Below, one piece after another: positions 1 to 64,000 of a DNA stretch of 64,000 nucleotides (positions are counted from its first letter, which is position 1; every line of letters begins with the position of its first letter). Source of the stretch: Gammaproteobacteria bacterium (GTDB lineage: Bacteria; Pseudomonadota; Gammaproteobacteria; HTCC5015); NCBI GenBank assembly GCA_013817245.1, contig JACDDA010000002.1:218252-282251 (forward strand), read 5' to 3'. A model generated the notes under the pieces. The model saw only the letters and a program-made list of their open reading frames with translations. It was not told where the DNA came from and made no database searches. A program made the translations under genes and the position numbers.

Positions 1-1610
1 TCAACGGTGACCGGCGTGCCTGCGAAAGCGAAATATTGATTAATCGGGGGTTTTTCATAGCTACGTACACGGCCATTGGTTTGAGTAATTTCTAAACGTG
101 AAGCGGCGGTTTGCACACCTAATCCTAAATTCATTGTCCACGCTTGCGACGCGGTTAAACCTTGATTAACTAAAAATTGTTGATGAATAATTCGGCCATT
201 ATTTTTTTCCACCATCACGCGCATGTTTAAATAATCCGGTGTGGTAGGAATAGGCAGACTGATTTGATTTGAATCAAAGCCGCCGGAATTAATAAAAGCT
301 TGGCTAGTGCCATCAAAGTTTAGAAAAATAATATCGGTATAACCGTCGGCGTTAACATCTGCGATTAATGGTGAAATGCCGTAGCGTTGATTGTTGATGC
401 CAGCGGCTTTTTCGACCGCAGCGAACATGTCGTTGTCAGTTTGAACTAATAAGCGTCCCGGTTGTTTATAAGCCCAATGCGGCGGAAAGCTCATGTAATT
501 AGATGCAACGACAATATCTTGCAAACTATCTGAGTTGAAGTCGGCCATCACCGCACCCCAACCAAATTCATAATTGGCTAATTTGAGCGCGTCAGCTGTA
601 TTGGTAAAATGAAAATCGCCATCGTTATGCAAGAATACCCATTGCGGATGATAACTTTGGCTATCACGTAAATCGCCGCGTGATAAATAGGGTAAAGACA
701 TAGTGCCGATATTGGTTACTAAAATATCTACGAAACCATTGTTATCAATATCACCTAATGCGAGTCCCATCGGATAACCATAAAAATCTTGTGTAGGATT
801 AGGTTTTTGTTCAAAGGTGAGATCATGATTATTGCGATAAGTTAAAACTTGTCCAGCATCTTGATTGATTACTAAGTCAGGCCAGTTGTCGTTATCTAAA
901 TCCACAAAACTGGCCGTTAAGACATTGTGTTTGTCGCGTAAGCCAGCGGCTGTTGTAATATCACGGAACGTATTGTCGCCATTATTAAGTAACAATAAGC
1001 TGGTCGCGGCATATTCTGTGTCATTAAAAGCATGACGATGTTTAAAATAATTTTTTGGATGCATATTGGTGCTAATAAATAAATCTACTTTGCCATCTAA
1101 ATTAATATCTCCCAATGCAATGGCGGTTGGTACGGAATTGTCATCAAAGGCCACGTCGATTTTTTCGCTAACGAACACACCATTCTGATTACGCAAAAAA
1201 TACAAGCCACTATCACGCGCGACAAATAAATCGGTAAAGCCATTGTAATCAGCATCAATCGCGGCGGCACCATAAGTCGCATCGCCGGCTTTTTTGGTAA
1301 TGCCTGATTCGGAATAGATATTAATGAAACTGTTATCTATGTACGTAAATAAACCATCGCCTTGTAAGGCTCCGCCGCCAATAAAAATTTCTGGTTTACC
1401 GTTATTGTCGATGTCGATGACCGCGCCGCCTATGAAGGGCAAGGCGCGTAAATGTTTGTAATCATGCGTAAAAGGGATGGGAATGGTCGCGAAAGTTGGG
1501 ATTTTGGAAACGTTAATGCTCACTGAATAGGGTGGACGATAAAAATAATAGCCCGCATAGCCTAGGCCGCCGAGGAGTAGGAGAAATATAAACAGTGTCC
1601 GCAAGCGCAT
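1..1610 (-). CDS. FG-GAP/VCBS repeat protein with ASPIC/UnbV C-terminal domain (partial)
   Basis: The minus strand is open from an ATG at 1610 to the left edge without a stop, so the C-terminus is missing (536 codons seen). The protein starts with a signal peptide or membrane anchor (MRLRTLFIFLLLLGGLGYAG). It then carries many calcium-loop type repeats with the pattern D-x-D-x-N/D-G-x-x-D (for example DIDNNGKPEI, DINLDGKVDLF, DVNADGYTDI), which form FG-GAP/VCBS beta-propeller blades. The last visible part (RLEITQTNGRVRSYE) resembles the ASPIC/UnbV domain that follows such propellers. It is probably exported or surface-exposed. The ligand cannot be told from sequence. Recognition is by repeat pattern, so the family is fairly sure and the function is not. 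Confidence 0.85.
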   Translation of the reverse strand, partial: MRLRTLFIFLLLLGGLGYAGYYFYRPPYSVSINVSKIPTFATIPIPFTHDYKHLRALPFIGGAVIDIDNNGKPEIFIGGGALQGDGLFTYIDNSFINIYSESGITKKAGDATYGAAAIDADYNGFTDLFVARDSGLYFLRNQNGVFVSEKIDVAFDDNSVPTAIALGDINLDGKVDLFISTNMHPKNYFKHRHAFNDTEYAATSLLLLNNGDNTFRDITTAAGLRDKHNVLTASFVDLDNDNWPDLVINQDAGQVLTYRNNHDLTFEQKPNPTQDFYGYPMGLALGDIDNNGFVDILVTNIGTMSLPYLSRGDLRDSQSYHPQWVFLHNDGDFHFTNTADALKLANYEFGWGAVMADFNSDSLQDIVVASNYMSFPPHWAYKQPGRLLVQTDNDMFAAVEKAAGINNQRYGISPLIADVNADGYTDIIFLNFDGTSQAFINSGGFDSNQISLPIPTTPDYLNMRVMVEKNNGRIIHQQFLVNQGLTASQAWTMNLGLGVQTAASRLEITQTNGRVRSYEKPPINQYFAFAGTPVTV

Positions 1611-1861
1611 AAGAAAACCTCTGGCAAGTATTAAGTCCCTATCTAGCCGTAGTAAGAATCATGGTCTAGGGGTCGTTTCAATGAAGCTAGCTATAATGTA
1701 AAGAAAAAATGCGCATGAAGCCAATTTTCCTAGCAATCAGTGCAGTGCTGATGTGATTTTAGGTCGATAACAGTCGGTTGTTTCGATAGAACTAATTCTT
1801 GTTAGGCCACTGTGCTCTCTATGACTACAATGCAGCCTGCATATTCAACAAGGAGTATTTT
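1611..1861. promoter_or_regulatory. Divergent intergenic region with a candidate -10 box
   Basis: These 251 bases separate the leftward FG-GAP gene from the rightward peroxiredoxin gene. A perfect TATAAT lies at 1692-1697, but no convincing -35 is seen 16-18 bases upstream. A strong ribosome binding site AAGGAG at 1850-1855 stands 6 bases before the ATG at 1862 and decides the peroxiredoxin start over an upstream TTG in the same frame. The promoter itself is tentative. Confidence 0.35.
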
Positions 1862-2503
1862 ATGAGCTTACGTTTAGGTGATATCGCCCCAGATTTTACG
1901 CAAGAATCTACCCAGGGCGTGATCTCGTTTCATCATTGGATAGGTGATAGTTGGGCAGTGCTGTTCTCTCACCCCGCTGATTACACGCCGGTTTGTACGA
2001 CAGAGCTGGGCATTGTTGCGCGCCTGCAAACGACGGAATTTAAACCTCGGAATGTTAAAGTGATTGCAGTCAGTGTGGATCCGTTGGCATCACATCATGG
2101 ATGGGTTAAAGATATTAATGAAACTCAACAATGTGAAGTTAACTACCCTATTTTAGCGGATGCTGATCGTAAGGTTGCTGAGTTATACGACATGTTACAT
2201 CCCGGTGCTGGGGATAGTTCAACAGTGCGTTCGGTGTTTGTAATTGATCCGCAGAAGAAAATTCGTGCGACTATTACTTATCCGAAAAGCACAGGCCGTA
2301 ATTTCACAGAAATTTTGCGTTTAATTGACTCTTTGCAGTTAACGGATAACTACAGCGTGGCAACTCCCGGCGATTGGCAGCAAGGCCAAGACGTGGTGAT
2401 TGTGCCTAGCATTACTGATCCGGTGGTAATTGCGCAAAAATTTCCTAAAGGCCACAAACAAATCAAGCCATATTTGCGTTTAACACCGCAACCTAATAAA
2501 TAA
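1862..2503 (+). CDS. 1-Cys peroxiredoxin (Prx6/AhpC-TSA family)
   Basis: This protein reduces hydrogen peroxide and organic peroxides in the cytoplasm. It is 213 residues long, typical of the Prx6 group. The peroxidatic cysteine is Cys45 in the motif DYTPVCTTELG, within a thioredoxin fold. No second cysteine sits at the usual resolving position of 2-Cys enzymes, and the long C-terminal arm (VPSITDPVVIAQKF, then KPYLRLTPQP) is the dimerisation extension of Prx6 proteins. The start at 1862 is chosen because AAGGAG precedes it and because the usual family N-terminus (LRLGDIAPDF) begins there. A cytochrome c gene follows 81 bases later in the same direction. Confidence 0.95.
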   Translation: MSLRLGDIAPDFTQESTQGVISFHHWIGDSWAVLFSHPADYTPVCTTELGIVARLQTTEFKPRNVKVIAVSVDPLASHHGWVKDINETQQCEVNYPILADADRKVAELYDMLHPGAGDSSTVRSVFVIDPQKKIRATITYPKSTGRNFTEILRLIDSLQLTDNYSVATPGDWQQGQDVVIVPSITDPVVIAQKFPKGHKQIKPYLRLTPQPNK

Positions 2504-2584
2504 TATTTATGCTATTAAGACTTCTTTGTAAATTGCGGCAAGCGTAGAATTTGCCGTTCTGTTAATCCGTACTGGGACGAGAAT

Positions 2585-2893
2585 ATGCAAAAGTTAGTAT
2601 TAATGACGGGTTTATTATTAGCGACCAGCCTGGTTTGGGCTGCAGGCGATAAAGTAGCTGGGGAAAAAGCCTTTAATAGTAAAGCATGCATGGGTTGTCA
2701 TGGACCCGCAGGCAAGCAACCGATTGATAAAAGTTATCCGGTGTTGGCGGGTCAGCCAGTGGCTTATACCATCGCACAATTAAAAGCTTTTCAAACGGGC
2801 AAACGTGACAATCCTTTAATGAAACCAATGGCGATGCAATTAACGGCACCCGATATTGAAAACATTGCGGCGTATTTAGCGGCACAAAAATAA
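2585..2893 (+). CDS. Small periplasmic monoheme cytochrome c (c553/c5-like)
   Basis: The 102-residue product begins with a signal peptide ending near residue 20 (LLLATSLVWAA), so it acts in the periplasm. The heme attachment motif is Cys35-Met-Gly-Cys38-His39. A methionine-rich stretch around residues 79-84 (LMKPMAM) supplies the probable axial ligand. The C-terminal helix (APDIENIAAYLAAQ) is typical of class I cytochromes of the c553/c4-half type. It should carry electrons between membrane complexes and a terminal oxidase or a periplasmic enzyme, but the partner is unknown. A strong hairpin terminator follows the stop, so this is the end of the transcript. Confidence 0.92.
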   Translation: MQKLVLMTGLLLATSLVWAAGDKVAGEKAFNSKACMGCHGPAGKQPIDKSYPVLAGQPVAYTIAQLKAFQTGKRDNPLMKPMAMQLTAPDIENIAAYLAAQK

Positions 2894-2908
2894 TATCGAA
2901 TGCTTGAT

Positions 2909-2940
2909 ATAACGAAGCCCGCGGAAGCGGGCTTCGTTAT
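2909..2940 (+). terminator. Hairpin terminator after the cytochrome c gene
   Basis: A perfect 14-bp inverted repeat (2909-2922 and 2927-2940) encloses a GGAA tetraloop, with several T-rich runs just downstream. It sits 15 bases after the cytochrome stop codon. It may also act on the leftward gene that ends at 2962. Confidence 0.8.
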
Positions 2941-2961
2941 GATTTTAAAAATTGTTTTTTA

Positions 2962-3663
2962 TTAAAATTCAAATTTTGCATTGATGGTAAAAGTTTCAAC
3001 TTCCATTTCGCCTCGCCAATCCGTATCTAAACGATATAATTCTTTTTCTAAGGTGATGTATTTGAAGTCTAAGGCGATACCATAAAAAACATCTGTACCG
3101 TTTTCAGAAATATCATCGTTAGCATTGTAGGGTAAGTAATTGTAATAATTTAACTGCGCGCTTTCTGTTCATTTGCCCTCATAACCCCATAGTAATAGAC
3201 CGATTCTGGCATTTACAGAAAACCACTCTTTACCAATAGGCGACTCAAAGACGCCGGCGGCATAAGCACCTTTGATTTCGCTTTGTTCATGAAAATAATA
3301 TGAATAGGGAGCGTAGGGTCCAGTGTAAGCAGAGGCTGCTTGTATTTCATATTGCCCGAAATTAATTAAACCACCTTCTATTGCCCATATACCATTAAAG
3401 CGAGCGCCACCAAATGTTTTTATTCCATTGGGTTGATCATCGACAAAAAGGTCAACAAGAAAGGGGCTATAGCCGCCATTCGAAGGGTCGGCGTAAAAAT
3501 ATTGGTAAGTGCCGCTGGCTAATGAGTTCTCAATAAATTTATAGGCGCTATTAACCACGCCCACACCAAAATAAGGAACCGGACTAGTATCCAGCGCCGC
3601 GATCGCGGATAAAGACCATAAGCTGTTAATTACCAATAGAATTGAAATGACACGTTTTTGCAT
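2962..3663 (-). pseudogene. OmpA-like outer-membrane beta-barrel, interrupted by an in-frame TGA
   Basis: From an ATG at 3663 the minus strand encodes a signal peptide (MQKRVISILLVINSLWSLSA, then IAA) followed by alternating beta-barrel sequence. A TGA at 3169-3171 (codon 165) stops it after LLLWGYEGK. The same frame then stays open for 68 more codons to a TAA at 2962-2964 and keeps barrel character: TDVFYGIALDFKYITL resembles a late OmpA-like strand, and the protein ends NAKFEF with the terminal phenylalanine needed for outer-membrane insertion. A single base change (for example TGA to CGA, GGA or TGG) would restore a 233-residue protein. Likely explanations are a recent nonsense mutation or a sequencing error. 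The start shown is preferred over an ATG at 3732 because the signal peptide begins there. Confidence 0.75.
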
Positions 3664-3731
3664 TAGGAGCGCCCTTAGGAAGTTTGTTAGTATTGCCGCG
3701 CACATTTTAAGCATCTTGAGGTGACCTATCA

Positions 3732-4424
3732 ATGACTGCCATGACTACTAAAATTTCTCCGTGGATCGCCCCGTCAATTTTATCGGCGAACTTCGCTTGT
3801 TTAGGCGCAGAGGTTGATGCAGTGTTAGCCGCCGGCGCGGATGTTGTGCATTTTGATGTAATGGATAATCACTACGTTCCTAATTTAACGATTGGTCCTT
3901 TAGTATGTGAAGCGCTGCGTAAGCATGGCGTGACTGCACCGATTGATGTGCATTTAATGGTGCAACCGGTTGATCGGATTATTCCGGATTTTGCTCAAGC
4001 AGGCGCGACCTATATTACGTTTCATCCTGAAGCGTCAGCGCATATTGATCGCACTTTGCAGCTAATTCGTGACAATGGATGCAAATCCGGTTTGGTGTTT
4101 AATCCTGCAACACCGTTACATTATTTAGATTACGTTATGGATAAAATCGATATGATTTTATTAATGTCGGTGAATCCTGGTTTTGGCGGGCAAAAATTTA
4201 TTCCAGCGACCTTAGATAAATTGCGTCAAGTACGACAACGCATTGATGCATCAGGTTATGCGATTCGCTTAGAAGTCGACGGTGGTGTTAAAGCCGATAA
4301 TATCGCAGCGATTGCGGCTGCAGGTGCCGACACTTTTGTGGCGGGCTCAGCAATTTTTGGTGCGCCCGATTATAAAACGGTCATTAGTCAAATGCGCGCA
4401 GAAATTGCGCGCGCGCTTGTTTAA
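3732..4424 (+). CDS. rpe: Ribulose-phosphate 3-epimerase
   Basis: The enzyme interconverts ribulose 5-phosphate and xylulose 5-phosphate in the pentose phosphate pathway, as a TIM barrel with a catalytic metal. Diagnostic motifs are [13 protein letters not shown] near the N-terminus, [16 protein letters not shown], the metal-ligand stretch [20 protein letters not shown], and VDGGVKADN in the phosphate-binding loop. The 230-residue length is normal. GAGGTGA lies just before the ATG at 3732; a second in-frame ATG at 3741 is possible. It begins the rpe-gph-trpG-trpD-trpC run, an order also known in Pseudomonas-type genomes, with gph 26 bases downstream. Confidence 0.97.
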
Positions 4425-4450
4425 TTAATTTTTTCATAAAGTTAGTCTGC

Positions 4451-5134
4451 ATGTATCTTGATAAAAAACCAGAATTGGTTGCTTTCGATTTAGACGGCAC
4501 GTTAGTTGATAGCGCGCCTGATATTGCACATTGCATAGACCTTATGTTTCGGGATCTAGGCTTGCATGCCACAGATTTACGTCAAGTACGCAATTGGATG
4601 GGTGATGGTGTTGAGCGTTTAATTAAACGAGCGTTAACCGGCGATATGAATGGTGAGCCGGCAGCTGGTTTATATGCGAAAGCATTAGATGAATTTCTAG
4701 CAGCCTACGCGCAACATTATGCGGTTAAAACTAAAGTGTATCCTGGCGCAGAAAAAGTTTTGAAATATTTAATCAAAGAAGAAATTCCTCTATGTTGCAT
4801 CACTAATAAACGTCGGCAATTTACTGAGCCTTTATTAGAGCGTTTGAAATTAACGCAATATTTTGCTTGCGTGGTGTGTGGAGATGATTTGCCCGAACGC
4901 AAGCCTGATCCGAAACCATTGTTACACGCGGCAACTTTATTGGGCGCTAATCCTAAACGCAGTTTAATGGTTGGCGATTCTGCCAATGATGTGGAAGCCG
5001 CGCGGGCGGCGGGTTTTAAAATGATTGCGGTGAGTTATGGTTATAACCAAGGTGTAGAGATTGGGTTATCGCGGCCGGATTTTATCGTTGATTCCCTTAG
5101 TGAATTACCGCATTTCGTGTACAACTTATTTTAA
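4451..5134 (+). CDS. gph: Phosphoglycolate phosphatase (HAD family)
   Basis: It hydrolyses 2-phosphoglycolate, which arises during DNA repair and oxygenation reactions. The HAD motifs are in order: motif I FDLDGTLVDS near residue 14 with the nucleophilic Asp, a helical cap domain (residues about 20-90), motif II with CCITNKRR, a lysine in ERKPDPKPLL, and the acidic motif IV MVGDSANDVEAARAAG. Its 227 residues match the family. The place between rpe and trpG supports Gph over other HAD phosphatases. In related genomes trpE often sits between gph and trpG; here it is absent. Confidence 0.93.
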   Translation: MYLDKKPELVAFDLDGTLVDSAPDIAHCIDLMFRDLGLHATDLRQVRNWMGDGVERLIKRALTGDMNGEPAAGLYAKALDEFLAAYAQHYAVKTKVYPGAEKVLKYLIKEEIPLCCITNKRRQFTEPLLERLKLTQYFACVVCGDDLPERKPDPKPLLHAATLLGANPKRSLMVGDSANDVEAARAAGFKMIAVSYGYNQGVEIGLSRPDFIVDSLSELPHFVYNLF

Positions 5135-5162
5135 GTTCTAAGGTTTTATTGAGCGTCTTATT

Positions 5163-5783
5163 ATGTTGTTAATGATCGACAATTTTGACTCGTTCACTTA
5201 TAACTTAGTGCAATATTTTGCGGTGTTAGGTGAAAACGTTAAGGTTGTGCGTAATGATGAAGTAAGCATCAGTGCGATTGAACGTTTGCAACCGCAACGC
5301 ATAGTTATTTCGCCGGGTCCGGGTTCGCCAAATGAAGCCGGTATTTCTTTAGAAGCCATCAAACATTTTGCGGGCAAGTTGCCGATGTTGGGCGTATGTT
5401 TAGGCCATCAATGTATCGCGCAAGCGTTTGGTGGTCGCATAGTGCATGCGAATCAATTGATGCATGGCAAAACGTCTGCTATTGCGCATGATTATTCCGG
5501 TGTGTTTCATGATTTGCCGCAACCTTTTATTGCCACTCGTTATCATTCTTTAATTGTTGAAACACCTAGTTTGCCGAATTGTTTACAAGTGAATGCGTGG
5601 ACTTCGTTGTCTGCACCCGCTGGCGCAAGCCCAGTAGAAATTCCCGTGGAAATCCCTTTGGAGATTATGGCTATCCAGCATACCCGTTGGCCTATTGTGG
5701 GCGTGCAGTTTCATCCCGAATCTATTTTGACGAGTTGCGGCGCGCAATTGCTAAGGAATTTTCTAGCGATCCCATTACAATAG
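5163..5783 (+). CDS. trpG: Anthranilate synthase, glutamine amidotransferase subunit
   Basis: TrpG releases ammonia from glutamine for TrpE in the first committed step of tryptophan synthesis. It may also serve para-aminobenzoate synthesis. The class I amidotransferase features are the oxyanion loop SPGPGSPNEAG, the nucleophile in GVCLGHQCIAQAFGG, and the catalytic His-Glu pair in VQFHPESIL. An unusual insert lies before the conserved EIMAIQH stretch: the peptides VEIP, VEIP and LEIM come from a degenerate 12-bp triplication at 5634-5669. No trpE lies in the window, so the partner must be encoded elsewhere. The gene leads the trpGDC cluster. Confidence 0.95.
   Translation: MLLMIDNFDSFTYNLVQYFAVLGENVKVVRNDEVSISAIERLQPQRIVISPGPGSPNEAGISLEAIKHFAGKLPMLGVCLGHQCIAQAFGGRIVHANQLMHGKTSAIAHDYSGVFHDLPQPFIATRYHSLIVETPSLPNCLQVNAWTSLSAPAGASPVEIPVEIPLEIMAIQHTRWPIVGVQFHPESILTSCGAQLLRNFLAIPLQ
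5634..5669 (+). repeat. Degenerate 12-bp tandem triplication inside trpG
   Basis: Three successive 12-base units (GTAGAAATTCCC, GTGGAAATCCCT, TTGGAGATTATG) encode VEIP, VEIP and LEIM. The units keep the reading frame and lengthen a loop just before the conserved EIM strand of the amidotransferase. Confidence 0.6.
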
Positions 5784-5846
5784 CGACATTCCGCAGCGAC
5801 ATTCCGAGTGGGTCGTCGCGCTTAACTATTAGCAGAAAGGATCCCC

Positions 5847-6863
5847 ATGAGTTTGCCAGAAGCCATTCGCGCGGTTGTCGCGGGGCAACATCTGAGCTAT
5901 GCGCAAATGACGGTTGTGATGCAGCTGATCATGACGGGAGAAGCGACGCCGGCGCAAATTGCTGCGTTGTTGGTAGGCTTGCGAATTAAAGGTGAAACGG
6001 TGGAAGAAATTGCCGCCGCCGCTACGGTGATGCGAGAGTTATCGGATCGTGTTGATATTCCTGCAAAACATTTGCTGGATACATGTGGCACCGGTGGTGA
6101 CGGCGTAGGTACGTTTAATATTTCCACGGTGTCGGCGATGGTCGCCGCCGCTGCGGGTGCCAATGTCGCGAAGCACGGCAATCGTTCGGTGACCAGTCGT
6201 TCGGGTAGCGCCGATGTATTAGAAGCCGCGGGCGCACGCATTGATTTATCGCCGCAACAAGTCGCAGCCTGTGTCGCAAAATGCGGTGTGGGTTTTATGT
6301 TTGCGCCTTTGCATCACAGCGCCACACGGCATGCGGTGAAACCGCGCAAAGAAATTGGTGTGCGAACTTTATTTAATGTCTTAGGCCCTTTAACGAATCC
6401 GGCCGGCGCACCCAATCAAGTGTTGGGTGTGTTTAGTCCAGATTTAGTGAAACCGCTTGCTGAAGTATTGCAGCGTTTAAAAAGCGAACATGTGTTAGTG
6501 GTGCATGCGGATGATGGTTTAGATGAAATTAGTATTGCCACGGCGACCCAAGTAGCAGAATTAAAAAATGGTGCGGTGCATTGTTATAGTATCCAGCCGG
6601 AAGATTTTGGTATTACGCGTCAAGCAATTACTGGCTTACAAGTTACTACCGCCGAAGAAAGTTTAACGATGATTAATAGCGTGTTAGATAATCAGTTGGG
6701 CGCAGCCTATGACATTGTTCTATTAAATGCAGGTGCGGCGATTTACGCGGCAAATTTAGCAGACACTTTAATTAACGGTGTTGAGCGCGCGCGCGAAGTT
6801 TTAATGAACGGCAGCGCCAAGCGTAAATTTGCCGATTTTATTCAAACCACGCATAACGTGTAA
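5847..6863 (+). CDS. trpD: Anthranilate phosphoribosyltransferase
   Basis: TrpD transfers the phosphoribosyl group of PRPP to anthranilate, the second step of tryptophan synthesis. The 338-residue protein has the glycine-rich PRPP loop [15 protein letters not shown] near residue 78, [22 protein letters not shown] for anthranilate and metal binding, and [27 protein letters not shown] (written here as adjoining parts of the conserved anthranilate site region). The acidic DDGLDEIS motif binds magnesium. AGAAAGGA stands 8 bases before the ATG. The gene lies 63 bases after trpG and 47 bases before trpC. Confidence 0.97.
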
Positions 6864-6910
6864 CCCCCGTGTTTTTAAAAACGTAATTAGCCGTAAGCGA
6901 GCGATTTTGT

Positions 6911-7702
6911 ATGGCCACCGATATTTTACAAAAAATTCTTAATCATAAAGCTCAAGAAATTACCGAGCGCGCAGCGCGTGTGTCATTAAAAGCCATGAGC
7001 GAACGTGCCGCCATTGCAGGTGCGCCACGCGGCTTTCGCCAAGCATTAAGCAACAAAATCGCGGCTCACCAAGCAGCAGTTATTGCGGAAATTAAAAAAG
7101 CTTCGCCTAGCAAAGGTTTAATTCGTGAGGATTTTGAACCGATTAGCATTGCGCGTAGTTATGCGGCAGGCGGCGCGGCGTGTTTGTCGGTATTAACAGA
7201 CGAAGCTTTTTTTCAAGGTCATGATGATTATTTAGTGCAGGCGCGTGCTGCAGTTGAGCTGCCCGTATTACGTAAAGATTTTATTATTGATGCATATCAA
7301 ATTTATGAAGCGCGCGCATTAGGTGCTGACTGTGTGTTGTTAATTGTTGCGGCATTAGGCGATGCCGTATTAGCGGAATTATTAGGATTAATTCGACATT
7401 TAAATATGGATGCCTTGGTCGAAGTTCACGATGCAGAAGAATTACAACGCGCGTTGGCAGTGGGTTCGGATTTAATTGGCATTAATAATCGTAATTTGCG
7501 CACATTTGAAACTAGCTTAGACACGACTATCAATTTGTTAAGCGCGGTTCCCGACAATGTTTTGTTGGTCACTGAGAGTGGCATTCATACGCATGCAGAC
7601 GTGGCGAAATTACGCGCAGCGGATGTACATGCATTTTTAGTGGGTGAAGCATTTATGCGAGCGCCAGAACCTGGACAAAAACTCGCCGAGTTATTTAATT
7701 AA
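6911..7702 (+). CDS. trpC: Indole-3-glycerol phosphate synthase
   Basis: This TIM-barrel enzyme closes the indole ring by decarboxylating carboxyphenylamino-deoxyribulose phosphate. Conserved parts are [19 protein letters not shown] (substrate lysine and phosphate loop), [33 protein letters not shown] with the catalytic lysine, [20 protein letters not shown] and the C-terminal phosphate site [11 protein letters not shown]. At 263 residues it is a monofunctional TrpC without fused TrpF. It ends the trp cluster, tail to tail with crp, with only 15 AT-rich bases between the stops. Confidence 0.97.
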
Positions 7703-7717
7703 AATAAAAATAGTTAA

Positions 7718-8353
7718 TTAACGCGCGCCTAATACGACAATTGTTTTTCCATGCGCAGTCACTAAGCCTTGTATTTCTAAATCTTTCAAGACACGGCCTG
7801 CCATTTCCCGCGAGCAACCCACGATGCGCGCAATTTCTTGGCGCGTAATTTTTAATTGCATGCCATTAGGATGAGTTACCGCGTCGGGTTCGCGTGCGAG
7901 TTCGAGTAAGGTATGCGCGACGCGGCCGGTGACATCAAGAAAAGCTAAATCACATACTTTTTGGCTGGTTTTGCGTAAACGAATGGCAATTTGTGAGGCG
8001 AGTTTAAAAATAATTGCCGCATCATTCATGGCCAAGTTTTTGAATTGGTCGTAATGAATTTCAGCAATTTCGCAAGCGCTGCGAGCAATAACCCAAGCAC
8101 TGCGTGCTACTTGTGGATCGAATAAACCCATCTCTCCAAAAAAATCACCGCTGCTTAAATACGCCAGCACTAGTTCGCGACCTTGATGATCTTCGATCAG
8201 TACGCTGACCGAACCTTTAGTAATATAGTAAAGCGTGTCGGGACGATCGCCACCATGAATGATGGTGGTGCGTGCGGCATAACTGCGACGATGACAATGC
8301 TGTAAGAAGCGTTCAAGTGCCGGATCTTCTTTGTCGATTTTTTTAAGTGGCAT
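7718..8353 (-). CDS. crp: cAMP-responsive transcription regulator, CRP/Vfr type
   Basis: The 211-residue protein has an N-terminal cyclic-nucleotide domain and a C-terminal winged helix. The cAMP pocket residues known from CRP are kept: Gly-Glu in FFGEMGLF, Arg-Ser in ARSAWV, and Thr-Ser in LRKTSQKV. The DNA-reading helix is in TRQEIARIVGCSREMAGRVL, with the Arg-Glu of the CRP recognition helix and a Gly before the second Arg. Vfr of Pseudomonas and Clp of Xanthomonas sit in the same context, after trpGDC. The divergent neighbour is an OsmC-family gene, as yhfA is beside crp in Escherichia. Cytoplasmic global regulator of carbon use and virulence-type functions. Confidence 0.95.
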   Translation of the reverse strand: MPLKKIDKEDPALERFLQHCHRRSYAARTTIIHGGDRPDTLYYITKGSVSVLIEDHQGRELVLAYLSSGDFFGEMGLFDPQVARSAWVIARSACEIAEIHYDQFKNLAMNDAAIIFKLASQIAIRLRKTSQKVCDLAFLDVTGRVAHTLLELAREPDAVTHPNGMQLKITRQEIARIVGCSREMAGRVLKDLEIQGLVTAHGKTIVVLGAR

Positions 8354-8391
8354 GAACTTGTCCGGTGTTATAAGTTATCCTTTCGCAAAGC

Positions 8392-8419
8392 ATTCTAGCA
8401 GCAAATCAAAAGCAGACAA
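8392..8419 (-). promoter_or_regulatory. Candidate sigma-70 promoter of crp
   Basis: Read on the minus strand, TTGTCT (8414-8419) and TAGAAT (8392-8397) are spaced by 16 bases and lie about 40 bases before the crp start at 8353. An AAGGAT stretch follows before the start. The assignment rests only on hexamer match and spacing. Confidence 0.45.
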
Positions 8420-8432
8420 CGTAGGAGCTCGC

Positions 8433-8849
8433 ATGAAAGCGCGTGTTAAATGGTTAGACCACATCAGTTTGGTAGGCGAATCTGCCAGCGGTCATTCTGT
8501 AGTGATGGATGGACCACCAGATGTAGGCGGACGTAATCTCGGTATTCGTCCAATGGAAATGGTCTTGCTCGGCTTAGGTGGTTGCAGCGCTATTGATGTG
8601 CTGCATATTTTACAAAAAGCCCGCCAACCTATTACAGGATGTGAAATTGAATTAGAAGCCGAGCGTGCCGATGCAGTGCCGGCTGTGTTTACCCAAATCC
8701 ATATGAAATTTATTATTTTTGGTCACGACCTGTCTGATAAACAAGTGGCGCGTGCGGTCGATTTATCGGCTGATAAATATTGTTCAGTTTCTAAGATGCT
8801 GGAGCATGGTGTGAAAATTTCTCACAGCTACGAAATTCGCACGACATGA
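8433..8849 (+). CDS. OsmC family protein (YhfA-like)
   Basis: The 138-residue protein belongs to the OsmC/Ohr fold, whose better-known members reduce organic hydroperoxides with a pair of cysteines. Here the family core is GGRNLGIRPMEMVLLGLGGCSAIDVL, given as its two halves GGRNLGIRPMEM and LLGLGGCSAIDVL, and a second cysteine lies in ADKYCSVSKML. This arrangement is that of the YhfA subgroup, whose substrate is unknown. The ATG at 8433 has TAGGAG 6 bases upstream; a longer in-frame reading would overlap the crp start and is not favoured. It overlaps the next gene by 4 bases (ATGA). Confidence 0.88.
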   Translation: MKARVKWLDHISLVGESASGHSVVMDGPPDVGGRNLGIRPMEMVLLGLGGCSAIDVLHILQKARQPITGCEIELEAERADAVPAVFTQIHMKFIIFGHDLSDKQVARAVDLSADKYCSVSKMLEHGVKISHSYEIRTT

Positions 8850-9280
8850 GTACTGATGTATCTAATTGGCCTATGGATTTACCGGCTACCGCGGGTATGC
8901 GGCATGTTGCGTTTTATGTGGCGGATTTAGAAGCGTGCGAACAATTTTATACGCGCGTGCTAGGCATGAGCGTGGAGTGGCGGCCGGATGCCGATAATGT
9001 ATTTTTAACCAGCGCGGGCCAAGATAATTTAGCCTTGCATCGGCGCGCAGCGTCCAATGTTGAAGGTGCCGAGGGTATGCAGCGCTTGGATCATATTGGT
9101 TTTATATTACGCAAGATTGAAGACGTAGACCGTTGGCATGCGCATTTTCAGGCGCAACAAGTCCCTATTACCGCGCAACCCAAGACCCATCGAGATGGCG
9201 CCCGCAGTTTTTATGCAAAAGATCCTGCCGGAAATAGCGTACAAGTCATTTACCATCCACCAATTTCCGATAAACTCTGA
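8846..9280 (+). CDS. VOC family protein (glyoxalase/bleomycin-resistance fold)
   Basis: The 144-residue protein has one pair of the beta-alpha-beta-beta-beta modules of the vicinal oxygen chelate superfamily. Module one starts GMRHVAFYVADLEACEQFYT, with the first metal-ligand His, and module two starts RLDHIGFILRKIEDVDRW, with another His. The end KDPAGNSVQVIYH is the usual acidic metal site. Members are lyases, isomerases or dioxygenases, and the sequence does not single out a substrate. Start and upstream stop overlap as ATGA, so it is probably translationally coupled to the OsmC gene. Confidence 0.85.
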   Translation: MSTDVSNWPMDLPATAGMRHVAFYVADLEACEQFYTRVLGMSVEWRPDADNVFLTSAGQDNLALHRRAASNVEGAEGMQRLDHIGFILRKIEDVDRWHAHFQAQQVPITAQPKTHRDGARSFYAKDPAGNSVQVIYHPPISDKL

Positions 9281-9342
9281 CCCCCAATCATTAGGTTCCC
9301 CCCACGATTACCCGGAACCCCTTGTCACGAGGATTTACTGCA

Positions 9343-10155
9343 TTGTCTCAGGCCGCCCAGAAAAAATTGAAATTGCATGGTTTTAATAATTTAACTAAAA
9401 CCCTTAGTTTCAATATTTACGATATTTGCTACGCAGAAACTAAGCAAGAGCAACAAGAATATATTGAATACATCGATGAAGTGTACAACGCTGAACGTTT
9501 AACCACCGTGCTAAAAGAAGTTGCGCACATCATTGGCGCAAATATATTGAACATTGCGCGCCAAGATTATGATCCGCAGGGCGCGAGCGTGACCATGTTG
9601 ATTTCCGAAGAGCCAGTTAAAAATTTAGAAGGCGCGGAAATTGAAAAGCCAGGCCCGTTGCCTGATGCAGTTGTTGCGCATTTAGATAAAAGTCATTTAA
9701 CCGTGCACACCTACCCAGAAACGCATCCTGAAGAAGGCATTAGTACTTTCCGCGTTGATATTGATGTTTCAACCTGCGGTAAAGTCTCGCCGTTGAAAGC
9801 GTTAAACTATTTAATTCATAGTTTTGATTCTGATATTGTCACCGTAGATTATCGTGTGCGCGGCTTTACGCGGGATATTCGCGGCCATAAATTATTTATT
9901 GATCACGAAATTAATTCTATTCAAAATTTCTTGTCTTCTGATACGCGTGATCGTTATCAAATGATAGACGTGAATGTGTTCCAAGAAAATATTTTCCACA
10001 CCAAGATGATGTTGAAAGATTTTGAAATGAATAACTACTTGTTCGGACGACCAAAAGATTTGTATACCGCAGAAGAATTAGTGCAAATAGAAAAATGGTT
10101 ACGTCACGAAATGGCTGAAATTTTTTATGGCAAAAACATGCCCGTAAAAAGTTAA
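9343..10155 (+). CDS. speD: S-adenosylmethionine decarboxylase proenzyme
   Basis: SpeD makes decarboxylated AdoMet, the aminopropyl donor for spermidine. It cleaves itself to create a pyruvoyl group. The protein closely follows the Escherichia type ([20 protein letters not shown] at the N-terminus, FINLARQDY-like [15 protein letters not shown]). The self-cleavage serine is Ser117 in [14 protein letters not shown], giving a small beta and a large alpha chain. The conserved [15 protein letters not shown] carries the proton-donor cysteine. I start at the TTG at 9343, which has a GAGG motif 9-12 bases upstream. An in-frame TTG at 9322 would add 7 residues. No ATG fits. A speE was not found here. 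Confidence 0.93.
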
Positions 10156-10188
10156 CGGTTAAAAGCTAGTTAACTCCATAAATATTTT

Positions 10189-10824
10189 TCACCATCGATA
10201 AGCGGCAAAGCGCATGACGTTTGCAAGTTGCGTCATGCCGCTTTGTAACCATGGCGGCAAACGGCGCGCGCCAGCGACATGCGCCGCATTCGCGTGTCGG
10301 GTTTCATCAGCGTGCATTTGCTGAAGAATAGCGCGACTACGCAGTTCGGTGCTCGATAGCTTATTTAAGTGATCTTCTAAATGTGTTGCCACTTGCCGTT
10401 CGGTCTCTTCTAAAAAACCTAAACTCCACGCATCTCCTGCCAGTCCTGCTGCGGCGCCTATACACCAAGAACTGGTATACCAGACTGGCGCCAAATAACT
10501 GCGGTGATCTGCTAATTCATCGAGCCGTTGTTGGCACCACGCTAAGTGTTCTTGCTCTTCGGCTGCGGCTTGTAGCAGTGATTTGTGTAATTCTGGCGTT
10601 TGAGCGGCCCATGCTTGACCGCGATACAGGGCTTGAGCCGCAATTTCGCCGGTATGATTAATGCGCATCAAAGCGCCTTCATCGCTGCTATCGTTATTGC
10701 TAAGTGATTGATCAATCAAGTTTTTTGCAGGATAGCGGTTACTGCGCGCGGGTTTTAGTACACACGTAGCCAGGCCGTGCTGCACTTCGGCCAATAGTCG
10801 ATCCATAGCATTCAGTTGTCGCAC
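10189..10824 (-). CDS. coq7: 3-demethoxyubiquinol 3-hydroxylase (Coq7-type diiron enzyme)
   Basis: It catalyses the last hydroxylation in ubiquinone synthesis in some bacteria in place of UbiF. The 211-residue helical bundle keeps the two halves of a ferritin-like diiron site: MRINHTGEIAAQALYRGQ with the first glutamate, AAAEEQEHLAWCQQRL (ExxH), and the second-half glutamates and HADETRHANAAH (ExxH). It is a peripheral membrane enzyme. It stands tail to tail with speD, 33 bases apart, and is divergent from the rplM operon. The Coq7 form together with ubiH and ubiI in this window suggests a Pseudomonas-like ubiquinone route. Confidence 0.95.
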   Translation of the reverse strand: MRQLNAMDRLLAEVQHGLATCVLKPARSNRYPAKNLIDQSLSNNDSSDEGALMRINHTGEIAAQALYRGQAWAAQTPELHKSLLQAAAEEQEHLAWCQQRLDELADHRSYLAPVWYTSSWCIGAAAGLAGDAWSLGFLEETERQVATHLEDHLNKLSSTELRSRAILQQMHADETRHANAAHVAGARRLPPWLQSGMTQLANVMRFAAYRW

Positions 10825-11055
10825 GCTGATTTCCTCTTTATTGGCTTGTTTCAGGAGCCGGCTTTCAGTAAGATTAGCGCCCCTTCGCGCCCGGCTGTCT
10901 GGCGCAAGCGGATCGGGACAAAGTGCTTTTCGAATGTCGCTTCAATATCTTATGAATATCTTGGATATTGGTGGCTCTGGGAATCCTTTGAACGACCAGC
11001 GAATCGACAATTGTTCGATTCAGCGCGACAGTGATTGTAATGGATAGAATGAAAA
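10825..11055. promoter_or_regulatory. Leader region of rplM with a 21-base hairpin
   Basis: The 231 bases between coq7 and rplM should hold the ribosomal operon promoter. A hairpin at 11001-11021 has arms GAATCGA and TCGATTC around a CAATTGT loop, 35 bases before the rplM start. Ribosomal leaders often bind their own protein, but I cannot show this here. No other gene is supported in the region. Confidence 0.3.
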
Positions 11056-11484
11056 ATGAAGACGTTTAGTGCAAAAACAGAAACTGTAAAACGCGATTGG
11101 TATGTGGTTGACGCCGCTGGCAAAACGCTGGGTCGTTTATCTACCGAAATTGCGCGTCGTTTACGTGGCAAACATAAAGCTGAATATACGCCGCATGTTG
11201 ATACAGGTGATTACATCGTCGTGATCAATGCTGAAAAAGTCGCCGTAACGGGTCGTAAAGAAACCGACAAAGTTTATTATCATCATACCGGTTACATTGG
11301 CCATCTGAAGTCCATTACCTTGGACAAACTACGTGCGAAAGCACCTGAGCGGATTATTGAAACAGCGGTAAAAGGCATGTTGCCAAAAAATCCTTTAGGT
11401 CGTGCGATGTTTCGTAAACTGAAAGTATATGCTGGTACCGAACATCAACATTCGGCACAGCAACCCAAAATTCTTGATATTTGA
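11056..11484 (+). CDS. rplM: 50S ribosomal protein L13
   Basis: L13 is an early-assembly protein of the large ribosomal subunit that binds 23S rRNA. The 142-residue sequence has the family start [19 protein letters not shown], then [55 protein letters not shown] and [18 protein letters not shown]. Length matches the Escherichia protein. It is followed 14 bases later by rpsI, the universal L13-S9 pair. Confidence 0.99.
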
Positions 11485-11498
11485 TTTAGGTGATCCAA

Positions 11499-11894
11499 AT
11501 GGCACAAGCCGAACAATTTTATGGTACTGGTCGTCGCAAAACTTCTAGCGCACGTGTTTTCTTGCGTCCGGGGACAGGCAAGATTCAAGTTAATGATTTA
11601 GCGTTGGATGAGTATTTTGGTCGCGAAACGTCACGTATGATCGTGCGTCAGCCTTTAAACACAGTTGCGTTGTTAAATAATTTTGACATCGTTGCTACGG
11701 TTGCTGGCGGCGGCGGTAATGGTCAAGCGGGCGCTTTGCGTTTAGGCATTACTCGCGCTTTGATTGAATATGACGAAGCTTTACGCCCACCTTTACGTAA
11801 AGCTGGTTTTGTAACTCGCGATGCTCGCGAAGTTGAACGGAAAAAAGTGGGCTTGCGCAAAGCTCGCCGCGCTACGCAGTTCAGCAAGCGTTAA
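11499..11894 (+). CDS. rpsI: 30S ribosomal protein S9
   Basis: S9 is a small-subunit protein whose C-terminal tail reaches the P-site tRNA. The protein has [20 protein letters not shown] at the N-terminus, [15 protein letters not shown], the glycine-rich [19 protein letters not shown], and the highly basic tail ending QFSKR, with the universally conserved Lys-Arg end. I start at the ATG at 11499, 6 bases after AGGTGA, giving 131 residues. A GTG at 11490 would overlap the ribosome binding site. A strong terminator follows. Confidence 0.99.
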
Positions 11895-11902
11895 GATCTA
11901 CG

Positions 11903-11930
11903 AACCCCTGCAATCGCAGGGGTTCTTTTT
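11903..11930 (+). terminator. Rho-independent terminator of rplM-rpsI
   Basis: A 10-bp perfect stem (GAACCCCTGC and GCAGGGGTTC) with an AATC loop is followed by a run of six T's. It begins 8 bases after the rpsI stop. Confidence 0.95.
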
Positions 11931-11971
11931 TATCCCTCGGTATTTTTTTTCAATATTTTTTCGGCGTGAAG

Positions 11972-12029
11972 ATTTTATTCTTTGAATAAAATGAGCGATT
12001 AACTGCGAATAATCTTTATTACAATAAAG
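11972..12029 (-). terminator. Two AT-rich hairpins at the 3' end of cls
   Basis: One inverted repeat has arms ATTTTATTC and GAATAAAAT (11972-11992). A second has CTTTATT and AATAAAG (12014-12029), the latter overlapping the cls stop. They could end the cls transcript, though the stems hold little GC. Confidence 0.4.
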
Positions 12030-13467
12030 GACTAAATAGCCAGCAAAACGCATCTCTGAAGCGCTGCCAAAGAGGACGGGCGTGTAAACGTTCTAGTGAA
12101 ATTGTTTCAGCCTTTTTAAGGCACTCATCAAAATGTTCTATCATTTGCGCGCCAAACGCGTGATCGTAAATTTCTACAACTAATTCAAAATTCAATCGTA
12201 AACTTCGCATATCCATATTGGCCGAGCCGGTATGCATATAAAAATCATCGACAATAAATAATTTTGTATGCGGAAAAGACGTAAGTTGATAATAAACATT
12301 CACGCCATCGTTCAGTAATTCCCATAGCATATTGCGCGTTGCCCAATCCACAAAGCGACGGTCGCTTCTACGCGGCAGCAAAATATCCACTTGTACACCG
12401 CGTCGTGCCGCTGTTTGTAAAGCGCCTACTATTTCACGCGGCGGTAAAAAATAAGGTGAAATAATTGCTAATCGGCGATTAGCTGCACCGATCGCGCCTA
12501 ATAGAACAGCGGTTATGCCGTCTTGGTCGTCATCTGGGCCATCCACAATGACGCGACATAAACTCCCCTGTTCTGTTGATAATGAGCTTGGCTTAGAAGA
12601 GGTAACGGGGGAATTTTTTGGAACGATTAAGTTTTCACCGGTTACAAATTCCCATTCATCGAGAAACACATTGTAAAGTTGCTGCAAAATAGGGCCGGTA
12701 AATCGGAAAGACAAATCAATGATATGAGCTGAAGATTGATCGTCAATAGCACAATGTTGTTTGGCAATATTCATTCCGCCAGCAAACGCAACGGTGTTGT
12801 CGACAATAAGAAGTTTTCGATGATTGCGCAAATTAATATGAATATTGGGAGGAAATAATTTTATAGGATTGAACAATCCAACAGGAACACCTGCTTTGCG
12901 TAATCTATTGGCCATGCTAAAAGTAACGGGCCACTGGCCATAGCCATCAAGCAAGACCCTAACAGTAATGCCGCGTTGATGTGTTTTTATCAGCGCGTTC
13001 ATAAATTTTTCGCCGCAGGCATCATTTTGAAAAATATACATCGACAAATAAACATGTTGAGTAGCGTTGGCAATAGCATCAAGCATGACCGGATAAGCGT
13101 TTTCGCCATTGTGTAAAGCGGTTACGGAATTGCCCGGCAATAAAGGTGATTGCGTCATAGCCGTAGTGGTACGGATTAATTCGCTGAAGCGAGTATATTC
13201 GCCGCCGTTGAGCTGTTGATCCTGTTCTAAATGATTCTTGTGCAGTGAATGTGTTTTATTTTTGCGTAATTTCCGCGCTCGACGTTGAATGCGATTAATA
13301 CCAAAAAGACAATAAGCCACGGAACCGATGAGAGGGATTAATAAAGACACAATAATCCACATGGCGGCAGCGCGTGAGTCACGTTTGTTAAATAAAGCAT
13401 GAAATGCAGTAGTGGCACCACAAAGGCTTAACACAAACGTTAAGAACCAATACACATTATTGTTCAC
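12019..13467 (-). CDS. cls: Cardiolipin synthase (ClsA-like, phospholipase D family)
   Basis: The enzyme joins two phosphatidylglycerol molecules into cardiolipin and glycerol at the inner membrane. The 482 residues start with two membrane helices (about 5-25 and 34-57) and a basic stretch. Two HKD motifs follow: His216-Lys218-Asp223 in NHRKLLIVDNTVAFAGGMN and His400-Lys402-Asp407 in FPHTKLFIVDDFYMHTGSAN. The length and the N-terminal anchors match ClsA rather than the shorter ClsB. It is a single leftward gene. With the lipid genes at 43-50 kb it adds to the membrane-lipid content of the window. Confidence 0.95.
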   Translation of the reverse strand: MNNNVYWFLTFVLSLCGATTAFHALFNKRDSRAAAMWIIVSLLIPLIGSVAYCLFGINRIQRRARKLRKNKTHSLHKNHLEQDQQLNGGEYTRFSELIRTTTAMTQSPLLPGNSVTALHNGENAYPVMLDAIANATQHVYLSMYIFQNDACGEKFMNALIKTHQRGITVRVLLDGYGQWPVTFSMANRLRKAGVPVGLFNPIKLFPPNIHINLRNHRKLLIVDNTVAFAGGMNIAKQHCAIDDQSSAHIIDLSFRFTGPILQQLYNVFLDEWEFVTGENLIVPKNSPVTSSKPSSLSTEQGSLCRVIVDGPDDDQDGITAVLLGAIGAANRRLAIISPYFLPPREIVGALQTAARRGVQVDILLPRRSDRRFVDWATRNMLWELLNDGVNVYYQLTSFPHTKLFIVDDFYMHTGSANMDMRSLRLNFELVVEIYDHAFGAQMIEHFDECLKKAETISLERLHARPLWQRFRDAFCWLFSPLL

Positions 13468-13755
13468 TTAATCTACTCCGCGTTGTTTGATGCTGATTTC
13501 ATTGTTTGCTAATAAACGATAGAAAAATGAAGCTTTTGTTATCATGCCGTAAAATAGCAGCGCCGAAGATATTGCTTCAAGAGGTTATAAGAAACCGTGC
13601 TATAGGCCGCTTCCGTAGATTAGGCGATGAAATCTAGGTTAAGAGCTTTTTTTTCGGAATTATGACAACTTGCACGACTAAGTTACCTGGAATTTGTTAG
13701 GTAAATTCTTTAAAAATAAGCGCCGCAATATCAATAAACAGTGATCTCATAAAAT

Positions 13756-14418
13756 TTAGCGAGCGTGCAGAACACGAGGGCCATTGCTACTACCTAAGAT
13801 TAAGACATCCGCCGGGCGTTGCGCAAATAAGCCCACCGTAACTACGCCGGTGATCTGATTAATGGTTTGTTCGGTTTTGATTGCTTCCATGATCTGTAGA
13901 TTGTGAACATCCAAAATAATGTTGCCGTTGTCAGTTTTAAAATTTTCGCGTAATACCGGATCACCGCCGAGTTTTTTTAAAGCCCGCGCGACATAACTAC
14001 GCGCCATAGGAATAACTTCAATCGGCAAGGGAAACGTGCCAAGCACGTCTACTAGTTTGGATTCATCAGCAATACAAATAAATTTCTTCGCGACGGCCGC
14101 CACAATTTTTTCACGCGTCAGCGCACCGCCGCCGCCTTTAATGAGCTGTAAATAATGATTAGATTCGTCTGCGCCATCGACGTATAAAGGTATCTCGTTG
14201 ACCGCGTTAAGTTCTAATACTGGAATTCCGTGTTTTCGTAGACGTTCTTCGGTGGCTTTTGAGCTAGCAACGGTGCCTTCAATCAGATGCTTCATCGACG
14301 CTAATAAATCAATGAAATGATTAGCGGTTGAACCCGTGCCCACGCCTACAATCGTGCCTTCTTCTACATAAGTGAGTGCTGCTTCGGCGGCTTGGCGTTT
14401 TAAGTCATCACTGTTCAT
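13756..14418 (-). CDS. rpiA: Ribose-5-phosphate isomerase A
   Basis: RpiA interconverts ribose 5-phosphate and ribulose 5-phosphate. The 220-residue protein has the substrate loop [15 protein letters not shown] near residue 25, SSKATEERL, the catalytic acid stretch YVDGADESN with Asp, the lysine in [13 protein letters not shown], and the closing GVVTVGLFA strand. It is monocistronic and divergent from ilvA, as also seen in Escherichia-related genomes. A palindrome lies between the two starts. Confidence 0.97.
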
Positions 14419-14471
14419 GGAAGGTTCCTAATTGTGCGGGTTGATAGGCTAGGCGGCATATTGTGCGTAGG

Positions 14472-14489
14472 CTTGTATTACAATACAAG
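14472..14489. promoter_or_regulatory. Palindromic operator-like site between rpiA and ilvA
   Basis: CTTGTATT and AATACAAG form an exact 8-bp inverted repeat with a 2-base AC spacer. It lies 54 bases upstream of the rpiA start and 58 bases upstream of the ilvA start. The shape fits a dimeric repressor or activator site. The binding protein is unknown. Confidence 0.4.
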
Positions 14490-14546
14490 ACATTATCAGC
14501 GACTCAGATTTTATCGAGTAGTCGCCTCACAGTAGGATTAGCAGCG

Positions 14547-16061
14547 ATGCCACCGAATTATTTGCAAAAAATCCTTAACGCTCGCGTTTATGACGTCGCA
14601 GAGCGTACGCCTTTGCAATATGCAGAAAAACTTTCCGCGCGTTATCACAATCGTATTTGGTTAAAACGCGAAGATTTACAGCCGGTGTTCTCATTCAAAC
14701 TACGGGGCGCTTACAACAAAATCTATCAACTGATGCAGCAGCAAAAAGTTGAAAAAGTGGTTTCTGCGTCTGCAGGTAATCATGCGCAAGGTGTAGCGCT
14801 TGCGGCGCAACGCTTAGGCATTAAAGCCATCATCGTCATGCCTAAAACCACGCCGCCGATTAAAGTGGAAGCGGTGCGTGCCTTGGGTGCGCGGATTGAA
14901 TTAGTCGGTGATACCTATGATGAAGCGTACGAATACAGCCTGACCTTGGTAGAAAAAGAAAACGCATCGTATATCCATCCTTATGATGATCCTGATGTGA
15001 TTGCGGGACAGGGCACGATCGGCATGGAAATATTACAACAACATAAAACCGGCCCTGACATGGTATTTGTGCCAGTAGGTGGCGGTGGTTTGTTGGCCGG
15101 TGTGTGTGCATATATAAAAGCTTTGCGACCGCACATTAAAGTCATTGGTGTTGAATCAGAAGATTCGGCTTGTTTAGCCGCCGCGATGCGTGCGGGGAAA
15201 CGCGTGCGTTTGTCACAAGTAGGATTATTCGCTGACGGCGTGGCGGTGCGTGAAATTGGCAAAGAACCTTTTCGCGTAGTGCATAAAATATTAGATGACG
15301 TGATATTGGTGAATACTGATGAAATTTGCGCGGCTATTAAAGACGTGTTTGATGCTTCACGTTCGATTGCCGAACCTGCGGGAGCGCTGGCATTAGCGGG
15401 ATTAAAAAAATACGTGCAACAACACGATATTAAAAACCAAGAACTGGTTGCCATTGTGAGCGGCGCCAATATGAATTTTGATCGCCTGCGTCATGTATCT
15501 GAACGCGCTGAATTAGGTGAACATCGTGAAATGTTAATGGCCGTTAAAGTACCCGAACGCCCCGGCAGCTTTCGCGCGTTTTGTCGCGCCTTAGGTAAAC
15601 GTAGTATTACAGAATTTAATTATCGTTATGCCGATGCTGAAAAAGCTTATATTTTTGCTGGTATCGAATTAGCACGAGGCCCTGATGAGCAAGCAGAGCT
15701 ATTAGCGCGTTTAGCCAACAAAGGCTTTGAAGTCGTCGATATGACGGATAATGAAATGGCCAAAATGCATATTCGTTATATGGTTGGTGGTCGCCCGCAA
15801 AATTTACAAGATGAATTGATTTTGCGTTTGGAATTTCCCGAACGGCCAGGCGCGTTAATGACTTTCTTAGATAGCATCGGTCAAGCCTGGAATATCACGT
15901 TGTTTCATTATCGAAATCACGGTGCAGCGTATGGCCGAGTTTTGGTGGGTCTACAAATCCCCAATAGTGAGCGTGCACAACTGCATAAAAGTTTGCGTGC
16001 GTTGGGTTATGATTATCACGAAGAAAGCAGTAATCCCGCTTATCAATTGTTTCTTGGTTGA
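14547..16061 (+). CDS. ilvA: Threonine ammonia-lyase, biosynthetic
   Basis: IlvA deaminates threonine to 2-oxobutanoate, the first step of isoleucine synthesis, and is inhibited by isoleucine. The 504-residue protein has an N-terminal PLP domain with Lys51 in the motif SFKLRGAYNKI, the serine-threonine loop SASAGNHAQGVALAA, and the phosphate-binding loop PVGGGGLLAG. From about residue 325 come two ACT-like regulatory modules (each starting with an ERPGSF or ERPGAL turn), as in the long Escherichia form. I start at 14547, with GTAGGA upstream; an in-frame GTG at 14463 would add 28 residues that lack family likeness. Confidence 0.95.
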   Translation: MPPNYLQKILNARVYDVAERTPLQYAEKLSARYHNRIWLKREDLQPVFSFKLRGAYNKIYQLMQQQKVEKVVSASAGNHAQGVALAAQRLGIKAIIVMPKTTPPIKVEAVRALGARIELVGDTYDEAYEYSLTLVEKENASYIHPYDDPDVIAGQGTIGMEILQQHKTGPDMVFVPVGGGGLLAGVCAYIKALRPHIKVIGVESEDSACLAAAMRAGKRVRLSQVGLFADGVAVREIGKEPFRVVHKILDDVILVNTDEICAAIKDVFDASRSIAEPAGALALAGLKKYVQQHDIKNQELVAIVSGANMNFDRLRHVSERAELGEHREMLMAVKVPERPGSFRAFCRALGKRSITEFNYRYADAEKAYIFAGIELARGPDEQAELLARLANKGFEVVDMTDNEMAKMHIRYMVGGRPQNLQDELILRLEFPERPGALMTFLDSIGQAWNITLFHYRNHGAAYGRVLVGLQIPNSERAQLHKSLRALGYDYHEESSNPAYQLFLG

Positions 16062-16121
16062 AAGTTCTTTTAGCTAAGCCGCAGGACATTTTCTGTGGTT
16101 TTTTTAAGATGTTGAGCATAA

Positions 16122-16148
16122 AAAAAGGCCCGCAATGCGGGCCTTTTT
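16122..16148. terminator. Bidirectional terminator between ilvA and the histone-like gene
   Basis: GGCCCGC and GCGGGCC form a perfect 7-bp GC stem with an AAT loop. It is flanked by an A run on the left and a T run on the right, so it can stop transcripts from both converging genes. Confidence 0.9.
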
Positions 16149-16179
16149 AATTCCGAACCTAGGTTCGAAAGGGTTTTGC

Positions 16180-16623
16180 TTACATAGCAGCTTCAGGAGC
16201 AGCCATAGAAGCGGTTTTCTTTTTCTTACCACGGCGCTTTTTCTTGCCTACTTTCTTAGCAACCTTGGCTACTTTCTTTTTCTTACCAGCTTTCTTTTTG
16301 CCGGCTTTCTTTTTGCCAGCTTTCTTAGCTACTTTCTTTTTGGCTTTCTTTTTGCCAGCTTTTTTAGCTACTTTCTTCTTAGCTTTCTTTTTGCCAGCTT
16401 TTTTAGCTACTTTCTTCTTAGCTTTCTTTTTGCCAGCTTTTTTAGCTACTTTCTTTTTCTTACCAGCTTTCTTCTTGCCTGCTTTCTTTTTGGCTTTCTT
16501 GGCTACTTTCTTTTTAGCCTTTTTCTTGCCAGCTGTCTTAGCTACTTTCTTTTTCGATTTACGACGTGCTCCAGATTTCTTTTTTGGAGCGGCTTTTTTT
16601 GCAGTTGCTTTCTTAATGGCCAT
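16180..16623 (-). CDS. Lysine/alanine-rich histone H1-like repeat protein (AlgP-like)
   Basis: The 147-residue product is almost wholly Lys, Ala, Gly and Val, with a 13-residue unit of the pattern KKVAKKAGKKKAK repeated about four times in a row. Such proteins resemble eukaryotic histone H1 tails, AlgP/AlgR3 of Pseudomonas and Hc1-type proteins, and bind DNA without sequence specificity. Residues 1-25 (ATAKKAAPKKKSGARRKSKK) are basic as well, and the end MAAPEAAM is the only acidic part. Function inferred: nucleoid binding. GGAGG stands 6 bases before the start. No fold-forming HU or H-NS domain is visible. Confidence 0.85.
   Translation of the reverse strand: MAIKKATAKKAAPKKKSGARRKSKKKVAKTAGKKKAKKKVAKKAKKKAGKKKAGKKKKVAKKAGKKKAKKKVAKKAGKKKAKKKVAKKAGKKKAKKKVAKKAGKKKAGKKKAGKKKKVAKVAKKVGKKKRRGKKKKTASMAAPEAAM
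16315..16450 (-). repeat. 39-bp tandem repeat in the histone-like gene
   Basis: Copies start at 16354, 16393 and 16432, each 39 bases apart; the first two are identical base for base. One unit is 13 codons, so gain or loss of copies keeps the frame. Partial copies extend on both sides. Confidence 0.85.
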
Positions 16624-16853
16624 TATTTTCCTCCGGACGAATATGAATTGCCGCAGTGAGTATAAACAAGAATATAAAAAATGCTAGCAAATTTATAAAA
16701 AACGCAAGAGTGAAATCAAAAATGCGCAAATTTTTAAAAAATTTGTTGGTGATTGACGAAAAAAGTACGTGTTGGACATGATCAAAGACATTTTTGAGTG
16801 TGTTTTAAACCGTGTTGATCGATCATCATCGTTGTTAGCGACCATGATTGGCA

Positions 16854-17306
16854 TTACTCAAGCGTTAAGATCAGTTGCCATTGAGCTGCGGTTACTGGCA
16901 TCACTGATAAACGATTGCCGCGATGCACTAATGCCATATCGCGTAATGCATCAATTGATTTGAGTTCGGTTAATGTCAGGGTGCGCGTGAATGTTTGGAC
17001 ATATTCCACATCAACGGCGAACCAACGCGCGTGTTCAGCGCTACTTTTTGGATCGTAATAAGGACTTTCTGGATGCCATGAACTTGCATCGGGATAAGCT
17101 TCACGAGCAATACGCATAATGCCGACGATGCCAGGTACTGTGCAGTTGGAATGATAAAAGAAGGCTAAATCACCTTGTTTCATCTGATCGCGCATCATGT
17201 TTCGTGCTTGATAATTGCGAACACCATTCCAAGGTTCAATGCGATCTTGTTCCAGTTGAGTGATGCTGTAAGTGTCTGGTTCGGATTTCAATAACCAATA
17301 AGCCAC
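16854..17306 (-). CDS. EVE domain protein (Thyn1-like)
   Basis: EVE domains are PUA-like folds thought to read modified bases in DNA or RNA. The 150-residue protein is essentially one EVE domain: YWLLKSEPDTYSITQLEQD at the start, the WNGVRNYQARNMMRDQMK motif, GDLAFFYHSNCTVPGIVGI, and YDPKSSAEHARWFAVDVEY. This matches the standalone family found next to fau in many gammaproteobacteria. It probably shares a transcript with fau, 34 bases upstream. Its biological target is not shown by the sequence. Confidence 0.93.
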   Translation of the reverse strand: MAYWLLKSEPDTYSITQLEQDRIEPWNGVRNYQARNMMRDQMKQGDLAFFYHSNCTVPGIVGIMRIAREAYPDASSWHPESPYYDPKSSAEHARWFAVDVEYVQTFTRTLTLTELKSIDALRDMALVHRGNRLSVMPVTAAQWQLILTLE

Positions 17307-17340
17307 GAAAAAAATTCCTTAATTGAAGAGAAAAAGTGCG

Positions 17341-17934
17341 TTAAGCGCGGCAATCATAAAAGGACTGTTCGGTAATCACAAAGTCTAATGACACATCCCA
17401 GCTGCGTTGTGGCAATGTATCTTGAAGTTGAAACTCATATGCGAGCCCGACTAACAGCGGTTTTCCACGGATGTGTTGCGTCAAACTGCGATCGTAATAT
17501 CCACCACCCATACCTAAGCGAATGCCTGTCAGTGTGAATGCTAATAACGGCATGATGAGTAAATCGAGCGTGGCTGCATCGTGCAAAGCTCCCGCAGGAT
17601 CAACAGGTTCTGCAATATTGAATTGATTAAGTCGTAATGGACTAGCAGAGAACCACGGCGCAAATCGTAATAGTGGTGGCGTTTGCACGATGGGTAAATA
17701 GAGTTGTTTACCGTTGTCACGGAGATTTTTTACTATCGCAGCAGGATCTGCTTCGTTGTGTACGGCAAGATAAACGCCGATATGTTGCGCATTTTGTAAA
17801 AGGCTTTGTTGACTAAATTGCACCGCAAATTGCTGTGCAGCGTGCGCTTGTTGTGCAGTGCTTAATGCAGCACTACGTCGCGTGCGTAAGCGAGTACGCA
17901 AGGCAGCAAGATCAGTGGGATTTATATCTAACAT
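17341..17934 (-). CDS. fau: 5-formyltetrahydrofolate cyclo-ligase
   Basis: The enzyme (YgfA/MTHFS) uses ATP to turn 5-formyltetrahydrofolate into methenyltetrahydrofolate. The N-terminal basic helix LRTRLRTRRSAAL, the PLPIV-like LYLPIVQTPPLLRFAPW stretch, EPVDPAGA, the LLIMPLLAFTLTGIRLGMGGGYYDR signature given as LLIMPLLAFT and RLGMGGGYYDR, and LVGLAYEFQ identify it. The ATG at 17934 (197 residues) is used; it lies 12 bases after the end of the 6S RNA. The zapA-ssrS-fau order is that of Escherichia and Pseudomonas, where fau is read through from the 6S transcript. Confidence 0.93.
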   Translation of the reverse strand: MLDINPTDLAALRTRLRTRRSAALSTAQQAHAAQQFAVQFSQQSLLQNAQHIGVYLAVHNEADPAAIVKNLRDNGKQLYLPIVQTPPLLRFAPWFSASPLRLNQFNIAEPVDPAGALHDAATLDLLIMPLLAFTLTGIRLGMGGGYYDRSLTQHIRGKPLLVGLAYEFQLQDTLPQRSWDVSLDFVITEQSFYDCRA

Positions 17935-17946
17935 AATTAAAAGTGC

Positions 17947-18135
17947 GAGCAACCTCCGCAAATACCGTTGCAAACTTTCGACCTTGAACCAGAGGTTCAG
18001 GTGGGGAACGATGTCCGATCTTTAGGCTTCCCACTCGAGGTGGGCATGCACACGAACCGGGCAAACAATCCCCGGGGTACTAAAATAGGCTCAAGGATAT
18101 ACCCAGCTCACTATCGAATACCGCAGAGGTTACTC
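17947..18135 (-). ncRNA. ssrS: 6S RNA
   Basis: This RNA binds RNA polymerase holoenzyme with sigma 70 in stationary phase and serves as a template for short product RNAs. Read leftward, the ends GAGTAACCTCTGC (18135-18123) and GCGGAGGTTGCTC (17959-17947) pair to form the closing stem. The family hallmarks lie between them: CTTGAGCC in the 5' half, GTGTGCATGCCCAC, the hairpin GGGAAGCCTAAAG, and CACCTGAAC with GGTTCAAGG in the 3' half, which resemble Pseudomonas 6S RNA. It sits between zapA and fau, the classic place. The 5' end overlaps the zapA stop codon by 2 bases in this folding, so the exact mature ends are uncertain. Confidence 0.92.
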
Positions 18136-18454
18136 AACGATTTAATTCTAGTTCATTTTGTTCATTAATGGGATGTAAGACAGACGAGATGGATTGTTGC
18201 AGCCGACCAATATGGTCTGCTGCTTGTAGGCAATCATGCTCTAGCGTTTTAAGATTTAATAATTCACGGGTGATATTTAAAGCCGCCATCACTGCAATGC
18301 GGTCGGCGCCTAAGACTTTGCCGTTATCGCGAATTTCACGCATGCGCTGACTTAAATACTGTGCAGAAGCGCGTAAGGCATCCACTTCTTCTGCTGGGCA
18401 CGCTACTTGATATTCTTTATCTAAAATCGTAATTGTGACCGGCACACCACTCAT
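18134..18454 (-). CDS. zapA: Cell division protein ZapA
   Basis: ZapA bundles FtsZ filaments at the division site. The 106-residue protein has the family start VTITILDKEYQVACPAEE, followed by the dimer helix LRASAQYLSQRMREIRDN and the coiled coil ADRIAVMAALNITRELLNL. It overlaps the upstream coiled-coil gene by 4 bases and lies just before the 6S RNA gene, as in many gammaproteobacteria. Confidence 0.95.
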   Translation of the reverse strand: MSGVPVTITILDKEYQVACPAEEVDALRASAQYLSQRMREIRDNGKVLGADRIAVMAALNITRELLNLKTLEHDCLQAADHIGRLQQSISSVLHPINEQNELELNR

Positions 18455-18672
18455 GCGTTATTTTCCATCGTCTTTAGGCGACCGATCATGGCTTCAACAC
18501 GACTTCTCGCCATTTCATTTTTTTCGATTAGGCCTGCGCGTTCAGTCACCAGTTGAGTCTGCTGTTGGCGCAAAGAGTTATTTTCATCGCGCAAGCGCTG
18601 ACACAGCGCGAGTAATTCACGAAGCTGTAGATCGAGACCTTGTAGGTCTTGGGAAAGGTATTTGTTAGCCAT
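18451..18672 (-). CDS. Small coiled-coil protein, ZapB-like (TIGR02449 type)
   Basis: The 73-residue protein is a single long coiled coil with heptad leucines (LQGLDLQLRELLALCQRLRD, then NNSLRQQQTQLVTERAGL). Its size and place directly before zapA match a conserved family of unknown function sometimes called zapB-like. It overlaps zapA by 4 bases (ATGA). The ATG at 18672 is chosen because the coiled coil begins right after it and because longer readings add a sequence without family character. A role with ZapA in division is an inference from linkage. Confidence 0.85.
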   Translation of the reverse strand: MANKYLSQDLQGLDLQLRELLALCQRLRDENNSLRQQQTQLVTERAGLIEKNEMARSRVEAMIGRLKTMENNA

Positions 18673-18804
18673 GGCGAAAATGGTATGCCCCGTCTTAACG
18701 TTGGTCAACAGCGGAAACAAAATTCCTAAACTGAGTTGAGTATTTTGGCGATTCAGGCAGGAATGGTAGCATTGGCGCCTAACGAACGCATGGGTTGTTA
18801 ACGA

Positions 18805-19362
18805 ATGAATTACATTGATATTCAAGACGATATTGACGATGTCAGCAGCAGTAGCTCTGCGGCTGAATGTCATGGTGCATTGTGCGGCATGTTCTGCGCG
18901 GGTATGCCGGTAGATGAGCAGCATTGGGCGAAAATTGCATTACATGTTGAGCAATTAGAATATTTGCCAATCAACTTGCAGAATTTGTTTAATGAAACCC
19001 AACAGCAATTAGATGGACCGGAGCTCGCTTTTAATTTGTTATTGCCGGATGACGATGCGGTTTTAGGTTTACGTGTCGATGCTTTGCGTGATTGGTGTAG
19101 CGGATTTTTATATGGCTTGGCCGCTGCTGGGGTCGATCCTAACGCCTTATCTGATGATGAAGAAAACTTACAAGACACGGCAGAGTTATTGCAAGATTTT
19201 ATGGAAATCACTCGCATGGCAGAACCCGATGATGAAAGCGATGAAGAAAATGCGTTTGCGGTCGAAGAAATCACCGAATATGTGCGGATGGGCGTGTTAT
19301 TAATTAATGAAGAACTACGCCCACGCCATCAACAGGACGCGCCGCGTCAATATTTACATTAA
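18805..19362 (+). CDS. ygfB: YgfB/YecA family protein (UPF0149)
   Basis: The 185-residue helical protein starts with DIDDVSSSSSAAECHGALCG, the hallmark of the family, followed by a long region with WCSGFLYGL and the acidic stretch near residues 110-145 (DDEENLQDTAELLQDF, then EPDDESDEEN). YgfB in Pseudomonas aeruginosa is known to affect expression of AmpDh3 and beta-lactam resistance, but whether that applies here is unknown. It is divergent from the zapB-like gene and lies 29 bases before pepP, the usual order ygfB-pepP-ubiH-ubiI. Confidence 0.92.
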   Translation: MNYIDIQDDIDDVSSSSSAAECHGALCGMFCAGMPVDEQHWAKIALHVEQLEYLPINLQNLFNETQQQLDGPELAFNLLLPDDDAVLGLRVDALRDWCSGFLYGLAAAGVDPNALSDDEENLQDTAELLQDFMEITRMAEPDDESDEENAFAVEEITEYVRMGVLLINEELRPRHQQDAPRQYLH

Positions 19363-19391
19363 TTCAGCCTATTGAAAAACCGAGTAGCGTA

Positions 19392-20696
19392 ATGAGCACA
19401 GATGAATTTGTTCGTCGTCGTCGACAATTAATGCGCAGTATCGGCAGCGATGCAATTGCCGTCATTCCTGCGGCACCTGAACGGATTCGTAATCGCGATG
19501 CGTATTACAGCTATCGTCAAGACAGTGATTTTCTCTACATCAGCGGCTTTAACGAACCGGAAGCGGTGTTGGTATTAGTGCCGGGTCGGCCACAAGGCGA
19601 ATACATTTTATTTTGTCGTGAAAAAGATCCTGAAAAAGAAACTTGGGACGGTCGCCGCGCAGGTCAAGAAGGCGCAACGGCGCAATACGGTGCAGATGAT
19701 TCGTTTCCGATTAGCGATTTAGACGACATCTTGCCCGGTTTAATGGAAAACCGTGAAAAAGTGTATTACACGATGGGCCGTTACGCCGACTTCGATAAAC
19801 AAATGATGGTGTGGTTGAATCGCTTGCGTGAACAAAGTCGCGCGGGCGTGCATGCACCGAATGAATTTGTGTCGTTGGAATTCATTTTAAATGAAATGCG
19901 TTTATTTAAATCGCGCGCCGAAATCCGTTTAATGCGTAAAGCCGCTAAAATCGCTTGTGACGCACACAAACGCGCTATGCAAGCGTGTCGCCCCGGTATG
20001 ATGGAATATGCCGTAGAAGCAGAACTGTTGTATGAGTTTCGTCGTAACGGCGCACAGACGGCTTATTCATCAATTGTAGGTGGTGGTGCTAATGGCTGCA
20101 TTTTGCATTACGTTGAAAACAATGCTGAATTAAACAACGGTGATTTATTGTTAATTGATGCGGGTGCTGAATATGAAGGTTACGCTTCCGATATCACGCG
20201 TACCTTTCCTATCAATGGTTGTTTTAATGATGCACAACGCGCGGTCTATGAAATTGTCTTAAACGCACAATACGCAGCGATTGCTGCCGCCATTCCAGGT
20301 AATCATTGGAATGATCCACACGATGCGGCGGTAAAAGTATTAACCCAAGGTTTGATTGATTTGGGTTTATTAAAAGGCGATTGCGCGCAATTAATTCAAG
20401 ACGGAGGATATAGACGTTTTTATATGCATCGCACGGGTCATTGGTTGGGTTTGGATGTGCACGATGTCGGCGATTACAAAATTGACGATGCCTGGCGTTT
20501 ACTCGAACCCGGCATGGTATTAACCGTGGAACCTGGTTTATATATTAATGCGGCCAATGACATTCCTGAAAAATTTCACAACATCGGTATTCGCATTGAA
20601 GACGATGTGTTGATCACTCGCGAAGGCCATGAAGTGTTAACCGCGCAAGCGCCCAAAACGGTGGCTGATATAGAAGCGATCATGGCGCACGCTTGA
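19392..20696 (+). CDS. pepP: Xaa-Pro aminopeptidase
   Basis: PepP removes N-terminal residues that precede proline, using two manganese ions. The 434-residue enzyme has an N-terminal creatinase-like domain (RRRQLMRSIGSDAIAVIPAA) and a C-terminal pita-bread domain. Metal ligands are seen in IDAGAEYEGYASDITRTFP (two Asp), MHRTGHWLGLDVHD (His), VEPGLYI (Glu) and IGIRIEDDV (Glu). It is soluble and cytoplasmic. The stop lies about 20 bases before the ubiH start, so it is in one operon with the ubiquinone genes. Confidence 0.97.
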   Translation: MSTDEFVRRRRQLMRSIGSDAIAVIPAAPERIRNRDAYYSYRQDSDFLYISGFNEPEAVLVLVPGRPQGEYILFCREKDPEKETWDGRRAGQEGATAQYGADDSFPISDLDDILPGLMENREKVYYTMGRYADFDKQMMVWLNRLREQSRAGVHAPNEFVSLEFILNEMRLFKSRAEIRLMRKAAKIACDAHKRAMQACRPGMMEYAVEAELLYEFRRNGAQTAYSSIVGGGANGCILHYVENNAELNNGDLLLIDAGAEYEGYASDITRTFPINGCFNDAQRAVYEIVLNAQYAAIAAAIPGNHWNDPHDAAVKVLTQGLIDLGLLKGDCAQLIQDGGYRRFYMHRTGHWLGLDVHDVGDYKIDDAWRLLEPGMVLTVEPGLYINAANDIPEKFHNIGIRIEDDVLITREGHEVLTAQAPKTVADIEAIMAHA

Positions 20697-20716
20697 CCCT
20701 ATGTCTGCACACTCTT

Positions 20717-21994
20717 ATGTCTGAAAAAACGGTTGATATTGCCATTGTTGGTGGCGGCATGGTCGGCGCCACGCTGGCGCTGGCGTTAGCGCAGTACACA
20801 AAATTTAGTATTGCCGTCATCGAAGTGCAGCCGTTAACCGCCGCAGCGCCACAAGAGCAATCGAATCATTACGATGAACGCACCGTTGCATTAAGCGAGG
20901 GCTCAAAGCGTTTTTTAGCAGCCTTATCGTTATGGGATTTGTTAGCCGCACATGCCGCGCCAATCACCACGGTGCACGTTTCTGCGCAAGGTCAATTCGG
21001 CGCCACGCGCATTCACGCTGCAGATGAAAACGTTCCCGCATTAGGTTATGTCGTACCGAATCGCGCTTACGGCGCCGCTGTTGCGCAGTTAATTAAAAAA
21101 AATAATAGCGTTATTCAATGGCGCGCACCCGCACGTGTTCAAGCACTGCAATTACATACAGACGATATTGTGTTGCAGCTCGATGCTGCTGGCGTGAATA
21201 ACATCTTGCGCGCGCGCCTGGTTATTGCGGCTGACGGCAGTGAATCGAGTATTCGTGAGCAACTACAATTGCCGATTGAAAGCTTGGATTATCAACAAAC
21301 CGCAATCATTGCGAATCTATCATTAAGTCGTGCGCATCACGGCCAAGCCTTTGAACGTTTTACCGCACAAGGCCCGATTGCGTTGTTGCCCTTACGTGCA
21401 TTACCGCAACAAGCATCGCGTGCTGCATTGGTGTGGACATTACCCACATCTATTGCAACTGACATGTTAGCGTTAAGTGATGCAGAATTTTGTCAGCGCT
21501 TACAAGTCGAATTTGGTTGGCGTTTAGGGCGCATTCAACACGCAGGTGTGCGCCAAGCGTATCCTTTGCATAGACAACAATTATTGCAACGGCGCGTTGA
21601 TCGTCTGGTGTTTATTGGTAATGCCGCGCAAACCGTGCATCCGGTTGCGGGCCAAGGTTTAAATCTTGCATTGCGGGATGTTATGCAACTCGTTGAACAA
21701 TTATCGCAACAAGACACAGATGCAGGTAATGCAACATTATTACAACATTTTGTAGATGCCTGCGAGGCAGATCGACAAACCACTTTGGCCGTTACGCATG
21801 GCTTAATTAAAGGTTTTGTTGCATTGCCTGCGCCATTAACGCAAATGCGCGCATTAGGCTTGGGCGTGTTATCAATGCTGCCGTTTTTAAAACAGCCATT
21901 AACTCGTCGCATGATGGGCATGGGCGCAGCCATGTCACCGTTACTACGCGATCACATCCAAGATTCTTTGCAAAATAAGCAGCCTGCGCCATGA
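20717..21994 (+). CDS. ubiH: 2-polyprenyl-6-methoxyphenol hydroxylase
   Basis: UbiH is an FAD monooxygenase of ubiquinone synthesis. FAD-binding marks are the Rossmann loop AIVGGGMVGATLALALA, the DG motif VIAADGSESSIREQL, and GNAAQTVHPVAGQGLNLALRD. The region DERTVALSEGSKRFL is typical of UbiH. The ATG at 20717 gives 425 residues; an in-frame TTG at 20693 inside pepP is less likely. It overlaps ubiI by 4 bases. Confidence 0.93.
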   Translation: MSEKTVDIAIVGGGMVGATLALALAQYTKFSIAVIEVQPLTAAAPQEQSNHYDERTVALSEGSKRFLAALSLWDLLAAHAAPITTVHVSAQGQFGATRIHAADENVPALGYVVPNRAYGAAVAQLIKKNNSVIQWRAPARVQALQLHTDDIVLQLDAAGVNNILRARLVIAADGSESSIREQLQLPIESLDYQQTAIIANLSLSRAHHGQAFERFTAQGPIALLPLRALPQQASRAALVWTLPTSIATDMLALSDAEFCQRLQVEFGWRLGRIQHAGVRQAYPLHRQQLLQRRVDRLVFIGNAAQTVHPVAGQGLNLALRDVMQLVEQLSQQDTDAGNATLLQHFVDACEADRQTTLAVTHGLIKGFVALPAPLTQMRALGLGVLSMLPFLKQPLTRRMMGMGAAMSPLLRDHIQDSLQNKQPAP

Positions 21995-23196
21995 GTGCAG
22001 CGACATTGAATCGTGAAATGATTGATGTGCTAATCGTAGGCGCGGGCATTACTGGCAGCTTATTAGCACTACAATTACGCGACGCCGGTTTAAACGTTCA
22101 CATTATTGAAGCCGCAGCAGCGCCCGTGCATACGCTTAAACCACAAAACGAATACAGCCTGCGTGTATCCGCCATCAGTCCCGCATCAGTAACTGCTTTG
22201 CAAAGTGTCAATGCGTGGCGACATTTGCCGCAACAACGCATCATGGCTTATCAACGCATGACCGTTTGGGAAAGTCATGGTGCGGCCGAAATTAATTTTA
22301 GCGCTACTGAGATTTGGCAAGATCAATTAGGTTTTATTATTGAAAACGATGAATTGCAATTAGCGCTGCTGCAAGAAATAAATCAAAGCATGGCGCACAC
22401 GATTCATTTTGAATTACAACCTTTGAATTACACCATCACAGACGATGCAATTAACGTGCTTTTATCCAACGGTGAAACCTGTCGCGCGCGTTTAGTCATA
22501 GGTGCAGATGGTGCGCGTTCACCGTGGCGTGCGGCGATCAGTAGTAATCTAGCGATGAAATCCTATTTTCAAAAAGCCATCGTCGCGCAAGTGCGCACCG
22601 AACACGCGCATCAAAACACGGCATGGCAACGATTTTTGTCAGGCGGGCCCTTAGCTTTTTTACCATTAGCCGATGGCAGTAGTTCCATCGTCTGGTCATT
22701 ACCGCAAGCACAAGCAGCGCACTATTTAGCAGAAAGCGAGACTGAGTTTTGTGATGCATTAAGTCGCGCGCTCGATTTTCGTTTAGGCAAAGTGCTTAGC
22801 TGCGGCACGCGTGCTGCATTTGCTTTGCAACATCTTCACGCCGATCACTACGTCGCACCGCATGTCGCGTTAATAGGCGATGCTGCGCATGTTGTGCATC
22901 CACTCGCAGGCCAAGGCGTTAATTTAGGCATAGCGGATGCCGTGTGTTTAGCGGATGTTTTACGAGTAGCTGCGCAACAGAATAAAAAACAGCTGGGTGA
23001 TCTCTCAGTACTAAAACGCTACGAACAACAACGCCGCGTGATGAACGCAACCATGAGTCTGGCGTTAGATGGTTTGCATCATTTGTATATCAACCAACAT
23101 CCGCTGGCGATTTGGTTGCGTAACACCGGCGTTAACGCGATAGAGCATTTGCCGATGTTGAAACGGTTGTTGATGCAACAGGCCATGAGGACATAA
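21991..23196 (+). CDS. ubiI: 2-polyprenylphenol hydroxylase, UbiI family
   Basis: This 401-residue FAD monooxygenase (VisC/UbiI group) hydroxylates carbon 5 of the ubiquinone ring. It shows VLIVGAGITGSLLALQLRD, LRVSAISPASVTAL, ENDELQLALLQ, VIGADGARSPWR and LIGDAAHVVHPLAGQGVNLG. It is a paralogue of the adjacent ubiH, and the pair overlaps as ATGA. UbiI, UbiM and UbiL are hard to tell apart by eye, so the exact position of hydroxylation is an inference from synteny. Confidence 0.9.
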   Translation: MSAATLNREMIDVLIVGAGITGSLLALQLRDAGLNVHIIEAAAAPVHTLKPQNEYSLRVSAISPASVTALQSVNAWRHLPQQRIMAYQRMTVWESHGAAEINFSATEIWQDQLGFIIENDELQLALLQEINQSMAHTIHFELQPLNYTITDDAINVLLSNGETCRARLVIGADGARSPWRAAISSNLAMKSYFQKAIVAQVRTEHAHQNTAWQRFLSGGPLAFLPLADGSSSIVWSLPQAQAAHYLAESETEFCDALSRALDFRLGKVLSCGTRAAFALQHLHADHYVAPHVALIGDAAHVVHPLAGQGVNLGIADAVCLADVLRVAAQQNKKQLGDLSVLKRYEQQRRVMNATMSLALDGLHHLYINQHPLAIWLRNTGVNAIEHLPMLKRLLMQQAMRT

Positions 23197-23223
23197 CGCT
23201 GGGGGATTTTTTGAAGTTATATG

Positions 23224-23262
23224 TAGCCTGGATGGAGCCGAATTTATTCGGCGGAATCCGGG
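23224..23262. repeat. REP-like hairpin, copy 1
   Basis: The outer arms CCTGGAT and ATCCGGG enclose GCCGAAT-TT-ATTCGGC. The same core returns at 32366-32397 next to the RHS gene with only a few changes, so this is a dispersed repeat of the genome. Confidence 0.7.
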
Positions 23263-23388
23263 AAGATTTTTGCATCAATATGCTCTATTCAAGCTCGGTT
23301 TTGTAGGCTGGGTTGAACAAAGTGATACCCAACGTTTATTTATAAAAAAGATAAAAGCATTTTATTAGCCGGTTGCGCACCGGCGGGC

Positions 23389-23420
23389 GGTTACTTTCTT
23401 GTCGCGACAAGAAAGTAACC
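23389..23420. repeat. Perfect 32-bp palindrome
   Basis: GGTTACTTTCTTGTCG is followed at once by its exact reverse complement, giving 16-bp arms without a loop. It opens the compound repeat element and is flanked by GCGGGC and AAAGAAGCGC, a context common in proteobacterial intergenic repeats. Confidence 0.85.
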
Positions 23421-23445
23421 AAAGAAGCGCTCCCCGATGTCACGT

Positions 23446-23580
23446 ACTGGAATGGAATAAAATTCCATTCCAGTATTCCTTCGTCATCTTTAAAGGCTGA
23501 CGCGTCGCCTCAACGCAACATCCTGTTGCGATCGGCTCACCTGAACATCCCTGTTCAGGTGTCGCTAGCCTTTAAATCTT
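23446..23580. repeat. Multi-hairpin part of the compound repeat
   Basis: Four inverted repeats follow the 32-bp palindrome. ACTGGAATGGAAT pairs with its complement at 23462-23474. CGCAACA pairs with TGTTGCG (23514-23530, loop TCC). CACCTGAACA pairs with TGTTCAGGTG (23538-23561, loop TCCC). TTTAAAGGCT near 23490 can close the last two by pairing with AGCCTTTAAA near 23567. The sum looks like a structured RNA or a miniature mobile element. Confidence 0.65.
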
Positions 23581-23628
23581 CCTCAGCGTGTCATAACGGG
23601 CATTAATCGCTAATTTCATAGCAATTAA

Positions 23629-24564
23629 TTAAATTATTTCCAGGTTTCTAATGCCAAAAGGTATGTGAACAGAAGGTATATTCTTGGCGACAGGATCTAT
23701 ATGTTTCATTTGATCATCAAAAAATATATGAGGTTTCAACACTTGGAGAATGTTATTTTTTTCCACTCCTCCTAAGAAAAATGTTTCGTCGGGCAATACG
23801 CCCCATTCATTAAGGGTAGTAATTACTCTTTGGTGTGCTGGCGCACCTCGTGCCGTGATAATAGCAATCCGAATTATTCTCTTATAATCGTTTTCGTTGC
23901 GTTCTTTTTTAATTTCCATTTTTTGTAAAGCGGATAATTTTTTAAAGAAGTCGCTTAATGGGCCGGGATTGTGAGAAGTGTCCACATTTTTATTTTCATA
24001 GTCGTGAAAGTCATCTAGATTTTCTTGTCGTTGATATTGTGTTTCTGCTTCGTCGTCCGCAATTACTCCGTCAAAATCAAAAGCAACACGCAGTTCGTTA
24101 TCGGTTTCGGCATCTGTGAACTCAGAAGGAATAACAGTACCTGCTGGGTACCCTGCTTTAATAGCTTCCTTAGCATCAGAGGCATTAGCGGACAAGAACA
24201 GAGACACGTTAAAGGCTGGAATGTATTTGTAGGGTGATTTGCCTGATAAAAATGCTGCTCTTGTAATATCTAGCCCATAGTGTTTGATAGAATTAAATAC
24301 TCTTTGGCCTGTATCCGGATCATTTCTTGAAAGTAAGATGACCTCAACCGGCATATCTTCTTGATGATTTTTGTTGATGCCAAGAAATCTTTTTATAAAA
24401 GAAAAGGCCACACCTTTTTGTAAAACAACATCCAGGTTTTTTTTTTGATGTTCTCTGTATTTTTCTTCTCCCTCTGCCACAAAAATGGCATGAGACTCTT
24501 CTAAGTCAAACAAGGCGCTAGAAGCTATGCCTATAACTAGTTTTTTATTTATAAGGTAGGCCAT
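23629..24564 (-). CDS. 5'-nucleotidase (cytosolic, PF06189 type)
   Basis: The 311-residue protein matches the family of bacterial relatives of cytosolic 5'-nucleotidase I. Recognisable parts are LVIGIASSALFDLEESHAIF at the start, VILLSRNDPDTGQRVFNSI, RAAFLSGKSPYKYIPAF, SLFLSANASDAKEAI, the HAD nucleophile site RVAFDFDGVIADDEAE near residue 166, and TARGAPAHQRVITTL and FLGGVEKNNIL. It should dephosphorylate nucleoside monophosphates. It ends among the repeat elements and lies 29 bases after the glutaredoxin gene. The gene is more AT-rich than its neighbours, so transfer is possible. Confidence 0.88.
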   Translation of the reverse strand: MAYLINKKLVIGIASSALFDLEESHAIFVAEGEEKYREHQKKNLDVVLQKGVAFSFIKRFLGINKNHQEDMPVEVILLSRNDPDTGQRVFNSIKHYGLDITRAAFLSGKSPYKYIPAFNVSLFLSANASDAKEAIKAGYPAGTVIPSEFTDAETDNELRVAFDFDGVIADDEAETQYQRQENLDDFHDYENKNVDTSHNPGPLSDFFKKLSALQKMEIKKERNENDYKRIIRIAIITARGAPAHQRVITTLNEWGVLPDETFFLGGVEKNNILQVLKPHIFFDDQMKHIDPVAKNIPSVHIPFGIRNLEII

Positions 24565-24593
24565 TCTTGATCCTTCTGAAGAATAATTTCAGG

Positions 24594-25088
24594 TTAATTT
24601 TTCTTTTTGGCAGGCGCTTTTGGTTGGTACATCGCCATAAAATGACTCGGCGAAAATCCGCTCATACGTTGTTCGCCGACTAGAATTAATGGCACGCCTC
24701 TGCCATTTAAGCGTTGGTATTCTTGTGCGGCTACAGCTGATGTTTCGATGTCGTATTCGCTGTAGGCAATATTATTTTTTTGAAAAAAATGCTTGGCTGT
24801 TTTGCAAACGCCGCACCAGCTCGTGCTGTACATAATCACTTTAGGTGTTTTGGGTTTTTGTTCGCTGACGGGCATGTCGCCAGGAATTCCTGCGCCATAG
24901 TTGCTGACTTTGCCTTCAATATTTTTTTCTTGTTGGTCTGCGGGTACGGTTTCGCCGTAATGTACTTGGCCGTTAGCGTCGATCCATTTGTGTAATTCGC
25001 CGCTATAGGTGTAGTGGCTTATCATGGCTAATAAAAATAATGCAGCACTGTGTAGTGCGAAGTATTTAGTTTTCATAAAAGTGTTCAT
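24594..25088 (-). CDS. Exported DUF4124-glutaredoxin fusion protein
   Basis: The 164-residue protein has a hydrophobic signal segment (residues about 8-28). A DUF4124-type domain follows (ELHKWIDANGQVHYGETVPA), then a linker rich in Pro and Lys. The C-terminal half is a glutaredoxin fold with the redox motif Cys-Gly-Val-Cys in YSTSWCGVCKTAKHFF, and the cis-proline region GRGVPLILVG. The sequence suggests a periplasmic thiol-disulfide protein. An in-frame ATG 12 bases downstream is an alternative start. It may be co-transcribed with the 5'-nucleotidase gene. Confidence 0.85.
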   Translation of the reverse strand: MNTFMKTKYFALHSAALFLLAMISHYTYSGELHKWIDANGQVHYGETVPADQQEKNIEGKVSNYGAGIPGDMPVSEQKPKTPKVIMYSTSWCGVCKTAKHFFQKNNIAYSEYDIETSAVAAQEYQRLNGRGVPLILVGEQRMSGFSPSHFMAMYQPKAPAKKKN

Positions 25089-25365
25089 TTTTATTAAATT
25101 CCATTTGCAGACGTTGTTATGTAACGATGATTAAATTTGCATGGCTACATATAGTGTAATGAAGCATGCGGTTGTTTGTATGACGGCGGCAATTTTTGCA
25201 TATTGGGCAGTAGTAAAACCCACGGGACTAACAGTTTAGATGAGTTCAGGACTTCTGACTGCTGTTTGGTTTGGCCGTTGAGAGGCTTATTTCGGCAAAA
25301 TGGCGGGTTTTTAGGGTTCCGGCTGGACTGATTGGGCTGGTATAGTAGCCGCCACCAGTTATGCT
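25089..25365. promoter_or_regulatory. Upstream region of the glycine riboswitch
   Basis: No gene is seen in these bases between the leftward glutaredoxin gene and the riboswitch. A possible -10 box TATAGT lies at 25341-25346, 20 bases before the first riboswitch stem, but a good -35 is not visible. Confidence 0.3.
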
Positions 25366-25649
25366 GGTTTTTGCAGGAGAGATTCGCCGTTCAGTTTTAT
25401 GATTGGCGGACGCCGAAGGCGCAACCCACCCGGAAACGCTCAGGCAAAAGGACTGCAAAAACCGTCAATGATGTGGTGTTGGAAGCCCCTTCGCTAAGAT
25501 GGGGTAGCTGCACTATATATATAGACAAACTGGCTCTGGAGAGTGGCACCCCTTATGAAGATAAGCAGGGCGGTAGCCCACCGAAGGTGACGGCAATACC
25601 CTTTATTTTCAATGCGGGTATTCCCAATCTCTCAGGTTCCCGGACAGAG
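25366..25649 (+). promoter_or_regulatory. Tandem glycine riboswitch controlling the gcv operon
   Basis: Two aptamers of the glycine riboswitch lie before gcvT. Aptamer 1 is closed by an 11-bp stem (25366-25376 with 25453-25463) and holds CAGGAGAGA, GCCGAAGGCGCAA and CTCAGGCAAAAGGAC. Aptamer 2 is closed by CTCTG (25534-25538) with CAGAG (25645-25649) and holds CTGGAGAGTGG, CCACCGAAGGTGA and CTCTCAGGTTCCCGGAC. Such pairs switch the glycine cleavage operon on when glycine is high. The bases between the aptamers (25464-25533, about 70) are far longer than the usual dozen, and contain CTATATATATAG and a CCCC/GGGG hairpin. Confidence 0.92.
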
Positions 25650-25718
25650 GGGTGACGATCGGCCAAACAGCTCGACGTTTTCTTTAATTATTGCGGCCGA
25701 CACTCAACGGGAGCCTAC

Positions 25719-26843
25719 ATGTCTTTGCGTACACCTTTATACGACGCCCACGTTGTGGCCGGCGCTAAGCTGGTTGATTTTGCGGGTTGGGAAATGCCCA
25801 TCCATTACGGCTCACAGATGCACGAGCACCAATCCGTGCGCAGCGATGCGGGCGTGTTTGATGTGTCGCATATGACGGTAGTGGATGTTCGCGGCAGTGA
25901 AGCGCAAGATTTCCTGCGTTATTTATTAGCGAATGATGTCGCGAAATTAACTGCCAATCCAATTGAAGCAGGCAAAGCCTTGTACAGCTGCATGCTGAAT
26001 CAACAAGGCGGCGTGATTGATGATTTAATTGTTTATTACTGCGCGCCTGATTGGTATCGCGTAGTGGTTAATGCCGGCACGCGCGAAAAAGATTTGGCGT
26101 GGCTGCAAACACAGATTGCCCCGTTTGCGGCAGAGCTAACTGAGCGTACGGATTTAGCGATGTTAGCGATTCAAGGCCCTCACGCGATTCGTAAAACCTT
26201 GCCATTGTTGCCGACGCATTTACAAGATGCGGCGGCGAGCGTTGATCGTTTTCAAGCGGTGTTTGATGCAGAACATTTTATCGCGCGCACGGGTTACACC
26301 GGCGAAGACGGTTTTGAATGGATATTGCCAGCGGCGCAAGTAGAAAAAGTGTGGCAACAATTATTACAAGCGCAGATTGCGCCGATTGGTTTAGGTGCGC
26401 GTGACACCTTGCGTTTAGAAGCGGGCATGTGTTTGTACGGCAATGATTTAGATGAAACGGTTTCACCATTGGAATCAGGTTTAGCGTGGACAGTAGCGCT
26501 AGATGCATCGCGCGATTTTATCGGTCGCGCCGCATTAGAAAAACAACGTGCAGCAGGGTTGCAGCGTCGGTTAGTGGGTTTGGTATTAGAAACCAAAGGC
26601 GTGTTACGCGCGCATCAAACCGTCAGTGCGATCATCAATGGTGTAAACGTGAAAGGTGAAATCACCAGCGGCACTTTCTCGCCGACATTGCAGCAAGCAA
26701 TTGCGTTGGCGCGCATTGTATCCACAGAAACTTTAGCGCCGATTGAGATCGGTACGATATTTGAAGTGAATATTCGTGACAAATTATATCCCGCACGGGT
26801 AGTGAAATATCCTTTTGTGCGCGATGGCAAATCTTTAATTTAA
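25719..26843 (+). CDS. gcvT: Aminomethyltransferase (glycine cleavage T protein)
   Basis: GcvT releases ammonia from the aminomethyl group held on GcvH and passes the methylene group to tetrahydrofolate. The 374-residue protein starts RTPLYDAHVVAGAKLVDFAG and shows MPIHYGSQMHEH, the conserved VFDVSHMTVVDVRG with Asp, ARTGYTGEDGFEW and the C-terminal LYPARVVKYPFV. GGGAG lies just upstream of the ATG. It is first in gcvT-gcvH-gcvPA-gcvPB and lies 69 bases after the riboswitch. Confidence 0.97.
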   Translation: MSLRTPLYDAHVVAGAKLVDFAGWEMPIHYGSQMHEHQSVRSDAGVFDVSHMTVVDVRGSEAQDFLRYLLANDVAKLTANPIEAGKALYSCMLNQQGGVIDDLIVYYCAPDWYRVVVNAGTREKDLAWLQTQIAPFAAELTERTDLAMLAIQGPHAIRKTLPLLPTHLQDAAASVDRFQAVFDAEHFIARTGYTGEDGFEWILPAAQVEKVWQQLLQAQIAPIGLGARDTLRLEAGMCLYGNDLDETVSPLESGLAWTVALDASRDFIGRAALEKQRAAGLQRRLVGLVLETKGVLRAHQTVSAIINGVNVKGEITSGTFSPTLQQAIALARIVSTETLAPIEIGTIFEVNIRDKLYPARVVKYPFVRDGKSLI

Positions 26844-26882
26844 ATCTATTTTTTTAATTGTTTATTGGCAGGAGTATTAATC

Positions 26883-27269
26883 ATGAGTCAAACACCGAGC
26901 GAATTACGTTATGCAAAAACCCACGAGTGGTCGCGTGTTAATACCGATGGCACGATTACGGTTGGCATCACCGATCATGCGCAAGCCGCATTAGGCGATT
27001 TAGTTTTTGTTGAATTACCTGAAGTTGGCAAAAATGTTAAAGCTGGCGATGCCAGCTGCGTCGTTGAATCAGTAAAAGCCGCGTCTGATGTTTACAGTCC
27101 TGTCGCGGGTGAAGTGATTGCGGTGAACACAGCATTAAGTGAAGCGCCAGAATTAGTCAACGAAGCACCGTATGGTGATGGCTGGTTATTTAAAATCAAA
27201 CCAACTGATGCTGCGGCAGTAAATGGTTTGTTAGATGCTGCGGCTTATCAAGAATCTTTAAGCCACTAA
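26883..27269 (+). CDS. gcvH: Glycine cleavage system H protein
   Basis: GcvH carries the aminomethyl intermediate on lipoyl-lysine between the P, T and L proteins. The 128-residue protein has the lipoyl lysine at position 65 within [17 protein letters not shown], preceded by [10 protein letters not shown] and [19 protein letters not shown]. The ATG at 26883 has GGAG 8 bases upstream; an in-frame start at 26865 would cover this site. It is second in the gcv operon. Confidence 0.98.
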
Positions 27270-27308
27270 TTTTTTTAGTTCATTAATTTAAATTTTACGG
27301 AAATTTTT

Positions 27309-28664
27309 ATGCCTTTTATTCCTCATACGCCCGCCGAAGTAACCACCATGTTAGCGTCGGTGGGTGTAAAAAATATCGAAACCTTGTTCGATGAAATTCC
27401 AGCGGTGTTGCGTTGTGGTGAGTTAAATAATATTCCTGCTGCGTTAACCGAACAAGAAGTCACGCGTTTAATGCAAGCGCACGCAGTCGCCGATGGGTTG
27501 CCTATCTGTTTTTTAGGCGCTGGCGCGTATGAGCATCATATTCCCGCCGCAGTGTGGCAAATCACTACGCGCGGTGAATTTTATAGCGCGTATACACCGT
27601 ATCAACCCGAAGCCAGCCAAGGCACATTGCAATTGATTTATGAATATCAAAGCATGATGTGTAGCTTGACCGGTTTAGATGTATCAAATGCCTCGTTATA
27701 TGATGGTGGTTCAGCATTAGCCGAAGCGGTATTAATGGCCGTACGTGCGAATCGCAAAAGTCAAAGCCGTAAAATTTTAGTACCAACGACCGTAAATCCT
27801 TTGTATCGCAAAGCCACGCACGCGATTGTAAAAAATCAGCAAATTGAATTAGTGGATCTACCGTTTAATGCGCAGCAAGGTGTAGTGTCGACAGACACTT
27901 TAAAAGCGCATGAAGGCCAAGATTACGCCGCATTAGTGATTCAGCAACCTAATTTTTTTGGTTGTTTAGAAGATGTCGATGCGTTAACTGCATGGGCGCA
28001 TCAACAAGGCATGATAGTCATTGCAGTGTGCAACCCAATGACCTTAGCGGTGTTAACACCACCGGGACAATGGGCGCAGCACGGTGTTGATATTGCGTGT
28101 GGTGATGGCCAGCCTTTAGGTATTCCATTATCAAGTGGTGGACCGTATTACGGATATTTATGTTGCAAGTTGGAACATGTGCGCCAAATGCCCGGACGCA
28201 TTGTGGGTCGCACACAAGACATCGAAGGCCGCGAAGGTTTTGTGTTGACGCTGCAAGCACGTGAACAACATATTCGCCGTTCTAAAGCGACATCAAACAT
28301 TTGTACCAATCAAGGTTTGATGGTGACGGCATCAACTATTTTTATGTCCATCATGGGCCCGCAAGGTTTGCAACACGCCGCCGCTGCAAGTCATGCTAAT
28401 ACGCGTTATTTAGCAGCAGAGCTTGCGAAATTAAAAGGCATCCAACAAGTTTTTAGTGCGTCGTATTTTCATGAAGTCGTATTGCGTTTAAATAAACCCG
28501 TTAAAGCAGTGCTCGCAGAACTTGCGCAGCATAATATTATTGGTGGTTATGATCTTGGCGCAGACTATCCAGAATTAGAAAATTGTTTATTGTTGTGCGT
28601 GACCGAAACGCGCAGCGTCGCTGACATGCAGCAGTATGTCGCGTTGATACAAAAATTAATTTAA
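27309..28664 (+). CDS. gcvPA: Glycine dehydrogenase (decarboxylating) subunit 1
   Basis: This is the N-terminal half of the P protein, which decarboxylates glycine with PLP. The 451-residue subunit starts [18 protein letters not shown] and includes [49 protein letters not shown], and [10 protein letters not shown]. It lacks the PLP lysine, which lies in subunit 2. Split P protein occurs in Legionella, Coxiella, Xanthomonas-related and many Gram-positive genomes, while Escherichia has one long chain. The gcvPB start follows 14 bases later. Confidence 0.96.
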
Positions 28665-28678
28665 AGGCGAATGATGTC

Positions 28679-30142
28679 ATGTTGATATTTGAACAAAGCG
28701 TTAGCGGTCGTTGCACGACTAGCCAATTTCCGGCGATTGATGCGCAACAAGCATTAGCTGATATTCCTGCACAGTGGCGTCGTCAAGATAAACCCGTGTT
28801 GCCAGAAGTATCAGAGTTACAAGCGGTGCGGCACTACACACGGTTATCGCGCAAAAATTTTTCCATCGATACAGAATTTTATCCATTGGGTTCGTGCACG
28901 ATGAAATACAACCCACGCGCGTGTAATAGTTTGGCGATGTTGCCAGGTTTATTAAATCGTCACCCACTTGCGCCCGATACACATAGCCAAGGTTTTTTGG
29001 CCATCATGTTCGACTTGCAAGAAATCTTAAAAGAAGTAACCGGCATGCGCGGTGTATCGTTAACACCGATGGCGGGTGCGCAAGGTGAATTTGCCGGCGT
29101 TGCAATGATTCGTGCGTATCACGATGCGCGTGGTGATCATGCGCGTGATGAAATTTTAGTGCCCGATGCCGCGCATGGTACTAATCCAGCGACTGCGATT
29201 ATGTGCGGTTATAAAGTTCGCGAAATTCCTACCAATGCAGAAGGTGACGTGGATTTGCCTGCATTGCGTGCCGCGATTGGTCCACAAACCGCCGGCATCA
29301 TGTTAACCAATCCTTCTACGCTGGGCGTGTTCGAACGCAACATCAAAGAGATTGCCGACATTGTGCATACCGCAGGTGGATTGTTGTATTACGACGGCGC
29401 GAATTTAAATGCCATTCTTGGCAAAGTGCGTCCCGGCGATATGGGTTTTGATGTGATTCATATGAATTTGCACAAAACTTTTTCTACACCGCATGGCGGT
29501 GGTGGCCCAGGGTCGGGTGCTGTAGGTGTATCTGAACGTTTGTTATCTTTTTTGCCGGTGCCGTTGGTGGCGCAAGAAGGCGCAACTTATCGTTGGTTAA
29601 ATGAACAAGATCGTCCGCAAAGTATTGGACGTTTATCTGCCTTTGCAGGCAATGCAGGTGTATTGTTACGCGCTTACGTTTATATTCGTTTGCTGGGTCG
29701 GCAGGGCATGCCGCGAGTAGCGGAATACGCTACGTTAAATGCTAATTACTTAATGGCGGAATTAGCCAAACGTGGTTTTGATTTAGCGTTTCCAAAACGG
29801 CGCGCCAGTCACGAATTTATTGTAACGGTAAAACAACAAGCAAAAAATCTAGGTGTAAATGCGCTCGGCTTTGCCAAGCGTTTATTAGACAAAGGGTTTC
29901 ACGCGCCGACGGTTTATTTTCCGTTGTTGGTGCCAGAATGTTTGTTAATAGAACCAACCGAAACTGAAGCTAAAGAAGACATTGATCGTTTTATTGCGGC
30001 GATGGCAGAAATTTTACAGGAAGCAGAACACACGCCCGATTTAGTAAACGGCGCGCCGCATACCTTACCGGTGCGGAAGCTGGATGAAGTTAGAGCGGCG
30101 AAGCAATTAGATTTGCGTTGGCGCGCGCAGCCACTGCAATAA
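28679..30142 (+). CDS. gcvPB: Glycine dehydrogenase (decarboxylating) subunit 2
   Basis: This is the catalytic C-terminal half of the split P protein. The PLP lysine is Lys266 in [20 protein letters not shown]. Other motifs are [27 protein letters not shown], and [12 protein letters not shown]. At 487 residues it has the usual length. With gcvPA it forms the heterotetramer that hands CO2 and the aminomethyl group to GcvH. It ends the gcv operon; a diguanylate cyclase gene follows after 68 bases. Confidence 0.97.
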
Positions 30143-30210
30143 TGATGTGAATAAAAACGCGCAGTAGTAATTAATCAGATTATTTATTGAGCTAACAAAA
30201 AGGAACGACT

Positions 30211-31401
30211 ATGCGTGCAGCAATATCCACAACGCAAGCCGATGGCATGAAAGCCGCATTGCTCAGTGAGCAAATTAAATTATTGATCGCGCAATCACCC
30301 ACCAGCATTGCGATGAATTTTTTGCTGGTGAGTTTTGTAGTCATTATTTTTAGCGACAGCTTGCCGCCGTTATTTGCTTTAGGTTGGTGGTTTATGCAGG
30401 CGTTGTTATTCGCCGTGCATTACGGCACCTACATCGCCTTTCGTCGAATGAGTCCAGTAAAGATTAATTACGCGCGTTGGCATCGATTATTATTAGTAGG
30501 CGCCGTAATTGGCGGCTTGTCTTGGGGTTTAGGTGTGACGTACATCATTGATGTCACGCTGCAAGAAACCCATATCTTTCTTATCATCTTGCTTATCTCT
30601 TTAGCGTCTGCGGGCATTACTTTAGCGGTGCGCTTGGAAATGTATTATTTATTTCAAATATCCGTTTTGCTACCCGCAATCATTTGGCTGCTTAGCCATC
30701 AAAATATCACCAATATAATATTAGGTGTGTTCTTGATGATTTATACCGTAGCCATGTGGTTGTTTGCTTATCAAATGCATCGCACGTTGACACGTTCGTT
30801 TCGTTTGCAGCTAGAAAATCAAGGCTTAGCCAATTCTTTACGACATTCGAATGCACGCTTACAAGTGTTGAATGAAGAACTAACGCAGCTATCGGCAACC
30901 GATAGTTTAACCGGCGTTGCTAACCGCCGTTACTTTGAAGAAAGATTAGCGTATGAATTCTCACGCGCAATGCGCGATCACACGCCATTATCGGTAATGA
31001 TGATTGATGCCGATTATTTTAAAAATTATAACGACAGTCTTGGCCATGTCGCCGGCGATGAATGTTTGCAGCGTTTAGCTTTATGCGTACGCGATTCCTT
31101 AAAACGTCCGGCCGATTTAGTCGCACGTTATGGCGGCGAAGAATTTGTCGTCATGTTGCCGAACACCGACGCGCAAGGTGCGCATCGTTTAGCAGAAGAA
31201 ATTCGTACGCATTTAAAAGAGATGAAAATGCCGCATCCTGATTCACCACTAAATGGTCTGGTCACCATGAGCTTTGGTATTTGTGGCGTCATGCCAAAAG
31301 AAAATACCAGCAAAGAAACACTTATTAAACGCGCCGATGAAGCTTTGTACATGGCAAAAGCCGCAGGCCGTGATCGCGTGCAAAAACTGGAATACATTTA
31401 A
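30211..31401 (+). CDS. Membrane-bound diguanylate cyclase (GGDEF)
   Basis: This protein should make cyclic di-GMP from two GTP. The N-terminal half (about residues 25-190) has five or six hydrophobic helices and no familiar sensor domain. A short coiled coil (LENQGLANSLRHSNARLQVL) leads to the GGDEF domain, which starts DSLTGVANRRYFEERLAYEF. The active site is GGEEF within RYGGEEFVVMLP, a working variant of GGDEF. The inhibitory I-site RPAD lies five residues upstream, so product feedback is likely. The gene stands just downstream of the gcv operon without a visible functional tie. Confidence 0.93.
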   Translation: MRAAISTTQADGMKAALLSEQIKLLIAQSPTSIAMNFLLVSFVVIIFSDSLPPLFALGWWFMQALLFAVHYGTYIAFRRMSPVKINYARWHRLLLVGAVIGGLSWGLGVTYIIDVTLQETHIFLIILLISLASAGITLAVRLEMYYLFQISVLLPAIIWLLSHQNITNIILGVFLMIYTVAMWLFAYQMHRTLTRSFRLQLENQGLANSLRHSNARLQVLNEELTQLSATDSLTGVANRRYFEERLAYEFSRAMRDHTPLSVMMIDADYFKNYNDSLGHVAGDECLQRLALCVRDSLKRPADLVARYGGEEFVVMLPNTDAQGAHRLAEEIRTHLKEMKMPHPDSPLNGLVTMSFGICGVMPKENTSKETLIKRADEALYMAKAAGRDRVQKLEYI

Positions 31402-31429
31402 AAATATCGACAGCGATGAGGTTGCGAAT

Positions 31430-31948
31430 ATGTTAATAATAAAACGCATGTTAGTAGTAGGATTGGCGCTAAGTTTGTTAAACGCGTGTTCTGGCGAACC
31501 GCCAAAAAACATCGGTGTACGTGATGGTTTGTTAGCAGCATGTCCCGATACACCGAATTGCGTGCAAAGTCAGACTAAAGAATTGCCTAGCTACATCGAG
31601 CCTTTAGTTGTTGCTGTCAATGCTGATATTAATATAGCGGGCGCAGATACAGCAGTTGCTGATGCGACTGCAGGCGCGGCTGCGATTACGCAAATAGCTA
31701 GCATCATTAACAGCTTGCCACGCACTAAAATTATTAATCAAACGGAACATTATTTACGCGCGGAATTCACCTCGCGCTTAATGCGGTATGTAGATGACGT
31801 AGAATTTTATTTCGATGCAAAAAAAGGTGTATTGCAAGTACGTTCAGCATCGCGCATGGGGCATTCCGACATGGGCGTAAATCGTGAACGCATTGAACAC
31901 ATTCGCGATTTATACAAAGCTAAAATTGAATCATATACACAAAAATGA
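31430..31948 (+). CDS. Lipoprotein with DUF1499 domain
   Basis: The 172-residue product has a lipoprotein signal with the lipobox LLNAC, so it should be anchored by Cys21 or so in a membrane facing the periplasm. The rest belongs to DUF1499, with CPDTPNCVQSQ near the start, the paired-cysteine loop, and the conserved VDDVEFYFDAKKGVLQVRSASRMG ending as VNRERIEHIR. The function of the family is unknown. The ATG at 31430 is chosen because the signal begins there. It lies 28 bases after the diguanylate cyclase. Confidence 0.87.
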   Translation: MLIIKRMLVVGLALSLLNACSGEPPKNIGVRDGLLAACPDTPNCVQSQTKELPSYIEPLVVAVNADINIAGADTAVADATAGAAAITQIASIINSLPRTKIINQTEHYLRAEFTSRLMRYVDDVEFYFDAKKGVLQVRSASRMGHSDMGVNRERIEHIRDLYKAKIESYTQK

Positions 31949-31999
31949 TTTTTTGCAGGCGTGCGTTAACTTTAATTCACTAAACCCCACTTAATTGGG

Positions 32000-32272
32000 T
32001 TAGGCGCGCCACAAAGTCCAACATCCCACCATAATAAAACCAACACCCGCCAAATAACGTAAATAACGCTCAGGCACATACGCGCTGACCCACTGCCCAG
32101 CGATGACACCAATTGCAGCCGCTAATATTAATGCGGTAGCAGATGCACCAAACACCACCCATTTGCTAACGGTTTTGTCGGATGCGTATAACATCGTAGC
32201 TAGTTGAGTTTTGTCGCCGATTTCTGCAATAAACACCGTTGCAAAAATTGTTATAAACGTGCGCCAGTCCAT
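32000..32272 (-). CDS. GDT1/TMEM165 family cation transporter (half-size)
   Basis: The family (UPF0016) moves manganese or calcium ions across membranes. The 90-residue protein carries one copy of the signature ATVFIAEIGDKTQLATMLYA and about three membrane helices, ending in a small VGFIMVGCWTLW helix. Most members have two such copies, about 190 residues; single-copy forms work as dimers. No second copy is seen in the flanks, so this is a half-size gene rather than a fragment. Confidence 0.88.
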   Translation of the reverse strand: MDWRTFITIFATVFIAEIGDKTQLATMLYASDKTVSKWVVFGASATALILAAAIGVIAGQWVSAYVPERYLRYLAGVGFIMVGCWTLWRA

Positions 32273-32365
32273 ATATATTCCTTGTGTAATTTAAATCTAA
32301 AAAATATCTTAGATTATCGATCGTTCATTATGAACGAGACGTTGCTCGAAGCAAAAAATAAAAAA

Positions 32366-32433
32366 TAGCCTGGATAAAGCCGAATATATTCGGCGGAGCG
32401 TGGTTGTCGCCGCCTTGGCGGTTTACAACCACG
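32366..32433. repeat. REP-like hairpin copy 2 and adjoining hairpin
   Basis: A second copy of the TAGCCTGGAT repeat lies at 32366-32397, with the perfect 16-bp palindrome GCCGAATATATTCGGC (32379-32394). It is followed at once by a hairpin with arms CGTGGTTGT and ACAACCACG and an inner CCGCC-TT-GGCGG stem (32399-32433). The first codons of the RHS reading frame fall inside this repeat. Confidence 0.7.
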
Positions 32434-33590
32434 GCCTACCCCTTGCGGGTGCAATCCGTGAAGGCTTTTTGTGTGAGCATCCGATTACCAATGGCCAAGG
32501 CGGTTACGGCAGTCAGCAATTCGGCTACGACAGCGTCGGCAATCGTTTATCGCTGGTTAACAACAGCCAAACTCAAAACTATCAATACCCAAGCACTACG
32601 CATCGCTTAAGCAGCATCACCGGTAATCAAGCAACGAGTCTTACCTATGATGCGAATGGCAACACCTTAACTAAAAGCGGCATGACGTTTACCTACGATG
32701 CACGTAATCGCCTCGTCAGCGCCATTAACGGCAGCAACAATGCTAGCTACAATTATCTGGCCACTGGCGCACGTTCTACCAAAGTGTTGAATGGCACAAC
32801 CAATATTTATCATTACGATTTAAACGGAAAACTCATCGCTGAAACGAATGCCACAGGCCAAACGTTACGCGAATATGTTTATCTTGATAATCAACCATTG
32901 GCGTTAATCAATGCGAGCAATAGTGCGATCTATTACTACCATACTGATCAATTAAGTACACCGCAGAAATTAACTAATCAAACCCAAGCGATTGCATGGG
33001 ATGCGAGTTATGAGCCGTTTGGCAAAACCAATGTAGCCGTACAACAAGTCACGCAAAACCTGCGTTTTCCCGGACAGTATTTTGACAGTGAGACCAACTT
33101 ACACTACAACCACTTTCGAGATTATGATCCATCAATCGGACGATATATTGAGAGTGATCCGATTGGATTACGAGGTGGGGTGAATACATATGGATATGCG
33201 TTACAAAACCCAGGACGTTACAAGGATATTTTTGGCTTAGAAACATATCAATGCACTCGGCCTTTAAACGTTCTTCCTATTAGCATAGGACTTCTACACC
33301 ATCAATATATTTGTGTAGGAAATGAAAAAGAGGGTTATACCTGTGGAGGATTAGGTCCTACTGGAGACATTAATGGTAGTCCTGGCCAAATAGAACCAGA
33401 CAAATATAAACCAGACAACTGTAAAAAAACTCAGGACAAGGACGATTGCATAGAAAGCTGTATTAAGAAAAAACTGAGTGAACCACCACCATATTATGAT
33501 ATTCGATTAAACAATGGAGCAAATTGTCAAACCTATGCGCCTAATACAGAAACTGAATGCGTTATGATATGTGCTATGAAAAAACCATGA
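32400..33590 (+). CDS. RHS-repeat core with toxin-like tip (5'-truncated)
   Basis: From about residue 40 the protein has YD-type RHS repeats (FGYDSVGNRLSLVNN, LTYDANGNTLTK, FTYDARNRLVSAI). It then holds the RHS core end: YYYHTDQLSTPQKLTNQ, YEPFG, NLRFPGQYFDSETNLHYNHF, DYDPSIGRYIESDPIGL and NTYGYALQNPG. Complete RHS proteins are over 1,000 residues, so the front is missing. The GTG at 32400 and the first 30 codons fall in a repeat and are probably not genuine. After DIFGLE comes a unique cysteine-rich tip (about residues 281-396) with HHQYIC and NCQTYA. This His-then-NC order resembles permuted papain-like (NlpC/LRAT-type) enzymes; that is an inference. A membrane protein overlaps its stop as ATGA. 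Confidence 0.75.
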   Translation: MVVAALAVYNHGLPLAGAIREGFLCEHPITNGQGGYGSQQFGYDSVGNRLSLVNNSQTQNYQYPSTTHRLSSITGNQATSLTYDANGNTLTKSGMTFTYDARNRLVSAINGSNNASYNYLATGARSTKVLNGTTNIYHYDLNGKLIAETNATGQTLREYVYLDNQPLALINASNSAIYYYHTDQLSTPQKLTNQTQAIAWDASYEPFGKTNVAVQQVTQNLRFPGQYFDSETNLHYNHFRDYDPSIGRYIESDPIGLRGGVNTYGYALQNPGRYKDIFGLETYQCTRPLNVLPISIGLLHHQYICVGNEKEGYTCGGLGPTGDINGSPGQIEPDKYKPDNCKKTQDKDDCIESCIKKKLSEPPPYYDIRLNNGANCQTYAPNTETECVMICAMKKP

Positions 33591-33907
33591 GTTTTAAGTT
33601 AAAGTTATTAGCATTTATTTGGTTGATTATTAGTATTCCACTGAGTATTGGCCAATCCTCGGGTGGTGATACTGCGGTTTTGTCGTTTTGGTTGGCTTTA
33701 GTGTGGCATGCACCATTTAGTATTATTTGGAGTTTTTATGTGGAGTCTTATATTTCAGATATGTTCCCATTATTGCGCTCGCTACGCATTTTTGATGTTT
33801 TTGGAGATATCTTAATAATTAGTGGATCATTTATGTTTTGGTTTGTCTGGATTCCCAAGGTGCGAAATTTTTTGTATAGAATGAAAGAAAAATATTTAAG
33901 TGATTAG
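33587..33907 (+). CDS. Small membrane protein, candidate immunity protein
   Basis: The 106-residue product has three likely membrane helices (FIWLIISIPLSIG, FWLALVWHAPFSIIWSFY, ILIISGSFMFWFVWI). I do not recognise a family. The start overlaps the RHS stop as ATGA, the arrangement usual for toxin and immunity pairs, and its base composition is more AT-rich than the RHS core. An inner-membrane immunity protein would fit a toxin acting in the periplasm or at the membrane. This role is inferred from position only. Confidence 0.6.
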   Translation: MSFKLKLLAFIWLIISIPLSIGQSSGGDTAVLSFWLALVWHAPFSIIWSFYVESYISDMFPLLRSLRIFDVFGDILIISGSFMFWFVWIPKVRNFLYRMKEKYLSD

Positions 33908-33926
33908 AGCGGAAATAAGGGGGCGC

Positions 33927-33980
33927 CTTGAATTCAAGCGAATCAAGGGGTAGCGAATCAAGGGGTCAGACTCCTTGATT
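33927..33980. repeat. Left flank repeats of the REP transposase unit
   Basis: The palindrome CTTGAATTCAAG (33927-33938) is followed by AATCAAGGGG (33941-33950). The full repeat at 33956-33980 is itself nearly palindromic, with AATCAAGGGGT and ACTCCTTGATT arms. Bases 33957-33979 are an exact inverted copy of 34745-34767. Confidence 0.85.
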
Positions 33981-34767
33981 CTAAAGTGCTCTCACTGCTA
34001 AAGTGCCTGCCATTGACTGAATGAGCAGAGAACTACACACCATGCCCCGCCTCCCGCGTTTTGTGATTCCCGGCCAACCGCAACACATCATTCAGCGCGG
34101 CAATGATCGCCAAGATATCTTTCGATCCAACGATGACTATTCCTTTTACCTAGAAAAGCTGGGTGAAGCGGCTGATAAACATCGTTGTGATATCCATGCC
34201 TATGTACTGATGACGAATCATGTGCATTTATTAATGACGCCGCATGAAGAAAACAGCATTAGCAAAGTCATGCAATCTGTTGGGCGATATTACGTACAGT
34301 ATTTTAACCATAGCTATAAACGCACCGGCACTTTGTGGGAAGGGCGTTACAAAGCAGCTTTAATAGACAGTGAACAATACTTATTAACCTGTATGCGTTA
34401 TATAGAACTTAATCCCGTCAGAGCACGAGACATGGTCAAACACCCAGCGGATTATCCCTGGTCAAGTTATCGGCATAATGCCTTGGGCGAAGCTAATCCT
34501 CTGATCGCCGCACACAAAGAATACAAACGATTAGGTAAAGACCAACTTGAACGCCAAGCCGCCTATCGCCAACTGTTTCGTACCCGTATCGCGGAGCAAA
34601 CGTTAGAGGCCGTAAGAGATGCAACCAACAAAGCATGGGTGTTAGGCAGTGATCGTTTTAAACGGCGGATGGAAAAACAACTGGATAGAGCGGTAGAATC
34701 AGCAGGCCATGGCGGGGATCGGAAATCGATGGCTTACCTTAAAGATCAAGGAGTCTGACCCCTTGAT
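33957..34767 (+). mobile_element. REP-associated transposase unit with 23-bp inverted ends
   Basis: An 811-bp unit consists of one REP-type tyrosine transposase gene between perfect 23-bp inverted repeats (33957-33979, 34745-34767). The right repeat overlaps the last codons and stop of the transposase. A further partial copy (TGACCCCTTGATACT) lies at 34774-34788. Elements of this kind seldom move themselves but are thought to spread REP sequences. Confidence 0.8.
34042..34758 (+). CDS. REP-associated tyrosine transposase (RAYT, Y1 family)
   Basis: The 238-residue protein belongs to the IS200/IS605-like Y1 nucleases linked to REP sequences. The N-terminus PRLPRFVIPGQPQHIIQRGN is typical. The metal-binding HUH motif is His-Val-His in TNHVHLLMTP. 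The catalytic Tyr is in the helix SVGRYYVQYFNHSYKRTG, followed by LWEGRYKAALIDSEQYLLTC, YIELNPVRA and YPWSSYRHNALG. It nicks single-stranded DNA by a phosphotyrosine link. I start at 34042, where the family N-terminus begins; an in-frame ATG lies at 34021. The gene ends inside its own right repeat. Confidence 0.93.
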   Translation: MPRLPRFVIPGQPQHIIQRGNDRQDIFRSNDDYSFYLEKLGEAADKHRCDIHAYVLMTNHVHLLMTPHEENSISKVMQSVGRYYVQYFNHSYKRTGTLWEGRYKAALIDSEQYLLTCMRYIELNPVRARDMVKHPADYPWSSYRHNALGEANPLIAAHKEYKRLGKDQLERQAAYRQLFRTRIAEQTLEAVRDATNKAWVLGSDRFKRRMEKQLDRAVESAGHGGDRKSMAYLKDQGV

Positions 34768-34788
34768 ACTATGTGACCCCTTGATACT
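34745..34788. repeat. Right flank repeats of the REP transposase unit
   Basis: The inverted copy of the left repeat ends at 34767, followed by ACTATG and a partial second copy at 34774-34788. The reading frame of a possible toxin remnant begins in this partial copy. Confidence 0.8.
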
Positions 34789-34928
34789 ATGAAATTGTTG
34801 GGCATGCTATACCACAACTTCTAGATGATGAGATGCATACAAATTCTGTCGAACTTGAGAATATAGTGAATCGAGAAAATGGCACACAAGAAAGAAAGGG
34901 GCACGCGCACACAACGCGCGATTATTAA
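34785..34928 (+). pseudogene. Possible C-terminal remnant of a second toxin
   Basis: Directly after the right REP copy one frame stays open for 47 codons and reads as an ordinary hydrophilic protein end (HAIPQLLDDEMHTNSVELE and NIVNRENGTQERKGHAHTTR), with no start codon of its own. The stop TAA at 34926-34928 is 3 bases before the ATG of the next gene. I read it as the tail of a polymorphic toxin whose front was lost when repeats or the transposase unit entered. An open frame of this length is not rare by chance, so the call is tentative. Confidence 0.35.
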
Positions 34929-34931
34929 AAT

Positions 34932-35390
34932 ATGAAAAAATTGCGTATTTTATTGCTGGTATTATTGTGTGTGCAGTCAGCATATTGTTTTTCCTCAGCA
35001 GGAATAAATTTTGCAGAAGGAATAACATTTTTAGATATTACAAAAAAAAATGCAAATAAGTTTAATGTAAGCGTGACCTTCACCGAAAAAATTTATTCAT
35101 ATGCTGTGGCTACGTATTATAGATATAGAGTAATGTGCCCTCTTAAAACAGAACTAGGTTTAACATTTAATCGTGCTATATTTTGGATAGATTATAGAGG
35201 AGATGACAGGGAGCAGTTTGGAGCAGAAATAAAAATGGATATGGTTTCTGATAAAAATGGATTAAGCGGGGATATTACCATCACAAAAAATATAGCAAAA
35301 AATTTACGCGTTTATTGTGACTATCATTCCGGCCAGAGTGCTTATTCTACAAGATATGTTATCTATATTGGGACCTTTACGAATCAATAG
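34932..35390 (+). CDS. Secreted hypothetical protein, possible periplasmic immunity protein
   Basis: The 152-residue product has a clear signal peptide (LRILLLVLLCVQSAYC, cut near residue 20) and a beta-rich mature part with two later cysteines (RVMCPLK and LRVYCDYHSGQ) that could form a disulfide. I do not recognise the family. The gene is strongly AT-rich, unlike its neighbours hemL and thiE. It starts 3 bases after a possible toxin remnant, so a role as periplasmic immunity protein is a guess from position. It is followed by another CTTGAATTCAAG repeat. Confidence 0.6.
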   Translation: MKKLRILLLVLLCVQSAYCFSSAGINFAEGITFLDITKKNANKFNVSVTFTEKIYSYAVATYYRYRVMCPLKTELGLTFNRAIFWIDYRGDDREQFGAEIKMDMVSDKNGLSGDITITKNIAKNLRVYCDYHSGQSAYSTRYVIYIGTFTNQ

Positions 35391-35397
35391 GGAATCA

Positions 35398-35421
35398 CTT
35401 GAATTCAAGAATCAAGTGCAA
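35398..35421. repeat. Palindromic repeat after the secreted protein gene
   Basis: CTTGAATTCAAG followed by AATCAAG recurs here as at 33927-33947. The two copies enclose the transposase unit and the AT-rich gene, so they could mark the ends of the insertion. Confidence 0.6.
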
Positions 35422-35435
35422 CATTGAATAATCCC

Positions 35436-36737
35436 TTAAAGCGCGAATGCGGAAAATGTTTTGTTTGCTGCTGTGAGCGTATTGTTAATATCTTCCGCAC
35501 TATGCGCACTCGACACAAACCCTGCTTCATACGCCGATGGCGCAAGATAAACTCCTTCGTTTAGCATGCCATGAAAAAAGCGTTTGAATTTTTCGGCGTC
35601 ACAGGCCATGACATCGGCAAAACTATTTACTTGTTTTGTTTCGGTAAAAAATAAACCAAACATGCCGCCGACTTGGTTGGTGGTGAAAGCAATGTTGTGT
35701 TGTTGTGCGGCGTGTTGTAAGCCGCTTAATAAATCGCTAGTGGTTTGTGTGAGTTTTTCAAAAAAATTCGGCGCTGAAATTAACTCCAAGGTTTTTAAAC
35801 CGGCCGTCATCGCGATGGGATTGCCGGATAATGTACCTGCTTGATAAATGGGTCCTAGCGGTGCCAATTTTTGCATAATGTCTTTACGTCCACCGAATGC
35901 ACCCACTGGCATGCCGCCACCGATAACTTTGCCCAAAGTAGTTAAGTCTGGTGTGATGTTGTACAGCGCTTGCGCGCCACCCAGTGCAACACGAAAGCCG
36001 GTCATGACTTCATCAAAAATTAATAATGCGCCGTATTGATCACACACCTCACGCAAGCCTGCTAAAAAATCCGGCGCAGGTGGAATGCAATTCATATTAC
36101 CCGCAACGGGTTCAACAATAATGCAGGCGATGTGTTTACCTTTTTGTTTGAATAAATCTTTTACAGCTTGCAGATCGTTATACGGCAATGTCAGTGTGTG
36201 TGCGGCTAATGCTTTGGGTACGCCGGGTGATGTTGGTTCGCCGAGTGTTAATGCGCCGGAACCGGCTTTGATTAAAAATGAATCGCCGTGACCGTGATAA
36301 CAACCTTCAAATTTTAAAATATCATCACGACCCGTGTAGCCGCGTGCTAAACGAATGGCGCTCATCGTCGCTTCGGTGCCGGAGCTCACCATGCGCACCA
36401 TTTCTATTGATGGAATTAATTGGCAAACACGTTCGGCCATTTCGCTTTCTAATTGTGTGGGCGCGCCAAAACTTAAACCTTTCGTTGCTGCGTGTTGCAC
36501 GGCAGCGATGACGTCGGGATGTGTGTGTCCGACAATCATCGGGCCCCATGAACCGACATAATCAATATAACGTTTGCCTTCGCTATCAAAAAGATACGCA
36601 CCTTGCGCACGTTCGATAAAAACCGGGGTGCCACCGACACCTTTGAAAGCACGCACCGGTGAATTTACACCGCCAGGAATATGTTGTTGGGCGCGTTCGA
36701 AGAGGGTTTTGGAATCAGAAAAGTGGCCAGCGCTCAT
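35436..36737 (-). CDS. hemL: Glutamate-1-semialdehyde 2,1-aminomutase
   Basis: HemL makes 5-aminolevulinate, the precursor of heme, by PLP-dependent amino shift. The 433-residue class III aminotransferase has [70 protein letters not shown] and [16 protein letters not shown]. The PLP lysine is in [18 protein letters not shown]. It is monocistronic or the end of the thi cluster; thiE starts upstream only 700 bases to the right. The usual neighbour order hemL-thiE-thiD occurs in Pseudomonas and relatives. Confidence 0.98.
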
Positions 36738-36791
36738 GCGAATATCTCAATGAAGGGAAGACGTGAATCAATAGCGTTGGATTATAAACGT

Positions 36792-37436
36792 CTAAGGCTT
36801 TTGAAGCAGTAGCGCGAGTTGCCTTGTGGCTTCTTGAATATCGGGTTGGTCGAAAATGGCAGAAACCACAGCGAGCATGTCTACCCCACTGGGTAATAAT
36901 GTCGTGGCATTGTCGGCGCTAATGCCGCCGATGGCGCAAATCGGAATGGCCAGCGTTTGTTTGGCCATTTGTAATAAATCAATGCTGGCTGCTACTGCAT
37001 TGGGTTTAGTGCGCGAGGGAAAAAAACTCCCGAACGCGACGTAATTAGCGCCACTGCGTTGTGCGATTAAGGCTTTATCTAGCGAGTGATAACAGGACAC
37101 ACCGATGATAACGTCATCGCCTAATTTGTCGCGCGCGCGGCGCGGGTCTGTGTCTTCATCGCCCAAATGAACGCCGTCGGCGCGACAGCTGCGCGCCAGT
37201 TCTACATCATCATTAATAATGAGCGGCACCGCATAACGTTGACAAAGATATTGCAGCGCTTCGGCTTCGCGGAAACGTTCGGCGGTGGAGCCGGTTTTAT
37301 TGCGATATTGAATAATTTGCGCGCCACCTAAAATCGCATCTTCTACGGCGCTGGCTAAATGCGAACTCGGAATTAAGTTAGCATCGGTAATGGCGTATAC
37401 ACCACTTAAGCGATAGCGCGATTGCCAATTACTCAT
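36792..37436 (-). CDS. thiE: Thiamine phosphate synthase
   Basis: ThiE joins HMP diphosphate and thiazole phosphate to thiamine phosphate. The 214-residue TIM barrel starts with LSGVYAITDANLIP and shows GGAQIIQYRNKTGS, the conserved LIINDDVELARSCRADGVHLGDED, GVSCYHSLDKAL, VAFGSFFPSRTKPNA and PICAIGGISADN. The ATG at 37436 lies 8 bases inside the thiD reading frame. It is coupled to thiD. Confidence 0.95.
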   Translation of the reverse strand: MSNWQSRYRLSGVYAITDANLIPSSHLASAVEDAILGGAQIIQYRNKTGSTAERFREAEALQYLCQRYAVPLIINDDVELARSCRADGVHLGDEDTDPRRARDKLGDDVIIGVSCYHSLDKALIAQRSGANYVAFGSFFPSRTKPNAVAASIDLLQMAKQTLAIPICAIGGISADNATTLLPSGVDMLAVVSAIFDQPDIQEATRQLALLLQKP

Positions 37437-38268
37437 CGTCGTCGCCATCTTCAAAGTCTTCAGGGGTTTCTTCATCTTCGTCAGATCCTTCTGCCCAAAA
37501 TAAACGATTAGGATGCCATTGACCCATTCCCAATCGATAACCGCCAACTAAGCTTTGCCAGGTATAAGCTTGCGCTTCTTCAATGGCTTGCACCGGATCG
37601 GTGCCTTGCGCTAATAAACCGGCAATTGCGGAAGCGAGCGTACAACCGGAACCGTGATATGTATTAGGTAACCGATCCCATTCGTAGGAGTGTAGTTCTT
37701 TTTGCTGATGGAATAGGCGATTGATAACTTTAGTCGTGTTTTCATGGGTGCCGGTGACTAACACATATTCGCAGCCCCATTCTTGTAGTGCCGCGCAGGC
37801 GGCTAGCGAAGAATCTGCTTCGGGCACCAGCAGACGAATTTCATGGCTATTCGGTGTCAGCACATCAATTTGAGGTAATAACAACTCACGCATCATGTCG
37901 AGCATGCCGGTGTCGGCGAATGCTAAACCGCCGCCTGCGGCGAGCACCGGATCCATCACCACGGGAATATGCGGATAGTCGCGCAACAATAAACTGACCG
38001 CTTCGATAATTTCTTCGCTGCCTAATAATCCTAATTTAATGACATCGACCGACATATCTTCAAGCACTTGGCGCGCTTGTTGGCTGACCAAAGTGGCATC
38101 TAAGGGGTTAATGGTTTTGACGTTACAGGTATCTTGAACCGTCACGCAGGTGACTATTGGCAACGCTTGCACGCCTTGGCTTAAAATCGCCTCGATATCG
38201 GCGCATAAGCCCGCACCACCACTGGGATCATTTCCCGAAATCGTCATTACGGTGGCAACTGTGGTCAT
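37429..38268 (-). CDS. thiD: Bifunctional HMP / HMP-phosphate kinase
   Basis: ThiD phosphorylates hydroxymethylpyrimidine and its phosphate for thiamine synthesis. The 279-residue ribokinase-fold protein has TISGNDPSGGAGLCADIEA, TCVTVQDTCNV, VVMDPVLAAGGGLAF, LTPNSHEIRLLVPEA, VTGTHENTT and the anion-hole motif HGSGCTLASAIAGLLAQG. The last 20 residues (DEDEETPEDFEDGDDDE) are almost wholly acidic and are not part of the usual enzyme. This tail overlaps the start of thiE by 8 bases. No TPP riboswitch is seen upstream. Confidence 0.93.
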   Translation of the reverse strand: MTTVATVMTISGNDPSGGAGLCADIEAILSQGVQALPIVTCVTVQDTCNVKTINPLDATLVSQQARQVLEDMSVDVIKLGLLGSEEIIEAVSLLLRDYPHIPVVMDPVLAAGGGLAFADTGMLDMMRELLLPQIDVLTPNSHEIRLLVPEADSSLAACAALQEWGCEYVLVTGTHENTTKVINRLFHQQKELHSYEWDRLPNTYHGSGCTLASAIAGLLAQGTDPVQAIEEAQAYTWQSLVGGYRLGMGQWHPNRLFWAEGSDEDEETPEDFEDGDDDE

Positions 38269-38378
38269 AACATTCCTCTGGTGAATCTCTGGCGAAAGTG
38301 AAGTCGAAGTTTACTCTGTGTCAGCAAGCTGGGAAAATGCACACTTCGGAATTAAAAAACAGCAGTGAGAATACCTCA

Positions 38379-38543
38379 ATGAAGTGTTATATGTGTGTGG
38401 TCTGTGGTTATATCTATGATGAACAAAAAGGCGATCCTAAACACGGGATTCCCGCCGGCACCAAATGGGATGATGTCCCGGAAAATTGGTTGTGTCCTGA
38501 TTGCAGCGCCGTTAAATCTGATTTTCAAATGATTGAAATCTAG
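38379..38543 (+). CDS. Rubredoxin
   Basis: Rubredoxin is a small electron carrier with one iron held by four cysteines. The 54-residue protein has YMCVVCGYIYDEQKG (CxxC) and ENWLCPDCSAVKSDF (CxxC). I start at 38379, where the compact rubredoxin fold begins; an in-frame reading from 38298 would add 27 residues without family match. It is divergent from thiD. In Pseudomonas-type genomes rubredoxin near hemL-thi genes is common and serves alkane hydroxylase or oxidative stress reactions. Confidence 0.92.
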   Translation: MKCYMCVVCGYIYDEQKGDPKHGIPAGTKWDDVPENWLCPDCSAVKSDFQMIEI

Positions 38544-38568
38544 TTCGACACTTTTTTAATTTCCTAAC

Positions 38569-39930
38569 ATGCTAAATTTTTCCTTATGGCGCCAACGCGT
38601 AAGCGATCGCGCGGCGCATCATCGCGTCTGGGTTTTAGCCTTCCCCATGATATTGTCGAGTTTAACGGTGCCGCTGTTAGGTATCGTCGATACGGCCGTG
38701 GTGGGACATTTAGCCAGTGCGCATTATATGGGTGCGGTGGCGATCGGCAGTTTGATTTTTAATTTTTTGTTTTGGGGTTTTGGTTTTTTGCGCATGTCTG
38801 CGACGGGTTTGACCGCGCAAGCGTTTGGACAAAATGATGAGCACGCTATTCGAACCATTTTATGGCGTTCTTTATTGTTAGCCGCCATCTTGGCTTTTAT
38901 TCTGTTATTACTTTCACCGATATTATTAAGCATTGCTTTGCACTGGCTACAGGCCAGCGCACAAGTGGAACCACTCGCTGCGGAATATTTTCATATTCGC
39001 GCGTGGGCAGTGCCGGCTATCTTAATGCGGTTTGTGATTATGGGTTGGTTGTTGGGTTTGCATAACGCCCGTGGCACTTTATGGATTTTATTATTAGTAA
39101 ATGGTTTGAATGCTTTATTAGATATTATTTTTGTCGTGTACTGGCATTACGACGTGGTGGGTGTAGCGTGGGCGAGCACCATCGCGGATTACGCAGGTTT
39201 GTTATTAGCTTTTTATTTAGCACGTAAACAATTGCAGCTTTATAAAATAAATAACGCCCCTAAGGTTTCGTGGATTACTTTATTTAATGGGCGAGAAATT
39301 TGGCAGTTATGGAAGCTCAACCAAGACATTTTTATTCGTACTTTATTAGTTATTAGCGCGTTTTCTTTTTTTACCGCGCAAAGCGCAACATTTGGTGATA
39401 CCACGTTAGCAGCCAATACCGTTTTATTAAATTTAGTATTGTTATTGGCGTTTGCTTTAGATGGTTTTGCGCATGCGGCGGAAGCATTAATAGGTCGCGC
39501 CATTGGACGAAAAGATCGTTTGCAATTTAAGACAGATGTTTGGATCACCGGTTTGTGGTCGGTGGTGTCGGGTGTGTTGTTCACATTATTATTTTGCTTA
39601 AGTGGTCACACCTTGATTCGTTGGATGACCAGTATTACTGCCGTGCAACAAGTGGCTGATGAATATCTTATTTGGTTAATAATAAGCCCGCTGATTAGTA
39701 TTTGGGCGTTTTGGTTAGATGGCATTTTTATCGGTGCAACACGCGTGGTGATATTACGCAACAGCATGATTGTGGCAATAGTGATTTATAGCAGCGTTTG
39801 GTATTTAACAACCGCATGGGCTAATCACGGTTTGTGGTTAGCGTTATTGAGCTTTTTAGGTGCACGGGGTTTAGTGTTAGCGTTGAGTTACCATTGGATA
39901 GAACGTCGTGAAGGATTTATTGTCGGCTAA
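38569..39930 (+). CDS. dinF: MATE family efflux transporter (DinF-like)
   Basis: The 453-residue integral membrane protein has 12 likely helices in two halves of six. The MATE pattern is visible at the start (VLAFPMILSSLTVPLLGIVD and TAVVGHLASAHYMGAVAIG) and in the second half (TTLAANTVLLNLVLLLAFAL, then DGFAHAAEALIGRAIGR). DinF members expel cationic compounds with sodium or protons and include a DNA-damage inducible form in Escherichia. It starts 25 bases after rubredoxin and is tail to tail with the SirB1 gene, with 4 bases between the stops. Confidence 0.93.
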   Translation: MLNFSLWRQRVSDRAAHHRVWVLAFPMILSSLTVPLLGIVDTAVVGHLASAHYMGAVAIGSLIFNFLFWGFGFLRMSATGLTAQAFGQNDEHAIRTILWRSLLLAAILAFILLLLSPILLSIALHWLQASAQVEPLAAEYFHIRAWAVPAILMRFVIMGWLLGLHNARGTLWILLLVNGLNALLDIIFVVYWHYDVVGVAWASTIADYAGLLLAFYLARKQLQLYKINNAPKVSWITLFNGREIWQLWKLNQDIFIRTLLVISAFSFFTAQSATFGDTTLAANTVLLNLVLLLAFALDGFAHAAEALIGRAIGRKDRLQFKTDVWITGLWSVVSGVLFTLLFCLSGHTLIRWMTSITAVQQVADEYLIWLIISPLISIWAFWLDGIFIGATRVVILRNSMIVAIVIYSSVWYLTTAWANHGLWLALLSFLGARGLVLALSYHWIERREGFIVG

Positions 39931-39934
39931 GTAT

Positions 39935-40759
39935 TTAGTGAATGTGCAAATCACTGTGTTGTAAACGAATCACTTCTGCGCGCACGCGTTCGGCTTCATC
40001 ATCGCTAACATCCATGTGCAAATAATGTTGGTAATCTTTTAAAGCCGGCAAATAACAATCCAGTTGTTGATAGAGTTTGCCGCGCATTAAATATTCATCG
40101 GCATTATCAGGCGTCAGCCGAATAATCCAATCACTGTAATGCAGCGCTTTTTCAGCGGCGGCTTTTTGGATATGAATGACGCGCAAGTTACGCAGTAAAC
40201 GCACCAAAATAGCTTTGTTGCTAGCAGGCGCTAAATAATCTTCTAATGATTCGTCGGTCTCGAGTTCAACGTGTTGTTCTAGGCGTTCGTAAAGTTCGGT
40301 TTCATCTAAGGACATGCCACCAAAAAATGGATCTAATACAATCGCGCCGCCGGCAACATTAAAGCGTACTAAGAAATGTCCAGGAAAACACACGCCTTCT
40401 AAATCTAAACCTAAGCGTTTGCCGATTTCCATATAGATGATGCTCAGTGAAATCGGAATGCCGCTTTTACGATCAAGCACATCGTTGAGCAAACTATTAC
40501 GCGGATCATAATAGTCATCTAAGTTGCCACTAAAACCTTGTTGCTTGAATAAGTAATTATTTAATGTTTCTAGAATATGTTCGGCATCGGTGGCGTCATT
40601 GAGCTGATGTTGCACAGCCTTCGCATGCGCGTCAATTTGCGCAAGATAAGTGGGAACGTCTAAATCGGGGTATTCGCGCTGAGCAATAAACAAAGCGGCT
40701 TGGATTAAATCAATGTCGTGGTCGGCAAGACCCGCGAGCTGCTCAAAGTTGTTTAGCAT
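39935..40759 (-). CDS. SirB1 family protein (transglutaminase-like plus TPR)
   Basis: The 274-residue protein has the SirB1 core: the DDYYDPRNSLLNDVLDRKSG stretch and GIPISLSIIYMEIGKRLGL, with the CFPGHFLVRF motif in a transglutaminase-like fold. The C-terminal third has TPR-type helices (EKALHYSDWIIRLTPDNADE, YLMRGKLYQQLDCYLPALKDY). The function is not settled; some members are linked to peptidoglycan or stress genes. I start at 40759, dropping 13 extra residues of an in-frame upstream start. Confidence 0.88.
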   Translation of the reverse strand: MLNNFEQLAGLADHDIDLIQAALFIAQREYPDLDVPTYLAQIDAHAKAVQHQLNDATDAEHILETLNNYLFKQQGFSGNLDDYYDPRNSLLNDVLDRKSGIPISLSIIYMEIGKRLGLDLEGVCFPGHFLVRFNVAGGAIVLDPFFGGMSLDETELYERLEQHVELETDESLEDYLAPASNKAILVRLLRNLRVIHIQKAAAEKALHYSDWIIRLTPDNADEYLMRGKLYQQLDCYLPALKDYQHYLHMDVSDDEAERVRAEVIRLQHSDLHIH

Positions 40760-41074
40760 GAATCGTTTATACCGTAAAAAAGTGACGCTGCAAAGCAAGC
40801 AGGCTTAAAAGTGTCGTTGTCATCAACGTTAAATGTTTGTTTTGTATGATGTTTTAGAGTTTGCTGCAAAAATCTCGACACGCCTGTTGAGATTTGGTTG
40901 AGATTCGCGCATAAGCATCCGTTGAGCGCGGTAAATCAACCGATGTGTGTCGCGGATTTGAGCCTGATATCTGGGTTTGATATTCGACAAAGCGCTAGTC
41001 GGCTGCTTAGAATCGCCATGCCCAGCCAGCGCCCTATGCTGACTGATGTAAGTGAGTAGTGCGGGAGCGGTTTG
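40760..41074. other. Intergenic region without supported gene
   Basis: These 315 bases separate the SirB1 gene and the methyltransferase gene and should hold both promoters. A minus-strand reading frame from 41095 to 40829 exists, but it overlaps the methyltransferase start and has no recognisable features. I see no tRNA, riboswitch or clear hairpin. Confidence 0.5.
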
Positions 41075-41737
41075 ATGTCCAGTCGTAGCATTCAATTATC
41101 AGATGCCTTGTATGACTATATGTTGTCGGTGTCTTTGCAAGAAACCAGTTTGTTGCAGCGGTTACGTCTTGAGACCGCAGAGTTGCCCGATGCGCGTATG
41201 CAAATTTCGCCCGAGCAAGGCCAGTTTATGGCTATGTTGGTGGAGTTAATGCAGGCGCGGCGCATTATCGAAGTAGGCACCTTTACCGGTTACAGCGCTT
41301 TATGTATGGCGATGGCGATGCCTGCCGATGGCGAGATGGTCTGTTGTGATGTAGAAACGGAATGGACGGATATTGCGCAAAAATATTGGGAAGAAGCGGG
41401 TTGCCGATATTTAATTGATTTACGCATTGCGCCGGCGGTAGAAACCTTGGATCAGCTATTGTTGCAAAAACGCCAAGGTCATTATGACTTGGTTTTTATT
41501 GACGCGGATAAAGGCAATTATGACGCCTATTATGAACGTGCCATACAGCTCGTTCGTCGGCGTGGATTAATCATGATTGATAACACGCTGTGGGGTGGTT
41601 CGGTTATTGATGGCAATAATCAAAAACCCGATACCTTGGCAATTCGCGCGTTAAACCTAAAACTGGTGCAAGACTCGCGCGTGCAAGTTTCCATGTTACC
41701 GTTAGGTGATGGCCTAACATTAATTCTTAAAAAGTAA
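41075..41737 (+). CDS. O-methyltransferase (caffeoyl-CoA/catechol type)
   Basis: The 220-residue SAM-dependent enzyme belongs to the O-methyltransferase family 3. The SAM site is IIEVGTFTGYSALCMAMAMP, with the following acidic strand GEMVCCDVETEW. The metal site is DLVFIDADKGNYDAYYERA and DNTLWGGSVID, with the two Asp and the Asn of magnesium-dependent members. The substrate cannot be told. I start at the ATG at 41075 rather than the TTG three bases earlier. It is monocistronic. Confidence 0.92.
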   Translation: MSSRSIQLSDALYDYMLSVSLQETSLLQRLRLETAELPDARMQISPEQGQFMAMLVELMQARRIIEVGTFTGYSALCMAMAMPADGEMVCCDVETEWTDIAQKYWEEAGCRYLIDLRIAPAVETLDQLLLQKRQGHYDLVFIDADKGNYDAYYERAIQLVRRRGLIMIDNTLWGGSVIDGNNQKPDTLAIRALNLKLVQDSRVQVSMLPLGDGLTLILKK

Positions 41738-41853
41738 AATGCGTCAGCACGCTTAGTCATCAAACCGTCATATTTAAAATATAAAGCTGTAACACTCGTT
41801 CGCCAAAATCCGCTTGTTTTTAATTGTAACCAACCATCAAGGGTGGATAGCTC

Positions 41854-43158
41854 ATGAAGAATGTACGTACATTGTTGATCGCTTCTGCGGTAGCGGCCAG
41901 CGTAGTATCCCCAATGGCAGCAGCTGAACTAAAAGTTTATGGTAAAGCTAGCTTGTCATTGGAAAATGCAGAAACCAAAGGCATTTCAAGCGTTAGATAT
42001 TTAACAGCGGGTGATGCGGCAAGCCGTGTTGATACCACCACTTTAGATGATAAATGGCAAGTAACCAGCCATGCATCACGTTTTGGTGTCAAAGGTGATA
42101 ATGAATTAAATGATTGGTTGAAAGCTGTATACATCATGGAATGGGAAATAGACATGGCTGATAACACCAATAGCAGCGCTGACCACATCAAAGCGCGTAA
42201 TCAGTATGTTGGTTTAAAAAGTAATTCCTTCGGTGAAATCATTATTGGTCGTAACGATACGCCAGTAAAAACTGCACAAGGTAAAATTGATTTATTTAAT
42301 GATTTGCCGGGTGACATTAAAAACGTCATGGAAGGTGAACAACGTCAAAACAATATGATTCAGTACAGCACGCCTAATTTCTTGGATCTTGTGCAAGCTA
42401 AATTGATGTTAGTGCCTGGTGAATCTGGTGCGCAAGGTTATGACGATCCGTCAACTGCCGCTAAAGATTGCGATACGCTTTCTACGCCTGAAGATGAATG
42501 CACACTGAGCGTACGCGATGGTATTGCTGATGGTAAGTCGCTCTCTGTTGTTGTTGAACCTGGTAATTTTTATATTGCAGCAGCAGTGGATATGGACATG
42601 CCAGCAAAAAATAGCGGTACCAATTTCACTATTAAAAATGGTGGTGGTGCAGCAATTGACTATACCCCAAATCAAGGTTTTAACGGTTATACATCCGCTT
42701 TTCGTTTTGTTGACACTACGCGTTTAGTGTTTATGTATAAAGTAAAAAGCTTTGGTGGTGGTGTGTTAGTGCAAAGCTCGGAATTGTCCAATACCAATGG
42801 AAACGTTGCAGCAAATACAATTACTGCTGCTAATCCTAATGCTAGAAGTAATCCGGGCAAAGAAGAGTCAATTATGTTTAGTGGTTATTACAAGTTAGCC
42901 TTCGCTAAATTTAAGGGTCAGCTGATTGAAACTGAGAATTTTGCAGGTGATGATATTGATGCGACTTCATTAAGCGTTGGCGTAGACTTCCAATTGGGTG
43001 AAAAAACCATATTGGGTGTCTATAACACGCAAAATGAGTTCGAACACAATGGCGTTTCGATTGCCAATTTTGATGGTTTAGGTAATGCCTATGCTGCTAA
43101 TGCCGGCACCGTAAGCGAAGTAAACACCTTCGGTGTGAATTTAGAACATAGTTTCTAA
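41854..43158 (+). CDS. Gram-negative general porin
   Basis: The 434-residue protein starts with a signal peptide (KNVRTLLIASAVAASVVSPM and AAA) and continues AELKVYGKASLSLENAE, the typical first porin strand. It has the porin pattern SRFGVKGDNELNDWLKAVYI, QYVGLKSNSFGEIIIGRNDT and repeated aromatic-ended strands, and ends NLEHSF with the terminal Phe signal for outer-membrane assembly. It should form a 16-strand trimeric channel with unknown solute preference. Its own promoter region and a strong terminator make it a single-gene unit. Confidence 0.93.
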   Translation: MKNVRTLLIASAVAASVVSPMAAAELKVYGKASLSLENAETKGISSVRYLTAGDAASRVDTTTLDDKWQVTSHASRFGVKGDNELNDWLKAVYIMEWEIDMADNTNSSADHIKARNQYVGLKSNSFGEIIIGRNDTPVKTAQGKIDLFNDLPGDIKNVMEGEQRQNNMIQYSTPNFLDLVQAKLMLVPGESGAQGYDDPSTAAKDCDTLSTPEDECTLSVRDGIADGKSLSVVVEPGNFYIAAAVDMDMPAKNSGTNFTIKNGGGAAIDYTPNQGFNGYTSAFRFVDTTRLVFMYKVKSFGGGVLVQSSELSNTNGNVAANTITAANPNARSNPGKEESIMFSGYYKLAFAKFKGQLIETENFAGDDIDATSLSVGVDFQLGEKTILGVYNTQNEFEHNGVSIANFDGLGNAYAANAGTVSEVNTFGVNLEHSF

Positions 43159-43182
43159 TTTATAATAAGTAAGTTCTATATG

Positions 43183-43214
43183 AAGCGCCCTTTTAAATAA
43201 GGGCGCTTTTTTTA
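43183..43214 (+). terminator. Terminator of the porin gene
   Basis: AAGCGCCCTT and AAGGGCGCTT form a 10-bp stem with a short TTAAAT loop, followed by a T run. It starts 24 bases after the porin stop. Confidence 0.92.
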
Positions 43215-43298
43215 TGTCTGGTGTTTTGTATTTTAAGAGTGTGCGTTATTAGATATATAAAATGCGATTTAGAAAGTCAGACTAAGGCAGAAAAGTTT

Positions 43299-44303
43299 TT
43301 ACAAACCCGCTGATACAAATTGATCGCGCAAACGATTGGCGCAGGCTTGCCAGCTTTGTTGCAAAGCAAAATCTCGACAGGCTTGTCGATCTAGTTTTAG
43401 CGCGCCTTCAATAGCAAGGGCGAGATTCTCGTTTAACACGCCGGTAATGCCTTGTTGTACGACATCAAGCGGGCCCGGCACTGGATAGGCTGCCACGGGC
43501 GCACCGCACGCCATGGCTTCTAACATGACTAAACCAAAGGTATCGGTGCGTGATGGAAATACAAACACATCGGCCTTTTGAAAATAGTCGCGTAACTCCG
43601 CGCCGTATTTAAAGCCGACAAACTCTGCATTCGGGAAACGTTTTTGAAAACCAACACGACTAGGGCCGTCGCCGACAATAATTTTGTGGCCGGGGATGTC
43701 TAGTTTTAAAAAATCATCAATGCTTTTTTCCACCGCTACGCGGCCGACGTAGATCATCACCGGATTTTTCGGGTCGGTCGGTTTACGATTAGGATTGGGG
43801 TAATAAAGCTGAGTATTAACACCGCGGCCCCACACCACCATATTATTAAACCCTTGCTGTTTTAAATCACGTTCCATGCTGGGCGTGGTGACCATGATTT
43901 TTTGACTGGGTTTATGAAACCAACGGAGAAAAGCATAACCACTGGAAACGGGGATGAGTGATAAACGTTTATTAATGTATTCAGGAAACTTAGTATGAAA
44001 CGAAGTAGTGAATTTATAACCGCGTCGCGTCATATAATGCCGCGCCGCGATGCCTAAGGGGCCTTCAACAGCGATATGCATAAAGTCGGGTTGAAATGCT
44101 TTGATATGTTTGCCGACATCCCATAAATTTAAGCTCAGATCAATTTCTTCATAACCCGGGCACCTAAACGATGTAAACAAACCGGGTTGCAAAATTAAAA
44201 TTTCAAAACCTTGTTTTTCTAATTCGTGCGTGACGTTTTTGATCGTGGTGACTACGCCATTTGTTTGTGGTTCCCAGGCATCGCTTACAATTAATAATTT
44301 CAT
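43299..44303 (-). CDS. Glycosyltransferase family 4, Agt-like glycolipid synthase
   Basis: The 334-residue GT-B enzyme has the GT4 N-terminal start LLIVSDAWEPQTNGVVTTIK and the acceptor helix FHTKFPEYINKRL. In the C-terminal nucleotide-sugar domain are VGRVAVEKSIDDFLKLDIPG and FPSRTDTFGLVMLEAMACGA with the E-x7-E motif. It follows a PlcP-like gene with a 4-base overlap. Such pairs in Sinorhizobium and marine bacteria make glycolipids from diacylglycerol when phosphate is short. The sugar donated (glucose, galactose or glucuronate) is not shown by the sequence. Confidence 0.85.
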   Translation of the reverse strand: MKLLIVSDAWEPQTNGVVTTIKNVTHELEKQGFEILILQPGLFTSFRCPGYEEIDLSLNLWDVGKHIKAFQPDFMHIAVEGPLGIAARHYMTRRGYKFTTSFHTKFPEYINKRLSLIPVSSGYAFLRWFHKPSQKIMVTTPSMERDLKQQGFNNMVVWGRGVNTQLYYPNPNRKPTDPKNPVMIYVGRVAVEKSIDDFLKLDIPGHKIIVGDGPSRVGFQKRFPNAEFVGFKYGAELRDYFQKADVFVFPSRTDTFGLVMLEAMACGAPVAAYPVPGPLDVVQQGITGVLNENLALAIEGALKLDRQACRDFALQQSWQACANRLRDQFVSAGL

Positions 44304-45091
44304 GAAGCAATAGCCTCCTCGGCGAGATCCGTTTCGTTTTCTAAATGAGTCCAATGCACTAATTCAATATGGCCGTTGAAGTCTTCGATTAAAGCGGTGC
44401 AAGATTCAACCCAGTCACCACAATTGTAATAATCGATATTATCAATCCGTCGAATTTCGGCGTGGTGAATGTGACCACAGACAATGCCGTCATAACCACG
44501 GCGTTTGCATTCGTCGGCTAACGCTTGTTCATAATCACCAATAAAGCTGACTGCTTGTTTGACGCGATGTTTTAAATAACCGGACAATGACCAGTAACCA
44601 TAACCAAAATGTTGTCGGCAATAATTAAACCAGCGATTAAGCAGCAAAGAAAATTCATACGCTTTGTCGCCGAGGATCGCCAACCATTTATGATAACGCA
44701 CGACCACGTCAAATTCATCACCATGCACGATTAATAAACGTCGACCATCACGCGTCAGGTGCGCGGCGCGATCCACTAAATGTATATTGCCAAAATCAGT
44801 ATCGCTATATTTACGAAGGAATTCGTCATGATTACCGGTTACATAGGTAACCGTCGTTTCGCGTTTCGCCATAGTCAAAATACGGCGAATAACATTGCTA
44901 TGAGATTGTGGCCAATAAGCGGATTTACGCATGCGCCAGCCGTCAATAATATCGCCGACCAGATAAAGATTTTCACAGTGATGAGATTTTAAAAATTCGG
45001 TGAGATATTCTGCTTTGCAACCGCGGGTGCCAAGATGGGTGTCTGATATCCAAATAGTGCGGACGCGCCGTTTCTTTTTTGATTCACTCAT
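44300..45091 (-). CDS. PlcP-like metallophosphoesterase (phospholipase C type)
   Basis: The 263-residue protein is a calcineurin-like phosphoesterase with the metal motifs WISDTHLGTRGCKAEYL (D-x-H), LVGDIIDGWRMRKSAYWPQS (GD), GNHDEFLRKY (GNHD), and VCGHIHHAEIR (GH-x-H). The wording of these motifs matches PlcP of Sinorhizobium, which cuts phospholipids to diacylglycerol under phosphate starvation. LpxH of lipid A synthesis is the related alternative. The downstream Agt-like gene and the Pho-like sites before it favour PlcP. The gene leads a two-gene operon and is divergent from the OlsF-like gene. Confidence 0.82.
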   Translation of the reverse strand: MSESKKKRRVRTIWISDTHLGTRGCKAEYLTEFLKSHHCENLYLVGDIIDGWRMRKSAYWPQSHSNVIRRILTMAKRETTVTYVTGNHDEFLRKYSDTDFGNIHLVDRAAHLTRDGRRLLIVHGDEFDVVVRYHKWLAILGDKAYEFSLLLNRWFNYCRQHFGYGYWSLSGYLKHRVKQAVSFIGDYEQALADECKRRGYDGIVCGHIHHAEIRRIDNIDYYNCGDWVESCTALIEDFNGHIELVHWTHLENETDLAEEAIAS

Positions 45092-45135
45092 GCCGATACC
45101 TGCTACGAGACGCGGCTGAGAATAATAGGCTTTGA

Positions 45136-45207
45136 TGACAAATTGCTAACTGTCACATGAATTAAATATGACAGTTCATATTTGCTGTAACTGTCACAAA
45201 AATGACA
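45136..45207. promoter_or_regulatory. Cluster of TGTCA half-sites, candidate Pho boxes
   Basis: Five copies of TGTCA or its complement lie in 72 bases between the PlcP-like and OlsF-like starts: 45136-45140, 45150-45155 (CTGTCA), 45169-45174 (TGACAG), 45191-45196 (CTGTCA), 45203-45207. The Pho box of PhoB is a direct repeat of CTGTCAT at 11-base spacing. These copies are spaced 12-22 bases and occur in both directions, so the match is partial. The gene content makes PhoB control plausible. Confidence 0.5.
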
Positions 45208-45252
45208 TGAAGCGTGGCTAAGGTGGCGCCGGCAATGACAGGAGTTATACAC

Positions 45253-46947
45253 ATGTTAGCCACAATGCAGAAGCAGACCTCAGCAATGCTCAATATTTTT
45301 AATATGACTGATAAGGCTTACGTTGATTTGAATCAAGGTCGGCTTAACAATTATTTTATTGATAATTTGTTTCAGGGTTATAACGGTACCGAAGGTTTAG
45401 ATTTTATTGATTACGCCTTAGATCGTTGGAACGTTAAATATTTAAGCACGCAACAAAGCCGTTTAAATATTCCCGCGACCGGCCCCGTGATTCTGGTGGC
45501 GAATCAGCCCGCCAATTTGGCAGATGTATTTGCTTTGCTACATTGTGTCGCTGATGTGCGTGATGATGTGAAGATTGTATTGCAAGGGCATATTGCAGCG
45601 CTGCCCATGTTACAGCGCCGTGTCATTCCCGTGCAGCAACAGGGTAAACATATTAGTCTATCGACGATTCGTGAAATTCAAACTGCATTGCAGGAACAAC
45701 GGGTCATTATTATTTATCCGGCAGCCAAGCCGGCCAAGATCAGCGCCTCTGGCATGAAAGACGGTCGTTGGGGCACTGCGTTTATTCGCTTAGCGATGAA
45801 ATCCGGTGCATCGATTGTAACCGCGTGTATTGAAAGTGGTTCGGCGCGTTTGAAATTGCATTCCAGTATTTTGCCGCCGTTCTTGCATAAGATGGCGGAA
45901 AAGTCGTTTAAGCAACCGTTGTATGAAATAAAAATTAATATTTCAGAATCGATTACCAGCAATGAGCTGATTAAATTACCAGTGGCGTTGCGCGAAAAAG
46001 CCAAATTATTAAAACGTCACTTATATGCTAGCGCAAAAGGTAAGCGTTCTTTATTGTCCACCGAGCGCACTATTAGCCATCCGCAAAATCCATCGGCCGT
46101 GCGTCGCGAATTAGATCAAGCCGATTTATTAGGCGAGACTCAAGATGGCCATCGAATTTTTTTATACGATTACAAAACAGATTCATCGTTGATGCGCGAA
46201 ATTGGTCGTTTGCGTGAAATGAGTTTCCGTGCAGTAGGTGAAGGCACTGGCCTATCACGCGATTTGGATTTATATGATCAATATTATCGACACGTCGTAT
46301 TGTGGGATGAGCGCAATCTCGAAATAGTCGGCGCGTATCGTCTAGGTGAGTCTGCAAACATAATGGCAAATAAAGGTGTAAGCGGTTTATATACCACCAG
46401 CCTGTTTGATTTTATGCCAGGCATGCAACCTTATTTAAATAATGGTTTAGAGTTAGGCCGTAGTTTTGTGCAACCTAAGTACTGGGGTAAACGCAGTTTA
46501 GATTATTTGTGGTTTGGTTTAGGCGCGTATGTGCGTAATCATCCGGAAGTACGTTATTTATTTGGCCCGGTAAGTTTGAGTGATCATTACCCCGTATTAG
46601 CTAAAGATATGTTGATACATTATTACCAGCATTATTACGGCGCCCAAGAGGTGTATGCAAAACCACGTTTGCCGTATGTGATACAAGCAGCAAATGAAAA
46701 TCGCATGCAGAGTTTATTTAAAGGTGATGACGTTGAAGCTGATTTTGTCACCTTAAAAGAACAGCTCATGCATATTAACGTGCGCATTCCTACTTTATAT
46801 AAACAATATACTGAACTCACTGAGCCGGGCGGCAGTCAGTTTTTGGCTTTTAATGTTGATCCTAATTTTGGTTTTTGTATCGATGGTTTAGTGTTGGTCG
46901 ATGTAATGTCAATCCGCGATAAAAAACGTAAACGCTATATCGGTTAA
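45253..46947 (+). CDS. OlsF-like bifunctional acyltransferase (PlsC-like plus OlsB/GNAT domains)
   Basis: OlsF makes ornithine lipid alone: one domain adds a 3-hydroxy fatty acid to ornithine, the other adds the second acyl chain. Here the PlsC-like domain is residues about 60-270 and the OlsB/GNAT-like domain about 285-510 (RLREMSFRAVGEGTG, YRHVVLWDERNLEIVGAYRL, GLELGRSFVQPKYW). The PlsC half has lost its catalytic motifs. HxxxxxD, NHP in relatives, reads ANQPANLAD with Gln85; the FPAGE motif reads YPAAK. The second acylation may need another enzyme. AGGAG lies 8 bases before the ATG at 45253. It is divergent from plcP-agt and stops 1 base before the znuA stop. Confidence 0.8.
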   Translation: MLATMQKQTSAMLNIFNMTDKAYVDLNQGRLNNYFIDNLFQGYNGTEGLDFIDYALDRWNVKYLSTQQSRLNIPATGPVILVANQPANLADVFALLHCVADVRDDVKIVLQGHIAALPMLQRRVIPVQQQGKHISLSTIREIQTALQEQRVIIIYPAAKPAKISASGMKDGRWGTAFIRLAMKSGASIVTACIESGSARLKLHSSILPPFLHKMAEKSFKQPLYEIKINISESITSNELIKLPVALREKAKLLKRHLYASAKGKRSLLSTERTISHPQNPSAVRRELDQADLLGETQDGHRIFLYDYKTDSSLMREIGRLREMSFRAVGEGTGLSRDLDLYDQYYRHVVLWDERNLEIVGAYRLGESANIMANKGVSGLYTTSLFDFMPGMQPYLNNGLELGRSFVQPKYWGKRSLDYLWFGLGAYVRNHPEVRYLFGPVSLSDHYPVLAKDMLIHYYQHYYGAQEVYAKPRLPYVIQAANENRMQSLFKGDDVEADFVTLKEQLMHINVRIPTLYKQYTELTEPGGSQFLAFNVDPNFGFCIDGLVLVDVMSIRDKKRKRYIG

Positions 46948-46948
46948 G

Positions 46949-47911
46949 TTATAGCGTTTGACAGCTAGAAAAACTACTCGCTAATTGTCGTAGCAGTGCT
47001 GGATAGATAGCTTGATTTTGCGTAACACCGCTAACGCCTAAATGGTCTAGTGGGATTTTTTTGATGGCCGTATTTTCCGTTAATAATGCCACGTATTGTT
47101 CGCCCAAGCGTTTTTCATAAAAAACGCAATCTATTTTTGTGTTTAATACCTGCTTGCGTAATTCATTTAAACGGCGCGCGCTAGGAATGTGCTCGTTATC
47201 TAAGGCGACTAATCCTGCGGGCGCTAAGCCATATTCTTTTTCGAAATATTGATAACCGTCATGACTGATAATATAGCGCAGCTTTTTAAGAGGTTGCATT
47301 TCTTTTTGTAAATCTTTTTCTAACGTGCTTAGTTGTGCAATAGCGGCGTTACTATTTTTTTGCCACACAGAAATTTTCGCAGGCGCTACCTTGATAAGGT
47401 GGTTAGTGATTGCCAATACTATTTGTTTCGCGTTCTTAATCGATAACCACATATGCGGGTCGATAGTGTGAAGATTATTTTGTGTATGATCGTGCGCGTG
47501 GTCCGCTGTATGTAAATCAAAACCACGATTTTGCAGAATAGACAACGTCGTTAACGATTGCAGTTGTAAAATCCGAAAGGGTTTGCGAGTGTTAGTGCTG
47601 CCTTCCCAAATACGTCCTTCTAATGTTGGTCCAACACCAATTACTAAATCTGCGTTCATCAACTGTACACGTTGTGAGGGTTTGAGTTGGAAATCATGCG
47701 GGTCAGCATTCGACGTTAACAGTGTTGTGACTGTCGCGTGCTCGCCGGCAACCATACTGGCAAGACTGGCTAAAGGCGCCAAGGTCGCAACAATGTGTAA
47801 GCGGCCACCATTTGTATCTGTAGCAGCTGTAGCCGCATGCAGCGTCGTTGATACGCTTAGTGTCACGCTCAGTAACGCGCTTATATATAGAACAAATAGA
47901 GGTTTGGGCAT
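46949..47911 (-). CDS. znuA: Zinc ABC transporter substrate-binding protein
   Basis: ZnuA binds zinc in the periplasm and delivers it to ZnuBC. The 320-residue protein has a signal peptide (LFVLYISALLSVTLSVST and TLHA). It shows IVATLAPLASLASMVAGEHA, the first His ligand in NADPHDFQLKPSQ, a short His-rich loop (HTADHAHDH), the second in DPHMWLSIKNAK and the third in ISHDGYQYFEKEYGL. It is divergent from znuCB. Cysteine near the C-terminus (SSFSSCQTL) is common in ZnuA. Confidence 0.95.
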   Translation of the reverse strand: MPKPLFVLYISALLSVTLSVSTTLHAATAATDTNGGRLHIVATLAPLASLASMVAGEHATVTTLLTSNADPHDFQLKPSQRVQLMNADLVIGVGPTLEGRIWEGSTNTRKPFRILQLQSLTTLSILQNRGFDLHTADHAHDHTQNNLHTIDPHMWLSIKNAKQIVLAITNHLIKVAPAKISVWQKNSNAAIAQLSTLEKDLQKEMQPLKKLRYIISHDGYQYFEKEYGLAPAGLVALDNEHIPSARRLNELRKQVLNTKIDCVFYEKRLGEQYVALLTENTAIKKIPLDHLGVSGVTQNQAIYPALLRQLASSFSSCQTL

Positions 47912-47961
47912 AGGCTTTCAGTATAATGATCGGCTTGAAATTAAACGTTAATAGGTTGCGT
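47912..47961. promoter_or_regulatory. znuA/znuC divergent promoter region
   Basis: A perfect -10 box TATAAT (47922-47927) stands 34 bases before the znuC ATG. It shows that an in-frame ATG at 47926 is not the start. A Zur operator would be expected in these 50 bases, but I see no clear match to its consensus. Confidence 0.4.
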
Positions 47962-48714
47962 ATGCCGCAAACGCTTTTGGTTGCTGAGCAAGTCACATAT
48001 GAACGTCACGGTCAGTGCATTGTCCATGATGTTTCGCTAAGACTCCAGCCCGCAGAAATTGTTAGTTTAATCGGCCCCAACGGCGCAGGTAAAACGACGT
48101 TGGTGCGTTTACTGTTAGGGTTGGTCGCGCCTACGCACGGACGCATCACACGCAAGTCGGAATTACGCGTTGCTTATTTGCCGCAGCGCTTTACAGCGGA
48201 TCCGGTTTTTCCTATGAGCGTGCAACGCTTTTTGGATGTTGGCGTGCGACACAGTGCTCAGATGCGCATTGATATAATGCGCGAGATTGGTATTGAAGCG
48301 TTGGGCACACGGGCGTTGCATAGTTTATCGGGTGGTGAATTACAACGAACGTTGTTAGCGCGTTGTTTGTTGCAACAACCTGAATGGCTGGTGCTCGATG
48401 AGCCTGCGCAAGGTGTTGATGTTGCAGGGCAGCAATCTTTATATAGTTTGATTGCGCGCATTCGTGATCGTTATGGTTGTGGCATTTTAATGGTGTCACA
48501 TGATTTGCATTTAGTAATGAGCGCCACCGATCAAGTCGTCTGTTTAAATCGCCACATTTGTTGTTCTGGCAGACCAGAATCTATTCGTCAACATCCTGAA
48601 TTTTTACAATTGTTTGGTCCGCATGCGGCACATGATGCGGATGGATTTGCCGTCTATACACATGAACATAATCATCATCATGATTTGCATGGAGATGTCG
48701 TTGATGAACATTGA
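47962..48714 (+). CDS. znuC: Zinc ABC transporter ATP-binding protein
   Basis: The 250-residue ATPase has Walker A GPNGAGKTTLVRLL near residue 39, signature LSGGELQRTLLARCLLQQP, Walker B WLVLDEPAQGVD and the H-loop MVSHDLHLV. The C-terminal tail is rich in His (THEHNHHHDLHGD), which may sense zinc. The last 11 bases overlap znuB. Confidence 0.95.
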   Translation: MPQTLLVAEQVTYERHGQCIVHDVSLRLQPAEIVSLIGPNGAGKTTLVRLLLGLVAPTHGRITRKSELRVAYLPQRFTADPVFPMSVQRFLDVGVRHSAQMRIDIMREIGIEALGTRALHSLSGGELQRTLLARCLLQQPEWLVLDEPAQGVDVAGQQSLYSLIARIRDRYGCGILMVSHDLHLVMSATDQVVCLNRHICCSGRPESIRQHPEFLQLFGPHAAHDADGFAVYTHEHNHHHDLHGDVVDEH

Positions 48715-49522
48715 GTTTTGGCCAGACTTTGTTTGGCGCGCATGGATTGCCGGCGCTTTAATTGCTTTAGTGGCAGGGCCTATGGGTTGTTTGGTTGTAT
48801 GGCAACGCATGGCGTATTTTGGTCACACGTTATCGCACAGTGCTTTGTTGGGTGTCGTTATTGGTTTAACGTTCGGCTTGTCGATTGATGTGGGAATTTT
48901 TTTAGTCTGCATCGCGGTCGGCAGTTTATTGGTGTTATTGCAAAGTAAAACCTTAGCGGCAAATCGCTGGTTACCTAATGACACCTTACTCGGCATTATG
49001 TCGCATAGCTTATTAGCGTTAGGCGTATTGTTGTTGGCTTTGCAACCCAATTGGCGAGTGAATTTAAATAGTTATTTATTCGGCGATATTTTATTAGTCA
49101 GCTGGCACGATCTTATCAGTGTTGCCATTGTGGTATTTATTGCATTAGCGGGTTTGTGGTGGATTTGGAATCGCGTGTTAGCGATTGCTGTGAATGCGGA
49201 TGTTGCTCAGATAGAAGGTGTCGCCGTGCAACGCGTGCGTTTTATCATGATGGTGTTGCTGGGTTTAGTGATGGCCTTGGGTATGAAGTTAGTCGGTATT
49301 TTAATGATTGCATCATTATTAATAGTGCCTGCTGCGAGTGCGCGACCATTTACTAAATCACCGGAAAGCATGGCGATATTGGCAGGAATATTTGCGCTGC
49401 TGGCGGTGAGTTTGGGTTTGGTGCTGTCTTGGTATACGGATGTGCCGGCGGGTTCCGCCATCGTGGTGGTGAGTGCGATAGGATTTTTATGTGCGTTGCC
49501 GTTTGGCCGTAAACAATTTTAA
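48704..49522 (+). CDS. znuB: Zinc ABC transporter permease
   Basis: The 272-residue permease has seven or eight membrane helices and the family motifs LVAGPMGCLVVWQRMAYFGH, TLSHSALLGVVIGLTFGLS, and RPFTKSPESMAILAGIFALL. The ATG at 48704 lies 9 bases after GGAG, inside the end of znuC. The last four codons and stop are part of a 37-bp tandem duplication. Confidence 0.95.
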   Translation: MNIEFWPDFVWRAWIAGALIALVAGPMGCLVVWQRMAYFGHTLSHSALLGVVIGLTFGLSIDVGIFLVCIAVGSLLVLLQSKTLAANRWLPNDTLLGIMSHSLLALGVLLLALQPNWRVNLNSYLFGDILLVSWHDLISVAIVVFIALAGLWWIWNRVLAIAVNADVAQIEGVAVQRVRFIMMVLLGLVMALGMKLVGILMIASLLIVPAASARPFTKSPESMAILAGIFALLAVSLGLVLSWYTDVPAGSAIVVVSAIGFLCALPFGRKQF

Positions 49523-49590
49523 TTTTCGGTGGAACGGCATGCGCCGTAAACAATTTTAATTTTCGGTGGAACGGCATGCGCAGTAAACAA
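49506..49590 (+). repeat. 37-bp tandem duplication over the znuB stop codon
   Basis: Bases 49506-49542 are copied exactly at 49543-49579, and 11 bases of a third copy follow with one change. The first copy contains the last ZnuB codons and its TAA; the second lies just after the gene. The last codons RKQF plus stop thus appear twice. Confidence 0.9.
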
Positions 49591-49612
49591 CTTTGAGTTA
49601 ATTCACTTTAAT

Positions 49613-50386
49613 TTAGTTTGTAATATTAGCTTGTAATACGGCATGCGCATCCGCTACCCATTGACGCGTGTATTGCGCTAATGCACGTTTATCCCACTGC
49701 GGGTCGAGTTGTTGCACTTGACCGAAATGCACATACACATCAATGATCGGTACTGAAAATACGCGGAAAGCATGTTTAGCAAAAGTATCGTTGCCAATAA
49801 AAGCGAGTTTTTTTTGTGGTAAAGCAGAGCTGCGATATTGCAAGGCAACGGCTTGCACCACTAAACCAAAGTCGGCAGCAGGTTGTAATAAACGGGTTTT
49901 AAAAGGCGCTACTTGATCGCCGTTGGTAGTAGTGCCTTCTGGGAAAAGTAAAATACCTTGTTTATGAATTAGGCGCGTCGCTAAAGCCTCGCGTAATTCC
50001 GTGAATGAATCATGTTTGCCGCGTTTTACAAATAAAGTACCACCATGATAAGCCACCCAACCAATAATTGGCCATTGCCGCACTTCGGCTTTAGAAACAA
50101 ACGAGGCAGATACTAATGATTGCAAGACAGGAATATCTAACCAAGAAATATGATTGGATAAAAACATCGCACTGTCAGTAGCCGGCGTACCCGATACGTG
50201 CACACGTAAACCTAAACGTTTGCATGCACCTTTTGACCAAGCATTAATAGAACGCCATTCGGCTGGGGTTCTCGTTTCGGGAGGATTTTTTAATAAAAAT
50301 AATACTAAGTGGACTCCGCGTAGTACTTGGATAAAAACACTGATGATTCGCCAAAGGCAGCGCAGGGAGCGCCAGAAAGATGTCAC
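49613..50386 (-). CDS. plsC: 1-acyl-sn-glycerol-3-phosphate acyltransferase (PlsC/OlsA-like)
   Basis: The 257-residue enzyme adds the second acyl chain to lysophosphatidate or to a lyso-ornithine lipid. The catalytic HX4D motif is NHISWLDIPVL; the second motif is KAEVRQWPIIGW; the third, LLFPEGTTTNGDQV, is complete; the start has a membrane helix (LWRIISVFIQVLRGVHLVLF). The GTG at 50386 is used: AGGAAAA precedes it and the family N-terminus begins there, whereas the ATG at 50539 lies in the kinase gene. OlsA of Rhizobium has the same fold, so this gene could complete the OlsF-like enzyme whose PlsC half is defective. Confidence 0.88.
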   Translation of the reverse strand: MTSFWRSLRCLWRIISVFIQVLRGVHLVLFLLKNPPETRTPAEWRSINAWSKGACKRLGLRVHVSGTPATDSAMFLSNHISWLDIPVLQSLVSASFVSKAEVRQWPIIGWVAYHGGTLFVKRGKHDSFTELREALATRLIHKQGILLFPEGTTTNGDQVAPFKTRLLQPAADFGLVVQAVALQYRSSALPQKKLAFIGNDTFAKHAFRVFSVPIIDVYVHFGQVQQLDPQWDKRALAQYTRQWVADAHAVLQANITN

Positions 50387-50432
50387 GAACGTATTTTCCT
50401 TTATTTGAAGTATAAGTACAGGAGTAGCGAGT

Positions 50433-51575
50433 TTAAGCAATGGCAATTGCAACAGATTTATTAACCGGAATTTTAAAAAAGAAAGTAGTGCCTTTGTTAA
50501 TCTCGGATTGTACGCCAATCGCGCCGCCGTAGGCTTCAAGAATTTGTTTGCAATAAGCCAAACCTAAACCGGTGCCGTGTTGTTTGGTGGTGAACATGGC
50601 TTCGAAAATATGTTCTTGATCTTGATGGCGAATACCGCAGCCATTATCGGTGATTAAACATTCCACAAAACCATGATGGAATTGGGTTTTAATAAGTAAT
50701 GTTGGGTTTTGCGTTTTGTTCGTGGCATCAACGGCATTTTTAATCAAGTTCGCGATCAGTTGATTGAAATGATTGGGCACGCCCAGGAAACTGGGTAACA
50801 GCATTAGCTCGGTTGAGGTTTTAATTCTATAAGCGAATTTTTTATCTAATTTAAAAAACTGTAATTGTTTTTCTATAACGATATTGAGATCAACATCTTC
50901 GGTATGACTTTGTAGATCCGCGCGTGCAGAAGATAAAATAGAATCTACGATTTGATTTAATTCTTCTGCCGCTTGGTAAATGTGAAACAGACTTTGGTCA
51001 TCAGGATATTGTTTGTGCAAAATTTTAGAATTCAAACTAATGACATGCAAAGGATTACTTAAGTTATGCACGATCTGCGCGGTGTGCGTACCGATGAAAG
51101 CCATTTTTTCGGCTTGTAGCAATTGTTCGGTGCGCGTTTTTACTTCTTTTTCCAGCGTTTGATTAATATTGCGTAGGCTTTTTTCCGCATGCAGTAATTT
51201 TGTGAAAACGCTCACTTTGGCTTCAAGTTCTTGGCGAATAAAAGGTTTGGTAATGTAATCGTCCGCTCCGCAGGCATAACCTTGCAAGACTTCATCAATC
51301 ATTGCTTTGCCTGATACCAGCAAAATTTTACTTAAGCCGGTTTCATCTAATTCACGCATGCGTCGACAAATAGTATAACCATCTTCGCCGGGCATGATGA
51401 CATCGAGTAATACCACGCAAGGTGCGTGTTGGAGAAACAGTTTTAAACCTGCTGCGCCGTCATTGGCGCTGATCACGTGATAGGGCTGGTCGAAAATATG
51501 ATGCGCAAGCCGTCGATTGCCTGGTTCGTCATCAATCACCAACAGAATATGTTTGCTGTCCATCATCGTCGCCAT
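50433..51575 (-). CDS. Receiver-histidine kinase hybrid protein
   Basis: The 380-residue protein has an N-terminal receiver with DDEPGN at residue 15, phospho-acceptor Asp58 in VVLLDVIMPGEDGYTI, and Lys110 in DYITKPF. A coiled coil (residues about 128-158) joins it to a kinase with the H-box His170 in TAQIVHNLSNPLHVI, the N-box NHFNQLIANLIKNAVDA, and G boxes ITDNGCGIRHQDQEHIF and KQHGTGLGLAYCKQILEAYG. Cytoplasmic, without membrane segments. Partner genes are not next to it. Confidence 0.92.
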   Translation of the reverse strand: MATMMDSKHILLVIDDEPGNRRLAHHIFDQPYHVISANDGAAGLKLFLQHAPCVVLLDVIMPGEDGYTICRRMRELDETGLSKILLVSGKAMIDEVLQGYACGADDYITKPFIRQELEAKVSVFTKLLHAEKSLRNINQTLEKEVKTRTEQLLQAEKMAFIGTHTAQIVHNLSNPLHVISLNSKILHKQYPDDQSLFHIYQAAEELNQIVDSILSSARADLQSHTEDVDLNIVIEKQLQFFKLDKKFAYRIKTSTELMLLPSFLGVPNHFNQLIANLIKNAVDATNKTQNPTLLIKTQFHHGFVECLITDNGCGIRHQDQEHIFEAMFTTKQHGTGLGLAYCKQILEAYGGAIGVQSEINKGTTFFFKIPVNKSVAIAIA

Positions 51576-51668
51576 TGTAAGGGCTTTCCTACAAGGCGGC
51601 AGTTAAAAGCGAATCTTTATGTGACGGAACTAACAGAAGTGTCGCATGGGCGGTAGGTCACGCTCAGC

Positions 51669-52103
51669 TTATATAAATAGGGTAAAAGTACTGCCCAGAT
51701 GATTGCGAGTACGCAATATCCTGTGGGGTTTACATATTAGAAACGCCAGTGAATATAACAAGCTGCCCCCAAATAATGCCCATAACAGCATTAAGCAGAC
51801 GGGAATAATCAAGCCGTTATCATGCGGAAATTGTAATAAATCTAATAGCGCTAAAGTGGAATCAATACAAAAATCGATGGTGGCGCACAGCGATACCACT
51901 GTAGTTCGCGTAGTCGTTGTTGACTGATTAAGGATTGCGCCATGAAGTATATGGCTACCCTTTCGAGATAACTTAGTCACTTTTATGTCACGGGCATAGC
52001 GTATGCTGAGGCCGAACCATGAAAAAGCAGCTTGTCCTTGTTGGTCTAAGCCTTCCAAATTAAGCGACGGTGGCGGCAGTGGTTTACTTGTATTGGCCGG
52101 CAT
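51669..52103 (-). CDS. Hypothetical membrane protein
   Basis: I do not recognise this gene. The 144-residue product has an N-terminal soluble part rich in Pro and Ser, and two hydrophobic segments near the C-terminus (LIIPVCLMLLWALFGG and LLYSLAFLIC), followed by a basic end. The ATG at 52103 has AAGG 9 bases upstream; an in-frame start at 52172 would add 23 residues. Both neighbours are unrelated. Confidence 0.5.
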   Translation of the reverse strand: MPANTSKPLPPPSLNLEGLDQQGQAAFSWFGLSIRYARDIKVTKLSRKGSHILHGAILNQSTTTTRTTVVSLCATIDFCIDSTLALLDLLQFPHDNGLIIPVCLMLLWALFGGSLLYSLAFLICKPHRILRTRNHLGSTFTLFI

Positions 52104-52408
52104 AACAAACAACCTTGTGAAGTTTGTATAAGTTATAGCGTCATTTTTAGACAAAAAGCTTACAAGCTGCAATTAATGAAATAGTTAAAATGTTGATAGT
52201 GCCCAGATTTTGAGAGCGTATCCTTTTTTAAAACAAGCACTTACCTGCTGTTTTAGGCTCTTAAACAAAGCGTTTTGTGGCATAATAAGCGCTACAAAAA
52301 CTTATACAAAAGCTCTCTAATTAATTTGAATTTTAGTTTAGTGTGTTTTTCTCTAAGATAAGCCCCGGCTGGTGGGGCCTGTTGATACGATGTTTATTGA
52401 GGTAGCAA
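52104..52408. promoter_or_regulatory. Region upstream of the diiron gene
   Basis: This AT-rich stretch of 305 bases should hold divergent promoters. A hairpin with GCCCC and GGGGC arms lies at 52362-52378, 30 bases before the diiron gene start. No gene, RNA or repeat is evident otherwise. Confidence 0.35.
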
Positions 52409-53242
52409 ATGTTATATCCGGAATTGTTTAAAACGTTGGAAAGAGCGCGCTGGGAAATGGAAACGGATATTCCTTGGGCTAGTTTTGCCCCTGAGTTGTT
52501 GAGCGAAGAGCAAGCGCAAACCATTCGCTCCAATGCTATTACTGAATGGTCAGCGTTGCCTGCGACTGAAATGTTTTTGCGTGACAATGTGGATGATTCT
52601 GATTTTTCTGCATTCATGTCAATTTGGTTTTATGAAGAACAAAAACACGCATTAGCGTTGATGGAATATTTACAGCGTTTCCGTCCTGATCTAATGCCTA
52701 CTGAAGCAGAATTGCATGCAGTGCGTTTTGAGTTTGATCCCGCGCCGGCATTAGAAACCTTGATGTTGCATTACTGCGGCGAAGTGCGTTTAACCAATTG
52801 GTATCGTTGCGCGGCAGAATGGCATACGGAGCCCGTCATTCAAGCGATCTATAAATTATTATCTAGCGATGAAGCGCGTCATGCTTCTTGTTATATGCGT
52901 TATATGAAACGCGCGATTGAAAAATTAGGTAATCCAGCAAAATTAGCTTTTGCTAAAACCGGCGCTCTGATGACTAATTTAAAAACAGCGCGTGCCTTGC
53001 ATCCCACAAATTTGCATGTAAATAAAAAAATGTATCCGCAAGATACCGTGCAAAGCCGTTTGCCAGATCCTGCTTGGTTAGAGCATTGGTTAGATCAGCA
53101 GATTTGTTTTAATGGTGAGTGGGAAGAAAAAGTGATCGACACTATTTTGAAAAAACTTTCAGGATTACTAGGTGTGACCTTTGAATCTTCTAAAGATTTA
53201 CGGCATTACCGTCGTAGTTTGGCGCCTGAGTCTGCTGTATAA
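52409..53242 (+). CDS. Ferritin-like diiron protein (acyl-ACP desaturase-like)
   Basis: The 277-residue helical protein carries two ExxH-type half-sites: FYEEQKHALALMEYL and SSDEARHASCYMRYM, with further acidic partners in MLHYCGEVRLTNWY and AITEWSALPATEMFL. That pattern fits the soluble acyl-ACP desaturase/AurF part of the ferritin superfamily. Oxygenation of a fatty acid or small molecule is possible; the substrate is unknown. The photolyase gene starts 2 bases after its stop, so both share a transcript. Confidence 0.75.
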   Translation: MLYPELFKTLERARWEMETDIPWASFAPELLSEEQAQTIRSNAITEWSALPATEMFLRDNVDDSDFSAFMSIWFYEEQKHALALMEYLQRFRPDLMPTEAELHAVRFEFDPAPALETLMLHYCGEVRLTNWYRCAAEWHTEPVIQAIYKLLSSDEARHASCYMRYMKRAIEKLGNPAKLAFAKTGALMTNLKTARALHPTNLHVNKKMYPQDTVQSRLPDPAWLEHWLDQQICFNGEWEEKVIDTILKKLSGLLGVTFESSKDLRHYRRSLAPESAV

Positions 53243-53244
53243 AT

Positions 53245-54738
53245 ATGCGCGCGCTGGTATGGTTCCGGCGCGATCTGCGACTTGCAGATAATCCTGCGGT
53301 ACACGCCGCTAGCAAAGCTGAAATATTATTACCTGTTTATATCCATGCGCCTGCTGAAGCAGGTGCATGGCCGATTGATAGCACCGTTGGCGCGGCGGCG
53401 GCGTGGGGTTTGCATGAAGCGTTGCAAGCGCTCGCAAACGAATTACAAACACGTCAACAGCAACTGCATATTGCGCAGGGTAATTCTTTAGAACAATTAT
53501 TGTTATTCATTGCGCAAGCAAACATCACACACGTTTTTTGGAATCGCCAATATGAGCCCTGGGCGATCACGCGCGATAAACAGCTGAAACAAGCGTTGCG
53601 TGAACGCGGCATTATTTGTGAAAGTTTTAATGCTAGTTTATTGCTAGAACCTTGGAACATTACGACACGCGAACAAAAACCTTATCAAGTGTTTACGCCG
53701 TTTTGGAAAACCGCGCAGTCTTTGTTACAAATTAATGCGGAATTAAAAGCACCTAGTACTTTACCGCCCGCGCCTCGACTCGAGACTAAAATTAATTTAG
53801 CGACCTTAGCACTCAAACCGGCTATCGGTTGGGATAAAGCATTTTATTCGCATTGGGTATTGACCGAAAAACAAGCACAACAACGTTTGCGTAGTTTTGC
53901 ACGCCATGAAGTTGCGGAGTATGACACGCAGCGCGATCAACCCGCTGTTGATGGCACTTCAGCTTTATCTCCGTATTTGCAATTAGGTATTATTTCACCA
54001 CGACAAATTTGGCGCGGCATTGAAAAAGTCCGCGCAGATGTTGCAGTGAGCCAGCGTTCTGCCTTGGATATTTATTTAAAAGAATTAGGTTGGCGTGAAT
54101 TTGCTTATCACTTGTTATTTCATTTTCCCGACACACCCGAAACCGCATTACGTCCTGCGTTTCGCCGTTTCAAATGGCGTGATCTAAACAGTGTGGCCGC
54201 GCAAAAAGATTTGGGTGCGTGGCAACAAGGTCAAACTGGCATTCCTATAATTGATGCAGGTATGCGCCAACTTTGGCAAACCGGCTGGATGCATAATCGT
54301 GTGCGCATGTTGGTGGCATCATTTTTAACTAAAAATTTACGCCTCCCGTGGCAAGTGGGTGCGCAATGGTTTTGGGATACATTATTAGACGCAGATTTGG
54401 CGAGTAATACCTTAGGTTGGCAATGGAGCGCAGGTTGTGGCGCAGATGCCGCACCGTATTTTCGGATTTTTAATCCGGTTTTACAAAGTCAAAAATTTGA
54501 TTCGCAAGGCGAATATTTATTACGTTGGCTGCCGGAATTAAGCGGCTTAGCAAAAATTGCAACAAGTCGTAAAACCGGCGGCAAAGCGGAATGGTTGCAC
54601 GCACCTTGGTTAGCACCGGCGACAGTTTTGCAACAAGCCGGTATCTTATTGGGTGAAACCTATCCTGCACCGATTGTGGATTTACAACAAAGTCGCGTTG
54701 CTGCATTAGCAGCGTATCAGCATTTAAAGGACGATTAA
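53245..54738 (+). CDS. phrB: Deoxyribodipyrimidine photolyase (CPD class I)
   Basis: The 497-residue flavoprotein repairs cyclobutane pyrimidine dimers with blue light. The antenna domain starts ALVWFRRDLRLADNPAV, with ITHVFWNRQYEPWAI following. The FAD domain has SALSPYLQLGIISPRQIW, LGWREFAYHLLFHFP, GIPIIDAGMRQLWQTGWMHN, RVRMLVASFLTKNLRLPWQ, and DADLASNTLGWQWSAGCGAD, with the Trp chain and the Asn near FAD. It is coupled to the diiron gene and ends 1 base before folA. Confidence 0.96.
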   Translation: MRALVWFRRDLRLADNPAVHAASKAEILLPVYIHAPAEAGAWPIDSTVGAAAAWGLHEALQALANELQTRQQQLHIAQGNSLEQLLLFIAQANITHVFWNRQYEPWAITRDKQLKQALRERGIICESFNASLLLEPWNITTREQKPYQVFTPFWKTAQSLLQINAELKAPSTLPPAPRLETKINLATLALKPAIGWDKAFYSHWVLTEKQAQQRLRSFARHEVAEYDTQRDQPAVDGTSALSPYLQLGIISPRQIWRGIEKVRADVAVSQRSALDIYLKELGWREFAYHLLFHFPDTPETALRPAFRRFKWRDLNSVAAQKDLGAWQQGQTGIPIIDAGMRQLWQTGWMHNRVRMLVASFLTKNLRLPWQVGAQWFWDTLLDADLASNTLGWQWSAGCGADAAPYFRIFNPVLQSQKFDSQGEYLLRWLPELSGLAKIATSRKTGGKAEWLHAPWLAPATVLQQAGILLGETYPAPIVDLQQSRVAALAAYQHLKDD

Positions 54739-54739
54739 G

Positions 54740-55231
54740 ATGGCAGTATTAAGTTTGATTGCAGCGATGGATCGTAATCGATTAATCGGCCGCGATAATC
54801 AATTGCCCTGGCATTTGTCGGCTGATTTGCAGCGTTTTAAAGCGTTGACACTGCATAAGCCGATTGTCATGGGACGTAAAACCCATGAATCTATCGGCAA
54901 GCCGTTACCGCAACGCGACAATATAGTCGTTAGTCGCAATCCTGATTTTCAGGCGGCAGGCTGTCAAATGGCGAGTAGTTTGGAAGACGCACTGCAAAGC
55001 GCTAAAGAAGCAGAAGAAATCATGTTGATTGGTGGCGCGCAGCTATATGCTCAAGCTTTGCCCTTAGCAAGCCGCTTATATCTGACGATTATTGATCATG
55101 AATTTGTCGGTGATGCGTGGTTCCCCGCATGGCATGCGCAAGACTGGCAAGAAATTGCCAGCGAACAACATCAGTCGCTTGAACGCCCATGGAGTTATCG
55201 TTTTATTACCTTGCAACGCCTAATGAATTAA
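54740..55231 (+). CDS. folA: Dihydrofolate reductase
   Basis: FolA reduces dihydrofolate to tetrahydrofolate with NADPH and is the trimethoprim target. The 163-residue protein shows AAMDRNRLIGRDNQLPWHLS with the catalytic Asp replaced by the usual acidic site in the LPWHLSADL helix (Asp), IVMGRKTHESIGKPLP for NADPH, and IMLIGGAQLYAQALPLA. The start is 1 base after the phrB stop. Confidence 0.96.
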   Translation: MAVLSLIAAMDRNRLIGRDNQLPWHLSADLQRFKALTLHKPIVMGRKTHESIGKPLPQRDNIVVSRNPDFQAAGCQMASSLEDALQSAKEAEEIMLIGGAQLYAQALPLASRLYLTIIDHEFVGDAWFPAWHAQDWQEIASEQHQSLERPWSYRFITLQRLMN

Positions 55232-55383
55232 ATTTACTAGCAGCGACTAGCTCTTAAGGTCAGCGCTCGTTATGCTCGCGTATTCATATATTAATGATGC
55301 CAGAAATAATGCCGGATGAGTTTAAGACATCCACCCTTACTTTTTATTACATAGATTAAGTCAGCTTGCTGAGGGAGATTTTT

Positions 55384-56697
55384 ATGTCGAATAACGGAGC
55401 CGGTTATACCAATCATATCGGTGAACGCGTGGCAGTGGTTGCCGGTTTGCGTACGCCATTTGCCAAACAAGCCACGTTTTTAAGAGAGCTCAGCGCGATT
55501 GAATTAGGCAAAATGACTGTTGCGGAATTATTAGCTCGCAGTGATATTGATCCGGCATTGATTGAACGCGTAGTGTACGGCGCGGTGATGATATTGCCCG
55601 AAGCGCCAAACATCGCACGCGAAATTGTTTTAGGCACTGGCATGCCGGTAACCACAGATGCGTTTAGCGTATCGCGCGCTTGTGCTACTAGTTTTCAAGC
55701 TGTAGCCAGCATCGCTGATGCCATTCGTTTAAATGATATTAGTATTGGTATCGCCGGTGGCGCCGATTCGTCAAGCGTTTTATCTATTCAAGCCTCTCGG
55801 CCGTTAGCTAATACATTAATTTTGGCCAGTAAAGAAAAAACCTTAAGCGCGAAAATAAAATTATTTCGCAAATTACAATTAAGAGATTTTTTACCCGTGC
55901 CACCAGCCGCCGCTGAATATTCTACCGGCTTGCGAATGGGCGATACAGCCGAACAAATGGCGAAAGATTATGGCATTACACGCGCAGCACAAGATGCCTT
56001 GGCGCATCGTTCGCATTCTTTAGCGGCACAAGCATGGGAAACAGGAAAATTGGATGATGAAGTGTTACGCACTTATATACCTCCTTTTGCAAAAACTTAT
56101 CATCGTGATGAAAATATTCGTTTTGATTCTAAGTTGGAAAATTATGCAAAATTAAAACCCGCTTTTGATCGTCAGTACGGCACGGTAACGGCCGCCAACT
56201 CGACACCCTTAACCGATGGTGCTTCCGCTATTTTATTAATGAGCGAAAGTCGTGCAAAAGCGTTGGGTTATAAGCCGTTGGGTTACATCAAACAATATGT
56301 ATTCACGGCGAATCAAGTGAAAAAAGATTTGTTGATTGGTCCTGCCTACGCCATTCCTAAAGTATTGGCCCGCGCGGGTTTAACATTAAAAGATATTAGC
56401 GTAGTGGAAATACACGAAGCATTTGCTGCGCAAACGTTAACGGTAACGAAATTATTGGCTTCAAAACAATTCGCCGAAAAAGAATTAGGCTTAAGTGCTG
56501 CGGTAGGTGAAATTGATGATGATAAATTTAACGTATTGGGTGGTTCATTAGCCTACGGTCATCCTTTTGCCGCAACCGGTGGACGAATGATTACGCAAAC
56601 CTTACGTGAGTTAAATCGTCGCGGCGGTGGTTTAGGTTTATTAAGTGCTTGCGCTGCGGGCGGTTTGGCGGCAGCTATGATTGTGGAGGCGGAATAA
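55384..56697 (+). CDS. fadI: 3-ketoacyl-CoA thiolase FadI
   Basis: FadI is the beta subunit of the anaerobic-type beta-oxidation complex and cleaves 3-ketoacyl-CoA. The 437-residue thiolase has [19 protein letters not shown], the nucleophile Cys in [56 protein letters not shown] with the catalytic His, and [15 protein letters not shown] with the second Cys. AGGGAG lies 8 bases before the ATG at 55384; an in-frame start at 55366 would add 6 residues. The upstream 152 bases hold the promoter. FadJ begins 5 bases after its stop. Confidence 0.95.
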
Positions 56698-56702
56698 TCG
56701 TT

Positions 56703-58859
56703 ATGGAAAAGAATTTAACTGTAGAAATTAATGCGCGTGCTATTGCCGTTATTACGGTAGATGTGCCAAATGAAAAAATGAATGTGTTGAATCGTGCATT
56801 TCTTGACGAATTTTCTGCCGTCTTTGACGAGCTTACTAACAACGCTGCAGTAAAAGGCATCGTTATTGTTAGCGGCAAAGCCGATAGTTTTATCGCAGGT
56901 GCAGATGTGCGCATGTTAAGTGCGGTGACGACGGCGGAAGAAGGCCAAGCATTGTCGTTGGCCGGTCACGCCATCATGAATAAAATCGCTGAGAGTCATA
57001 AACCGGTAGTGGTGGCTATTCATGGTGTCTGCTTAGGCGGCGGTATGGAATTAGCGTTGGCTTGTCATGGTCGTGTTGCGAGTGATGATGCGAAAACGGC
57101 ATTAGGTTTGCCCGAAGTACAATTAGGTTTGTTGCCCGGTACAGGTGGTACGCAACGTTTACCACGTTTAATCGGTTTGATTAAATCATTAGATTTAATG
57201 TTAACCGGTCGTCAAGTACGCGCCTTAGAAGCAAAACGCTTAGGGTTAGTTGATGCGGTTGTGCCGCAACCCGTGTTAGTAGAAGCCGCTATGCGACGTG
57301 TTGAAGTCTTGCTGAAACCTGCTGCAGATAAAGCCAAGATGCAATGGTTCTCGGTTAAGGCTTGGCGCGATTATATTTTGCAAGACACGCGCTGGGGACG
57401 TGGCAAAGTATTTGCCGCTGCGCGTTTAGATGTGAAAAAGAAAACGCGGGGTAATTATCCTGCGCCACCAAAAATTATTGATTGTGTTGAATACGGTTAT
57501 CGTCATGGCTTAACTAAAGGGCTAGTGCATGAAGCACAGCGTTTTGGTGAGTTAACGGTTACCTCTGAAGCGAAGCAACTCATTAATATTCATTTTGCAC
57601 AAACGGCATTGAAAAAAGAAACGTATGCACCCGAAGGTGTAAAAGCCGTGGCGATTACTCAAGTGGGTGTATTGGGTGGCGGTTTAATGGGCGGTGGTAT
57701 TGGTACCGTGTCATTAGATAAAGCGGATGCAGAAGTACGTTTAAAAGACATTAATGATGATGGCATTCGTCGTACCTTAGTGCATGTACATGAACACTTT
57801 AATGTAAAAGTTAGCAAGCGAGCAATGACTGCGACTGATGCAGCGCGGCAGTTACGACGTTTAACCGCTACAACTGATTACAGTGGTTTTAAACGCGTGC
57901 AATTAGTTATTGAAGCGGTGTTTGAAGATTTAGCATTGAAGCAACAAATGGTGCGCGATATCGAAGCCTTAGGTAATCCAGATATTATTATGGCAACAAA
58001 TACTTCTTCTATTCCGATTCGTGACATTGCCAGCGTCGCTAAACGTCCCGAACAAGTCATCGGCATGCATTATTTTTCACCTGTTGAAAAAATGCCTTTA
58101 TTAGAAATTATTAAACATGAAAAAACGGCTGATTGGGTAGTGGCTAGCTGTGTAGCATTTGGTAAGCGTCAAGGTAAAACGCCAATCGTAGTGCAAGATG
58201 TGCCAGGGTTTTATGTGAATAGAATTTTATTTCCTTATATTAATGAATCTGTTTATTTGGCTTTAGAAGGTGTACCCATTGATGTTATTGATCGTGCGAT
58301 CGTGCAGTGGGGCATGCCGGTCGGGCCGTTTAAATTATTGGATGAAGTCGGCATTGATGTTGGTGCTAAGATTCAAAAGATTTTGGAAAATGCCTACGGC
58401 GAACGCATGCAAGGTAGCACCGCAGTCGATAAATTATTAGCTGATGGTCGTAAAGGCCGCAAAAATAAAAAAGGTGTTTACGATTACAGTGCCGCGAGTC
58501 GCGGTAAACAAATTGATGCTAGCGTTTATACCTTGTTGGGCATTACGCCGACTGCTACCTCCAGTAAATCCATGTCGAATGCGGACATTGTCGAGCGCTG
58601 CATGTTGCCCTTATTAAATGAAGCGGCTATTTGTTTGGAAGAAGGTGTCATTAGCAGTGCACGGGATGGTGATATTGCAACTGTTTTTGGTATCGGTTTC
58701 CCACCGTTCCGTGGCGGACCTTTCCGCGAACTAGAAAGCCGAGGTTTGGCAAAAGTTGTAGAGCGCTTAAAGAGTTTTGAAGCGCAATATGGTGTGCGAT
58801 TTACACCCAGCAAAGAATTAGTAAAAAAAGCCACTGCCAATCAAAGTTATTTTTCTTAA
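56703..58859 (+). CDS. fadJ: Fatty-acid oxidation multifunctional protein FadJ
   Basis: FadJ is the alpha subunit: enoyl-CoA hydratase and 3-hydroxyacyl-CoA dehydrogenase. The 718-residue protein has the crotonase part up to about residue 190, with FIAGADVRML, LGGGMELALACHGRVA and LPEVQLGLLPGTGGTQRLPR. From about residue 325 comes the NAD domain with GVLGGGLMGGGIGTVSLDKA, VIEAVFEDLALKQQM, TNTSSIPI, IGMHYFSPVEKMPLLEII and VVQDVPGFYVNRILFPYI. It pairs with FadI. It starts at 56703, after GGAGG. A terminator follows. Confidence 0.96.
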   Translation: MEKNLTVEINARAIAVITVDVPNEKMNVLNRAFLDEFSAVFDELTNNAAVKGIVIVSGKADSFIAGADVRMLSAVTTAEEGQALSLAGHAIMNKIAESHKPVVVAIHGVCLGGGMELALACHGRVASDDAKTALGLPEVQLGLLPGTGGTQRLPRLIGLIKSLDLMLTGRQVRALEAKRLGLVDAVVPQPVLVEAAMRRVEVLLKPAADKAKMQWFSVKAWRDYILQDTRWGRGKVFAAARLDVKKKTRGNYPAPPKIIDCVEYGYRHGLTKGLVHEAQRFGELTVTSEAKQLINIHFAQTALKKETYAPEGVKAVAITQVGVLGGGLMGGGIGTVSLDKADAEVRLKDINDDGIRRTLVHVHEHFNVKVSKRAMTATDAARQLRRLTATTDYSGFKRVQLVIEAVFEDLALKQQMVRDIEALGNPDIIMATNTSSIPIRDIASVAKRPEQVIGMHYFSPVEKMPLLEIIKHEKTADWVVASCVAFGKRQGKTPIVVQDVPGFYVNRILFPYINESVYLALEGVPIDVIDRAIVQWGMPVGPFKLLDEVGIDVGAKIQKILENAYGERMQGSTAVDKLLADGRKGRKNKKGVYDYSAASRGKQIDASVYTLLGITPTATSSKSMSNADIVERCMLPLLNEAAICLEEGVISSARDGDIATVFGIGFPPFRGGPFRELESRGLAKVVERLKSFEAQYGVRFTPSKELVKKATANQSYFS

Positions 58860-58884
58860 TAAATTCGTCAATGTTTTATTTAAA

Positions 58885-58912
58885 AATGCCCAGCTTGCTG
58901 GGTATTTTTTTG
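58885..58912 (+). terminator. Terminator of fadI-fadJ
   Basis: AATGCCCAGC and GCTGGGTATT form a 10-bp stem (one G-T pair) with a two-base TT gap, followed by a T run. It starts 26 bases after the fadJ stop and can also act on apaH from the other side. Confidence 0.85.
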
Positions 58913-58937
58913 TAAGTAGTCTTGGTAACGATTTCGA

Positions 58938-59765
58938 TTAGTTGTTTTTACAATTGATGCACGATTGTTGCGTAATGATTAAATCAGGATGGTCTAATTG
59001 CATGGCGGTTAATTGTTGCCCCCATACACAGCCACTGTCTAATGCAAAAGCGTCATGACGTTGAGTGGCGCTTAATGCAGACCAATGTCCAAACACGATG
59101 CGTGTGCTGGCGCTGCGACGTTCAGGCAAATCAAACCACGGTAAGAGTCCAGGCGCTTGACTACCCGGCGCACCTTTGGGTTCTAAGTCCAGCGCTCCAT
59201 CAATCGTACAAAAACGCATGCGAGTTAAAGCGTTGATAATATAACGATAGCGCGGCATGCCGACTAAATCATCTGACCATTGCGCAGGTTCATCGCCGTA
59301 CATATTGCCCAGTAAGTTTAAATATTCATCGCTGCGTAATAAATTGCTGACGCTTTGTGCATGAATGAGGGCTTCATCGATAGTCCATTGAGGTGGTAAC
59401 CCTGCATGTACCATGCTGAAATTTAATTGTGGGTCGTGATGGAAAAGAGGTTGTTGGCGTAACCAATAAAATAATTCTTCGCGATCTTTAGCGTGCAAAA
59501 TATCCCCGGTAGTATCTTTATTTTTCGCCGGTCGGATTCCTGCTAGCGTCGCTAATAAACTTAAATCATGATTGCCTAACACGGTGATGCAATGCGCGCC
59601 TAAATTTTTAACGTAGCGTAATGTCTCTAGTGATTGTGGGCCACGATTAACTAAATCACCCACTAGCCACAAATAATCTTGTGCAGGATCAAAGTGTAAT
59701 TTGTCGAGTAATGCGCGAAATTCACGGTAACAACCTTGCAGATCTCCGATGGCGTAAGTAGCCAT
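58938..59765 (-). CDS. apaH: Symmetrical bis(5'-nucleosyl)-tetraphosphatase
   Basis: ApaH splits Ap4A into two ADP and removes Np4 caps from RNA. The 275-residue metallophosphoesterase has AIGDLQGCYREF, LWLVGDLVNRGPQS, TVLGNHDLSLLA, the His in MVHAGLPPQW and VFGHWSALSA. It closes the lptD-surA-pdxA-rsmA-apaG-apaH operon and starts 11 bases after apaG. Confidence 0.97.
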   Translation of the reverse strand: MATYAIGDLQGCYREFRALLDKLHFDPAQDYLWLVGDLVNRGPQSLETLRYVKNLGAHCITVLGNHDLSLLATLAGIRPAKNKDTTGDILHAKDREELFYWLRQQPLFHHDPQLNFSMVHAGLPPQWTIDEALIHAQSVSNLLRSDEYLNLLGNMYGDEPAQWSDDLVGMPRYRYIINALTRMRFCTIDGALDLEPKGAPGSQAPGLLPWFDLPERRSASTRIVFGHWSALSATQRHDAFALDSGCVWGQQLTAMQLDHPDLIITQQSCINCKNN

Positions 59766-59776
59766 GATTTCAACCG

Positions 59777-60154
59777 TTAATGCACGCTATTAGGAGTGGA
59801 AAGCAGGAAGGCCGGAATCGGTGCTTCGAATAATTCACCGCTTTGGCTGCGAAATTGATAGTGGCCATGCATCGTACCAAATGGCGTTTCTAACATTGCG
59901 CCGCTGGTGTATTCAAAACTTTTGCCGGGTTGAATGAGCGGTTGTTCACCTACTACGCCATCGCCGTCGACTTTTTGGATTTGACCTTCGCCGTCGGTAA
60001 TGACCCAGTGCCGCGTTAATAATTTTGCTGGACTGGTGCCTTTATTGGTGATCCGAATGGTATATGAAAAAACGAAGCGGCCGGCATCAGGTGCAGACTG
60101 TTCTTCCAGATAACGGGTTTTGGTGTGTACATCAATTTTTTGATTGTCTGCCAT
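59777..60154 (-). CDS. apaG: ApaG protein (Co2+/Mg2+ efflux associated)
   Basis: The 125-residue protein is a single fibronectin-type beta sandwich. Family motifs are FSYTIRITNKGTSPAKLLTR, WVITDGEGQIQKVDGDGVVG, PLIQPGKSFEYTSG and MHGHYQFRSQSGE. It has been tied to cobalt and magnesium efflux, but its biochemistry is open. Between rsmA and apaH, the order is disturbed only by a gene inserted on the other strand. Confidence 0.96.
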   Translation of the reverse strand: MADNQKIDVHTKTRYLEEQSAPDAGRFVFSYTIRITNKGTSPAKLLTRHWVITDGEGQIQKVDGDGVVGEQPLIQPGKSFEYTSGAMLETPFGTMHGHYQFRSQSGELFEAPIPAFLLSTPNSVH

Positions 60155-60350
60155 GGCGTTACCGACTTGCTACTGTTCATACGAGTGGGCATAGTATATC
60201 GCAATACCCGTAGCCCGTTGTATCTTGCGCGGAACTCTACAATAATCGGTTTAGTAAAATTGCAGCGCTTGATGTGGACTGGGTGCGTAATTGGGCGCGT
60301 AACTGAATATATAACTGGGTTTGTCAGCGAGTGCATAAAAGGATCTGATC

Positions 60351-60734
60351 ATGGACATTTTACAAGAAGTACCTAGCAGCAAACAAAAGCAACCAGAAGC
60401 GGGTCGTCGCTGGTTTCATGCCGCGGGCGCAGATTTATATGTGTGGCACGATGCGCACAACACACTCACTGCTTTACGTTATCAATGTCAAAGTGACCAA
60501 GAGCAATATTTATTAACCTGGAATACACAAGAAGGCATTCGTCAGCAATGTAATCGATTGGATGCTACTCAGTCCAAAAATGTGGACTTCGACAAAACCC
60601 AAATATTAAATGGCAGAGCAGCGTTTGATGAGGGCTATGTAGCGCGTGATTTTCGAGTACGCGGTTTGCATTTAGAACCGCCATTATATCAATTCATTCT
60701 GTATAAATTATTCGATCCCTTGCAAGCGGCGTGA
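60351..60734 (+). CDS. Conserved hypothetical protein
   Basis: I do not know a function for this 127-residue protein. The start DILQEVPSSKQKQPEAGRRW and WFHAAGADLYVWHDAHNTLT look like a conserved cytoplasmic family without signal or membrane parts. AAAAGGA lies 8 bases before the ATG. It lies opposite to the operon on both sides, and its last 27 bases overlap the 3' end of rsmA. Confidence 0.7.
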   Translation: MDILQEVPSSKQKQPEAGRRWFHAAGADLYVWHDAHNTLTALRYQCQSDQEQYLLTWNTQEGIRQQCNRLDATQSKNVDFDKTQILNGRAAFDEGYVARDFRVRGLHLEPPLYQFILYKLFDPLQAA

Positions 60735-61535
60735 ATGTACGCATTCGCTGAGCGCCGCAAATGCGCTTAGCGATAAAGTTTCTGCACGTGCTTGAGGATC
60801 GACACCGGCTTTTTCTATGCTGGCTTCATCTAATAATATTTTCAAAGTATTGCGTAACATTTTTCGACGTTGCGCAAATGCGGCTTTCACCACCTCGGAA
60901 AAAATAGCCATATCACTGACCGTTATAGGCGCGTCGGTGTGTGGCACGAGTCTGATAATGGCAGACTCTACTTTAGGCGGAGGATTAAAAGCATGACTGC
61001 CGACGGTGAATAATTTTTCTGCGTGACAATAGAATTGCAGCATCACTGACAAACGTCCGTAGTGTTCCGTGTCGGGTGCTGCCACAATTCTATCGACTAC
61101 TTCTTTTTGCAGCATAAAGTGCATATCTTTAATGACCGATAAGTGCCGCATTAAATGAAATAATAAAGGCGAAGAAATGTTATAGGGCAGATTACCGATG
61201 ACGCGAATTCTTTCACTGCCTGCTAAAGTACTAAAATCTACCGTCAAAACATCTTGTGAAATAACCGTGAGTTCAGCTTGTGGTTGATTGGTTTGGCATA
61301 AGGCAGTTAATTTTGGAATAATGTCGCGATCAAGTTCAATCACAGTTAGTTTTTTGGTTTGCTCTAATAAAGGCAGCGTTAAAGCACCTAAGCCTGGGCC
61401 TACTTCAATATGCTGCTCATAATCATTCGGTCGAATCGCACGCACGATGCGATCAATCACATTTTGATCGACTAAAAAATTTTGTCCAAACCGTTTGCGT
61501 GCTTGATGCGGTGATGAATGATTAGAATAACTCAT
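60708..61535 (-). CDS. rsmA: 16S rRNA dimethyladenosine methyltransferase
   Basis: RsmA (KsgA) dimethylates A1518 and A1519 of 16S rRNA during ribosome maturation. The 275-residue enzyme has KRFGQNFLVDQNVIDRIV, SAM motif IEVGPGLGALTLPLLEQ, LTVIELDRDII, catalytic motif NLPYNISSPLLFHL and the C-terminal FNPPPKVESAIIRLVP. The start is 20 bases downstream of pdxA. Confidence 0.97.
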   Translation of the reverse strand: MSYSNHSSPHQARKRFGQNFLVDQNVIDRIVRAIRPNDYEQHIEVGPGLGALTLPLLEQTKKLTVIELDRDIIPKLTALCQTNQPQAELTVISQDVLTVDFSTLAGSERIRVIGNLPYNISSPLLFHLMRHLSVIKDMHFMLQKEVVDRIVAAPDTEHYGRLSVMLQFYCHAEKLFTVGSHAFNPPPKVESAIIRLVPHTDAPITVSDMAIFSEVVKAAFAQRRKMLRNTLKILLDEASIEKAGVDPQARAETLSLSAFAALSECVHSRRLQGIE

Positions 61536-61555
61536 GAAAATAATTAATTGCTGAT

Positions 61556-62536
61556 CTATTGGGGCAGCAAACTAGATGCAAGTTCAAACGCAGCTAATAA
61601 ACTATCGTGCTTAGCTTTGCCGGTACCGGCTAATGCTAAAGCCGTGCCGTGATCAACCGAAGTGCGAATAATTGGCAAACCTAACGTCACGTTGACCGCT
61701 TCACCAAAGCCTAGTGCTTTTAATACGGGTAAACCTTGATCGTGATACATGCAAAGGAAAGCATCGGTGTTATTCAAATTTTCGCTAGTGAATAAAGTGT
61801 CCGCTGGCAAAGGATCGCTGATGTTCATGCCTTGTGCACGCAGTTCATTAATTACGGGTTGTAATATATCGCGTTCTTCTGTGCCTAAGTGACCTTGCTC
61901 GCCTGCGTGTGGATTAACCCCGGCGATTAAGATACGTGGCTCGGCAATATTAAAACGAGTTTGTAAATCTTTATGTAATATTTCTAGCGTTTTTTTCACC
62001 GTATCGTGCGTAATCGCTTGTGCGATTTTATTCAAAGGTAAATGCGTAGTCACTAAAGCAACTTTTAAACGCGGACAAGCTAACATCATGACGGGGTAAC
62101 CACCGACACACTCAGCTAAAAATTCTGTGTGGCCCGTGAAAGCAATGCCTGCGTCATTAATCACACCTTTGTGCACAGGCGCTGTCACCATAGCGGCATA
62201 ACGATTTTTTACGCAACCTTGCGCGGCTTCGCGTAAACAATCTAATACATACGGCGAGTTAGTCGCATCGAGTTTCCCTGCCGTCACAGTGGCACGTAAG
62301 GGCAGAGATTTTATCCAGATATGACCGGGCATATTCGCGCGCGGTTCATCAGCGCTAGCATCACCAACCTCATGGAATTCGATTGATAAATCTAATTGGC
62401 GCGCGCGTTTTTTAAATAAAGCAAAATTAGCGATGACTACCATCGGCCTTGGTAAGGCGTGTTGTGCTAATGCTAAAATAATATCAGGCCCTACGCCTGC
62501 GGGTTCACCGGCGGTTACAGCGATGCAATATGTCAT
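61556..62536 (-). CDS. pdxA: 4-hydroxythreonine-4-phosphate dehydrogenase
   Basis: PdxA oxidises 4-phosphohydroxy-threonine in pyridoxal phosphate synthesis. The 326-residue protein has VTAGEPAGVGPDIILALA, TAPVHKGVINDAGIAFTGHT, ILIAGVNPHAGEQGHLGTEE, MYHDQGLPVLKALGF, and TLGLPIIRTSVDHGTALALAG with metal His. It lies 43 bases after surA. Confidence 0.97.
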   Translation of the reverse strand: MTYCIAVTAGEPAGVGPDIILALAQHALPRPMVVIANFALFKKRARQLDLSIEFHEVGDASADEPRANMPGHIWIKSLPLRATVTAGKLDATNSPYVLDCLREAAQGCVKNRYAAMVTAPVHKGVINDAGIAFTGHTEFLAECVGGYPVMMLACPRLKVALVTTHLPLNKIAQAITHDTVKKTLEILHKDLQTRFNIAEPRILIAGVNPHAGEQGHLGTEERDILQPVINELRAQGMNISDPLPADTLFTSENLNNTDAFLCMYHDQGLPVLKALGFGEAVNVTLGLPIIRTSVDHGTALALAGTGKAKHDSLLAAFELASSLLPQ

Positions 62537-62579
62537 TGGGTTATAGCGTACCTTTTTATATTAATGTTTTTTGTTAGCA

Positions 62580-63908
62580 TTATTTTTTATCGGTTTTGTT
62601 ATCGATTTTCTTAGGGGCAGCATCTAAACGATAATCCACATACGCTTGTTCGCGAATTCGACGTATCCACAAATCTTCTTCTTCAGCGGCTTTGCGTTTA
62701 AATAATAATTCACGTACTTGCGTGCGTTTCAGATCTTCGGTTTTATCGTATTGACGACGTTCCAGAACTTCGACGATATGCCAACCGTATTGAGATTGAA
62801 AAGGTTCGCTGAGTTTTTTAAGGGGCAAACTATCCACTACAGAACGAAATGTAGGTACAAAAGTGGTGGATTCCGTCCAGCCTAAATCACCACCTTCGGT
62901 GGCGCTGCCGTGATCTTCGGAATATTGTTTGGCTAATGCGGCAAAATCGCCACCGTTTGATAATTGGCGACGAATATCATTTAATTGTTGGCGTGCCTGA
63001 TTGTCATCTATGACTGCATTGGTTTTAATTAAAATATGTCTAGCGTGTAGTTGCGGCACGATTTGACGTTTATCGCCGCCACGAACATCTTCGAGTTTGA
63101 TTAAATGAAAACCGCTGGGACTGCGTAAGGGATGACTAAAGTCACCGGCTTTCATATTAATAAGTTCACGCGAAAATAGTTTAGGTAATTCGGCGCCTTT
63201 GCGCCAGCCTAAGGTGCCGCCTTCCAACGCATTTTGACTATTAGAATAAGTGGCGGCTAATTGATCAAACGGTTTTCCTGCTACTAAGTCTTTGTATAAA
63301 ACATCTGCTTGTTGTTCGGCTTGTTTGATTTTTTCAGCGGCAGTGTTTTCAGGAACGGCGATCAAAATATGTGATAACAAGTATTCGGCATTATCGCTGG
63401 CTTGTTGGCTAGCTAAAAATTCGTCGATTTCTTGTTCGGAAATAGTAATGCGGCTTGCAACCATACGTTGTGTTAAACGCGAAATGGCAATTTCTTTGCG
63501 TAAGTCTGCACGAAAAATTTCATAACTAATACCATCGGCGGCCAGTTGTTTGCTGAATTCTTCTAAAGACACGCGATTTTGCCGAGCAATTTGATTCATC
63601 GTTTCATTGAGCGTGAGATCATCTACTTCAATGCCACGGCGATTAGCTTCTTGTAATTGCAGCGTTTCTACAATCATGCGTTCTAACACTTGGCTGCGCA
63701 AACTTTCTTCTGGTGGCAAAGTAGTGCCGCGACTTTTAAGTTGTTTTTTAACTTGCGCTAATTGCTGATCGAGTTCGGTGGCTAAAATTACATCATCTTC
63801 AACCACCACCAGAATTCGATCCAGCGGTTGTACATTCGCGGCGAATCCGTATGGTGTGCTTAATATTAAAAATAGGGCTGTGCAGAATATTTTTGGGATT
63901 TTTATCAC
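62580..63908 (-). CDS. surA: Periplasmic chaperone and peptidyl-prolyl isomerase SurA
   Basis: SurA escorts outer-membrane barrels to the BAM complex. The 442-residue protein has a signal peptide (IPKIFCTALFLILSTPYGFA and A), the N-terminal chaperone part (QPLDRILVVVEDDVILATEL), and two parvulin domains, starting at AEYLLSHILIAVPENTA and VPQLHARHILIKTN. It starts with GTG at 63908 and overlaps the lptD stop (GTGA). Confidence 0.96.
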   Translation of the reverse strand: MIKIPKIFCTALFLILSTPYGFAANVQPLDRILVVVEDDVILATELDQQLAQVKKQLKSRGTTLPPEESLRSQVLERMIVETLQLQEANRRGIEVDDLTLNETMNQIARQNRVSLEEFSKQLAADGISYEIFRADLRKEIAISRLTQRMVASRITISEQEIDEFLASQQASDNAEYLLSHILIAVPENTAAEKIKQAEQQADVLYKDLVAGKPFDQLAATYSNSQNALEGGTLGWRKGAELPKLFSRELINMKAGDFSHPLRSPSGFHLIKLEDVRGGDKRQIVPQLHARHILIKTNAVIDDNQARQQLNDIRRQLSNGGDFAALAKQYSEDHGSATEGGDLGWTESTTFVPTFRSVVDSLPLKKLSEPFQSQYGWHIVEVLERRQYDKTEDLKRTQVRELLFKRKAAEEEDLWIRRIREQAYVDYRLDAAPKKIDNKTDKK

Positions 63909-64000
63909 TTCAATGTTTCCTCAAAACCGATGACATTGCGTTCTAACAAGCCACCTAAATCATCGCCAAAACGCGTAAAGCCTTTTAGCACTAGTTGAAA
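63905..64000 (-). CDS. lptD: LPS-assembly protein LptD, C-terminal end (partial)
   Basis: The minus strand from the right edge reads 31 codons and a TGA: FQLVLKGFTRFGDDLGGLLE, then RNVIGFEETLK. This matches the last strand and tail of LptD, the outer-membrane translocon for lipopolysaccharide, and lptD is the standard gene before surA. The rest lies outside the window. Confidence 0.85.
   Translation of the reverse strand, partial: FQLVLKGFTRFGDDLGGLLERNVIGFEETLK

Follow-up and report, generated by a model that had tools for sequence, protein, structure and literature searches.

The question raised by this locus is whether the bacterium joins the production of glycolipid and of ornithine lipid, both for use when phosphate is low, at a single divergent promoter region, as an earlier note on the window (the whole 64-kb stretch of DNA analysed here) had proposed, and whether its OlsF could supply the ornithine lipid unaided. 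Taken as a whole, the reading that we consider reasonably likely is that of a PhoB-controlled locus for membrane remodelling, whose OlsF is half-dead and relies on an OlsA-like partner. The features on which it is built are listed in Table 1.

Table 1. Features of the locus and its surroundings (positions in the window).
Feature	Position	Strand	Remarks
Probable Pho box	41754..41793	+	four half-sites, 11-bp register; precedes the porin gene
General porin (PF00267)	41854..43158	+	convergent with agt
agt-like GT4 glycosyltransferase	43299..44303	-	334 aa; ATG start overlaps plcP stop (ATGA)
plcP-like metallophosphoesterase	44300..45091	-	263 aa; GNHD-type active site
Divergent promoter region	45092..45252		161 bp; six TGTCA/TGACA words
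Further half-sites, same 11-bp register	45135..45152	-	CAGTTAG-CAAT-TTGTCAT; rank 7 with the larger matrix
Pho box facing plcP	45157..45174	-	CTGTCAT-ATTT-AATTCAT; rank 2-3 in the window
Pho box facing olsF	45191..45208	+	CTGTCAC-AAAA-ATGACAT; top score of about 128,000 window positions
olsF, two-domain acyltransferase	45253..46947	+	564 aa
N-terminal O-acyltransferase domain (PF19576-type)	45253..46023	+	degenerate; of 33 positions invariant among other OlsF, 14 kept
Codon CAG (Gln)	45505..45507	+	position of the catalytic His of NHPxGxxD in all other OlsF inspected
YPAAKPAK replacing FPxGEVSR	45715..45738	+	Gly to Ala, Glu to Lys
C-terminal N-acyltransferase domain (GNAT, PF13444)	46024..46947	+	intact; 55 of 55 invariant residues; 458.6 bits to OlsF
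OlsA-like O-acyltransferase (PF01553)	49613..50386	-	NHISWLD and FPEG intact; probable GTG start at 50386

Gene layout and the PlcP-Agt arm

The arrangement described in the earlier note was found with all its elements, since agt and plcP overlap and both diverge from the gene for the two-domain acyltransferase. The GTG at 45214 listed as the olsF start is a mechanical assignment; the ATG at 45253 is likelier because it is preceded by AGGAG, and with this start the gap, previously given as 160 bp, is one base pair longer.

The phosphoesterase had been proposed to be of PlcP type, and sequence comparisons agree with this assignment and not with LpxH. Its score against the LpxH model TIGR01854 is 30.9 bits, with a cut-off of 190, and the genome has its own lpxH on contig 5, adjoining a cyclophilin gene and scoring 271 bits; on these grounds LpxH identity was rejected for the protein of the locus. 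LpxI, as a substitute for LpxH, is absent from the genome. The closest comparisons are with homologues that adjoin agt, in Pokkaliibacter (69% identity) and in Erythrobacter litoralis (55%), and the gene is linked both to genes for the synthesis of phosphorus-free lipids and to a Pho box. Distant similarity to LpxH does exist (30.9-43.8 bits, with 52 of 212 residues identical to the genome's own LpxH) and would fit a second LpxH or another envelope hydrolase with no role in lipid remodelling; however, the canonical LpxH of the genome carries GNRD, whereas the PlcP-like protein shares GNHD with those of its relatives that are encoded next to agt, the two stand apart in the tree, and the linkage of plcP-like genes to agt spans classes, so that this alternative is very improbable.

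The neighbouring glycosyltransferase contains Pfam GT4/GT1 domains and has homologues of 41-53% identity, which adjoin plcP homologues in most of 80 genome loci, mostly just downstream and on the same strand. Its putative assignment as Agt was made from its position next to plcP and its homology to the glycosyltransferases of plcP-agt operons. Enzymes of these two families are known to convert phospholipid to diacylglycerol and this to glycolipid; by analogy, the PlcP of the locus would cut phospholipid head groups, and Agt would glycosylate the diacylglycerol left behind, with MGDG or GADG as the expected products.

A plcP-agt pair under PhoB has been described before: Sebastian et al. list it as the 'type 2' context (PMC4796936), and other cases are PA3219-PA3218 of P. 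aeruginosa (PMC8528852) and Methylosinus OB3b (PMC9239053). As in these operons, agt directly follows plcP, a Pho box lies upstream and PhoBR is present; differently from them, the operon diverges here from olsF, a gene absent from the main text of the first of these studies, including its six plcP contexts (PMC4796936).

Pho boxes in the divergent promoter region

The earlier note had pointed to five TGTCA half-sites in the gap; the cluster is indeed there, and it consists of six TGTCA/TGACA words, at 45136 (-), 45151 (+), 45169 (-), 45192 (+), 45203 (-) and 45236 (-). The window holds 91 such words, a density at which a stretch of 161 bp should contain 0.23. More telling than these words are complete Pho boxes of 18 bp (half-sites spaced by 11 bp), which were sought by scoring both strands of the window with matrices trained on E. 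coli promoters, in a stricter and a larger version. With the stricter matrix, the boxes facing olsF and plcP are the two highest-scoring positions in the window; with the larger one they rank 1 and 3. When the gap was shuffled 2000 times with its dinucleotides preserved, no shuffle scored as high as either box. Pho-type boxes also score highest upstream of several related plcP/olsF loci. Neither of the two sequence-level outcomes named in advance as counting against the proposal came true: PhoB sites do score above background, and the phosphoesterase does not group with LpxH in a genome lacking another lpxH. The genome was also found to have phoBR, as had been suggested for checking, within an intact pstSCAB-phoU-phoR-phoB cluster whose PhoB matches its profile with 346.9 bits (cut-off 296.2). 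With PhoB and 18-bp tandem Pho boxes upstream both present, the locus can be placed in the predicted PhoB regulon.

The same words might instead serve another regulator, one that recognises inverted repeats (AACTGTCA-N13-TGACAGTT; CTGTCAC-N4-ATGACA), since two of the best of them form near-perfect palindromes and the half-sites on the plus strand are spaced by 41 bp, which is no multiple of 11. Those on the minus strand, however, are spaced by 33 bp (3 x 11), the windows that top the scan do so with a matrix trained on E. coli Pho boxes, the plcP-side box is nearly equal to the box of the genome's own pstS (CTGTCAC-ATTT-AATACAT), and tandem Pho boxes occur at the same place in related loci; a regulator other than PhoB is thus quite unlikely. 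In the PhoB reading, low phosphate would bring PhoB onto the back-to-back boxes of the gap and both arms would be switched on. The porin gene that converges with agt, given the box upstream of it, probably belongs to the Pho-controlled island as well.

The two halves of OlsF

The OlsF of the locus scores 627.6 bits against NF052615, barely above the cut-off of 620 bits; its two halves are very differently preserved. In the C-terminal half the N-acyltransferase domain is complete. In the N-terminal half NHPxGxxD has become NQPANLAD, so that an intact O-acyltransferase active site is not present. Histidine is the catalytic base in this acyltransferase superfamily, and it is kept in all of about 89 other OlsF or OlsF-like proteins inspected. 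In 21 other OlsF at least 28 of 34 invariant residues are kept in the N-terminal domain, and the 50 sequences inspected from a single order (about 200 matching genomes) are all intact. Identity to other OlsF is 26% in the N-terminal half and 50% in the C-terminal one, whereas the others are even between the halves. A sequence match to OlsF was found in no solved structure, and an AlphaFold model from a two-row alignment, with a mean pLDDT of 41.7, is of too low a quality to inform the reading.

The proposal that the OlsF-like gene alone leads to ornithine lipid therefore finds no support, its O-acyltransferase half having lost the catalytic His and most of the other invariant residues. Given the state of this half, the product of OlsF is probably lyso-ornithine lipid, and a separate O-acyltransferase would have to act in trans: the C-terminal domain would attach a 3-hydroxy acyl chain to the amino group of ornithine or of a related amino acid, and the N-terminal domain would be a pseudoenzyme in which O-acylation has been lost. 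A normal bifunctional OlsF, whose altered N-terminal domain still O-acylates through other residues and whose gene alone makes ornithine lipid, would account for a whole protein above the curated cut-off and for a domain still recognised by PF19576 (33.7 bits), without stops or large gaps. Yet the catalytic His (of the His/Asp pair) is missing from the domain, as are the Gly of the motif and the Glu of FPxGE, with 19 of 33 invariant positions lost, and the score margin is owed to the C-terminal domain, which contributes 458.6 of about 628 bits; we regard a bifunctional enzyme as unlikely.

PhoB-dependent olsF is known from Vibrio cholerae (VC0489), whose OlsF, expressed in E. coli, works alone (PMC12186959). 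Like VC0489, the gene described here is expected to be PhoB-induced in low phosphate; unlike it, the O-acyltransferase half is degenerate and the gene lies beside plcP-agt. The glycine-lipid enzyme GlsB is a free-standing N-acyltransferase resembling the C-terminal half of OlsF (PMC11631085). The OlsF of the window differs from it both in its score, 173 bits against a GlsB cut-off of 300, and in keeping the N-terminal half as a remnant.

A candidate OlsA-like partner and the possible history of the fusion

The best candidate for the partner in trans is the product of the OlsA-like gene. This protein resembles the OlsA proteins whose genes adjoin olsB (28-41% identity) more closely than PlsC-type enzymes (at most 29%, 56 bits), and the tree puts it in the weakly resolved OlsA part and leaves it outside the PlsC group (88/95); its 136 bits stay below the NCBIfam OlsA cut-off of 300, and OlsA is still its best family. 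No Pho box was found upstream of its gene, which counts against the partnership, although the olsA of Acinetobacter has none either (PMC11828411). Most likely, an OlsA-like enzyme made constitutively would add the second acyl chain in trans, and this protein is the best candidate for it.

The pathway could instead stop before any second acylation and deliver a lipid of one chain, either lyso-ornithine lipid or a different N-acyl amino acid, as would be allowed by the apparently dead N-terminal domain and by a genome with a single NF052615 match, in which neither a further OlsF nor an OlsB is present. Against this stands the OlsA-like gene with intact motifs 3 kb away; moreover, loss of olsA in Acinetobacter led to no accumulation of lyso-aminolipids, which therefore seem to be short-lived (PMC11828411), and such an end product is improbable. 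In Acinetobacter baumannii, olsB is Pho-induced, while olsA is unlinked, not Pho-induced and without a Pho box (PMC11828411). The locus resembles this case in that the gene for the N-acyltransferase alone carries a Pho box, the separate OlsA-like gene having none, and departs from it in that the N-acyltransferase is OlsF-type (a GNAT half), with the decayed O-acyltransferase half still attached.

The joining of glycolipid and ornithine lipid genes in one divergent locus, proposed in the earlier note, holds for the gene layout. It is not confined to this genome: among 39 loci, 10 have an olsF-type gene no more than about 7 kb from plcP, a proximity of which we found no published description. 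Within the OlsF clade the N-terminal domain was lost outright at least twice, in genomes that also have an OlsA-like gene, and the tree of the C-terminal domain suggests that the O-acyltransferase module was lost repeatedly in the family. The correlation between OlsA-like genes and loss of this domain is only suggestive, because genomes whose OlsF is intact can carry such genes too (G001, G009, G275, G368, G324). Chances are about even that an OlsF with a pseudoenzyme half stands midway on the return to a two-protein OlsB/OlsA-like pathway, in which PhoB would act only on the committing N-acylation and the second step would fall to an OlsA-type enzyme that is made constitutively and belongs to another Pfam family.

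Three enzymes for phosphorus-sparing membranes are thus encoded in one divergent locus predicted to be under PhoB control. An OlsF that clears the curated cut-off need not be bifunctional, and surveys that take olsF as sufficient for ornithine lipid can therefore err. The decayed domain, its complete loss in other parts of the OlsF tree and the presence of an OlsA-like gene together offer a testable case of an enzyme fusion undone.

Gene layout and identity of the phosphoesterase

The three genes described in the earlier note were found at the positions it gave and, with olsF most likely starting at ATG 45253, the gap between plcP and olsF is 161 bp. The cluster of TGTCA/TGACA words reported for this gap is real, but comprises six words instead of five; 91 such words occur across the whole 64-kb window, so that about 0.23 would be expected in the gap. 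A zinc uptake system adjoins the lipid locus (46949-49522): znuA is convergent with olsF, and the znuC-znuB type genes diverge from znuA.

Features of the lipid locus and of related loci
Feature	Position	Strand	Remark
General porin	41854-43158		adjoins agt; four upstream Pho half-sites, 11-bp register, 41754-41793
GT4 glycosyltransferase (agt)	43299-44303	-	overlaps plcP by ATGA
Metallophosphoesterase (plcP)	44300-45091	-	overlaps agt by ATGA
Pho box CTGTCATATTTAATTCAT	45157-45174	-	
Pho box CTGTCACAAAAATGACAT	45191-45208	+	
Two-domain acyltransferase (olsF)	45253-46947	+	probable start; AGGAG in front of ATG
OlsA-like candidate	49613-50386	-	NHISWLD and FPEG intact
Aquaporin-family gene	L140 10690-11373		divergent from phoB
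Free-standing OlsF C-terminal half	L190 1647-2633		no O-acyltransferase half
Same	L191 5734-6735		same
Same	L192 5695-6570		same
Same	L193, L194, L195		same

With the LpxH family, which has a cut-off of 190 bits, the phosphoesterase reaches 30.9 bits; a canonical lpxH (271 bits) is found on a different contig, adjoining cyclophilin genes, and the active-site motif is GNHD, differently from the GNRD of the genome's own LpxH; thus, an LpxH identity was rejected. LpxI was not found in the genome. The closest relatives, with identity up to 69%, are adjoined by an Agt-like glycosyltransferase gene in most of 80 fetched loci from alpha- and gammaproteobacteria, including Erythrobacter, a genus where MGDG and GADG formation has been tied to plcP-agt (PMC4796936). 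For these reasons we call the enzyme PlcP, as previously proposed, its activity being predicted from sequence.

Pho boxes and the neighbouring porin

The genome contains an intact pstSCAB-phoU-phoR-phoB cluster. Both strands of the window were scanned with a Pho-box matrix derived from the MG1655 promoters phoA, phoB, pstS, ugpB, phnC and phoE, in versions with 19 boxes and, more strictly, 14 boxes. The plus-strand box in the gap ranks first with both matrices, while the minus-strand box, which almost repeats the genome's pstS box CTGTCACATTTAATACAT, comes third when 19 boxes are used and second under the stricter version; both are far over the shuffled background, since 0/2000 dinucleotide shuffles of the gap reached the score of either. 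On the minus strand, two half-sites (45169 and 45136) are spaced by 33 bp (3 x 11). Several related loci also have top-ranked boxes in front of olsF or plcP; none was found at L162, L166 and L170. These data suggest that PhoB binds the gap and controls the locus. In L140, a 20-kb stretch of the same genome containing phoB, the best Pho box (L140 10650) faces the aquaporin-family gene.

The best Pho box upstream of the general porin ranks 4-6 in the window; the in-register half-sites suggest a probable role of this porin in phosphate starvation, and the Pho island may extend past the limits of the earlier note (43299-46947).

The O-acyltransferase half of OlsF and the OlsA-like gene

Window OlsF narrowly passes the curated OlsF cut-off (627.6 vs 620 bits), the C-terminal half providing the bulk of the score (458.6 bits) and the N half alone 148.8. 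Compared with 21 other OlsF, its C half keeps 55/55 invariant residues and its N half only 14/33, the others keeping at least 28/34 in N; identity to them is 50% and 26%, respectively, while among other OlsF it is even across the halves. The catalytic His is lost, NHPxGxxD having become NQPANLAD (CAG codon at 45505-45507), and FPxGEVSR reads YPAAKPAK; this His is present in all other OlsF or OlsF-like proteins inspected (39 and 50 more, a few genomes being in both sets). A frameshift was ruled out as the cause, since the frame is open throughout and the N half still matches PF19576 (33.7 bits, vs 104.4 for a Thiomicrospira OlsF), indicating a decayed domain. The O-acyltransferase half looks dead.

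In the C-domain tree the window protein falls within the bifunctional OlsF clade, on a branch of ordinary length, and free-standing C domains arose at least twice in this clade (L191/L192; L190). Top-ranked Pho boxes lie near those of L191, L192 and L193, and the genomes of L190 and L191/L192 carry an OlsA-like gene elsewhere. The OlsA-like protein of the window is closer to OlsA encoded beside OlsB (28-41%) than to PlsC, and reaches 136 bits with NCBIfam OlsA, under the cut-off of 300. No Pho box was found upstream of its gene in the scan, a feature shared with Acinetobacter olsA, which is unlinked and not induced by low phosphate (PMC11828411). This candidate could finish the lipid, as far as activities and products can be predicted; OlsA-like genes are also present in some genomes with intact OlsF, which counts against a tight coupling.

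Linkage of plcP and olsF in other genomes

Two-domain OlsF-like proteins also form a second clade (L166-L184), which scores about 300-437 bits, under the OlsF cut-off, and several of its genes have a direct linkage to plcP and agt. Among 39 OlsF or OlsF-like loci examined with wide flanks, 10 have plcP at a distance of up to about 7 kb, in divergent or parallel orientation; the number expected by chance is about 0.2, by our estimate with one plcP per ~3.3-Mb genome. This linkage was not found in the olsF passages of PMC9239053, a paper naming both genes, and olsF is not mentioned in the plcP context survey PMC4796936. Thus, the joined locus proposed earlier is real and recurs in nature, from parts individually already known, and the arrangement seems to be undescribed. 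The window contains one case of this recurring plcP-agt/olsF arrangement, apparently controlled by PhoB and having an OlsF with a seemingly dead O-acyltransferase half.
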